Shown: positions 1 through 40,331 of the stretch, piece after piece
Layout: every line of letters begins with the position of its first letter
How positions within the stretch are numbered: the first letter of the stretch is position 1
Assembly: GCA_026125895.1 (NCBI GenBank)
Contig: JAHCKG010000035.1
Coordinates: forward strand, 1 to 40,331
DNA length: 40,331 nucleotides
Direction: 5' to 3'
Source: Pseudolabrys sp.
GTDB lineage: Bacteria > Pseudomonadota > Alphaproteobacteria > Rhizobiales > Xanthobacteraceae
Notes under the pieces: model-generated
Database searches by the model: none
What the model was told of the DNA's origin: nothing
Seen by the model: the letters and a program-made list of their open reading frames with translations, nothing else
Translations under genes and position numbers: made by a program

Positions 1-198
1 GAGCAGATCGGCGAAGCGATCAGGCACACCCTGATTGACCACGTCGTCATAGACGGCGCGCAATTGCTGGCCGAGCCGGGCCTGAACCTCGCGCCCGAGC
101 TTGGCTGTTTTCACGTCATTCTTCCTGGTTCGTGCGGCCCCGGAGTCCATTGGCTTTTCTTGTCCCACGGCTTTGTCGCGATTGTTGTTCATCGTCAT
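1..198 (-). CDS. nepR: NepR-type anti-sigma factor (3' end beyond window)
   Basis: Small cytoplasmic anti-sigma factor that sequesters the ECF sigma factor EcfG until phosphorylated PhyR binds it. Sixty-six codons are visible, read leftwards from ATG at 198 (a second in-frame ATG is at 192). The C-terminal end lies beyond position 1. The diagnostic stretch LGQQLRAVYDDVVNQGVPDR matches the conserved helix of NepR proteins (IGRQLRxxYDxVVxxPVPDRF). The first ~35 residues are polar and variable, as in the family. The gene is divergent from phyR, the standard arrangement in Hyphomicrobiales, where ecfG usually follows nepR; ecfG would then lie just outside the window. A candidate EcfG promoter lies at 268-292. 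Family assignment is secure; the choice between the two ATGs is not. Confidence 0.93.
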   Translation of the reverse strand, partial: MTMNNNRDKAVGQEKPMDSGAARTRKNDVKTAKLGREVQARLGQQLRAVYDDVVNQGVPDRFADLL

Positions 199-267
199 CG
201 ACCCCGAAATCCTCCACCCAGGAAACTGGCCCGGAGGCCAGGGTGGGTTCCCCCTGTCATGGTCATG

Positions 268-292
268 AACCCGCCGCTTGAAGTTTGGTTCC
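268..292 (-). promoter_or_regulatory. EcfG-type promoter for nepR
   Basis: On the minus strand GGAAC (292-288) is followed after exactly 16 nt by GGTT (271-268). The known EcfG consensus is GGAAC-N16/17-CGTT, with the first base of the -10 box the least conserved. It lies about 70 nt upstream of the nepR start, so nepR would be autoregulated by the sigma factor it inhibits. Confidence 0.7.
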
Positions 293-317
293 GGGTGGTG
301 GTGGAACTTTTTTCGAT

Positions 318-342
318 GGAACTTTTAGTTAAGGTCGGCGTT
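318..342 (+). promoter_or_regulatory. EcfG-type promoter for phyR
   Basis: GGAAC at 318-322 and CGTT at 339-342, separated by exactly 16 nt, match the EcfG general stress promoter without mismatch. The phyR start is 80 nt downstream of the -10 box. Together with the promoter at 268-292 it gives a back-to-back autoregulated pair. A second GGAAC at 303-307 has no -10 partner at 16-17 nt. Confidence 0.85.
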
Positions 343-421
343 TAAGCGCCGTAAGTCCTTTAGGCTCGGCGGCGGCAGGCGCCCCTGGAGCTTCGGGGCG
401 TGACCGTTTCGGGAGGGATTC

Positions 422-1219
422 TTGTCGATATCTCAGATAGTTGCCCAGCATGTGCCTTATCTGCGGCGGTATGCCCGGGCCTTGACCGGCAGCCAACAGT
501 CCGGCGACGCCTATGTGGCAGCAACGCTCGAGGCGCTCGTTCAGGACCAGAGCGTTCTCGATACGGGAACCTCAACGCGGGTAGGGTTGTACCGTCTCTT
601 CACAACCATTTGGAATTCGCTGGGGGTTAATACCGAGCCGGGGTCGAGCGGTGGCCATTCGGTCGAACGACACTTGTCGCAAATCGCCCCGATGCCGCGG
701 CAGGCCTTCCTGCTGGTCGCGCTCGAGGGGCTGTCGGAAGACGAGGCGGCGAAGGTGCTCGATATCGATGTGCCGCACTTGCGCGAACTCGTCGATCAGT
801 CCGGTCGCGAACTGGCGGCTGAAATCGCGACCGACGTGCTGATCATCGAAGACGAGACCTTCATCGCTCTCGACCTTGAGGCCCTGGTCGAAGGTCTCGG
901 CCACAATGTGCTTGGCGTTGCGCGCACCCATAGCGAAGCGGTGGCGTTGGCTCGCACCAAACAGCCGGGCGTCATCCTCGCCGATATCCAGCTCGCGGAC
1001 GGTAGTTCGGGTCTCGACGCCGTCAACGAGATGCTGCGGTCCTTCGAAGTGCCGGTAATTTTCATCACCGCCTATCCGGAACGCTTCCTCACTGGCGAGC
1101 GGCCGGAGCCGGCCTTCCTGATCGCCAAGCCCTTCCAGCCGGCCACCGTGTCGGCGGTGCTCAGCCAGGCGTTGTTTTTTGCGCGCAATGCGAAACGAAA
1201 AGAGCGCAAGGCAAGTTAG
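422..1219 (+). CDS. phyR: PhyR, general stress response anti-anti-sigma regulator
   Basis: Response regulator of 265 aa with the inverted PhyR layout: an EcfG-like sigma domain (residues ~1-130) followed by a receiver domain (~137-257). In the phosphorylated state the sigma-like domain mimics EcfG and captures NepR. Receiver landmarks are visible: acidic pocket E143/D144, phosphoacceptor D188 in the strand ILADIQL, T216, and the conserved K236-P237. The start is TTG at 422, supported by the Shine-Dalgarno GGGAGGG at 411-417 and by the conserved N-terminus (SISQ..., PYLRRYARALTGSQ). It is divergent from nepR and driven by the EcfG-type promoter at 318-342. A sensor kinase gene follows after 125 bp. 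No irregularity seen. Confidence 0.96.
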   Translation: MSISQIVAQHVPYLRRYARALTGSQQSGDAYVAATLEALVQDQSVLDTGTSTRVGLYRLFTTIWNSLGVNTEPGSSGGHSVERHLSQIAPMPRQAFLLVALEGLSEDEAAKVLDIDVPHLRELVDQSGRELAAEIATDVLIIEDETFIALDLEALVEGLGHNVLGVARTHSEAVALARTKQPGVILADIQLADGSSGLDAVNEMLRSFEVPVIFITAYPERFLTGERPEPAFLIAKPFQPATVSAVLSQALFFARNAKRKERKAS

Positions 1220-1263
1220 TTGCTTGCCGACGTGAAACCACGCGGCGTTGTTTCAATTGGCGA

Positions 1264-1288
1264 TTCGGCCCGCATCTTGCGGGCCGAA
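1264..1288. terminator. Perfect 10-bp inverted repeat after phyR
   Basis: TTCGGCCCGC (1264-1273) and GCGGGCCGAA (1279-1288) form a perfect 10-bp stem with a 5-nt loop, 45 bp after the phyR stop. There is no U-run on either side, so it may only attenuate transcription, or protect the phyR transcript end, rather than act as a classical intrinsic terminator. Confidence 0.45.
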
Positions 1289-1344
1289 AGCGCTGGACTT
1301 AGTTATCACCTGCTCTGGGCGCGCGGCACTATGGAATCGAATTA

Positions 1345-2430
1345 ATGCCAAATGGGACGCCGCCGGGGAGCGCGACGCCTGGCAGCCTCCAGTTGGCCGC
1401 CCTGCAGGAAGAATGCCGGCGGCTAGAGGCTCAGGTCAGCGCACAAGCGATTGAACTCAATTTGTTGCGGGCACGCTTTGCCCGTTATGAGACGGCGCTG
1501 CGCGGATCTCAGGTCGTGGTCTACACTCAAGACCGCAGCCTGCACTTTACTTCGGTCAGTCACCCGATGCTCGGGCACTCGATCGCCGATCTGCTCGGCC
1601 GCACCGACGAAGATGTGCTGCCGCCGGAAGCGCGGGCGGCGGTCGTCGCGATCAAGCAGGAAGCCCTTACGAGCGGACAGCCGCGACGCTTCGAATTTTC
1701 CATATCCGAAGGTCTTGGTCTGCGCTGGCACGATCTGCACATCGAGCCGCTGCGCAATGACGCCGGCGAGATCATCGGCCTGACTTGCGCCTCGGTCGAC
1801 GTCACCGAACGCAAGGAAGGTGAGGCGCATCTGCGGCTTCTGCTGCGCGAGCTCACCCATCGCTCCAAGAATTTGCTGGCCGTGATCCAGGCCATGGCAC
1901 GCCAGACGGCTCGGCACGCCGGCTCCATCGACTCGTTTCTCAAGCAGTTCGGCAACCGGCTGCAGGCGCTTGCGGCATCGCATGATCTGCTCGTACGAGA
2001 GAGCTGGTACGGCGCATCGCTCGATGAACTGGTGCGGTCGCAGCTCGCGGTCTACCTCGACGGAGTCTCGCAGCAGGTGACGGTCGAAGGCCCGGAGATC
2101 GCGCTCAAGCCGGAAGCGGCGCAGAATCTCGGCCTTGCCATTCATGAACTGAGCGCCAACGCGGCGCGCTTCGGTGCGCTGTCGGTGCCGGAGGGCCGCG
2201 TGTCGGTCGAGTGGCGTGGCGGCGCCGACGCGAATGGCGGCATCGAATTCGACTGGCGCGAGCGTTTGGGTCCGCGGGTGCGGCCGCGGCGCAAGCGCGG
2301 CTTCGGCAGCACCGTGATTGAAACCAATCTGACCCGAGCGCTCGACGCCAAGGTCGATATGATGTTTGATCCGGACGGCCTGCACTGCCGCGTTATCATC
2401 CCGGCCAGCCAGATCGTGACCGCGCGCTGA
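1345..2430 (+). CDS. PAS-HWE family sensor histidine kinase (candidate PhyR kinase)
   Basis: Soluble sensor kinase of 361 aa. Residues ~15-45 are predicted coiled coil, ~50-155 a PAS domain ending in the typical DVTERK junction, and ~165-355 an HWE-type kinase core. Landmarks are phosphoacceptor H172 in ELTHRSKNLLAV, the N-box HELSANAARFGAL around N272, and W304-R-E306, the WxE signature that defines the HWE class. No membrane segment is present, so it should sense a cytoplasmic cue. Its position directly after phyR matches the usual location of PhyK-type kinases that phosphorylate PhyR; this partner assignment is inference. No EcfG promoter is visible in the 125-bp gap. The start ATG has only a weak ribosome site. 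Confidence 0.88.
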   Translation: MPNGTPPGSATPGSLQLAALQEECRRLEAQVSAQAIELNLLRARFARYETALRGSQVVVYTQDRSLHFTSVSHPMLGHSIADLLGRTDEDVLPPEARAAVVAIKQEALTSGQPRRFEFSISEGLGLRWHDLHIEPLRNDAGEIIGLTCASVDVTERKEGEAHLRLLLRELTHRSKNLLAVIQAMARQTARHAGSIDSFLKQFGNRLQALAASHDLLVRESWYGASLDELVRSQLAVYLDGVSQQVTVEGPEIALKPEAAQNLGLAIHELSANAARFGALSVPEGRVSVEWRGGADANGGIEFDWRERLGPRVRPRRKRGFGSTVIETNLTRALDAKVDMMFDPDGLHCRVIIPASQIVTAR

Positions 2431-2431
2431 G

Positions 2432-2456
2432 GGAACCTGCGCCGACGCGCAGCGTT
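2432..2456 (+). promoter_or_regulatory. EcfG-type promoter for the DUF992 gene
   Basis: GGAAC at 2432-2436 and CGTT at 2453-2456 are separated by exactly 16 nt, a perfect general stress promoter. It begins one base after the kinase stop codon and places the -10 box 36 nt upstream of the DUF992 start. Confidence 0.8.
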
Positions 2457-2491
2457 GTGTTGCAGACCTTCCCTGACGAGAGGAGATTGGT

Positions 2492-2977
2492 ATGAGGAAG
2501 CCACTGACCGCGTTGGCCGCCTTGGCGATCGCGGGCGTCGTCGCTGCGCCGGCCATGGCGCAGACGCATCAGGATCGCACGAAGGTGGGGGCACTGACCT
2601 GCGATATTTCCGGCGGGATCGGCATGATCATCGCCTCGAAGAAGCAAGTGACCTGTTTGTTCACGCCGTCGGCGCCGAATGCGCCGAAGGAGGTTTATAC
2701 CGGCTCGATCACCAAGTTCGGTCTCGACATCGGTGCTACCTCGGGCGGCGAGATGGTGTGGTCGGTGTTTGCGCCGAGCGACCGCAAATTCGGCGCCTTG
2801 GCCGGCAGCTATGGCGGCGCCAGCGCGGAAGCCACCGTCGGCGTCGGCGCCGGCGCGAACGTGCTGGTCGGCGGCTCGAACCGCACCGTGACGCTGCAGC
2901 CGGTGTCGGTGCAGGGTCAGACTGGGCTCAACCTGGCGGTCGGCGTGTCGGGCCTGACGCTGAATCCGGCACGCTAA
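2492..2977 (+). CDS. DUF992 family exported protein
   Basis: Secreted protein of 161 aa with a clear Sec signal peptide (MRKPLTALAALAIAGVVAAPAMAQ, cleavage after AMA) and a DUF992 body. Family landmarks are KVGALTCDISGG near the mature N-terminus, a second Cys in QVTCLF, and EVYTGSITKFGLDIG; the two cysteines could form a disulfide. Molecular function of DUF992 is unknown. The start has a strong ribosome site (GAGAGGAGA). It has its own EcfG-type promoter (2432-2456) and a strong terminator (3001-3032), so it should be a monocistronic general stress gene of the cell envelope. Confidence 0.9.
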   Translation: MRKPLTALAALAIAGVVAAPAMAQTHQDRTKVGALTCDISGGIGMIIASKKQVTCLFTPSAPNAPKEVYTGSITKFGLDIGATSGGEMVWSVFAPSDRKFGALAGSYGGASAEATVGVGAGANVLVGGSNRTVTLQPVSVQGQTGLNLAVGVSGLTLNPAR

Positions 2978-3000
2978 GCGCTGGAGGAAATAACGAGAGC

Positions 3001-3032
3001 AGGGCGCCGGTTCTACCGGCGCCCTTTTTTTT
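3001..3032 (+). terminator. Rho-independent terminator after DUF992 gene
   Basis: Perfect 10-bp GC-rich stem AGGGCGCCGG/CCGGCGCCCT with a 5-nt loop (3011-3015), followed by eight T residues. It lies 24 bp after the DUF992 stop codon. Confidence 0.95.
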
Positions 3033-3060
3033 CGTGCGCGCCTAGGGGTAGATGCGCCCT

Positions 3061-3345
3061 GACAAAACTCAAGAAGGTTATCGACGCGTTGGCTTATTGA
3101 GCGGGCTCAGGCGTCCCCTGAAGGGTTTGCGAACGAAAAAGCCTAATCAGCCGCGTCTTGCGGATCTCGCCGCGGGTGCGGCGATAGCGTGAATGGCTCG
3201 ACCCACCGGATTTGCCGTGCGTCAGCGGAAAGCAAATTTGGAATACGCGCTACGAGACTGTCTCAGCGAGGTGGTCCTCGAAATTTGGACTACCCCGAAC
3301 CCAGCTTTTTCCGTAGGTTGGGGGTAATCCAAAATTCAGAGCCGC
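3061..3345. repeat. Diverged long direct repeat, copy A, with conserved hairpin
   Basis: About 285 bp that aligns along its whole length with copy B at 3841-4120. Shared blocks include ACTCAAGA, GGCTTATTG, CTGAAGGG, GCCGCGGGTGCGGCGAT, CCTCGAAATTTGGA, TTTTCCGTAGGTT and GGGGTAATCCAAA. Near its right end (3282-3336) two ~20-nt arms around a TTTTTCCG apex form an imperfect long hairpin. No intact reading frame spans it. The rest of 3033-4180 apart from the listed repeats and terminator-like hairpin shows no gene I can support. Confidence 0.8.
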
Positions 3346-3559
3346 AAACGTCAGCACACTCCATGAAAGAGTGCGATTATGTCTGTCCCCGGATGATCAT
3401 CTATTCGCCTGATAGAACTTCATATAGGGCAGTCCACGCGTTCATGGCGGCGGTCCTGACGCCCCTGTGAGCGACAGGCACGCATTCACCGGGTAACGGG
3501 TTTTCAGCTCAGGAACAGGACGGGGCGGGCCGGATTCTGCCTTATCCCATTTCCGCAAG

Positions 3560-3588
3560 GCGCCGGTTTCGACCGGCGCTTCTTTTTC
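3560..3588 (+). terminator. Terminator-like hairpin without an upstream gene
   Basis: GCGCCGGT (3560-3567), TTCG loop, ACCGGCGC (3572-3579), followed by TTCTTTTT. The stem is nearly identical to the DUF992 terminator at 3001-3032, yet no gene precedes it, so it may be left over from a duplicated and decayed unit. Confidence 0.6.
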
Positions 3589-3790
3589 GTAGCTGGTTGA
3601 AAATGGCTGCGGTTCCCTGGATGACAGCCGGACTCAACCGGTAGCGTAACCGGCCGCTCAGTTCAGTTGGTCACGGACCCCATCGGCCAGCCGACACAGC
3701 GAATCGATTGCGATTTCGGTATTAAGGTCGCTGCGGCCGCGGTGGCGATACATCCCGTGCCCGTTGCGCTGAGTGTCCCGCAACGGTGCA

Positions 3791-3830
3791 ATTACCCCCA
3801 AAACAGCATTTTCCGTTGTTTGGAGATAAT
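3791..3830. repeat. Third hairpin of the same repeat type
   Basis: ATTACCCCCAAAACA and TTGTTTGGAGATAAT flank a GCATTTTCCG centre, giving an imperfect stem. It aligns with the hairpin cores of copies A (3282-3336) and B (4058-4110), including the TTTTCCG apex, but lies outside both long copies, 11 bp left of copy B. Confidence 0.65.
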
Positions 3831-3840
3831 AGCCCCTGCA

Positions 3841-4120
3841 GAACTCAAGAGGTTACCGAGGCGTTTGGCTTATTGCGCTGGCGCAGGCGCCTTCTGAAGG
3901 GCTTGCAACGACAACGCTTGATCAGCCCATCTTGCGCGCCTTGCCGCGGGTGCGGCGATGACGATGAATGATCTGACCCGCCGGGAGTTGCCGTGGGTCG
4001 GCGGCATGCCGATTTGGAGTACGCGCCACGAGACTTCCTCAGTGAGGTGATCCTCGAAATTTGGAATACCTCGAAGTCGCCTTTTCCGTAGGTTCGGGGT
4101 AATCCAAATTTCAGAGCCGC
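3841..4120. repeat. Diverged long direct repeat, copy B, with conserved hairpin
   Basis: Second copy of the element at 3061-3345. The hairpin (4058-4110) has arms AATTTGGAATACCTCGAA and TTCGGGGTAATCCAAATT, 16 of 18 positions pairing, with CTTTTCCG in the apex. Bases in the arms differ from copy A yet pairing is largely kept, which argues for selection on structure. Its right end runs into the truncated regulator gene at 4181. Confidence 0.8.
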
Positions 4121-4180
4121 GATAAAAATTGGCAAAGCGTTAACTAATTGCGTGGTGAATCCGGCATGAGGCGCCGCAGG

Positions 4181-5098
4181 CTATTCAAGCGAGCGCGCCA
4201 ATAGGGGCGGCACGCCTTCTCGTGTGTCGCTCAGCAAGACAATTAGTCGCGCCTGCGTCATGAAGGGCTGAGGGAATTCCAGGCCTCCCTCCACCGGCAA
4301 AACGTGAGCGATGAGGGGCGACGAGCTGTTTTGGCGGTACACGAGTATGGGACCGCGACGATCGGTTATGAGGGTGGTCAGGGGCGTCGTATGAAGGCGC
4401 GGCACGTTCGAATCGACCTTGGCCCGCAAATGAAGTTTTTCGCCGACCAACTCGACACCATCGCCGATATAGGTTTGAGCGCGATTGTTCGAAAATGCGA
4501 CTCGACCGAGGGCGTCGAGAACAAAGACGCCGATATCGATACGGGACAGAATGTGCCCCAACGTCTCGGAGGCGAGTTCGTTGTCCGCCAGGCGCAGACC
4601 GAGCCCCAATGCACGCTCGGCGTGCCTGCCGAGAACGTCAAGCCGCGACAACTCTTCGGCGCTATAGGGCTGTCTGTTAACTGCACGTTGCACACTCAGG
4701 GCCGCCTCAACACCGTCACCGGGGACGACCGCGGCGCCGGCAAAGTACCTGAGCCCGAACCTTCGAAGGAATTGTGCATAAAAAGGATGAGACTCGATCT
4801 CCTCCGTGGAGACCACGTCGCTGTCTGTGATGACGCCGCGACGACCGAAGTAGCCGCGCTCCCGGGCTCTTATGGCGCGGATATCGCGGCCGCTCCAGTT
4901 TTTCACATACTCCGAGACAACAATCGAAAGGCCGGGTGAGCCAATCACACCGAATGCCCCGTTGTCTCGGCCGTAAATTAATATGCAGCCAACGTCGTCG
5001 AAGCAGTCAGCGATATGTTGAAGCGCGACAGGCCATTCGGCGGGGTTGAGCGCACATTCGTAAATGGCCTCAATCGCACGATTAATAATAGTGTCCAT
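4181..5098 (-). CDS. LuxR-type regulator lacking its C-terminal HTH (truncated)
   Basis: About 305 aa from ATG at 5098; an upstream in-frame TTG at 5110 is less likely. The protein resembles the N-terminal sensory portion of the ~370-390 aa Hyphomicrobiales LuxR-type regulators: a conserved start (MDTIINRAIEAIYECALNPAEW), a GAF-like region, RLDVLGRHAERALGL linker helix, then a PAS-like segment (GVFVLDALGRVAFSN). It stops at residue ~305, where the family's LuxR helix-turn-helix should begin, and no HTH fragment was found in any frame downstream. The stop abuts repeat copy B. A good extended -10 promoter precedes it. It may be a pseudogene or a DNA-binding-free modulator; I favour truncation. 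Confidence 0.75.
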   Translation of the reverse strand: MDTIINRAIEAIYECALNPAEWPVALQHIADCFDDVGCILIYGRDNGAFGVIGSPGLSIVVSEYVKNWSGRDIRAIRARERGYFGRRGVITDSDVVSTEEIESHPFYAQFLRRFGLRYFAGAAVVPGDGVEAALSVQRAVNRQPYSAEELSRLDVLGRHAERALGLGLRLADNELASETLGHILSRIDIGVFVLDALGRVAFSNNRAQTYIGDGVELVGEKLHLRAKVDSNVPRLHTTPLTTLITDRRGPILVYRQNSSSPLIAHVLPVEGGLEFPQPFMTQARLIVLLSDTREGVPPLLARSLE

Positions 5099-5129
5099 TC
5101 GGATTGGCAAAAAACATTACAGATTAAAT

Positions 5130-5158
5130 ATTATATCATTAAAAACGTGCAGCGCAAA
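5130..5158 (-). promoter_or_regulatory. Sigma70-type promoter of the truncated regulator
   Basis: On the minus strand TTTGCG (5158-5153), 17 nt, then TATAAT (5135-5130) preceded by TGA, an extended -10. The AT-rich segment stands out from its surroundings. The predicted start of transcription is about 25 nt upstream of the ATG at 5098. Confidence 0.55.
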
Positions 5159-5167
5159 TCAAACAAC

Positions 5168-5370
5168 CTAAGTGATGACGGAGCGGGCGCGCCGGGTGAC
5201 CACAAGCTCGTCGCTTTCACGAAGGGCCTGTAATGCACGCCGCAATTGCTTGCGATCGGAGCGGGCGCCGCTGGCGGTTTCCATAAAAATGCGATCACAG
5301 CCGGCGGCGCGAAGCTGTTCAATTGGGCCTGCAGGCTTTGTCCGGTCGTGCTGACGCTCGCGAACCCAGG
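5168..5370 (-). pseudogene. Serine recombinase (resolvase) remnant, frameshifted
   Basis: Read leftwards from ~5370, one frame gives SPGFASVSTTGQSLQAQL, matching the resolvase N-terminus (GYARVSTxGQxLxxQL). At about 5318-5325 the match moves to the next frame, as if one base had been lost, and continues as EQLRAAGCDRIFMETASGAR, then SDRKQLRRALQALRESDELV, VTRRARSVIT and a stop at 5168. These are the conserved catalytic-domain blocks of Tn3/DNA-invertase type resolvases. The region upstream of SPGF no longer matches and the C-terminal HTH is gone. The catalytic serine sits in the VST motif. This is a clear fragment of a mobile element gene, not functional. Confidence 0.8.
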
Positions 5371-5669
5371 TGAGCCATGGAGGCTCAGCCTGACGGGGCA
5401 GTGACTCGCAACCAACCGAGCGGGGAATTGGTCAGATGGCGCAGTCCCGCGTCCCGCCTGTGGCGGCGCTGCGCTGACGCTCCTACGGCGGCCCTGTTAA
5501 CCGGTCCGGGGCAGGCGAATGGCTCGTTCCCCAAAAGGTTCGCTGTCGCCATGCGCGGCCTTTTTCGCGCGCTCAGTGGAATTCAGAGTTCAAAGCTCGC
5601 TAGATAAGGCCCGCAAGCATACCACGCAGGCCTGCACATCTCGGCCGCGACGGCGATCGCGCGGCAGAT
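5371..5669. other. Intergenic stretch, nothing recognised
   Basis: About 300 bp between the recombinase remnant and the small gene at 5733. No reading frame here has a credible start, ribosome site or recognisable product, and no strong repeat was seen. Confidence 0.5.
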
Positions 5670-5695
5670 GGAACCGGGCAGCCGGCGAATCGGTT
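5670..5695 (+). promoter_or_regulatory. Possible EcfG-type promoter
   Basis: GGAAC at 5670-5674 and GGTT at 5692-5695 are separated by 17 nt, the same box variant as the nepR promoter. It lies 38 nt upstream of the TTG start at 5733. One mismatch to consensus and a short motif make chance occurrence possible. Confidence 0.4.
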
Positions 5696-5732
5696 TGACG
5701 CGTTGAGCTCAGGATCAACTCGGAGGTGTTGT

Positions 5733-5900
5733 TTGAAAAAGCCCGATCCCTGTGGTGGCTTCGAGCACTGGCGCCGCCTCGTGGCTGAAGTCGAAAAGGA
5801 AGAACAACGACGTAAGCCGGTTCCGGATCGAGATGACCGGGGACGGACGCCCGATACCGACACGCGGAGGAATCCGGTGCTCCGTAATAAACACGGGTAG
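5733..5900 (+). CDS. Small charged protein, unknown
   Basis: Predicted 55-aa protein starting at TTG 5733, seven bases after a GGAGG ribosome site (5722-5726). The product begins MKKPDPCGGFEHWRRLVAEV and continues with a very charged, proline-containing tail (EKEEQRRKPVPDRDDRGR...). There is no signal peptide or membrane segment. I do not recognise the family. A possible EcfG-type promoter upstream would make it a stress gene. The next gene on this strand is the zinc-ribbon gene at 6344; a minus-strand RHH gene lies between. Confidence 0.5.
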   Translation: MKKPDPCGGFEHWRRLVAEVEKEEQRRKPVPDRDDRGRTPDTDTRRNPVLRNKHG

Positions 5901-5951
5901 AATGGATGGCGCTTGTGCAGGCGTCAGATGGGAATATTCGAGAGCCGGCGA

Positions 5952-6194
5952 TCAGTGGCCCCTGGCTTTGGCCCCGGTTGCTGATCTTTCAAGGCATCTC
6001 TCAAGCACAAAGATCCGAAGCGCAGAAGATAGATTGCCTTCGCCGCGGCGAGCGTCGATCTGCTCGATCAATCGACCCAAGCTTATCTCGCGTTCCTCGG
6101 CGACCTTTTTAAGTTCGCGCCAGAATGGCTCTTCCAGGCTGACGCTCGTCTTGTGTCCGTCAATAACGCAGGACCGCTTCCTTACAGCCTTCAC
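5952..6194 (-). CDS. Ribbon-helix-helix domain protein (RHH_4 type)
   Basis: Eighty-residue protein from GTG at 6194, chosen because AGGAGAA precedes it at the right distance; upstream in-frame codons look non-coding. It begins MKAVRKRSCVIDGHKTSVSL, followed by EEPFWRELKKVAEEREIS, LGRLIEQIDARRG and NLSSALRIFVLERC. This is the pattern of the RHH_4 family: a short beta strand (RSCVIDGHKTSVSL) and two helices, common in alphaproteobacteria. Such proteins are presumed dimeric DNA-binding regulators, but targets are unknown. It is divergent from the zinc-ribbon gene at 6344. Confidence 0.85.
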   Translation of the reverse strand: MKAVRKRSCVIDGHKTSVSLEEPFWRELKKVAEEREISLGRLIEQIDARRGEGNLSSALRIFVLERCLERSATGAKARGH

Positions 6195-6343
6195 GGCGTT
6201 CTCCTGGAAACCTGCGGGTTCGAGCAGGGATATCGAAAAAAGTTGAGGAGCCGGGCCGTTGGCCCAGGGCATTAAATAAGTACTTCCCCTGAATAGCAGG
6301 CGACCCTGGATATCACGTATAGGTAGTGGTCGGGAGGGGCGCC

Positions 6344-6553
6344 ATGCCGAATCTTTCGACGCCATCTGATGAGTGTCCGCACTGCCGCCAGTACGCGAGG
6401 GTTCGCCGCGTCAGCCCAGGACTGTTGCCGTCCCTCCCCTTGGAGTGGAGCATGGCCTGCGATGCGTGCGGTCATGAGTGGATCGAGGGTGTTGAATTGG
6501 TGAAGGAGACCTCGGCACATGGGCCGCTGTCCGATCCGAGGCAGGCGGCATAG
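6344..6553 (+). CDS. Small zinc-ribbon protein
   Basis: Protein of 69 aa from ATG 6344, preceded by GGGAGGGG at 6332 onwards. Two CxxC knuckles, C11-P-H-C14 and C39-D-A-C42, with GHEW after the second, form a probable zinc ribbon; the tail (~residues 48-69) is polar. Family unknown to me; such short proteins are often regulators or RNA/protein-binding accessories, but nothing here fixes a role. A 6-bp hairpin overlaps its stop codon. Confidence 0.7.
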   Translation: MPNLSTPSDECPHCRQYARVRRVSPGLLPSLPLEWSMACDACGHEWIEGVELVKETSAHGPLSDPRQAA

Positions 6554-6575
6554 GTTCCCACGGAACCCTTGGTTT
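6553..6575 (+). terminator. Weak hairpin at end of zinc-ribbon gene
   Basis: GGTTCC (6553-6558), CAC loop, GGAACC (6562-6567), then CTTGGTTTT. Short stem and imperfect T-run, so only a possible terminator. Confidence 0.35.
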
Positions 6576-6686
6576 TGCTGGTTACCGGTCCTTAACCGAT
6601 CCCAACACGAAATTCCGTCCGCTAGGGCCGGCTCGCGTTAGTGTCAAGCTTTGGACATTTAAAATCATCGAAGCAGGATCACTTCG

Positions 6687-9143
6687 ATGCAGACGATTTT
6701 ATTGTGCCTCACGACGCAGCACGACTGGCGCCTGGCAGGCCTCGCGGTCGCCGTCTGTGTTCTCGCCAGCTTCACCGCCATCGCAATTTACCGCAAGGCT
6801 TGTGCCGATAAGGGGCCGGCCCGCTGGTTGTGGCTAGGGGTCGGGGCTGCCGCCTCCGGCTTCGGCATCTGGTCGACCCACTTCATCGCCATGCTGGCTT
6901 ACCTGCCGGGTGTCGATTCCGGATTCGATTTGGGCCCAACGATTGGATCTCTGATTGTCGCGCTTGCTTTCGCCTTTCTCGGGCAGGGCACGGCCCTTGT
7001 CGGTCGCAGCAGATTGGCCTCGCTGGTTGGCGGAGGATTGGCCGGGCTCGGCATTTCGGCGATGCATTACATGGGCATGATGGCCCTCACTGTGCCGGGA
7101 CGGCTCGATTGGTCGGGGGGGCTTATCGCCACCTCATCGGTGTTCGGTGTCCTGCTTGGCGCCGCGGCGCTTTGGGTGGCTAACACCTGGCGCAAGGTTG
7201 AAGGCTTTATCGCCGCAAGCCTGATCTTTGCAGGTGCCGTCCTGACGACCCATTTCCTCGGCATGGCGGCAGCGACGTTCGTGCCTGACCCCACGGTCGC
7301 CATCGAGAATACCGGGCTTACGGCGCCGGCCATGTCGCTCATCATTTCGGCAGGGGCGGCCGTAGTCCTTGCGGCGTGCCTCGTCCTCTCCATCATCGAT
7401 TGGAAAAACCGGGAACGATTGCGCCTTCAGAAAGTCCAGCTCGATACGGCTCTCGGAAGTATCACCCAGGGCATCTGCATGTACGATGCGGACGGCAAGG
7501 TGACGCTCTTCAACGAGCGCTATTCGGAAATTACCGGTGTCCCGCCCGATAAGCTGACGGCGACCGACCTTGTGGACATCGTCCAGCACCCTCGATCGGG
7601 AATACAGGTCGACGATGCCGCGAGCTTCGCGTCGCATGTGGTGGACGCTGCAAAGCAAGGGCGGTCGCTGAATGATGTCCTTCACCGCAAGGACGGCCGT
7701 ATTGTCCGCGCAATCACCCATCCGGTCAGCAGCGGTGGGTGGGTCGTCACGTTGGACGACATTACGGACCGACAGAGGGCGCAGGCCGAGATCGCCCACA
7801 TGGCGCGGCATGATGGATTGACGGGCTTGCCGAACCGGACACTGTTCAACGAGCGCCTTGCGGCGGCGTTGTTGCGTGTATCGAGAGGCGATCGGGTCGG
7901 GGTGTTCCTGATTGACCTCGATCGGTTCAAGCCGATCAATGACACCATGGGCCACTCGGCCGGTGATGCCCTGCTCAAGGAGGTTGCGGCCCGGCTTTCC
8001 TGTTGCCTACGCGAGAGTGACACCGTTGCCCGGTTGGGCGGCGACGAGTTTGCCATTATCCAGGCGGGGAACGGTCTTACGGCGGCGGATACGACAACGC
8101 TGGCCGAACGTCTGATAGAAGCCGTGACTGCCCCGTTCGCGATTAGCGGGCAGGACGTCGGCATTGGCGCGAGTATAGGTATCTCTTTTGCACCGGAGGA
8201 CGGCAATGAGGCCGAGACGCTCCTGCGCAAGGCAGACATCGCGATGTACCGGGCCAAGGCGGATGGGCGGGGTGCTTATCGCTTCTTCGAAGCCGGCATG
8301 GATGCGCAGGCGCACGCGCGCCGGGTGATCGAAACCGAACTTCGCACCGCCTTGGCAAAGGGCGAGTTGGAAATCCACTACCAACCCATCCACGATTCAC
8401 GTACCCGTTGGGTTGTCGCGTTTGAAGCGTTGCTCCGGTGGAATCATCCCCTTCGCGGCCTCTTGATGCCCGACCAGTTCATCTCGATTGCGGAGCAGAC
8501 CGGGCTCATCCGCGACATCGGCGATTGGGTGCTCAAGACAGCCTGCCGAGAGGCGGAGTCTTGGTCCAGGCCGGTCCATATTGCAGTCAACTTGTCCCCA
8601 GTGCAGTTCAGGTCGAGGAGTCTGGTATCGACTGTAAAGGCCGCATTGGCGGAAAGCGGCCTTGCTCCGCAGAGGCTGGAGCTTGAGATCACCGAAGCGG
8701 TGTTGTTGCAGGACAACGAGATGACGCTCGGCATCCTGCACGAGCTGCGAGAAATTGGCGTCCTCATTTCGATGGATGACTTTGGTACAGGTTATTCATC
8801 CCTCGGTTACTTGCGGAGTTTCCCTTTCGACAAGATCAAGATCGACCGCTCTTTCGTGCGCGACATCGCAAGCCGCGCGGATGCGATGGCGATCGTGCGG
8901 GCGGTAACGGGATTGAGCCGCAGCCTGGGCATCCCCACGACTGCTGAAGGTGTTGAGACGTTCGAACAGGCCGAACTTCTCCGGACTGAAGGTTGCACCC
9001 AGGTGCAAGGGTTCTATTTCAGCGAGGGGCGTCCGGCGAAGGAAGTGGAGGACATCCTCGCCGCGGGGAATGCATCGGACGTCTCGGGTGCCGCCGCTGT
9101 AGAGGCCCATCGACGGTCAAGAGCGCGCCGCTTACAGGGGTGA
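6687..9143 (+). CDS. MHYT-PAS-GGDEF-EAL cyclic-di-GMP protein
   Basis: Inner-membrane signalling protein of 818 aa. Residues 1-240 carry seven predicted membrane helices with three MHYT signatures (WSTHFIAM around 62-69, AMHYMGMMA around 125-133, THFLGMAA around 188-195), a proposed copper/redox or gas sensor. A PAS domain follows (~250-360), then GGDEF (~370-535) and EAL (~545-800). The diguanylate cyclase motif G451-GDEF is intact with an RESD product-inhibition site (442-445) five residues before it. The phosphodiesterase side keeps E580-A-L, E670, DDFG (697-700), K718 and E754. Both activities may therefore be present. The ribosome site is AGGA. No neighbour suggests a partner. Confidence 0.95.
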   Translation: MQTILLCLTTQHDWRLAGLAVAVCVLASFTAIAIYRKACADKGPARWLWLGVGAAASGFGIWSTHFIAMLAYLPGVDSGFDLGPTIGSLIVALAFAFLGQGTALVGRSRLASLVGGGLAGLGISAMHYMGMMALTVPGRLDWSGGLIATSSVFGVLLGAAALWVANTWRKVEGFIAASLIFAGAVLTTHFLGMAAATFVPDPTVAIENTGLTAPAMSLIISAGAAVVLAACLVLSIIDWKNRERLRLQKVQLDTALGSITQGICMYDADGKVTLFNERYSEITGVPPDKLTATDLVDIVQHPRSGIQVDDAASFASHVVDAAKQGRSLNDVLHRKDGRIVRAITHPVSSGGWVVTLDDITDRQRAQAEIAHMARHDGLTGLPNRTLFNERLAAALLRVSRGDRVGVFLIDLDRFKPINDTMGHSAGDALLKEVAARLSCCLRESDTVARLGGDEFAIIQAGNGLTAADTTTLAERLIEAVTAPFAISGQDVGIGASIGISFAPEDGNEAETLLRKADIAMYRAKADGRGAYRFFEAGMDAQAHARRVIETELRTALAKGELEIHYQPIHDSRTRWVVAFEALLRWNHPLRGLLMPDQFISIAEQTGLIRDIGDWVLKTACREAESWSRPVHIAVNLSPVQFRSRSLVSTVKAALAESGLAPQRLELEITEAVLLQDNEMTLGILHELREIGVLISMDDFGTGYSSLGYLRSFPFDKIKIDRSFVRDIASRADAMAIVRAVTGLSRSLGIPTTAEGVETFEQAELLRTEGCTQVQGFYFSEGRPAKEVEDILAAGNASDVSGAAAVEAHRRSRARRLQG

Positions 9144-9197
9144 AATTCCGGAGCGTAATGTCTTGGAAAGGGGCAACTTTCCTTACGGCACGCTCGA

Positions 9198-9368
9198 TCA
9201 CGAGTTTCCGCTGTCCTTAAATTTACGCCAAAGACCACGAACGGCGACGAATTTGTCTTCGGTGGCCTCTTGCGCGTGAAGGAATGTTCGGACTTCGCCC
9301 CACGATTTGACGTCGGGCATGTCCTTCAGCAGCTCGGCGATCGCGGCCGGCTTCTTTTGCTTTGCCAT
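9198..9368 (-). CDS. Small hypothetical protein
   Basis: Protein of 56 aa from ATG 9368; GTG 9386 would add six residues, and neither start has a convincing ribosome site. It begins MAKQKKPAAIAELLKDMPDV and continues KSWGEVRTFLHAQEA, with a basic end (VRGLWRKFKDSGNS). The helix-rich, lysine-rich composition looks coding. I do not recognise the family. It converges on the cyclic-di-GMP gene. Confidence 0.45.
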   Translation of the reverse strand: MAKQKKPAAIAELLKDMPDVKSWGEVRTFLHAQEATEDKFVAVRGLWRKFKDSGNS

Positions 9369-9386
9369 AAAAGCGCGGAATTTCAC

Positions 9387-9866
9387 CGTACCGCTATAGC
9401 TTTTCTCCTAGTGCCTTACAAGAAGGCGGGTCGAGAACGGCGTTGCAAGCGTTCGAGCCTTGCGGTCGTGGCGTCGTTACGGGCGTTGAAAAGCGGTGCT
9501 AGAACCGGCTTCATCTTTGGTCTCAGCCAGTGGACTGCGTTCGCCAAGGTCGCCAGTGCGTAGGATCGACTGCAAGGCCCTGGCCAGTGAGTGCGTTAAT
9601 CCAACCGCCGCTCGCTTTACGACATTGAAGCCGGTCGAAAAGTCTTAGGAGCGCTGCCCCCTCGTGCGTAAGCCGTTTCCCAACCTTCTGCACTGTGCTC
9701 GTGCCCCCACCGGGGGCTTCTCGGCTGGCACTCGCCACGCCTGCGCTTCGCCGGAGAGGAACTGCGCCTGCGGACCGACATGGTGCAGACGGTGTTGAAG
9801 CGGACGATTGAGCATCGGTCTCGACTCGATCACTAGAAACGTGCCCCCCCTTTTCGCGTCGGACGA
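9387..9866. other. Long intergenic stretch without a supported gene
   Basis: About 480 bp. Minus-strand frames give short pieces such as GKRLTHEGAALLRLF that look vaguely like winged-helix regulators, but they are interrupted and have no start signals. The composition and the neighbouring recombinase suggest decayed island DNA. Confidence 0.5.
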
Positions 9867-10808
9867 TTAGGGCGTCGGAGCTGGATCGGTCGTTTCGAGC
9901 GATCGAGCGTTTTTCTTTACCAGCTCCAGGCGTAGCGGAGATATTCCAAACCGCTTTCGAGCTCGCCGCACGCCGTATCGCTTCTTGCCGTAGCTTTCTG
10001 TCGCTGTCCTTGTCGATTTATGATTGATGAGAACCGAGATTTCCTCCTTGCGGTATCCACTTGCCTTCATGTTCGAAATTGCGACGTGGCGAAATACGTA
10101 AAGGCTGAGCGGCCGGATTTTGACCCTGCGGGATGCGTCGCGGATGCGTTTATACATGACGTCTTCCAGTATTTTTTTATTGCCGTAGTGCTCAATCCAA
10201 TGATTGGTTTCGATGATCCAGGCTCCCAGTTTTTGGAGCACAGCGGGGCTGTATTCGTTTAGATGAACCTCGCAACGATCGCATAGGCCTCGGCCTTGTG
10301 TATGTTTTGCGGCGCCTGCGCTGAGGCAGGTGCCATCGAGGCGGAGATCCAAAAGTTCTGTAGGCCGCCAACCGATTCGCGTTGCGACCGTCACGTAGCC
10401 CGCGATCCAACGGTCGAATGGGTCTTTACTGACCCGCAGATGACGCTCCAGGCGCCTGATGTCGGTCAGCTTGGCAGACTTGCGCGGCCTAAAACGCGGG
10501 CGACCTGGCTCCGGACGGGCATTTTGCAATCGGTCGATGGCCATGTCTGCTGCGCGAGGATCGACAAGTTCGCAGGCGCCGAGCGGCCGGACCAATTGCA
10601 GGAGTGCTGCAGATAGCTGTCGTGTGTAGGCCGGCGACCAGCGGCCGGTCTGCCCTAGGAACCAGTCTGCGCAGGCCAAACAGCGTTCTGGGTACTCGAT
10701 GCTTGCGTCATCGGCCGGGCACTCCCGCGAGTACTGGGCGATCAAATTGCGGGCCAGTTCGTGATAGCGATCATAGGTCCGATCGGTCTTCTCGTGCAGC
10801 TTCATCAT
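9867..10808 (-). CDS. Tyrosine recombinase-like protein with unusual active site
   Basis: Protein of 313 aa from ATG 10808, chosen for GGAGAGAAG just upstream; longer frames are possible but carry no ribosome site. The C-terminal half (~115-290) has the phage-integrase fold: Arg I at R148 (IGWRPTELLDLRLD), the second box at LYVFRHVAISNM, H263 in LINHKSTRTAT, and the nucleophile candidate Y273. In the second box the usual H-x-x-R reads Y237-x-x-R240, so the first histidine is replaced by tyrosine. Two CxxC-like cysteine pairs occur (C43/C46, C176/C179). The gene lies 580 bp off the 3' end of tRNA-Gln, as an island integrase would. Two operator-like repeats precede it. Confidence 0.75.
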   Translation of the reverse strand: MMKLHEKTDRTYDRYHELARNLIAQYSRECPADDASIEYPERCLACADWFLGQTGRWSPAYTRQLSAALLQLVRPLGACELVDPRAADMAIDRLQNARPEPGRPRFRPRKSAKLTDIRRLERHLRVSKDPFDRWIAGYVTVATRIGWRPTELLDLRLDGTCLSAGAAKHTQGRGLCDRCEVHLNEYSPAVLQKLGAWIIETNHWIEHYGNKKILEDVMYKRIRDASRRVKIRPLSLYVFRHVAISNMKASGYRKEEISVLINHKSTRTATESYGKKRYGVRRARKRFGISPLRLELVKKNARSLETTDPAPTP

Positions 10809-10821
10809 CGTCTTCTCTCCG

Positions 10822-10855
10822 CGTTGGTCAACCTCGCGGTCGACGTTGGTCAACC
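10822..10855. promoter_or_regulatory. Tandem CGTTGGTCAACC operator-like repeats
   Basis: CGTTGGTCAACC occurs at 10822-10833 and 10844-10855, exactly 22 bp (about two helical turns) apart. Each contains the palindrome GTTG-GT-CAAC. They lie directly upstream of the recombinase ribosome site, so they may bind a dimeric regulator on the promoter or leader. Confidence 0.55.
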
Positions 10856-10904
10856 GGGTCGCTGGCATGAAGAAACATGCCGGCTTGAAAGTGCAAAATT
10901 CCAA

Positions 10905-11390
10905 GCGATGGACTTTTAGGGGACGGCAAACGATGGAGACGACGATGCCATTAGTTGCTTACGGCCAGCATAGAGAGGCTGGCGGAAGCGTAGAGGAAGG
11001 CGCGTAACGCGCTTTGTACGGATCTGGCGGAGGCGGCGGTGGGGCGGAAGGACTGGAGCGGTGTCCTGCGCGGCAAGGCCGACGTTGCGGCTCTGGTCGA
11101 GACTATCGACGGCCAGCTGCGACACCCGGCCTTCGTGTCGCAGATCCATGCCAGGGCCGACCGGGGCCGGGGCGTGTCCAGGCCGCCAGGACGTCTACGC
11201 AAGGTTGCGAAACGCCCTGTAGCGGGCGCGGTCAGGGTTAAGGAAGCGGCTCTGGAGGCCGGAGCGTCGGCGGGCGCCCGAGGCGCCGCGGCCGCGCGTG
11301 GTCCACAACCGTGGCCCAGAGTGGGCGCCAGGGGCGCGGCCCGGACGACGAAATGCTCGATTTTGCGGGCTGTTGAGGGGCGACGCGAAC
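10905..11390. other. Intergenic stretch with possible decayed coding remnant
   Basis: Plus-strand frames from ~10960 to ~11170 read ASIERLAEA, a stop, then RKARNALCTDLAEAAVGRK, DWSGVLRGKADVAALVETID, GQLRHPAFVSQIHARAD, which has the helical, charged look of real protein but is broken by a stop and lacks a start. No family recognised. The rest up to the tRNA gene is GC-rich and shows nothing. Confidence 0.35.
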
Positions 11391-11464
11391 TGGCTGGGGA
11401 ACTAGGATTCGAACCTAGACAAACAGAGTCAGAGTCTGTTGTGCTACCGTTACACCATTCCCCA
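11391..11464 (-). tRNA. tRNA-Gln (anticodon CTG)
   Basis: Complete cloverleaf on the minus strand. The acceptor arms TGGGGAA (from 11464) and TTCCCCA pair fully; the D-arm region GGTGTAACGGTAGCAC, the anticodon stem ACAGA/TCTGT around loop CTCTGAC with anticodon CTG, and the T-arm CTAGGTTCGAATCCTAG are all present. The discriminator is G and CCA is encoded (11393-11391). tRNA 3' ends are common island attachment sites, and a recombinase gene lies downstream. Confidence 0.97.
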
Positions 11465-11623
11465 GCAGGGGCCGGCAGGGCCGTTGAAGAGGCCGCCGGG
11501 ATGAGCTGCGAAACCCGTGACCGGGGCCGTCGCGCCGGGCCATCACATGGGGCAATTCGGCCGATTTGACAAGCCCCCGAGGCCGCGATTTGCCGTCGTC
11601 CTTAGATTAATGTTTCCAGCGGC

Positions 11624-12871
11624 TTAGGCCTCCGGCCGCGGCCGTTTCGGCGCCGTGGTGACGGTGAACACCGCCAGAAGCGCGGCCAGCGCCACGCCGA
11701 TGAACACCCAGCGCGGCTGCCCGGCGTCCATCAGCGCGCCGAACAGCATCGGCGCGACGATGCCGCCGAGATTGAAGCCGGTGGTGACGAAGCCGAACAC
11801 CCGGCCGAAGGCGCCGGGCGGCGTCGCCTCGCGCACGATCATGTCCCGCGACGGCGCGATGACGCCGGTGAAGAAGCCGAAGGCCGACATCACCACGATC
11901 AGCAGCACCGTATGCAGGTTGAAGGCCGCGATCAGCGCCGCGGTCGCCGCGATGCCGGCGAGGCCGATGCCGGCGACGGTGCCGTGCAGCGCCGTGCGGG
12001 TGACGACGAGGCCGCCGGCGAGGACGCCGATGGCGGTGAACGTCAACAGGCAGGTGAGGGCCGTGTTGCCGATCTCGACCGGCGTGCCGAATAGCGCGCC
12101 GAGCGCCACCACCGCATAATTGTTCATGCCGCCGTTCATCACCGCGAGCAGCACGAAGAAGAACAGATTGAGCAGGATGGCCGGAGTCATCAGCATGGCC
12201 ATGCCGCCCGGCGCGTCGCCGTTCTTGCCGGCGGCGTTGTCGCCGGTCTGGGGCAATGGTTTGGCGCCCTCGCGCGGCGCCGGATCGCGCACCATCAGCA
12301 CCAGAGCAGCGATGACGAGGCCCATGACGCCGGCGCCGATGAAGGCGCCGCGCCAGCCCCACACCGCCTGCATCATCAGCAGCGTCGGCGGCGCCACCGC
12401 CGAGCCGAGCATGCCGCCGAAGGTGTGCAGGGAGAAGGCCTGGCCGATGCGCTGCTCGCGCACATGCTGCGACAACAGCGCGTAATCGGCCGGGTGATAG
12501 ACGGTGTTGCCGATGCCGGCGACGGCGAACATCGCTACCAGGAACCAGAACGAATCGACGAAACCGGCGAGCAGAAAGGCGACGCCGCCGAGCAGCAGCC
12601 CCCAAAACAGCGACACGCGCGCCCCAATGCGGTCGATCAGGAACCCGGCCGGCGTCTGCAACGCCGCCGACACGACGTTGAAGGTGGCGATGGCGAAACC
12701 GATCTCGGTGTAGCTGACGCCGTAATCGGCGCGCACGAAGGGCAGCAGCGGCGCCAGGATGATGATGTAGTAATGCGACACGAAATGCGCGGCGCACACC
12801 GCCGCGATCAGGCGCGTCGGTGACGAGGGCGCAGCGCGCGGCGCCAGCGGCGCTTCGGTCAATTGAGTCAT
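11624..12871 (-). CDS. MFS transporter (Fsr/fosmidomycin-resistance-like)
   Basis: Inner-membrane major facilitator protein of 415 aa with about 12 predicted helices. After an ~18-residue polar N-terminus come AAHFVSHYYIIILAPLLPFV, the loop 2-3 motif DRIGARVSLFWG, and GIGNTVYHPADYALLS, a signature shared with Fsr-type transporters. The middle cytoplasmic loop (DPAPREGAKPLPQTGDN...) separates the two six-helix halves. Substrate unknown. It stands alone: the tRNA-Gln gene lies downstream and a repeat element upstream. Confidence 0.88.
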   Translation of the reverse strand: MTQLTEAPLAPRAAPSSPTRLIAAVCAAHFVSHYYIIILAPLLPFVRADYGVSYTEIGFAIATFNVVSAALQTPAGFLIDRIGARVSLFWGLLLGGVAFLLAGFVDSFWFLVAMFAVAGIGNTVYHPADYALLSQHVREQRIGQAFSLHTFGGMLGSAVAPPTLLMMQAVWGWRGAFIGAGVMGLVIAALVLMVRDPAPREGAKPLPQTGDNAAGKNGDAPGGMAMLMTPAILLNLFFFVLLAVMNGGMNNYAVVALGALFGTPVEIGNTALTCLLTFTAIGVLAGGLVVTRTALHGTVAGIGLAGIAATAALIAAFNLHTVLLIVVMSAFGFFTGVIAPSRDMIVREATPPGAFGRVFGFVTTGFNLGGIVAPMLFGALMDAGQPRWVFIGVALAALLAVFTVTTAPKRPRPEA

Positions 12872-12980
12872 CAGGCGTTTCCCGGCAGCAGCCCTGACTT
12901 ATCGCGGCCCGGCGGGCCGATCCAGCGCATTTCGGGCAGGGTGGGTATGTGAGGCATGGTCCGGGCGCGCCAACCTCCGC

Positions 12981-13122
12981 CGTCATCCCGGGCGAGCGCC
13001 AGCGAGACCCGGGACCCAGGGCCCCTGATCGAAGCCGTATCGTGAGGCGGTGGCTATGGGTCCCCGCTCATAGGCGTTCTGAAAGAACGCCGTTCTTCGA
13101 ACGGCTATGCGCGGGGACGACC
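12981..13122. repeat. Rhizobial palindromic intergenic repeat
   Basis: About 140 bp opening with CGTCATCCCGGGCGAGCGCC and closing with GCGGGGACGACC, with GGGTCCC-type arms and an internal hairpin (AACGCCGTTCTTCGAACGG region). It belongs to the family of mosaic palindromic elements with CGTCATCCC ends that is frequent between genes in Bradyrhizobium relatives. It fills most of the gap between the MFS gene and the hydroxylase gene. Confidence 0.7.
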
Positions 13123-13152
13123 GGTTCTGCTTGCGCCGCCGGCTTTGCCGCC

Positions 13153-15519
13153 TTACGCCGCCGGCTTTGCCGCCTTGGCCTTCTCGATCGCTTCCCAGAT
13201 CTTCGATGCCGTCATCGGCATCTCCAGGTTCTTGATGCCGTATTCCGACAGCGCATCGATCACGGCATTGGCGACCGCGGGCAGGCCGCCCGAAGTGCCG
13301 GCTTCGCCGCAGCCCTTGGCGCCGATCGGATTGGACTTGGTCGGCACCGGACGGTTATCGACCTGGATCATCGGCGCGTCATGGGCGCGCGGCATGGCGT
13401 AATCCATGAACGAGCCGGTGACGAGCTGGCCGGCATCGTCGTAGACGACGCCTTCGAGCAGCACCTGGCCGAGACCCTGGACGATGCCGCCCTGCACCTG
13501 GCCTTCGACCAGCAGCGGGTTCACCACCGTGCCGAAATCGTTGACCGCGTTGTACTTCACAACGCGCGTAAGACCGGTGTCGATTTCGATTTCGATTTCG
13601 GTGACGTGCACGCCGTTCGGGTAGGTGCCCGGCACCGGCTCGGTGACGTGGCTGACGTCGAGCGTCGCCGGCACGCCGTCCGGCAGCTTGACGCTGCCGC
13701 TGCGCAGCTTCTCGGCGAGCTGCATGATGCCGATCGAATGATCGGTGCCGGCGACGCGGAAGGTGCCGGTGGCGAACTCGATGTCGCCCGCCGAAGCTTC
13801 CAGCACATGCGCGGCGATCTGCTTGCCGTTCTCGATCACCTTGTCGGAGGCCTCCGACACCGCGGTGCCCGACAGCATCGCCGAGCGCGAGCCGCCCGAG
13901 CCGCCGCCGGTGACGAGCTGGTCGCTGTCGCCCTGCAGCAGCTTGATCTTGTCGAACGGGATGCCGAGCTTGCCGCTCAGCACCTGCGCGAATGTCGACC
14001 AGTGGCCCTGGCCGTAATCGAGCGTGCCGGTGACGATGGTCACGGTGCCGTCGGCGTTGAAGCGGATGCCGCCCATCTCCTGCGTCATCGCCGCCGTGGT
14101 TTCGACGTAGCAGGCGACGCCGAGGCCGCGCAGCTTGCCGGCCTTCTTCGAAGCGCGCTTGCGCGCGTTGAAGCCCTTGACGTCGGCGACATCGAGCGCC
14201 TGCTTGAACAGGCCCGGGAAGTCGCCGCAGTCATAAGTGGTGCCGGCCGGCGTCGCGTACGGCATGTCTTTCGGCTTGATGAAGTTGCGGCGGCGCAATT
14301 CGAAACGGTCGATGCCGAGCTCCAGCGCGGCGACGTCCATGCAGCGCTCGATCGACAACGCGCCTTCGGGACGGCCGGCGCCGCGATAGGCCGAGACGAT
14401 GGTCGTGTTCGAATACACGCACTTGGTCGACACCTCGAGCAGCGGCGTCTTGTACATGCTGATGATGTTCTTGGTGACGTTGAGCGTCGGCAGCATCGGG
14501 CCGAAATTGGCGCAATAGGCGCCCAGATTGCCGTAGCCCGTCAGGCGCACCGCCTGGATGATGCCGTCCTTGTCGAAGCCGACTTCGACATTCATGTCGT
14601 AGTCGCGGCCCTGATGATCGGAGACGAACGAGCCGGAGCGGTCGTCGGTCCATTTCACCGGACGGCCGAGCGCTTTCGATGCGTGCAGGATGCAGACATA
14701 TTCCGGATAGGGCGTCGCCTTCATGCCGAACGAGCCGCCGACATTGCCGGTCAGCACACGAATCTTCTCCGCCGGCGCCTTGAGGATGTCCTTCAGCAGA
14801 TTCTTCATGCCGAAGACGCCCTGGCTCGACGAGTGCAGCGTCCAGCGTTCGTCCTTGGCGTCGTAGTCGCCGATCGCCGAGCGCGGCTCCATCGGCGCCA
14901 CCATGAGGCGCTGGTTGATCAGCGGCAGATTAACGACATGCGCGGAGTTCTTCAGCGCCGCCTCGACCTTGTCGTGGTCGCCGTGCTGGAAGTGGATGGC
15001 GATGTTGTTGGGGATCTCGTCGTAGAGCTGCGGCGCGCCGGCCTTGGCGGCGTCGCGCGCGGAGACGACGGCGGGCAGGGGCTCGATGTCGAGCGAGACG
15101 GACTCGGCGGCGTCCTTGGCCTGGGCCAAGGTCTCGGCGATCACGCAGGCGACCGGGTCGCCGACGAAGCGCACCTTGTCGGTCGCGAGTGCGGGACGCG
15201 GCTGGAACTTGATCGGTGAGCCATCGCGGCTCTTGATCGGCAGGAAGCACTTGAGACCGTTGTAGTCGGTGAGGTCGGCGCCGGTCAGCACCGCGAGCAC
15301 GCCAGGCATGCCCTTGGCGGCCTCGGTGTCGATGCCGCGGATGATGCCGTGCGGCTCCGAGGAGCGGACCATCCAGGCATAGGCCTGTTTCGGCAGGCTG
15401 ATGTCGTCATTGTAGCGGCCCTGGCCCTGGACGAGGACCGGGTCCTCCCGGCGGGTGACCGGCTGGCCAATGCCGAATTTGGTCAAGGAGAGGGCGGTCT
15501 CGGTCGTTCTATCGTCCAT
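13153..15519 (-). CDS. Xanthine dehydrogenase family molybdopterin-binding subunit (form II CoxL-like)
   Basis: Catalytic large subunit of 788 aa of the molybdenum hydroxylase family (aldehyde oxidase/xanthine dehydrogenase/CO dehydrogenase-like). N-terminal region ~10-165 is the a/b hammerhead domain (GQPVTRREDPVLVQGQGRY); the molybdopterin-binding part follows. Motifs are VGGSFGMK (260-267), AYRGAGRPEG (377-386), and GCGEAGTSGG with catalytic E739. AYRGAGR rather than VAYRCSFR marks the form II type, so true CO oxidation is unlikely. It needs FAD and 2Fe2S partner subunits, but neither lies next to it. The start ATG 15519 has only a weak ribosome site. Substrate unknown. Confidence 0.92.
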   Translation of the reverse strand: MDDRTTETALSLTKFGIGQPVTRREDPVLVQGQGRYNDDISLPKQAYAWMVRSSEPHGIIRGIDTEAAKGMPGVLAVLTGADLTDYNGLKCFLPIKSRDGSPIKFQPRPALATDKVRFVGDPVACVIAETLAQAKDAAESVSLDIEPLPAVVSARDAAKAGAPQLYDEIPNNIAIHFQHGDHDKVEAALKNSAHVVNLPLINQRLMVAPMEPRSAIGDYDAKDERWTLHSSSQGVFGMKNLLKDILKAPAEKIRVLTGNVGGSFGMKATPYPEYVCILHASKALGRPVKWTDDRSGSFVSDHQGRDYDMNVEVGFDKDGIIQAVRLTGYGNLGAYCANFGPMLPTLNVTKNIISMYKTPLLEVSTKCVYSNTTIVSAYRGAGRPEGALSIERCMDVAALELGIDRFELRRRNFIKPKDMPYATPAGTTYDCGDFPGLFKQALDVADVKGFNARKRASKKAGKLRGLGVACYVETTAAMTQEMGGIRFNADGTVTIVTGTLDYGQGHWSTFAQVLSGKLGIPFDKIKLLQGDSDQLVTGGGSGGSRSAMLSGTAVSEASDKVIENGKQIAAHVLEASAGDIEFATGTFRVAGTDHSIGIMQLAEKLRSGSVKLPDGVPATLDVSHVTEPVPGTYPNGVHVTEIEIEIDTGLTRVVKYNAVNDFGTVVNPLLVEGQVQGGIVQGLGQVLLEGVVYDDAGQLVTGSFMDYAMPRAHDAPMIQVDNRPVPTKSNPIGAKGCGEAGTSGGLPAVANAVIDALSEYGIKNLEMPMTASKIWEAIEKAKAAKPAA

Positions 15520-15718
15520 GTCGGGGGGCTTCTGCGCTGGAGGCGGAGGAAATGCCCTGATGAGATAGTCTACCGCGCCCGCTTCGACAACCGTCCGGCC
15601 GGAACCTCAGGGTTGCGCCCCCGACTGACGCTGTTACACTTTTCGGGACAAGTGAAACATTTGCCGTTCGCCCGCGGGGCTCAGGCAAGTCGGGCGGGGC
15701 GGCCGAGAGGTTGGGAAA

Positions 15719-16855
15719 ATGAGCGGCGAGGCCGGGGATGACCCAGGCCTCGACCCTGCTATTGGCCGGGCGCGCCGGGTGGATCCAGCGGACCACCTGA
15801 CGCGGCAGCCCGGGTGGGGTCGGCGGTCGCCAGGAGAACGGAGGCGCGAGTCTGCGAACAGCAGCGATCGCGGCGGGCCGACTTATGCCGCGCTCGATCT
15901 CGGCACCAATAACTGCCGTTTGCTGGTGGCGCGGCCCAATGGCGAAAGCTTCCGCGTCATCGACGCGTTCTCGCGCATCGTTCGCCTCGGCGAAGGCATT
16001 TCCGCATCCGGCCGCCTGAGCGAGGCGGCGATCGAGCGCTCGATGGAAGCGCTCGAGATCTGCCGCAACAAGATGCGCAACCGCGGCGTCACCCGCGCGC
16101 GCCTCGTCGCAACCGAAGCCTGCCGCGCCGCCGAGAACGGCCTGGAATTTCGCGCGCAGGTGGCGGAGCTGCTTGGTCTCGAACTCGAAGTCATCGACCG
16201 CGAGACCGAAGCGGCGCTCGCCGCGACGAGTTGTACGCCGCTGATCGATCCCGCGGCCGGCGGCGTCGTGCTGTTCGACATCGGCGGCGGTTCATCCGAA
16301 CTGGTGCGCATGGGGCCGGCGCCGGCCAACGGCCGCGGTCCGCCGCCGCCGCAGATCAAGGGCTGGATTTCGCTGCCGCACGGCGTCGTCACTCTGGCCG
16401 AGCGCTATGGCGGGCTCACCGTGACGCGCGACACCTACGAGGCGATGGTCGGCGAGATCGCCGGCCTGATCGAGCCCTTCGCGCGCACGCACGGCTGCGA
16501 CGATCTCGCCGACGTGCACATGCTCGGCACGTCAGGCACGGTGACGACGATCGCCGGCGTGCATCTCGACCTCAAGCGCTACGACCGCAATCGCGTCGAT
16601 GGCTGCTGGCTCGGCGCCGACGAGATCGACGCCGTGCTCGAACGGCTGCTGGCGATGTCCTATGCCGAGCGCTGCGCCTCGCCATGCATCGGCGCCGACC
16701 GTGCCGATCTCGTGCTGGCGGGCTGCGCCATCCTCGAAGCCATTCGCCGCGCCTTCCCGTGCCGGCGGCTGCGCGTCGCCGACCGGGGCCTGCGCGAAGG
16801 CATGCTGGTGCAGATGATGCGCGAAGACGGCGTCTGGGGCGGGCAGGCGGCGTAG
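15719..16855 (+). CDS. ppx: Ppx/GppA exopolyphosphatase family protein
   Basis: Cytoplasmic phosphatase of 378 aa that removes terminal phosphate from polyphosphate or converts pppGpp to ppGpp. ASKHA-fold motifs are intact: phosphate 1 loop ALDLGTNNCRLLV (~58-70), IVRLGEGI, the conserved DIGGGSSEL, and GTSGTVTT. It lacks the C-terminal HD extension of long PPX proteins, fitting the short alphaproteobacterial form. The first ~53 residues are arginine-rich and poorly conserved. rlmE follows on the same strand after 67 bp, a linkage common in Hyphomicrobiales. It cannot be decided from sequence whether polyphosphate or pppGpp is preferred. Confidence 0.92.
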   Translation: MSGEAGDDPGLDPAIGRARRVDPADHLTRQPGWGRRSPGERRRESANSSDRGGPTYAALDLGTNNCRLLVARPNGESFRVIDAFSRIVRLGEGISASGRLSEAAIERSMEALEICRNKMRNRGVTRARLVATEACRAAENGLEFRAQVAELLGLELEVIDRETEAALAATSCTPLIDPAAGGVVLFDIGGGSSELVRMGPAPANGRGPPPPQIKGWISLPHGVVTLAERYGGLTVTRDTYEAMVGEIAGLIEPFARTHGCDDLADVHMLGTSGTVTTIAGVHLDLKRYDRNRVDGCWLGADEIDAVLERLLAMSYAERCASPCIGADRADLVLAGCAILEAIRRAFPCRRLRVADRGLREGMLVQMMREDGVWGGQAA

Positions 16856-16875
16856 TAAGAGCAGCCGCATACTCG

Positions 16876-16905
16876 CTTCACCTCCCCCTCCAGGGGAGGG
16901 TGAAG
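16876..16905 (+). terminator. Hairpin between ppx and rlmE
   Basis: CTTCACC (16876-16882) pairs with GGTGAAG (16899-16905), with inner TCCCC/GGGGA. No T-run follows, and rlmE starts 18 bp later, so it is more likely a processing or attenuation structure than a full terminator. Confidence 0.45.
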
Positions 16906-16922
16906 TGTGCTAGAGGCCCCCG

Positions 16923-17606
16923 ATGAGTAAAAAATCTGTCTCCACCGGCGCGCGCGACCTCAAGGTGCGGGTCAAGACCGCCCGCAAGCGCTCGCTGTCC
17001 TCGACCTTGTGGCTGGAGCGCCAGCTCAACGATCCGTATGTCGCGCGCGCCAGGCGCGAGGGCATGCGCTCGCGCGCCGCCTTCAAGCTGATCGAGATCG
17101 ACGACAAGGCGCACTTTCTCAAAAAGGGCGCGCGCGTCGTCGATCTCGGCGCCGCGCCGGGCGGCTGGTCGCAGGTGGCGGCCAAACGCGTCGGGCCGCA
17201 GGGCAAGGTGGTCGGCATCGATCTCCTCGACATCGAGCCGCTGCCGGGTGTCGATTTCCGCGTCTTCGACTTTCTCGATCCCGGCGCGCCCGACCTGCTC
17301 AAGGAGATGCTTGGCGGGCAGGCCGACGTCGTCCTGTCCGACATGGCGGCGAACGCCACCGGCCATCGCAAGACCGATCACATCAAGATCGTGGCGCTGG
17401 TCGAGGCGGCCGCGGAATTCGCCCGCGAGGTGCTGGCGCCGGGCGGCGCGTTTCTCGCCAAGGTGATCCAGGGCGGCCTTGAGGGCACGCTGCTGGCGGC
17501 GCTCAAGAAGGACTTCGCGAAGGTGGTGCACATCAAGCCGCCGGCGAGCCGCGCGGATTCGGCGGAGCTCTATCTGCTGGCGACGGGGTTTCGGGGCGGG
17601 AAGTAG
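16923..17606 (+). CDS. rlmE: 23S rRNA (uridine-2'-O-)-methyltransferase RlmE
   Basis: SAM-dependent methyltransferase of the FtsJ/RrmJ family, 227 aa, that 2'-O-methylates a uridine in the A loop of 23S rRNA on the large subunit. The catalytic tetrad K-D-K-E is complete: K55 ([10 protein letters not shown]), D140 (VLSDMA), K180 (FLAKVIQG), E215 (SAELYLLA). The SAM-binding loop is [15 protein letters not shown] (72-86). The N-terminal ~25 basic residues ([10 protein letters not shown]) are typical of alphaproteobacterial members. It converges with the TPR gene with only three bases between the stop codons, leaving no room for a terminator. Confidence 0.97.
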
Positions 17607-17609
17607 CCG

Positions 17610-20030
17610 CTACCGCCACACATCCGTGAAGCGCGCGCCGCGGCGGCGCGTATCCATCTGGCGGAAATACATCTCGCGCTTCTCGCGCTCGGTGAGCTGG
17701 CGCGGCGGCGGCGCATAATAATGTCCGCTGCGCGGGGCCGGCTGACGGTCGGCCTGCCGGACCGGCGCCGGCTTGTGCGCGGCGGGTTTGCGCGAGGCTT
17801 CCTTGCGGGCGGCTTCCTTGCGCGCAGCCTCTTTGCGTTCCTGCGCCTCGCGCAGCTTGCGCTCGCGCGGGGTCTCGCGCGTGGCCTTGCTGGCATCTTT
17901 GCCGGCGTTCTTGCGGGTCTTGTGCGCTTCGCGCGGCGGCGGCAGCACAACGGGCTTTGCCGTGCGTGTCGCCGGCGTCGCGGCGGTGATGTCGCCGTCA
18001 TCGTCGGTCTCGGCGGCGGGACGCGGATCGCGCGGCGGCGCGGCGACAGCGACCTTCTGCTTCTCGGCATCACGCTTCTCGGCATCACGCTTCTTGGCTT
18101 GCGCGTCACGCTTTTGCGCCTCGGCTTCGCGCGCCTTGGTGTCCGCCTCGCGGGCTTTTCCCTCCGCTTCGCGGAGTTTGGCCTGCGCCGCCGCTTCGGC
18201 CTGGCGCCTGGCCTCGGCCGCTCGCGCCGACGCTTCCTGTTCGCGGCGCATGCCGTCCTCGATGGCGGCGAGCGCCTGCTTGGCCTCGGCCATCGCCGGG
18301 TTGAGCGTGACGGCCTTGCGATAGTCGGCGAGGGCGGCGTCGCGATCCTTCGCCGCGGCGTAGAGCGCGCCGCGCTGGTAATAGGCCTGGAAGTTCTTCG
18401 GCTCTCGCGCGATCACGGCATTGGTGTCGGCGAGCGCGCCGGCGGCATCGCCCTTGTGCGCGCGCAGCGCCGCGCGTTCGAGATAGGGCGCCGCGGGCTT
18501 GGGATCGAGGCGGATCGCCTGTTCGAGATCGGCGATCGCGCGGTCGGCGTCGCCCTTGCCGGCATAGATCTCGGCGCGCGCCAGATAGATCGCGGCGTTG
18601 CCCGCCTTGAGCTCGACGGCGCGGTTGAAGTCGTGCAGCGCCTTGTCGGTGTCGGCCTTGGCGTAGAGGATCTGGCCGCGCGTCGCCAGCGCCATGGCGT
18701 TGTTGGCGTCGGCGGCGATCACCTTGTCGAGATCGGGCAGGGCCTTGGCGTCGTCCTTCTTGCGCGCATAAGCGAGCGCGCGCACCGCGATGGCGTCGAT
18801 ATTGTCCGGCTCGATCTTGAGCACGCTTTCGACGTCCTTGAGGGCGCCGTCGGCGTCGCCGTCGTCGAGCCGCAATTCGGCGCGCACGCGCAGCCCGTTA
18901 ACGGTCCACTGCGTCTTGAGCGCGCGGGCGATGTCGGCATGGGCGCGCTTCTTGTCCCCCTTCTCGCGCCAGGCTTCGGCGCGCAGGCGCAGCGCCAGCG
19001 CCGGCTTCTCGTCGAGCGGCACCGCGCGGTCGAGCGCGGCGATGCTGCGGTCGAGATTGCCCTTCTTGCGCCAGACGGCGGCTTCGGCGATCAGCGGCTC
19101 GCTGCTCTTCGGGTTGCGGCGGAAGGCGTCCTCATAGTCGCGGATTGCGCCGTCGAGATCGCCGGTGCCGTCGCGCGCCTGGGCGCGCAGCATGATGTTG
19201 TCGACATCGGGATCGAGCCGCAGCGCCTGGTCGAAATCGGCGAGCGCGCGCGTGAACTCCTTGCGCCGCAGATAGAGCTGGCCGCGGCCGGCGTAGGCAT
19301 TGGCCTTGCTGCCGCCGAGGCTGATCGCCTTCTGGTAGTCCTCCAGCGCGCCGTCGTCGTAGCCGAGGTCGCGGCGCACCGCGGCGCGGCTGACATAAGG
19401 CGAGGGCGAGGCCGGATCGAGCTCGATCGCCTTGCCGTAATCGGCGATGGCCTGACCGAAATTGCCGCGCGCGTACCAGGCATTGCCGCGGTTCTGATAG
19501 GCGGGCGCGAAGTCGGGTGCCAGATTGATGGCGCGGTTGAGATCCGCGATCGCGCTGGCGATGTCGCTACGGTCGAGATAAGCGAGGCCGCGCAGCGCAT
19601 AAGCGACGCCGAGCGGCTCGCCGGCGAGCTTGCCGGTGCCGATGATGCGCGTGCAGGACTGCACGCGATAGTAGGCGAGGTTCTCGGTCTGCGTGGCGCA
19701 GATGCGCGCGTCGGAGCCTTTCGGCCGCGGCGGCAGATCCTTCGGCATCGCCTGCTTGATGTCGTGCGCGTCGGCGTCGGGCAGGCCGGCAAGCGGATTG
19801 CTCGATGACGTCGTGGGCTTGACGGTGTCGCGCGTGCGCGTATCGCGCAGGCGCGTATTGATGATGCGCGCCTGCTGCTGCGGGGGCGCATGCGTTTCAC
19901 CGAAACCGAAGAAGCGGATCTGCGCCTGCGCCTTGCCGGAAAAAACATAGGCTCCGGCGCCGATCGCGGCGACGACAAGCGCGGTGCAAACAGCACCGTG
20001 AGCAAGCGTAGCTGGGTATCGCGCGCGCAT
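17610..20030 (-). CDS. Large TPR-repeat membrane-anchored protein
   Basis: About 806 aa from ATG 20030, chosen because it directly precedes an uncleaved signal anchor (residues ~10-35, GAVCTALVVAAIGAGAYVF). A longer frame to 20168 lacks membrane-protein sense. After a linker (~40-110), roughly a dozen tetratricopeptide repeats of 34 residues follow (for example AYQNRGNAWYARGNFGQAIA), up to ~595. Then comes an Ala/Glu/Lys/Arg coiled coil (~595-665, KAREADTKAREAEAQKRDAQ) and a strongly basic, proline-containing tail ending RGARFTDVWR. It should be a periplasmic scaffold for protein complexes. Partners unknown. It is a single gene between convergent rlmE and the upstream MFS gene. Confidence 0.85.
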   Translation of the reverse strand: MRARYPATLAHGAVCTALVVAAIGAGAYVFSGKAQAQIRFFGFGETHAPPQQQARIINTRLRDTRTRDTVKPTTSSSNPLAGLPDADAHDIKQAMPKDLPPRPKGSDARICATQTENLAYYRVQSCTRIIGTGKLAGEPLGVAYALRGLAYLDRSDIASAIADLNRAINLAPDFAPAYQNRGNAWYARGNFGQAIADYGKAIELDPASPSPYVSRAAVRRDLGYDDGALEDYQKAISLGGSKANAYAGRGQLYLRRKEFTRALADFDQALRLDPDVDNIMLRAQARDGTGDLDGAIRDYEDAFRRNPKSSEPLIAEAAVWRKKGNLDRSIAALDRAVPLDEKPALALRLRAEAWREKGDKKRAHADIARALKTQWTVNGLRVRAELRLDDGDADGALKDVESVLKIEPDNIDAIAVRALAYARKKDDAKALPDLDKVIAADANNAMALATRGQILYAKADTDKALHDFNRAVELKAGNAAIYLARAEIYAGKGDADRAIADLEQAIRLDPKPAAPYLERAALRAHKGDAAGALADTNAVIAREPKNFQAYYQRGALYAAAKDRDAALADYRKAVTLNPAMAEAKQALAAIEDGMRREQEASARAAEARRQAEAAAQAKLREAEGKAREADTKAREAEAQKRDAQAKKRDAEKRDAEKQKVAVAAPPRDPRPAAETDDDGDITAATPATRTAKPVVLPPPREAHKTRKNAGKDASKATRETPRERKLREAQERKEAARKEAARKEASRKPAAHKPAPVRQADRQPAPRSGHYYAPPPRQLTEREKREMYFRQMDTRRRGARFTDVWR

Positions 20031-20180
20031 CGCTCTTCGCCTTGACTGGCCTTGCAGGATTGCCGTGCCGATTAACCATAGGCCGGATGCAAATGTGTCA
20101 GCGCGACAATGACTTGTCCATGTCATTGCTCCCTGCGCATTAACCAGTTTTGCGCAGATGGTTAACATCTAAAATTTGAA

Positions 20181-23430
<3,250 letters not shown>

Positions 23431-23437
23431 CTCAGCG

Positions 23438-23577
23438 TCATCCTGAGGTGCCCGGCGTAGCCGGGCCTCGAAGGATGGCAGCATCCGACAACCTGTCCGC
23501 TCGTCCCCGCGGAAGCGGGGACCCAGTCTTTGCGATCATCAAGAAAGTTCTGGATCCCCGCCTTCGCGGGGATGACC
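23438..23577. repeat. Two palindromic intergenic repeat units after guaB
   Basis: Unit 1 (23438-23477): GTCATCCTGAGG ... CCTCGAAGGATG with inner hairpin GCCCGGC-GTA-GCCGGGC (23450-23466). Unit 2 (23501-23577): two hairpins, GTCCCCGC/GCGGGGAC (23503-23522) and ATCCCCGC/GCGGGGAT (23554-23573), around ATCATCAAGAAAGTTCTGG. Both types are common rhizobial intergenic palindromes. They may also stop guaB transcripts. Confidence 0.75.
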
Positions 23578-23608
23578 GGAGTTTGTAGCCGCCGCCGTCG
23601 CGCGATCG

Positions 23609-24541
23609 CTACTTCTTGTCCAAAAAAGCCTTGATCAATCCCACCGTCTGCGCCGGCTGTTCTTCCATGATCCAGTGGCCGGAGTTCTTGACGATGCCGC
23701 CTTCGACATTGGTGGCCACTTCGCGCATCACCACGGCCTGGGTGTCGCCGAAGGAATGATCGGCCCCGAGCGCCAGCACCGGCATCGGCAGCTTGGTCTT
23801 CTGGAATTCGATGTTGTCGGCGCGGTCCTTGGTATTGAAGGTGGCGAACTGCTCGAAGGCGTAATGCATGTTGCCGGGGCGGGCATAGAGCCGCGCATAG
23901 TGATTGCGCGTCGCCGTGTCGATCGCCTTCGGGTTGGCCGACAGTTCGTTGTAGAAGCGGTCGAGATAGATGCGCTCGCGGCCCTTGACCAGACGATCGA
24001 CATCGGGACCGCGGAAGTTGAAGTGCCAGAGCAACGGCGACTTCAGGATCTCGTCCCACGGGCCGATGCCGGGCAGCGGCGCGTCGATGATCACCCATTT
24101 GGTGATGCGGGCCGGATATTGCGCGGCGAGCGCATAGCCGACCATGTTGCCGATGTCGTGGGTGACGAGGTCGGCCTTCTCGACCTTCAGCGCGTCCATC
24201 ACCTTGGCGATGTCCTGGCCTTGCGTCTTCTTGTCGTAACCGCCTTTCGGCTGCGACGACAGACCCATGCCGCGCAGGTCGGGCACGATCACGGTGTGAT
24301 CCTTGACCAGCACCTTGGCGGCCGGCGCCCACATGTCGCCGGTGTCGCCGAAGCCGTGCAGCAGCACGACCGCCGGTCCCTTGCCGCCGACGCGGACATA
24401 GAGCGTCGCATCACCAGCCTTGATGCGTTCGATGCGGAAGTTTGATGGAAAGCGTTCGACGCGGGCTTCGGCGGCGACGGCAGACATAAGGAGAGCGCTG
24501 ACGCCGAAACCGGCGACGAGCAGGCGGGACAACGGGGACAT
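23609..24541 (-). CDS. Exported alpha/beta hydrolase (epoxide hydrolase-like)
   Basis: Protein of 310 aa from ATG 24541, with the ribosome site GAGGA upstream. An N-terminal signal peptide (residues 1-26, LLVAGFGVSALLMSAVAAEA) directs it to the periplasm. The fold is alpha/beta hydrolase: oxyanion HGFGDTGDMW (62-71), nucleophile elbow VTHDIGNMVG with D129 as nucleophile, and GHWIMEEQPAQ with the catalytic His near the end. Aspartate as nucleophile places it with epoxide hydrolases and haloalkane dehalogenases rather than serine esterases; the cap region holds a YxRLYARPGNM-like block typical of epoxide hydrolase homologues. Natural substrate unknown. Confidence 0.88.
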   Translation of the reverse strand: MSPLSRLLVAGFGVSALLMSAVAAEARVERFPSNFRIERIKAGDATLYVRVGGKGPAVVLLHGFGDTGDMWAPAAKVLVKDHTVIVPDLRGMGLSSQPKGGYDKKTQGQDIAKVMDALKVEKADLVTHDIGNMVGYALAAQYPARITKWVIIDAPLPGIGPWDEILKSPLLWHFNFRGPDVDRLVKGRERIYLDRFYNELSANPKAIDTATRNHYARLYARPGNMHYAFEQFATFNTKDRADNIEFQKTKLPMPVLALGADHSFGDTQAVVMREVATNVEGGIVKNSGHWIMEEQPAQTVGLIKAFLDKK

Positions 24542-24709
24542 GGGGGTCCTCAGATGGTTGAGGGAACCCACTATACTCCTTTACCGTATGATGACGAGGG
24601 ACCTGCCCGCTCAAAGAAGTGGCAAACCGGCCCCTTGCATTCGTTTGGCATCCTTGCGGCTTGCCTGCCGCGGCGGTCCGGCCTAACGCAGGCAACCGAT
24701 TGACCGGGA

Positions 24710-25144
24710 ATGATGATCATGACGATCAAGATGATCTTGCTGCCGCTGTTCGTGCAGATTGCGCTGACCTTCGGTCTGTTCTGCTGGATGGCCTATCACC
24801 GGACGACGCTCATCCGCAGCCGCGCGGTGCATCCGCGCGACATCGCGCTGCGCCAGCCGAACTGGCCGCCGCATGTGCTGCAGGTCGCCAACGCGGCGCA
24901 TAACCAGCTCGAACTGCCGATGCTGTTCTATGTGCTGACCATCCTGGCGATCATCACCCGCAAGGCGGACATGTTGTTCCTGGTGCTGGCCTGGATCTTC
25001 GTGATCTCGCGGCTGGCGCATGCCTATGTGCATGTCACCAGCAACCGCATCGCCATCCGCGGACCGGTGTTCGGCATCGGGCTTCTGGTGCTCATCATCA
25101 TGTGGATCGTGTTCATGATCGAAATTCTGCTGGCGACGCCATGA
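24710..25144 (+). CDS. MAPEG family membrane protein
   Basis: Four-helix integral membrane protein of 144 aa of the MAPEG family (membrane-associated proteins in eicosanoid and glutathione metabolism). Helices are near 8-28, 70-85, 88-108 and 118-140. The conserved loop pattern NAAHNQLELPMLFY and FVISRLAHAYVHV is the MAPEG signature region. Bacterial members are of unknown activity. Three ATG codons lie at the start (24710, 24713, 24719). Its stop codon overlaps the start of the next gene (ATGA, 25141-25144), so the two are translationally coupled. Confidence 0.88.
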   Translation: MMIMTIKMILLPLFVQIALTFGLFCWMAYHRTTLIRSRAVHPRDIALRQPNWPPHVLQVANAAHNQLELPMLFYVLTILAIITRKADMLFLVLAWIFVISRLAHAYVHVTSNRIAIRGPVFGIGLLVLIIMWIVFMIEILLATP

Positions 25145-26439
25145 CGCCGGCCGCGCGGCTGCAGGCCGCTATCGAAGTTCTCGAAGCCGTTCTCAATGAC
25201 CGCCGGCCCGCCGCCGACGCACTCAAGAGCTGGGGCCAGGCGCATCGCTTCGCCGGGTCGGGCGACCGCGCGGCGATCGGCGGGCTGGTGTTCGACGCGC
25301 TGCGCCGCAAGGCCTCGAGCGCGCATCTGATGGACGCCGATACGCCGCGCGCGGTGGCGCTCGGCATGCTCAGGCGCGAGCGCGGGCTCGACGCCGAGGC
25401 GATCGGCAAGCTCGCGAGCGGCGCGCAATACGCACCCGAGGCGTTAAGCAATGCCGAACGTGTGCGGCTTGAGACGGCGAACCTCGACGGCGCACCGGCG
25501 CACATTGCGGGCGACTACCCGGAATGGCTCGACGACGCCTTCGCGCAGAGCTTCGGCGACAAACGGGCCGAAGAGGGCGCGGCGCTGGCCTCGCGCGCGC
25601 CGCTCGATCTGCGCGTCAACACCATCAAGGGCGAGCGCGACAAGGCGGCGGGTCAGCTCGCCGATCTCAAGCCCGAGCCGACGCCGTGGTCGCCCTGGGG
25701 CTTGCGCATCACGCTCGGCGCCGACGCCAAGGCGCCGCCGGTTCACGCCGAGCCGGCTTTCATCAAGGGCCTGGTCGAGGTGCAGGACGAGGGCTCGCAG
25801 CTCGCGGCGCTGTTCTCCGGCGCCAAGCCCGGCGAGCAGGTGCTCGACCTGTGCGCCGGCGCCGGCGGCAAGACGCTGGCGCTGGCGGCGATGATGGCGA
25901 ACAAGGGACAACTCTTTGCCACCGACGACGACAAAAGGCGGCTGGCGCCGATTCATGACCGGCTGACGCGATCGGGCGCGCGGAATGTTCAGGTGCGCAC
26001 GCCCAAATCGATCCACACCGAGATCGACGACCTCAAGGGCCGCATGGACCTCGTCCTGATCGACGCGCCCTGCACCGGCACCGGCGCCTGGCGGCGCAAC
26101 CCGGACGCCAAGTGGCGGATGCGGCCGGGGGCGCTGGAACAGCGCCTCGCCGAGCAGGCCGGCATCTTCGACCGCGCGGCCGAGTTCCTCAAACCGGGCG
26201 GGCGGATCGCCTACATCACCTGCTCGCTGCTGGAAGCGGAGAACGGTGCCCAGGTGAGGGGCTTTCTCGGCCGGCATCCGGGCTTTGCCGCCGAAGACCC
26301 GGCGGCCACGGTCAAGGCGCTGGGCGAGCGGGCGGCGGCCTTTGCCAAGGCGGCGCGGCTGGGCCCGGAAGGCATCCTCATGACGCCGAAGTCCACAGGG
26401 ACCGACGGTTTCTTCGTCTCGGTCCTGCGGCGGACCTGA
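25141..26439 (+). CDS. RsmB/NOP-type rRNA (cytosine-C5)-methyltransferase
   Basis: SAM-dependent m5C RNA methyltransferase of 432 aa. The start ATG 25141 overlaps the MAPEG stop. The N-terminal ~150 residues are a NusB-like helical RNA-binding region, shorter than in E. coli RsmB. The methyltransferase core has EVQDEGSQLAALF, the SAM loop VLDLCAGAGGKTLALA, LIDAPCTGTGAWRRNPD with the release cysteine, and YITCSLLEAENGAQV with the nucleophile cysteine. Likely target is 16S rRNA (position 967 type), but RsmF- or tRNA-directed activity cannot be excluded. Confidence 0.92.
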   Translation: MTPAARLQAAIEVLEAVLNDRRPAADALKSWGQAHRFAGSGDRAAIGGLVFDALRRKASSAHLMDADTPRAVALGMLRRERGLDAEAIGKLASGAQYAPEALSNAERVRLETANLDGAPAHIAGDYPEWLDDAFAQSFGDKRAEEGAALASRAPLDLRVNTIKGERDKAAGQLADLKPEPTPWSPWGLRITLGADAKAPPVHAEPAFIKGLVEVQDEGSQLAALFSGAKPGEQVLDLCAGAGGKTLALAAMMANKGQLFATDDDKRRLAPIHDRLTRSGARNVQVRTPKSIHTEIDDLKGRMDLVLIDAPCTGTGAWRRNPDAKWRMRPGALEQRLAEQAGIFDRAAEFLKPGGRIAYITCSLLEAENGAQVRGFLGRHPGFAAEDPAATVKALGERAAAFAKAARLGPEGILMTPKSTGTDGFFVSVLRRT

Positions 26440-26583
26440 TCACGGCCTGTCGCAGTCTGTAACACTGGCGTTGTTAACGTCTCGATGACGGGAATTCCTC
26501 GATTGCGCCGTAATCCCGGCCAAAAAACCTCGCGAAGATTCGGTGTTTGATCGGCGGCTGTCGATCGGTTCGGGGATTTGGAC

Positions 26584-27669
26584 GTGGCATTGTCTGAGAG
26601 GCGGGAGCCTACATTTCACGCCGTCGCGCGCGACCCTGAGACTTCGTATTCGGCAGCGTCCCATCACGGCGCCTCGGTCCATCACGCGATCAGGCCGTCG
26701 TCGCATTTCACCCGTTTCGTCTCCGGCTTCCAGGCCATCAGCACGCTGATCGGCGTGCCGCTGGCGCTGGCCTCGGGCTATTCGCTGTACCGCGCCAACT
26801 TCGCGCCGGAGACCACCTGCGCCAACCTGCGCGCGTCGATCGTGCAGATGCTGGACAAGAACGTCGATGCCGCGACCCGGCGCATGCTGGTGAAGCGCGA
26901 CATCGAGTCGTTCGAAGCCCAGTGCGGTGCCGTCGATCCCGACGCGCATGCCGCCTTCAAGGCGCTGCTCGCCGCCGACAAGCCCACCGCGGTCGCCGCC
27001 AAGCCGCAGACCGTGGCCAAGGTCCCGGTCGCCGCGGCCAAGGAAACGTCGAAGCCGGTGGCTAAGGAGCCGGTGAAGGAAGCTGCCCGAGAACCAGCGA
27101 AGGAGCCGGTCAAGGAATCCGTGAAGGCGGAGCTCCGCCCAGCGCTCGCCGAGAAGAAACCGGTTGCCGCTCCGCAGGCCGTTGCCGCTGCGCCCGATGC
27201 CGATGCGCACGAGGGCGGCATGTCCGACACGCGCTGGCTCGACGCCGTGCGCTCGGCGCTGGTCGAGACGCCGGACGCCGCGCCCGCCACTCCCGCCAAG
27301 CGCGAGGTGGCGAAGGCCGAGCCGCCGAAGCCGGAACCGGTCAAGGCCGAAGCCGCAAAGCCCGAGCCGATCGCCACGGAGCCGGCCAAGGCCGAGCCCG
27401 AGAAAGCCGCGCTCAAACCGGTGGTGCCGTCGAAGCCCGGTGAGCCGGTGTTGCAGCCCGCCTGGGCCACCAACCCGCCGCCGGCCGCGGCGACTTCTCC
27501 GGCCGCGCCGTCGTTGCCGCCCGCCGTCGAAGTGGCCGGGCGGCCCGAGCCGGCGCAGGACCGCGTCGATCACCCGGTGCCGCCGGGCAGCGTGCCGTCG
27601 GCGCAATACGCCACCGACAGCTCTTGGGTCGGCAAGATCCCGTTCGTCGGTCGGATGATCGAGCGCTAG
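26584..27669 (+). CDS. Membrane-anchored Pro/Ala/Lys-rich protein, unknown
   Basis: About 361 aa. GTG 26584 is preferred because GGGGA lies eight bases before it; TTG 26578 is possible. A single membrane helix (FQAISTLIGVPLALASGYSLY, ~49-69) follows a cytoplasmic tail. The next segment (~75-130) has two cysteines (TTCANLRAS, EAQCGAVD) that could pair. The rest is a long low-complexity linker of Ala, Pro, Lys, Glu (repeated KEPVKE, KPEP units), ending in a conserved-looking SSWVGKIPFVGRMIER. The layout suggests a periplasmic reach or cell-envelope spacer protein. Family not recognised. Confidence 0.75.
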   Translation: MALSERREPTFHAVARDPETSYSAASHHGASVHHAIRPSSHFTRFVSGFQAISTLIGVPLALASGYSLYRANFAPETTCANLRASIVQMLDKNVDAATRRMLVKRDIESFEAQCGAVDPDAHAAFKALLAADKPTAVAAKPQTVAKVPVAAAKETSKPVAKEPVKEAAREPAKEPVKESVKAELRPALAEKKPVAAPQAVAAAPDADAHEGGMSDTRWLDAVRSALVETPDAAPATPAKREVAKAEPPKPEPVKAEAAKPEPIATEPAKAEPEKAALKPVVPSKPGEPVLQPAWATNPPPAAATSPAAPSLPPAVEVAGRPEPAQDRVDHPVPPGSVPSAQYATDSSWVGKIPFVGRMIER

Positions 27670-27685
27670 GCCGCTTGACGAACCC

Positions 27686-27730
27686 ATAACTATCGGGTTA
27701 TCGGTCAATCAATAGCCAACGGGTTATTGA
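27686..27730. promoter_or_regulatory. Palindromic operator region of the ArsR/SRPBCC operon
   Basis: Two inverted repeats lie just before the arsR-type start: ATAAC (27686-27690)/GTTAT (27697-27701), and TCAATAGCC (27709-27717)/GGTTATTGA (27722-27730), 8 of 9 positions pairing. Only six bases separate the second from the ATG at 27737. ArsR-family repressors usually bind such AT-rich dyads and repress themselves. Confidence 0.6.
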
Positions 27731-27736
27731 TCGACG

Positions 27737-28060
27737 ATGACCACGCTCCAGGATCACATCTTCAAATCCCTTTCCGATCCGACGCGGCGGGCGCTGTTCG
27801 AGCGCCTGTGCCGCGACGGCGAGCAGACGGTCGCGGCGCTGACCGCGCAGGCCGGCATTTCGCAGCCCGCCGTCTCCAAACATCTCGCCGTGCTGAAGGA
27901 AGCGGGGCTGGTGCGGGACCGCCATCAGGGGCGGCAGACGCATTACAGCCCGAAACCCGATGCCCTGGCGCCGCTCGTCGATTGGACGCGCGAGATGGCC
28001 GGCTTCTGGCGCAAGCGCTTCGACGGCCTCGAAGACCTGCTGAAGAGGATGGACCAATGA
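27737..28060 (+). CDS. ArsR/SmtB-family transcriptional regulator
   Basis: Winged-helix regulator of 107 aa: LSDPTRRALFERLCRDGEQT, recognition helix ISQPAVSKHLAVLKEAGLV, wing DRHQGRQTHYS, and a C-terminal dimer helix (MAGFWRKRFDGLEDLLKRM). No metal-binding cysteine box is present, so it is not an arsenic/metal sensor but one of the ArsR members paired with SRPBCC proteins. Its stop overlaps the start of the SRPBCC gene (ATGA at 28057-28060). Upstream dyads suggest autorepression. Confidence 0.95.
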   Translation: MTTLQDHIFKSLSDPTRRALFERLCRDGEQTVAALTAQAGISQPAVSKHLAVLKEAGLVRDRHQGRQTHYSPKPDALAPLVDWTREMAGFWRKRFDGLEDLLKRMDQ

Positions 28061-28485
28061 CCGAAGCCGCGACCGAAACACGCAGCGTCGTCGTCGAGCG
28101 CGAATTTCCGCACGCGCCTGAGAAACTCTGGCGCGCGCTGACGCAGCCGCACTTGATCGAGGAATGGCTGATGAAGAACGATTTCGCGCCCGTCCTCGGC
28201 CACCGCTTCAACCTGCGCGGCGACTGGGGCGGCGTGCTCGATTGCGAAGTGCTCGCCATCGAGCCCGGGCGCACGCTGTCGTACACGTGGGATTTCGTGA
28301 ATGACGATCCGGCCTATGCGCTCAAGAGCGTCGTCACCTTCACGCTGACGCCGACCGCGACGGGCACGCATCTGCGCATGGAGCAGGCCGGTTTCCGCCC
28401 GAACCAGAAGCAGGCCTTCGGCGGCGCCAGGGTCGGCTGGCAGCAGTTCTTCACCAAGCTCGACGACGTCGCGGCGCACGCCTGA
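28057..28485 (+). CDS. SRPBCC (AHSA1-like) domain protein
   Basis: Protein of 142 aa with a START/AHSA1-type hydrophobic pocket fold: VVVEREFPHAPEKLWRALTQ, LIEEWLMKNDF, YTWDFVNDD, VTFTLTPTATGTHLRMEQAG and a final long helix (GWQQFFTKLDDVAAH). It is translated from ATG 28057 overlapping the regulator stop. In this widespread gene pair the function of the SRPBCC partner is uncharacterised; it may bind a small lipophilic ligand. Confidence 0.92.
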   Translation: MTEAATETRSVVVEREFPHAPEKLWRALTQPHLIEEWLMKNDFAPVLGHRFNLRGDWGGVLDCEVLAIEPGRTLSYTWDFVNDDPAYALKSVVTFTLTPTATGTHLRMEQAGFRPNQKQAFGGARVGWQQFFTKLDDVAAHA

Positions 28486-28511
28486 GGCGCGGTATTTATG
28501 AGGAGGAGCAT

Positions 28512-28718
28512 TTGAGTTTGAACGCCGGCATCCGCCAGTTTCACCGTTGGGTATCGATCATTTTTACGTTGACCGTCATCGCCAATTTCGCGGCGATGGC
28601 CATCGGCACGCCGCCGGCGTTTATCGTCTATGCGCCGTTGCTGCCGCTGTTTCTACTGCTGTTCACCGGGCTCTATATGTTCGTCTTGCCTTATGTGGCG
28701 CGTCGATCGCGAGCATGA
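28512..28718 (+). CDS. Small two-helix membrane protein
   Basis: Protein of 68 aa from TTG 28512, set by the strong ribosome site AGGAGGAG at 28501-28508. Two predicted membrane helices (~13-32 and ~38-60) are joined by GTPPAF, with a basic C-terminus (ARRSRA). It lies 26 bp after the SRPBCC gene and 12 bp before the DUF1801 gene, so it is probably part of a four-gene operon beginning with the ArsR regulator. Family name not known to me. Confidence 0.75.
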   Translation: MSLNAGIRQFHRWVSIIFTLTVIANFAAMAIGTPPAFIVYAPLLPLFLLLFTGLYMFVLPYVARRSRA

Positions 28719-28730
28719 GGGAGAACAGAC

Positions 28731-29147
28731 ATGGCCAAACGCTCGGCAACAAAAGAAGAGTCGCCATCGCAATTGATCGACGCCAAGATCGAGAAGCTCG
28801 GCGGCTGGCGCGGCGAGGCGCTGACGGCGATCCGCAAGATCATCAAGCAGGCCTGTCCCGACGTCGTCGAAACCGTGAAATGGCGCAAGCCCTCGAACCC
28901 GATGGGCGTGCCGGTGTGGGAATGCGCCGGCATCATCTGCACCGGCGAGAGCTACAAGAGCGCGGTGAAGATGACCTTCGCGCACGGCGCCAGGCTGAAG
29001 GATCCGGGCAAGCTGTTCAACGCGAGCCTCGACGGCAATGTCCGCCGCGCCATCGATGTTCATGAGGGCGACAAGATCGACGCCGCGGCGCTCAAGGCGC
29101 TGATTCGCGAGGCGGTGGCGTTCAACAAAGCGAAGGCGAAGGGCTGA
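28731..29147 (+). CDS. DUF1801 (YdhG-like) protein
   Basis: Cytoplasmic protein of 138 aa with the DUF1801 pattern: LTAIRKIIKQACPDVVETVKW, then an aromatic/basic patch, YKSAVKMTFAHGARLKDP and DGNVRRAIDVHEGDKIDAAA. The family has a frataxin-like fold and appears often beside SRPBCC/ArsR genes; function unknown. The ribosome site is GGGAGAA. It converges on the Aat-like gene, with four bases between stops. Confidence 0.88.
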   Translation: MAKRSATKEESPSQLIDAKIEKLGGWRGEALTAIRKIIKQACPDVVETVKWRKPSNPMGVPVWECAGIICTGESYKSAVKMTFAHGARLKDPGKLFNASLDGNVRRAIDVHEGDKIDAAALKALIREAVAFNKAKAKG

Positions 29148-29151
29148 GGCG

Positions 29152-30069
29152 TCAGCCCTGCTGCGGCTGCCAGTCGGCGACCTGCGCCAGATCGAATTCG
29201 ACCTGCCAGCGGCCGCGGCGGTCCGGCTGCTCCAGCGCCGAGGCGAGCCGCGTCAGATAATCGGCGCGCGCGATTTCGCGGAAGCTCATGTCGCGCGTCG
29301 TCGGCGTCAGGATCTTGCCGTCGTTGAAGGCAAAACCCCAATGCGCGAGGTGATAGTTCAGCGACGTGAAGCCGATCTTCGAGGTGTTGTCCTCACGCGA
29401 GAACTGCGACTCCGTCACGAACGAATTGCCGAGCGCGACGCCATAGCCGCCGCCGGCGAGTTCGCCCTTGTCGTTCCACACCTCGAACGAATGCGCATAG
29501 CCGGCATCGAACAGCGCGGCATAGGCGCGCATGATCGACGGCGTGATCCAGGTGACGTGCCAGCGGCCGGCGCGTTGTCCGGCGCAGGCCTTGATGACGC
29601 CGTCGAAGTCGGTGTCGAAGGTGACGCGGTAGTGACCCTGGCGCATCTGCCGGCGCAGCCGCTTGGCAATGTGGGTCTGGCTGAAGAACAACAGCGAGCG
29701 CTTGGGCGGCGACCACCACTTGGCCGGGCCGACATGAGCGAAGGGATAGAGCCCGCGGCGATGCGCCGCGAGGAGGCGCGGCATCGACAGATCGCGGGCG
29801 ATACCGGCGAGGCCGTAGGGCCTGTCGAGCGCCGCTTCCGGATCGGGCAGGGTGTCGCCCGCGCGCGCGAGATCGGCAACAAAAACACGGGCGAGGGCGG
29901 GCAAACCAGGTAGGCGCTTCGGCGAAGCGGCCCAGGCGAAGCCGAGCGCCCAGCGCTCCAGCCGGTCGCGGGCGCTCTCGCGGAACAGCGCGGCGCGGCG
30001 GTCGGGACCGGCGGCGCTCGTAACCCTGATCTGATCGGCAAAATAGGCCAAACCGGCCTCCGTGTTCAT
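29152..30069 (-). CDS. Leucyl/phenylalanyl-tRNA-protein transferase-like protein
   Basis: Protein of 305 aa. The C-terminal ~200 residues match the Aat/GNAT-like fold: YPFAHVGPAKWWSPPKRSLL, HSFEVWNDKGELAGGGYGVA, LGNSFVTESQFSRE and a final ARADYLTRLASAL. In E. coli Aat attaches Leu or Phe to N-terminal Arg/Lys of proteins for ClpS/ClpAP degradation. The N-terminal ~95 residues (MNTEAGLAYFADQI...) are an extension absent from classical Aat (~235 aa), so this is a divergent, possibly second, paralogue whose donor or target may differ. Start ATG 30069 has GGAG upstream. A full-length standard aat elsewhere in the genome cannot be checked here. Confidence 0.75.
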   Translation of the reverse strand: MNTEAGLAYFADQIRVTSAAGPDRRAALFRESARDRLERWALGFAWAASPKRLPGLPALARVFVADLARAGDTLPDPEAALDRPYGLAGIARDLSMPRLLAAHRRGLYPFAHVGPAKWWSPPKRSLLFFSQTHIAKRLRRQMRQGHYRVTFDTDFDGVIKACAGQRAGRWHVTWITPSIMRAYAALFDAGYAHSFEVWNDKGELAGGGYGVALGNSFVTESQFSREDNTSKIGFTSLNYHLAHWGFAFNDGKILTPTTRDMSFREIARADYLTRLASALEQPDRRGRWQVEFDLAQVADWQPQQG

Positions 30070-30243
30070 GACCTTGCTCCGGGTGTGCCATGACGGCGGC
30101 TAATGGAGCGTTAGTCTAACGCGCGAAACCGCGGCCGATCCGGCGAAACTGCGGGCAACCTTAACCGGCGCGGTTAAGGAAAGAGCCGGTGGAAGGCCGT
30201 TTTGGCCCATTGCGGGCGGCCCGCGACTTGCTTAATTCAAGGC

Positions 30244-31842
30244 ATGAACCCATCCGCTCAGAAGCCTTCCGCCGCCGTCGATCCCGGCCATCCCGATCAC
30301 GACAAAGTGTTGATCGTCGATTTCGGCTCGCAGGTCACCCAGCTCATCGCCCGCCGGGTGCGCGAGGAAAAGGTCTATTCGGAAATCGTGCCGTTCCAGA
30401 AGGCCGAAGAGGCCTTCCGCACCATGCGGCCTAAGGCCGTGATCCTGTCCGGCGGTCCGGCCTCGGTGCTCGACAAGAACGCGCCGCTGGCGCCGGCGGC
30501 GATCTTCGAGTCGGGCGTACCGGTGCTCGGCATCTGCTACGGCGAGCAGGCGATGGCGCAGCAGCTCGGCGGCAAGGTCGAGGCCGGACACCACCGCGAA
30601 TTCGGCCGCGCCGAAGTCGAGATCACGGCGGATAGTCCCTTCTTCGAGGGCGTCTGGGTCAAGGGCGAGAAGTATCCCGTCTGGATGAGCCACGGCGACC
30701 GCGTCACGCAACTGCCGGAAGGCTTCAAGGTTCTCGGCAAGGCGCCGGGTTCGCCGATCTCGATCATCGGCGACGACGCGCGCAAATTCTACGCCATGCA
30801 ATTCCATCCCGAGGTGGTGCACACGCCACACGGCGCGGCGCTGCTGCGCAACTTCGTGCGCAAGATCGCCGGGCTTACCGGCGACTGGACCATGCGCGCC
30901 TTCAAGGACGAGGCGATCGAGAAGATCAGGGCGCAGGTCGGCAAGGGCAAGGTGATCTGCGGCCTGTCCGGCGGCGTTGATAGCGCGGTGGCTGCGGTGC
31001 TGATCCACGAAGCGATCGGCGATCAGCTGACCTGCGTGCTGGTCGATCACGGCCTGATGCGCCTGGCGGAAGCAAAGAAGGTCGTCACGATGTTTCGTGA
31101 CTCCTACAACATCCCGCTCGTGCATGTGGACGCTTCCGACACCTTCCTCAAGGCGCTCGAGGGCGTCGACGATCCGGAGGTCAAGCGCAAGACCATCGGC
31201 AAGCTGTTCATCGACGTGTTCGAGGCCGAGGCCAAGAAGATCGGTGGCGCGCAGTTCCTGGCGCAGGGCACGCTCTATCCCGACGTGATCGAGAGCGTGT
31301 CGTTCACCGGCGGGCCTTCGGTGACGATCAAGTCGCATCACAATGTCGGCGGGCTGCCCGAGCGCATGAACATGAAGCTCGTCGAACCCTTACGCGAACT
31401 GTTCAAGGACGAGGTGAGGGCGCTCGGCCGCGAGCTCGGCCTGCCGGAGTCCTTCGTCGGCCGCCATCCGTTCCCGGGGCCGGGCCTCGCCATCCGCGTG
31501 CCCGGCGCGATCACCAAAGAGAAGCTCGATATCCTGCGACTCGCCGATGAAATCTATATCGAGGAAATCCGCCGCTGCGGTTTGTACGACGATATCTGGC
31601 AGGCTTTCGCCGTGCTGCTGCCGGTGAAGACCGTCGGCGTCATGGGCGACTTCCGCACCTATGAATATGTCGTCGGTCTGCGCGCCGTGACCTCGGTCGA
31701 CGGCATGACCGCCGACTTCTTCCCCTTCGACATGAAGTTCCTCGGCATGGTGGCGACGCGCATCATCAACGAAGTCAAGGGCGTCAACCGCGTCGTGTAT
31801 GACGTGACGAGTAAGCCGCCGGGCACGATTGAGTGGGAATGA
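30244..31842 (+). CDS. guaA: GMP synthase (glutamine-hydrolysing)
   Basis: Two-domain enzyme of 532 aa converting XMP to GMP with ATP and glutamine. Start ATG 30244; an upstream in-frame ATG at 30202 lacks support. The class I amidotransferase domain (~20-215) has C98 in [10 protein letters not shown] and the His/Glu pair in [11 protein letters not shown]. The ATP-pyrophosphatase domain carries the PP-loop LSGGVDSAV, and the C-terminal dimer domain ends in PPGTIEWE. Its 3' end appears to be the attachment site of the mobile element that begins right after it. The reading frame is intact, so integration restored the 3' end. Confidence 0.98.
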
Positions 31843-31845
31843 TTC
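31815..31845. other. Presumed attL at the 3' end of guaA
   Basis: The last codons of guaA (GGCACGATTGAGTGGGAATGA, 31822-31842) directly abut ICE DNA with an integrase gene 315 bp on. The guaA 3' end is a known target of tyrosine-recombinase islands and ICEs, where the core site overlaps the final codons. Exact core limits need attR, which is outside the window. Confidence 0.6.
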
Positions 31846-31957
31846 ACTTCTGGTGCGGTCTATCGCAGTCTTTCTCGAGAAATAGAATAAGTAATTGATA
31901 TATAACAAATTTCCTTGCGAAGCCTTTCGCGATGGATCGGGCGCCAGCGGCTCGATC

Positions 31958-32230
31958 TGACGGTCTTTATGACGGTCCCGGGAATCCGCAGACAGCCCTT
32001 CAATCGCAAGACCGTCACCCTTTGTTCGGCAGCACCTGCTTGGAAATCTATATAAGCCATTGATAATACATATAAATTTATATATCTTGACGGTCTTTTT
32101 CGTGACGGACAAAATGACGGTCAAATCCAGATCATCCTAGCCTTTGCGAGGCTGAGAATGTTGACCGACACTGAGCTTAAGAGCCTAAAACCAAAGACAA
32201 AAAACTATAAGGTGACGGACCGTGACGGTA
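31958..32230. repeat. Cluster of TGACGGTC arm-type sites around the integrase start
   Basis: TGACGGTC occurs at 31958, 31970, 32088 and 32115 on the plus strand and inverted (GACCGTCA) at 32010. One-base variants are TGACGGAC at 32103 and 32213, and TGACGGTA at 32223. Pairs 31958/31970 and 32103/32115 have the same 12-bp period. Between them is a strongly AT-rich stretch (32048-32087). Octamers this frequent beside an att site are best read as integrase arm or excisionase sites. Confidence 0.75.
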
Positions 32231-33417
32231 TGTACGTTCTTGTCATTCCATCAGGTACAAAAACCTTCCGAATGGACTACCGCCTGAATGGCCGGCGCGA
32301 GACGCTGACCATTGGTCGCTATGGCCCTGGCGGCTTGTCGCTCGCCGAGGCGCGCGATCGCTGTCTCGCTGCGAAGAAAGATGTCGCGGAGGGGCGCTCG
32401 CCCGCCCAAGAAAAGCAGCGCGCGAAGCGGCGCGTTGCCCTCGGCGACACGTTCGGCGTCGTTGGTCAGCGCTGGATCAAGTCGGCGCCGATGGCGGACA
32501 GTACCCGCGCTATGCGCAAGGCGATTTTTGATCGGGACATACTGCCTGTCTGGAAAAATCGTCTTCTTACCGAGATCACACCCGACGACCTACGGGCCCA
32601 GTGCGTCAAGGTGAAGGATCGTGGAGCGCCGGCGACCGCGATTCATGTTCGCGACATCGTCAAGCAGATTTACGCCTTCGCGATATTGAATGGCGAGAAG
32701 GTCCCAAATCCGGCGGAGGAGGTTGGCCCTGCTTCCATTGCGACCTTTGCCCCGAAGGACAGGTCGCTCTCGCCAACCGAAATACGGATCATGTCCGAGC
32801 AACTGAGGCACGTTCCGACGTTGCCCACCATTCGGCTTGGTCTTCGGCTCATCCTGCTCACGATGGTGCGGAAGAGCGAATTGCTCGACGCCGTTTGGAG
32901 CGAAGTGGACTTTGAGAACACCGTCTGGAGCATTCCCAAGGAACGGATGAAGCGCCGCAAGCCGCACAATGTCTATCTGTCGCGGCAATCACTGGACATC
33001 ATGATCGCACTTAAGACGTGCGCGGGAAACTCCCGCTATCTTTTTCCGTCCCGATACGACGCGGATGCTCCAATGTCACGAGCAACATTCAACCGCATCA
33101 CGACGGCAATTGCTGATCGCGCCAAGAAGCTCGGATTGGCCCTGGAGCCATTCACGGTCCATGATCTGCGGCGAACCGGGTCAACGCTGCTGAACGAGAT
33201 CGGCTTCAATAGCGACTGGATTGAGAAGTGCCTGGCGCACGAAGACGGCCGCAGCTCGCGTGGTGTCTACAACAAGGCCGAGTACGAACACCAACGCCGT
33301 CACATGCTACAAGAGTGGGCGGATATGGTGGACGCTTGGGAGCAAGATCGAAATCACACGCCGGTGCTCTATCCGCCTGCAATGCAGTTTCCAGGCGTGA
33401 TGGCTGCTACTGCCTGA
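32158..33417 (+). CDS. ICE tyrosine integrase, DUF4102 (P4-like) type
   Basis: Site-specific recombinase of 419 aa. Residues ~1-85 form the arm-DNA-binding DUF4102 domain (DGMYVLVIPSGTKTFRMDYR, TIGRYGPGGLSLAEARD); ~95-180 the SAM-like core-binding domain; ~205-385 the catalytic domain. Catalytic residues are R238 (TMVRKSELLDAVW), H335-x-x-R338 (HDLRRTGST), H361 (LAHEDGRS) and nucleophile Y371. A probable K lies in the KERMKRRK hairpin. It lies 315 bp after guaA, reading away from the junction, and should catalyse integration into and excision from the guaA 3' end. Its 3' end overlaps the convergent AlpA-like gene by 11 bp. Arm-type octamers flank its start. Confidence 0.95.
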   Translation: MLTDTELKSLKPKTKNYKVTDRDGMYVLVIPSGTKTFRMDYRLNGRRETLTIGRYGPGGLSLAEARDRCLAAKKDVAEGRSPAQEKQRAKRRVALGDTFGVVGQRWIKSAPMADSTRAMRKAIFDRDILPVWKNRLLTEITPDDLRAQCVKVKDRGAPATAIHVRDIVKQIYAFAILNGEKVPNPAEEVGPASIATFAPKDRSLSPTEIRIMSEQLRHVPTLPTIRLGLRLILLTMVRKSELLDAVWSEVDFENTVWSIPKERMKRRKPHNVYLSRQSLDIMIALKTCAGNSRYLFPSRYDADAPMSRATFNRITTAIADRAKKLGLALEPFTVHDLRRTGSTLLNEIGFNSDWIEKCLAHEDGRSSRGVYNKAEYEHQRRHMLQEWADMVDAWEQDRNHTPVLYPPAMQFPGVMAATA

Positions 33418-33700
33418 CCGGGCGCGCCTTCCGCTGCCGCACATCGGGTAAGGGGGCTCGCTTAATCAGCGACGCCTCTGAGGCGCGCCGTCGTTGATCG
33501 ATCCATTCTTCGACCTCTGTCAGATCCCAAACGACGCATCGCGCCGTGAGGTAGAAGCGGCGGGGAAACTCTCCGCGCTGTTCGAGTTCGTAGATGGTGG
33601 TGTCTGCCAAGGGCACGATCTGCCGCAGCTCAGCGCGTCGGATCGCTTTCTTTGTTGCTAGCGACATGGTGCGTCGCGGGCCGTTCGTAATTTTGTTCAT
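33407..33700 (-). CDS. AlpA-family wHTH regulator
   Basis: Protein of 97 aa from ATG 33700; ATG 33667 (MSLATKK) is an alternative, and neither has a clear ribosome site. It contains the AlpA-type DNA-binding pattern LRQIVPLADTTIYELEQRGE, FPRRFYLTARCVVWDLTEVE and EWIDQRR. AlpA proteins activate or assist excision of P4-like elements, so this may be a directionality factor or a regulator of int. A second wHTH gene of excisionase type lies at 38445, so the element may have two such factors. It overlaps int tail-to-tail. Confidence 0.88.
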   Translation of the reverse strand: MNKITNGPRRTMSLATKKAIRRAELRQIVPLADTTIYELEQRGEFPRRFYLTARCVVWDLTEVEEWIDQRRRASEASLIKRAPLPDVRQRKARPVRQ

Positions 33701-34061
33701 GGAAAGATACAAACAGATGGCCGCCCCTGCGAAAAGATGGCGATGCCTCGGAGGGCGAACACCCAAGTGGTAGGGCGTAGCGCGTCGTAAAAATACCGGG
33801 ACATGGGAAAAGATTTCGGCCTCAGCGTATTTTGGTTTCACGCTATCGCAGACTACTGACGACGTCAGCCCATAGCCCTTCCTTTGCACTCCTTGATCGC
33901 CGCGGAACGCGGCTCGTCCAAATGGGCCGCAAGGTCGTCGATATGGACGCCCTTCGCTCTGCGACGCCTCCATACGATCGAGCACAGCGACTTCATGTTC
34001 AAAGCCATGGAATAGCGCTTTTGTCGCTGCTACCTATCCTGCAACTGGGGAGGGAGCGACC
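33701..34061. other. Intergenic stretch upstream of AlpA-like and HEPN-like genes
   Basis: About 360 bp between divergent genes. Reading frames here lack starts with ribosome sites, and I see no recognisable product or strong repeat. Promoters for both genes presumably lie within. Confidence 0.45.
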
Positions 34062-34568
34062 ATGAAAACGGATGATCCACGCCTTGAAGTTGGCCGAAAG
34101 GCAATGGAAGAGCGCGTCAAGAAGTTCAACGACCTGATGCTTGCGACGCTCAAAGGCCATCTAGTCGTTGAGCAAGCACTGGATTCTTTTCTGGCCTCTT
34201 CACTCTCTAACGCCGACCACATTCGGGGCATCAAACTCACCTTCAATCACAAAGCGCAGCTCTGCCGAGCGCTGAGCTTCGATCAAGAGCGGGACGGCTT
34301 ATGGGATGTCGTACGTGCAGCGAATAGGTTGCGAAATCAGGTCGCGCACGATCTCAACATCGAAAAGATACAGACGAAGATGGACGAGCTGAGAAAAGTC
34401 TATCTTGGAACTCTCACGCCGAAGCAGGCGAAGGGGTTAGAGGAGGAATCCGACCCCAGCATTGTCGAGTCGGCTTGTGTCCTATGTGCAGGTTTCTTCG
34501 CAACAATAGAGGATGATGCGAAGGGGCGGCGAGGCGTCGTCGATAAGCACTGGAAGCCGCGCGGCTAG
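34062..34568 (+). CDS. HEPN-like helical protein on the ICE
   Basis: Protein of 168 aa from ATG 34062 with the strong ribosome site GGGAGGGAG. All-helical prediction: LMLATLKGHLVVEQALDSFL, then LCRALSF, WDVVRAANRLRNQVAHDLNI and a C-terminal helix. The RNQVAH block fits the R-N-x3-H signature of HEPN ribonuclease domains, and the spacing from the HLVVEQALD helix also resembles HEPN/DUF4145-type proteins. Such genes on mobile elements are often toxins or anti-phage effectors, but no nucleotidyltransferase or antitoxin partner is adjacent. Function inferred from motif only. Confidence 0.6.
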   Translation: MKTDDPRLEVGRKAMEERVKKFNDLMLATLKGHLVVEQALDSFLASSLSNADHIRGIKLTFNHKAQLCRALSFDQERDGLWDVVRAANRLRNQVAHDLNIEKIQTKMDELRKVYLGTLTPKQAKGLEEESDPSIVESACVLCAGFFATIEDDAKGRRGVVDKHWKPRG

Positions 34569-34747
34569 TTGCGCCAAGCTTGCCGCATTCGGTCGTCGAA
34601 CCACATCTCTGCGACGTATCGCGCGTTCGGGACCGCGCGAAACTGCGTGTATGACCAGTGATTGTTCTCGACCCACGTCCAAAAGCTCGAGAAGCTGTAG
34701 TGGTACTTGCCTTCCGGCGGCATCGGCTGATTGGTCGCCTCCGCCAT
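34565..34747 (-). CDS. Small aromatic-rich protein, unknown
   Basis: Sixty-residue frame from ATG 34747 starting MAEATNQPMPPEGKYHYSFS and ending DDRMRQAWRN. Very rich in Trp, Tyr and Phe (SFWTWVENNHWSYTQF), a composition unlike random antisense reading. It ends overlapping the HEPN-like gene stop by four bases. No ribosome site is visible. In the neighbouring frame upstream, MKKAEAEVAMDTLISK also looks protein-like, so the true gene may be longer and shifted. Family not recognised. Confidence 0.4.
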   Translation of the reverse strand: MAEATNQPMPPEGKYHYSFSSFWTWVENNHWSYTQFRAVPNARYVAEMWFDDRMRQAWRN

Positions 34748-34903
34748 TTCGAAATGAGCGTGTCCATTGCAACTTCGGCTTCGGCTTTCTTCACGGCTCA
34801 GCCTCCAAAGTAGCCAGGCAAAATACCTGATTCAGCCTGACCATGATAGTTTCTGCTTTCCGGAAGTTGTAGCGCCTTCACTGGCGCCATTTACATAGCA
34901 CCT

Positions 34904-35216
34904 CGCTCGAAAGAGCGGGGCCTGCGTGCTGTTGAGGTTGGTTTGGCGGAGAGCTTCGCTCGCTCTGTCGTGATCGGCTGCGGCTGAAGCCTTGCCGATC
35001 CGATGGGGAGCCAAGGGGTCTTACCCCATGCTCCCCGCAAATGCCGCCTGTTGCGGAGCAGGGCCGCGGCCTCGCAAAGCGGCCGATCATCACGACTGCA
35101 CATTACATCCTCATCCGCTCCGCTCGCCCGCAGCCCGGCCCCGCGCGCCGGCATGTGCCCCCTCCATCCCCGCGCGCTCACGCGCCCCCGGAAGGCATGT
35201 CGGGGGACATGCCTTC
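34904..35216 (+). other. Structured non-coding leader before the DUF932 gene
   Basis: A series of hairpins lies in ~310 gene-free bases (the gap 34748-35242). CGCTC-GAAA-GAGCG at 34904-34917; GATCGGC/GCCGATC (34972-35000) with inner GGCT/AGCC; GGGGAGC/GCTCCCC (35005-35036) with inner GGGGT-CTT-ACCCC; and a perfect 11-bp stem GAAGGCATGTC-GGGG-GACATGCCTTC at 35191-35216. The last ends 26 bp before the DUF932 start. Possible roles are an attenuating RNA leader, a single-strand promoter, or part of a transfer-related site. Confidence 0.6.
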
Positions 35217-35242
35217 GGCATTAAACGGGAAAGGACAGCACA

Positions 35243-36439
35243 ATGAACTTGATCAGCAGCAGCCAGAACCAGCAGGCCGTGACCAGCGGTTTCCGCGTGG
35301 ATATCTCGCGCGGGCAGCGCATCGGCCGCGTGTCGTCGGAATGGTTTTCGCGTCCCGATGACGAGCGTTATTTGTCGCTCACAGAGCTTTACGACGCCGT
35401 GAAGATGCGGGCGGATCGCGCGAAGGCCCGTACCGTGGAGAGCCGCGCCGTGCGCGTGGAGGCGAGCCGGGAGAATGAGGAGCGGCTTGCGTTGATCGTG
35501 CCGGGACAGGACCAGCCCGTCGCGCCCACGCATTGGAGTTTCGGGCAGTTGTGCAGCCTTGTCGGCGCGCCCGCGACCTATATGCGCCAGCTTCCCGCAC
35601 CGCTCGCAGGCATCAACTTGCAGCATGGTTTGTTGTCGCACCGCGCCGAGCTTGTGAAGACCTTGGAAGCGGAGGACGGCCGCATTGAATTGCGCGCCGT
35701 CACCGGCCCGGACTATGGCCGCATCTGGGATCACGAGCTTGTCGCCGCCGTCATGCGGATTGCTGGCAACGGCACGGGTGACACCATGTGGAAGGTGCCC
35801 GGCATGCTGGATTGGGCGACCATGACGCACAATCCTTTCGTGGACATCACGAAGGACACCACCACGCTTTACGCTTCGGACAGGGACGTTTTTCTTTTCC
35901 TTGTCGACGATACGCATCCCATCGAAGCGGGACGCCTGCCGAACGGAGAGCCGGATTTGTATTTCCGGGGCTTCTATTGCTGGAATAGCGAAGTCGGCAG
36001 CAAGACACTTGGCATCGCGTCTTTCTATCTGCGCGCGGTTTGCATGAACCGCAATCTTTGGGGCGTGGAAGGGTTCGAGGAAATCAGCATCCGCCACAGC
36101 AAGTTTGCCGCGCAGCGTTTCGCCCATGAGGCCGCGCCCGCGTTGACGAGCTTTGCCAATTCCTCGCCCGCGCCGTTCGTCGCCGGCATCAAGGCCGCGC
36201 GAGAGCGTATCGTTGCCCGCACCGATGACGACCGCGAAACCTTCCTGCGCAAGCGCGGGTTCAGCAAGGCCGAGACCGGCAAAATCATCGAGACCGTGTT
36301 GCAGGAGGAAGGCCGCCCGCCGGAAAGCATCTTTGACTTTGTGCAGGGCATGACGGCGCACGCTCGCGCCAAAGCGCATCAGGACACGCGGCTTGAACTG
36401 GAAGGAAAAGCAAAGACCTTGTTGGAGAAGGCCGCATAA
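35243..36439 (+). CDS. DUF932 family (phage/plasmid-like) protein
   Basis: Protein of 398 aa from ATG 35243 with AAAGGA upstream. Family landmarks: HWSFGQLCSLVGAPATYMRQ, the NLQHGLLSHR block, an ELRAVTGPDYGRIWDHELVA core, and LASFYLRAVCMNRNLWGVEG-like stretch (here IASFYLRAVCMNRNLWG). DUF932 proteins are common on plasmids, phages and in early-transferred regions of ICEs; activity is unknown. It stands alone, behind a structured leader and before a strong terminator-like hairpin, so it is an independent transcription unit of the element. Confidence 0.92.
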   Translation: MNLISSSQNQQAVTSGFRVDISRGQRIGRVSSEWFSRPDDERYLSLTELYDAVKMRADRAKARTVESRAVRVEASRENEERLALIVPGQDQPVAPTHWSFGQLCSLVGAPATYMRQLPAPLAGINLQHGLLSHRAELVKTLEAEDGRIELRAVTGPDYGRIWDHELVAAVMRIAGNGTGDTMWKVPGMLDWATMTHNPFVDITKDTTTLYASDRDVFLFLVDDTHPIEAGRLPNGEPDLYFRGFYCWNSEVGSKTLGIASFYLRAVCMNRNLWGVEGFEEISIRHSKFAAQRFAHEAAPALTSFANSSPAPFVAGIKAARERIVARTDDDRETFLRKRGFSKAETGKIIETVLQEEGRPPESIFDFVQGMTAHARAKAHQDTRLELEGKAKTLLEKAA

Positions 36440-36442
36440 GCC

Positions 36443-36477
36443 AGAGGCCGCGCCACCGGGTTATGGCGCCGCGGCCT
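36443..36477 (+). terminator. Terminator-like hairpin after DUF932 gene
   Basis: GAGGCCGCG (36443-36451) pairs with CGCGGCCTC (36469-36477), with an inner GCCA/TGGC stem. Very stable, but followed by GCGGGG rather than T residues. It starts four bases after the stop codon. Confidence 0.6.
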
Positions 36478-36527
36478 CGCGGGGCCATCTGGTACGGCTT
36501 CCAATTTACGAAGGATGCCACGTTTTC

Positions 36528-36643
36528 GCCGATCCGTAAATCCGGATCGGCGGCGCGGCCGCGCCTGGGCGGCACGGCCGCCGCTCGCCGGGCTGCGCCC
36601 GGCTCGCGATCCACACACGAACATTCTAATAATCCGATTAGAA
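36528..36643. repeat. Two isolated perfect palindromes downstream of DUF932
   Basis: GCCGATCCG-TAAATC-CGGATCGGC (36528-36551) and the AT-rich TTCTAAT-AATCCG-ATTAGAA (36624-36643). The second lies 36 bp past the stop of the Cro/C1-type gene and contrasts with its GC-rich surroundings. They may be regulator or transfer-protein sites, or part of convergent termination. Confidence 0.5.
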
Positions 36644-36679
36644 ATCACGCGCTTGCGCGGGATCTCGGCGTGGCGATGG

Positions 36680-36895
36680 TCAGCGCTTCTGCGCCCGGAT
36701 CAGGTCGCAGGGATCGACGCCCAGCGCCTCCGCGACCTTGCCCAAAATACTGACGCTCGCCGAGACCGTGCCGCGCTCGATCGAGCCGACATAGCGCATG
36801 CTCAAGCCCGAGCGCTCCGCCAGCTCCTCTTGCGTCAGTTTCTTGTCATAGCGCAGCCGACGCATGTTGATCGCCATGACCTCCTTAAGGTCCAT
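36680..36895 (-). CDS. Cro/C1-type repressor (QseC-like position)
   Basis: XRE-family HTH protein of 71 aa: MDLKEVMAINMRRLRYDKKL, TQEELAERSGLSMRYVGSIE and RGTVSASVSILGKVAEALGV, ending DPCDLIRAQKR. The start ATG 36895 is chosen because the family begins MDLxEV.xxNLRRLR; an internal ATG at 36877 sits only two bases after AAGGAGGT. It is divergent from the DUF2285 gene at 37122, with two adjacent palindromes between them. In ICEMlSymR7A a small HTH protein, QseC, is divergent from and controls qseM; by layout this gene should play the same role. That assignment is inference from position and size. Confidence 0.85.
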   Translation of the reverse strand: MDLKEVMAINMRRLRYDKKLTQEELAERSGLSMRYVGSIERGTVSASVSILGKVAEALGVDPCDLIRAQKR

Positions 36896-36915
36896 GACGC
36901 ATCGGAGCCAGAATC

Positions 36916-36944
36916 GGAACGATCGTTCTAGGAATGATCGTTCC
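36916..36944. promoter_or_regulatory. Tandem palindromic operators between repressor and DUF2285 genes
   Basis: GAACGATCGTTC (36917-36928, perfect palindrome) and GGAATGATCGTTCC (36931-36944, one mismatch pair) are centred 15 bp apart. They lie 22 bp upstream of the repressor start. Two near-identical dyads of slightly different strength beside a Cro/C1-type gene are what a concentration-dependent genetic switch would use. Confidence 0.75.
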
Positions 36945-37121
36945 TATTCGTTAGAGTCGGCGCTGCCTCTTGCTTGAGATACCGCCGCGCTGGGCAACCC
37001 GCTATCGCACTTACGGCATGACGTTATTCCATGTTCGCCACGGGAAAGTTGTCGTAAATCTATTGCGGGTCAGTCGGATAACCTATTTGTCAGAACGGGG
37101 AACGGGTTCGGGAACACGCTG

Positions 37122-37385
37122 ATGAGTAAGTCCGCTTTCAAGGACAGCCCGCCGCTGACCGACCGGGTGAACGCCTATGATGAAGCCCATCTCGCCACGT
37201 ATCTGCGGCTGCTCGACGCAGCCGAGGAGGGGGCCGACTGGCGTGAGGTGGTCAAGATCGTGTTCGGCCTCGATCCTCACGCCGATCCGCAGCGCGCGAA
37301 GCAGATGCACGACAGTCATTTGGCCCGCGCACGCTGGATGACCGAGCACGGTTATCGGCATCTTCTCCAACCGCGGATGCAGTGA
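37122..37385 (+). CDS. DUF2285 protein, QseM-type antiactivator
   Basis: Protein of 87 aa consisting of one DUF2285 domain: LTDRVNAYDEAHLATYLRLL, DAAEEGADWREVVKIVFGLD, and HLARARWMTEHGYRHLL. This is the pattern of QseM, which in the Mesorhizobium symbiosis ICE binds and blocks both the quorum-sensing activator TraR and the excision activator FseA. Here it lies between the Cro/C1-type repressor and a frameshifted FseA-type gene, supporting the same function. No traR/traI is visible in the window, so FseA may be its main target here. The ribosome site is weak. Confidence 0.85.
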   Translation: MSKSAFKDSPPLTDRVNAYDEAHLATYLRLLDAAEEGADWREVVKIVFGLDPHADPQRAKQMHDSHLARARWMTEHGYRHLLQPRMQ

Positions 37386-37529
37386 GCCCCGCGCCAGGTA
37401 GCCACCCGGTATGCAGCTTATGATGGTTCGGCCGGCGATCGCTTCGCATTCCGATTATCTGCCTTCCAGCGTTTCCGACCGCCCCGATACTCGAATCATT
37501 CCCAAGAAACCGGGCTGGGAGGAAACAAC

Positions 37530-37853
37530 ATGGAGCCGCTTCAAGACTGGCGATCGCCGCAATTTGAGACCGAACTGGGCCACCTCGATCGTGGTGGCGT
37601 GAGTTTCGAGTTTCTCCGCCGCAACACGCAGTACCGGCAGGACTACGCAACAGCTTTGACGGAGATCGCCGCCGGCGGCACGACGAGGACGGAAGCCATC
37701 AACCGACTCTCGCGCCGCTGGGGATTGGCGTTTCCCGGCAGACCCCTCTGCATCGGCAATGACAGCGCAGCCTGTCTGGCGGGCGCAATGCTTTCCTGCC
37801 ACATTGATTGTCACTGCTGCCCCGGACGGCTTCTCGGCCTCTTCGCTGCCTGA
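37530..37853 (+). CDS. FseA-type activator, zero-frame part (DUF6499)
   Basis: Frame of 107 codons from ATG 37530, preceded by GGGAGGAAAC. The first ~68 residues form a DUF6499-type domain (WRSPQFETELGHLDRGGVSF, EFLRRNTQYRQDYATALTEI, RLSRRWGLAFPGRP). The last ~38 residues in this frame are odd: five or more cysteines and no resemblance to a domain, as expected for out-of-frame reading. The continuing homology is in the +1 frame, where a DUF2285 domain follows (37759-38325). In ICEMlSymR7A the equivalent genes msi172 and msi171 are joined by programmed +1 frameshifting to make FseA. The truncated zero-frame product is probably the default. Confidence 0.85.
   Translation: MEPLQDWRSPQFETELGHLDRGGVSFEFLRRNTQYRQDYATALTEIAAGGTTRTEAINRLSRRWGLAFPGRPLCIGNDSAACLAGAMLSCHIDCHCCPGRLLGLFAA
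37731..37748 (+). other. Candidate +1 programmed ribosomal frameshift site
   Basis: In the zero frame this reads TTT CCC GGC AGA CCC CTC. A P-site CCC could slip +1 onto CCG (37734-37737) or CCC (37743-37746, run CCCC). The first option yields WGLAFP-ADPSASAM, which fits my recollection of fused homologues (WGLxFPADP) best; the second has the better re-pairing tRNA. The +1 frame has no stop for at least 60 nt before it, and no ribosome site precedes the ATG at 37759. Confidence 0.6.
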
Positions 37854-38325
37854 TCCGCGGGCGCTTCCGATCCTCGGCCAATTGACCGGCGACGGATTGC
37901 ACGTCATCGCCGCTGATAGCGAGGGCGATCACCAGCTCTGGTTCGACACCGGCGCGGAACCGGTTCAGGCAGCGATCGTCCTTCCGATCGATCTGCATTT
38001 CTGGTGGCGTCATCGCAATGCCGGTCGCCTGGTGCGGCGGCTGGAGGGGAAGCGCGCGGGCCGCTGGCCGCGCGAACAGCGCTTGTCTCCATTCCAGCTT
38101 CATCGCGCGGCGCTGATGCTGCGCGCCTGGGATGGCGTCCAATCCGGCGCGTCGCGTCGCATCGTCGCGGGCGTCCTTCTCAACAGGAACGTCGAAGCGC
38201 TGCGCGCCATCGACTGGAAGAATGCGCCCGAGCGGCGCCAGCTCGCGCGCATCCTGAAAGCCTGCCGCGACATGATCGAGGGCGGCTATCTGCGCTGGCT
38301 CGCGCAGCACCATCCCGACCGCTGA
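37759..38325 (+). CDS. FseA-type activator, +1-frame part (DUF2285)
   Basis: Continuation in the +1 frame; translated product probably begins upstream by frameshifting from 37530 rather than at ATG 37759, which lacks a ribosome site. Sequence landmarks: VWRAQCFPATLIVTAAPDGF, a beta-rich middle (LWFDTGAEPVQAAIVLPIDL), and a C-terminal DUF2285 domain (LSPFQLHRAALMLRAWDGVQ, SGASRRIVAGVLL, CRDMIEGGYLRWLAQH). Fused length would be about 264 aa. FseA activates the excisionase gene rdfS in the Mesorhizobium ICE and is inhibited by QseM; here the excisionase-like gene follows at 38445 and the QseM-like gene precedes. Confidence 0.85.
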   Translation: MTAQPVWRAQCFPATLIVTAAPDGFSASSLPDPRALPILGQLTGDGLHVIAADSEGDHQLWFDTGAEPVQAAIVLPIDLHFWWRHRNAGRLVRRLEGKRAGRWPREQRLSPFQLHRAALMLRAWDGVQSGASRRIVAGVLLNRNVEALRAIDWKNAPERRQLARILKACRDMIEGGYLRWLAQHHPDR

Positions 38326-38395
38326 TGCGAGGGGGGACATTTCCTTAGAGACCCCCGATTTTTGTCACTCCGCCGAACCGCGGATTCTTCGCCAT

Positions 38396-38434
38396 CGTCG
38401 CAACCGACTCGCCGCCATGACGGCGGTTGCGACG
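38396..38434. promoter_or_regulatory. Inverted repeat over the excisionase-like gene's ribosome site
   Basis: CGTCGCAACCG (38396-38406) and CGGTTGCGACG (38424-38434) are perfect 11-bp arms. The right arm ends where the GGAG ribosome site (38434-38437) of the gene at 38445 begins. It could be an activator-binding site (FseA-type) or an RNA hairpin limiting translation. Confidence 0.6.
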
Positions 38435-38444
38435 GAGCCCCGCA

Positions 38445-38687
38445 ATGCCGGAGAAGACCGAGAAGACTTGGCCGCGCTTCGTGCGCACCCCCGATGCCGC
38501 GCGGCTTCTCGGCCTCTCACCACGTACGCTTGAGAAGCACCGCTGCGACGGCACTGGGCCGGTCTATCACAAGCTCGGCGGCCGCGTGGTCTACACCATC
38601 GCCGACCTTGAGGCGTGGATCGACGCCTGCGCGCGGCAGTCCACGGCTGAATCCGTCGCCGGCCATGTGGCCGGCGCAGCGCGCTGA
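38445..38687 (+). CDS. Excisionase-like wHTH protein (RdfS-type)
   Basis: Protein of 80 aa from ATG 38445 (GGAG eight bases before; the in-frame TTG 38427 is weaker). HTH_17/MerR-like domain: FVRTPDAARLLGLSPRTLEK, HRCDGTGPVYHKLGGRVVYT, IADLEAWIDACARQ. The same domain forms RdfS, the recombination directionality factor that drives ICE excision. It is placed directly after the FseA-type gene and eight bases before repA, so excision and replication functions are probably co-transcribed. Generic AlpA-type transcription regulator is the alternative. Confidence 0.85.
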   Translation: MPEKTEKTWPRFVRTPDAARLLGLSPRTLEKHRCDGTGPVYHKLGGRVVYTIADLEAWIDACARQSTAESVAGHVAGAAR

Positions 38688-38695
38688 CCGTCGCC

Positions 38696-39532
38696 ATGTC
38701 GTCGCGCCGCCCATACGGCGATCAACAGCTCGAACTGTTCCGGGCCCGCGCCGGCGATATCGCCGCGCGCGACGCACAGGATCTCATGTCCTGGCCGTTC
38801 TTCTCGCTCGCCAAAGTCCGTCGCGTAACGCCGATCGACTTCCGCATGGGCGAAGTGTCGATCCGCGTCCAGGCGACCGCCGAACACGGCATGGCCACGA
38901 TCTGGGACGCCGACGTTCTGATCTGGGCCGCCAGCCAGATCGTCGACGCACGCGACCGCGGCCTGCGCACGTCGCGCCTGATGGCCGCCACGCCCTATGA
39001 GATCCTCACCTTTGTCGGCCGCAGCGATTCCGGACTGAGCTACGATCGTCTGAAGGCGGCGCTCGATCGGTTGCAGTCCACCACTGTCGTCACCTCGATC
39101 CGCCAGCCGTCCGAGCGGCGGCGGCACCGCTTCTCCTGGATAAATGAATGGAAAGAGCGGCTCGACGCGACCGGGCGGCCGCTCGGCATCGAACTGATCC
39201 TGCCGGACTGGTTCTTTGCCGGCGTCATGGACGCCGCCTTGGTGTTGACCATCGACCCGGCGTACTTCCGGCTCACGGGCGGCATCGAGCGGTGGCTGTA
39301 CCGCTTGGTGCGCAAGCACGGCGGCAAGCAGGAATACGGCTGGCAGTTCGACTTCCGCTACCTGCACCAGAAATCGGGCAGTACCGCGAAGCCCTACGAC
39401 TTCGCCTGCGACCTGCGCGCGCTTGTCGCGCGACAGTCGCTGCCCGGCTACGTCCTGGGCATCGAACGGATGCCGGACAACGGCATGGAACTGCTGACCT
39501 TCCGGCCCGTGCCGCAGACGGCACGGGGATAA
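38696..39532 (+). CDS. repA: Replication initiator RepA (RPA family)
   Basis: Plasmid-type replication initiator of 278 aa. Family blocks: DLMSWPFFSLAKVRRVTPID, ATIWDADVLIWAASQI, MAATPYEILTFVGRSDSGLS, RLKAALDRLQSTTV, and GIERWLYRLVRKHGGKQEYG near the end of the DNA-binding region. It starts eight bases after the excisionase-like gene and is followed by three iterons (39557-39620), the expected binding sites. On ICEs such as the Tn4371 family a repA/parA block allows transient replication of the excised circle. No truncation seen. Confidence 0.93.
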   Translation: MSSRRPYGDQQLELFRARAGDIAARDAQDLMSWPFFSLAKVRRVTPIDFRMGEVSIRVQATAEHGMATIWDADVLIWAASQIVDARDRGLRTSRLMAATPYEILTFVGRSDSGLSYDRLKAALDRLQSTTVVTSIRQPSERRRHRFSWINEWKERLDATGRPLGIELILPDWFFAGVMDAALVLTIDPAYFRLTGGIERWLYRLVRKHGGKQEYGWQFDFRYLHQKSGSTAKPYDFACDLRALVARQSLPGYVLGIERMPDNGMELLTFRPVPQTARG

Positions 39533-39556
39533 CTTCGGGAAAGCCTGTGAATGGTG

Positions 39557-39620
39557 TCGTGCTATCAGGCGTGCGGGGTATCGTGCTATCAGGCGTGGGA
39601 CTATCGTGCTATCAGGCGTG
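39557..39620 (+). repeat. Three iterons, probable replication origin
   Basis: The 17-bp sequence TCGTGCTATCAGGCGTG occurs without mismatch at 39557, 39581 and 39604 (periods 24 and 23 bp, about two helical turns). It starts 24 bp after the repA stop codon, so it is best read as the RepA-binding iteron array of oriV. Confidence 0.88.
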
Positions 39621-39664
39621 CCGATCGGCCGCAAACCCGCGCCAGCACTGGGTTTGCGCGTCCT

Positions 39665-39694
39665 CTAACTTCCCTAACTTAATTTCTCTAACTT
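39665..39694 (+). repeat. AT-rich CTAACTT triplet, possible unwinding element
   Basis: CTAACTT at 39665-39671, 39674-39680 and 39688-39694 within a T-rich patch, 44 bp after the last iteron. Short direct repeats of low melting stability next to iterons are typical of the unwinding region of plasmid origins. Confidence 0.5.
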
Positions 39695-39785
39695 TTAGTA
39701 GGGAAGCGCCGCTGCGGTGGACAACCACCACGCGGCCACAAATGCAGCAGCAAAAGCCCGGCTTTCCAGCATGGAGGGCCAGGCC

Positions 39786-40331
39786 ATGATCGTCGCTCTG
39801 CTCAACCAGAAAGGCGGCGTAGGCAAGACCACGCTCGCCACGCACATCGCCGGCGAGCTGGCGATGCGCGGCCAGCACGTCGTTCTGCTGGACGCCGACC
39901 CGCAAGGCTCATCGCTGGACTGGACGCAGCGCAGAAGCCAGCAAGGCTTGCCACGGCTGTTCGGCGCCGTGGGCCTCGCACGCGAAACGCTGCACCAAGA
40001 GGCGCCAGAACTCGCCAGGCGGGCCGATCACGTCGTCATCGACGGGCCGCCGCGCATCGCCGCCTTGGCGCGCTCCGCGCTGCTGGCGGCCGAGCGCGTG
40101 CTGATCCCGGTGCAGCCCAGCCCTTACGACCTGTGGGCCAGCGCCGAGATGGTGGCGCTGATCCGCGAGGCGCAGGTGTTCCGGCCTGCGCTGCGCGCGG
40201 CCTTCGTCATCAATCGGCGCGTCAGCACCACCGTGATCGGGCGCGAAGCGCGCCAGGCGCTTGCCGACCAGCCGCTGCCGGCGCTACGCGCGGAAGTGCA
40301 TCAGCGCATCGTGTTCGCCGACAGCGTGGCC
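39786..40331 (+). CDS. parA: ParA-family partition ATPase (cut by window end)
   Basis: First 182 codons of a ParA/Soj-type ATPase; the frame runs off the window. The start ATG 39786 follows GGAGGG at 39773-39778; an in-frame ATG 39771 overlaps that site and is less likely. Deviant Walker A LNQKGGVGKTTLATH (6-20), Walker A' LDADPQGSSLDW and Walker B HVVIDGPP are intact. It should segregate the excised, replicating form of the ICE, or stabilise the element, together with repA and the iterons upstream. A partner parB is not visible in this window. Confidence 0.95.
   Translation, partial: MIVALLNQKGGVGKTTLATHIAGELAMRGQHVVLLDADPQGSSLDWTQRRSQQGLPRLFGAVGLARETLHQEAPELARRADHVVIDGPPRIAALARSALLAAERVLIPVQPSPYDLWASAEMVALIREAQVFRPALRAAFVINRRVSTTVIGREARQALADQPLPALRAEVHQRIVFADSVA

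Follow-up and report, generated by a model that had tools for sequence, protein, structure and literature searches.

We analysed a window of 40,331 nucleotides from a Pseudolabrys sp. draft genome (contig JAHCKG010000035.1, forward strand), which carries near its right end two overlapping plus-strand open reading frames. The zero-frame ORF (37530–37853, 107 amino acids) begins with a DUF6499 domain (PF20109, now named Trans_reg_dom in Pfam; E = 6.3e-19, residues 6–69) and continues into an out-of-frame tail, and its ATG at 37530 has a good ribosome site, GGGAGG, seven bases upstream. The second ORF ends at 38325 and lies one base ahead of the first; this +1 frame is open from 37666 to 38322 and bears a middle domain (PF22792, E = 1.3e-12) and a C-terminal DUF2285 DNA-binding domain (PF10074, now RovC_DNA-bd; E = 1.1e-22). 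If a shift occurs, the +1-frame part would be used from about 37735, placing the second half of the gene at 37734–38325. The DUF6499 half has SFEFLRRN at 37602, the window's version of the AWEFLRRN-like motif of the FseA family. The overlap of the two ORFs, their coordinates and the stretch proposed for slippage, TTT-CCC-GGC-AGA-CCC-C at 37731–37746, had been described in an earlier sequence-only reading of this DNA and agree with our Pfam matches. The fold of FseA-family proteins is already published, and the second ORF alone gave no meaningful match to solved structures (best E = 0.34).

Genes related to known partners of FseA flank this split gene on the same strand. Immediately upstream, a lone-DUF2285 gene (37122–37385) encodes a homologue of QseM (PDB 7uqt, E = 2.8e-17; PF10074, E = 8e-9) and is a candidate antiactivator gene. 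Downstream follow an RdfS-like winged-HTH gene (38445–38687; PDB 8dgl, E = 7.8e-8; HTH_17, E = 4.2e-10), encoding a candidate excision factor, and, after a gap of only 8 bases, repA, encoding replication initiator protein A (38696–39532; PF10134, E = 3.6e-87). A gene for a parA-type ATPase (39786–40331; PF13614, E = 2.2e-22) then runs off the window end. On the other side, a tyrosine integrase gene (32158–33417, plus strand; PF00589, E = 4.5e-23) lies after guaA (30202–31842), and the element probably starts there, with the integrase at its left end.

FseA and its +1 frameshifting are established in ICEMlSymR7A of Mesorhizobium japonicum (PMC10359603; PMC5009743), and about 61% of 4709 FseA homologues are described as split at a conserved +1 frameshift site (PMC10359603). 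The window gene resembles FseA (Msi172-Msi171) of that element in having DUF6499 and DUF2285 halves in overlapping frames offset by +1, as well as a UGGGGG-like stretch before the site and QseM and RdfS partners (PMC10359603). Given that FseA frameshifting and an rdfS-repA-parA gene order have both been published, we regard the window gene as a further FseA of the described type. Judged from its sequence, it is a typical FseA-type gene whose halves are predicted to be joined by a +1 slip, in line with the likeness to msi172/msi171 that had been proposed earlier, and its protein probably switches on excision of a mobile element. The setting differs from that of R7A, where fseA follows traI2 and rdfS is the first gene of another operon with traF and msi107 (PMC5882170). 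In the window, fseA sits directly between the qseM-like gene and the rdfS-like gene with repA, and we found no traI beside it.

We scanned genome contigs with the window's +1 frame and obtained 23 loci in named genomes, with 44–96% identity. A DUF6499 motif lay 5' of the match in 22 of these (L055 had none upstream), and the offset between the two frames was +1 in 22/22. Family searches detected DUF6499 in 61/297 genomes of the order and in 43/398 genomes of a phylum sample, the two samples sharing genomes. For a broader census, most of the listed places were fetched and 158 loci, some of them copies of each other, were classed with profiles built for this purpose, leaving out L001, L002 and L063 (own genome). 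DUF6499 was matched in 156 of them (all except L055 and L152): 112 had overlapping frames offset by +1, 30 were fused, two were offset by +1 without overlap, one by +2 without overlap, and 11 had no DUF2285 found alongside. An overlapping +2 offset occurred in none of the 156. On a tree of 133 distinct loci (103 split, 30 fused), the split or fused state changed 8 times, while 200 shuffles gave 27 changes on average and never fewer than 23, and the window fell into a clade of 25 split genes only (support 0.90), which two fused genes adjoin. The split state is thus inherited.

The identical +1 offset in 22/22 relatives and the split-only clade of 25 also indicate that the split is no assembly error, which the sequence-only reading had named as the outcome that would overturn it. 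A sequencing error or a decayed gene could be imagined for a draft genome that is 82% complete and 5% contaminated, and decayed copies do exist, as in L037, whose DUF2285 ORF ends early. However, the same offset recurs in independent genomes, a nearly identical split copy is present in L033 (96% identity), and in the window both frames are open and the site is retained, which leaves this explanation with practically no probability. L037 shares its genome with a second copy, L038, and lacks a QseM-like match in its neighbourhood.

The slip site was examined in the +1 loci with a recognisable WG motif (112/114), reduced to 103 distinct loci by removal of 9 identical copies. The codon equivalent to 37731–37733 is TTT in 101 of the 103, and the base after it is C or T in 101/101, so that the site of the window is in register with nearly all split homologues, as expected for a gene putatively shifted at the conserved FseA position. 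These counts, and those for CCC below, include L009, whose register was set by eye. Elsewhere in the gene TTT is not the usual phenylalanine codon: in 100 of these split loci, Phe was written TTT in 49/164 codons upstream and 164/549 downstream of the site, and at the corresponding place fused homologues had TTT in 4/28. Fisher tests of this codon bias returned tiny values but ignore the kinship of the loci; since the loci are related and the counts are not independent, we rely on the counts rather than on these values. The two exceptions are L064, which is split at +1 but has TGT where others have TTT, and L121, where UUU_UGA occurs one codon later than usual and, as in prfB, puts a stop codon into the A site.

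The sequence-only reading had offered two CCC positions for the slip instead, at which tRNA-Pro would move from CCC to CCG (37734) or to CCC (37743). CCC_G is indeed present at 37734, TTT is followed by CCC in 60/103 distinct split loci, and a slip at the first CCC would give the same protein as a slip at TTT. However, the codon after TTT is something other than CCC in 43/103 loci, mostly CGC (29), and these genes are equally split and have TTT; the second CCC is present in only 47/103. To locate the joint, we built a profile from 30 homologues that are natively fused and scored every possible joint in the window against it. The best single score was 93.5 bits at 37725 (TTG), followed by 92.4 bits at 37728, 37731 (TTT) and 37734 (first CCC), 90.6 at 37737, 87.3 at 37743 (second CCC) and about 80–81 near the ATG of the second ORF. 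This peak places the joint at about 37725–37737. It does count against TTT that TTG at 37725 exceeds both TTT and the first CCC by 1.1 bits; within this range, codon conservation favours TTT. The second CCC was rejected as the slip codon, being about 5 bits below TTT and the first CCC in addition to its low retention, and a joint there would also lose an Asp-Pro retained in many fused relatives. Given that slips at TTT and at the first CCC yield identical protein, the joint scan leaves room for the latter, and overall we consider slippage on either CCC improbable. The simplest reading is that tRNA-Phe slips from UUU to UUC, which makes TTT_C at 37731–37734 the likely slip site.

Slippage during transcription, with the mRNA gaining or losing bases at TTTCCC, would likewise produce mixed frames. 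Transcriptional slippage normally requires longer runs, whereas the runs here are just three T and three C, and the C run is not CCC in 43/103 loci; its probability is close to nil. A translational slip at UUU has a familiar parallel in prfB (release factor 2), where +1 frameshifting involves a G-rich, Shine-Dalgarno-like stretch 5' of a slippery U-rich codon. The window likewise has a G-rich stretch before a slippery U-rich codon; unlike in prfB, the A site holds no stop codon here, and L121 alone has UUU_UGA. The stretch in the window is GGGGAT (37720–37725), its form of the ribosome-site-like UGGGGG remarked on at the FseA shift site (PMC10359603). In the WG motif, Gly is encoded by GGG in 70/101 split loci and in 4/28 fused ones, compared with 38/222 Gly codons upstream, and it counts against our main reading that the window has GGA rather than the usual GGG in this stretch. 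Downstream of the site, RNA structure was unremarkable in six sequences (z from −1.65 to 0.30, the stretch of L049 being three bases out of register).

The zero-frame tail (37740–37853) is rich in cysteine and matches nothing in Pfam at E values up to 1, confirming its earlier description as domain-free. In 13 of 16 near-clade sequences (L037, L043 and L044 were left out), we compared the four-fold sites of the +1 frame and found differences at 0.424 of sites in the overlap (636/1499) versus 0.421 elsewhere (2236/5306), with 93/168 sliding windows showing change as low as or lower than the overlap. Given that change at four-fold sites is equal inside and outside the overlap, the tail looks like a by-product, and a functional Cys-rich tail was rejected. 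One observation favours a role for the tail: its stop lies at one position in 16/16 near-clade members (the window and L033–L047). In the window, however, the letters of this stop belong to codons for Pro and Asp in the +1 frame.

The two halves could also be separate proteins made without any frameshift, the second starting from the ATG at 37759 or from another internal start. Such an ATG does exist, and separate reading has been argued for rihF1b/rihF1a of Azorhizobium, where PMC9601964 calls frameshifting absent, each ORF having its own start and stop. However, in the window no ribosome site precedes the ATG at 37759, as the sequence-only reading had remarked, this ATG is retained in only 1/22 relatives, and the second ORF has no conserved start codon: some ATG, GTG or TTG occurs near that place in 9/22 relatives, and in 9/22 there is none among the 40 codons that follow the site. 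Two separate proteins would also leave the conserved TTT unexplained, and we consider this explanation very improbable. Given the conservation of the site in other split loci, the claim made for rihF1b/rihF1a in PMC9601964 merits a check against TTT_Y.

Taken together, it is very likely that the window gene is the fseA of an integrative mobile element, in which a slip at UUU would join the halves, FseA would activate rdfS-repA and QseM would restrain it. Translation would begin at 37530 and mostly stop at 37853, producing a DUF6499 protein without a DNA-binding domain. Sometimes, at what would be a low rate, the peptidyl-tRNA-Phe would slip from UUU to UUC at 37731–37734, perhaps with help from the G-rich codons of the WG motif 5' of it, and reading would then continue in the +1 frame to 38325. 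The full FseA would activate the downstream promoter of the rdfS-like gene and repA, while the QseM-like protein, encoded just 5', would keep FseA in check; this would keep excision rare, and perhaps also the replication of the excised circle.

A candidate FseA box for this activation lies at 38332–38359, with a G-run arm and a C-run arm just 5' of TTGTCA (38362–38367). We compared this region in 18 sequences, leaving out L043 and L044 as near-copies of L042. The block 5' of the RdfS-like gene, GGGGGAC followed by TGTCACTCCG, is kept in 18/18, and TGTCACTCCG lies 83–84 bases 5' of where the tblastn match to the RdfS-like protein begins, whereas the C-run (CCCC) arm that would complete an inverted repeat is present in 10/18 and absent in 8/18. 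In its own genome, the G-run motif has this single place. The published FseA box, an inverted repeat through which FseA activates rdfS, consists of two hexamers with a spacing of 15 or 16 bp that adjoin the −35 element (PMC10359603), and our candidate is likened to it by spacing, not by letters.

The repA/parA block had been read as a contrast to the Mesorhizobium element, but repA following an rdfS-like gene is common in this group. Of the 23 named loci, 21 have the QseM-like gene and 19 have the RdfS-like gene together with repA, two of the other four (L033 and L046) ending too early to show it; most of the relatives L034–L054 (e.g., in Taklimakanibacter, Nitrobacter, Afipia and Mesorhizobium) have the qseM-like gene, split fseA, rdfS-like gene and repA in a row. 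Unlike the window, none of the 23 named loci had a parA match (best E = 2.9); in the five that were examined further, genes of the transfer type come next, for DUF2840, signal peptidase, DUF736 or SLT. The order rdfS-repA-parA is also described for Tn4371-family ICEs of beta- and gammaproteobacteria (PMC2789088), and the window has an RdfS-like gene, repA and parA in this order. The likeness is one of gene order, in a window that ends inside parA, and FseA is unmentioned for these ICEs in the consulted passages of PMC2789088. Members of that family further have a Tn4371-type integrase at an 8-bp attB, a parB remnant, rlxS, traG and trb genes. The compact qseM-fseA-rdfS-repA arrangement raises the option that excision and replication share one switch: we tentatively suggest that one UUU_C slip could turn on an rdfS-repA(-parA) operon, and with it excision, replication and partition of the circle at once. 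If true, the antagonist qseM and the activator would share one compact cassette in which a single translational accident gates two steps.

The window gene is a well-supported addition to a family of frameshift-controlled mobile-element regulators that is widespread but frequently mis-annotated. What the present comparison may add is that TTT, rather than CCC, is invariant across split genes, which offers a testable point, the retained codon being UUU followed by a pyrimidine; it also brings out a compact qseM-fseA-rdfS-repA cassette, in which FseA may gate excision and replication together. The own genome, an 82% complete draft, had no TrbI match, which does not prove absence, and no DUF2840 match, the controls likewise remaining without a match. 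A LuxR-type autoinducer-binding domain was matched once in it, on a different contig. Within the window, an AlpA-type gene (33407–33985, minus strand; PF05930, E = 1.1e-11) and the integrase gene are convergent, and the former is a second candidate for encoding an excision factor besides the RdfS-like gene; given that the integrase has an AlpA-type neighbour of its own, the RdfS-like protein may act with a different integrase or have another purpose. Farther to the left, a weak integrase match under the curated cut-off (9867–10904, minus strand; E = 3.7e-5) lies near a tRNA-Gln gene (11391–11464, minus strand), and this region is perhaps the end of another island.
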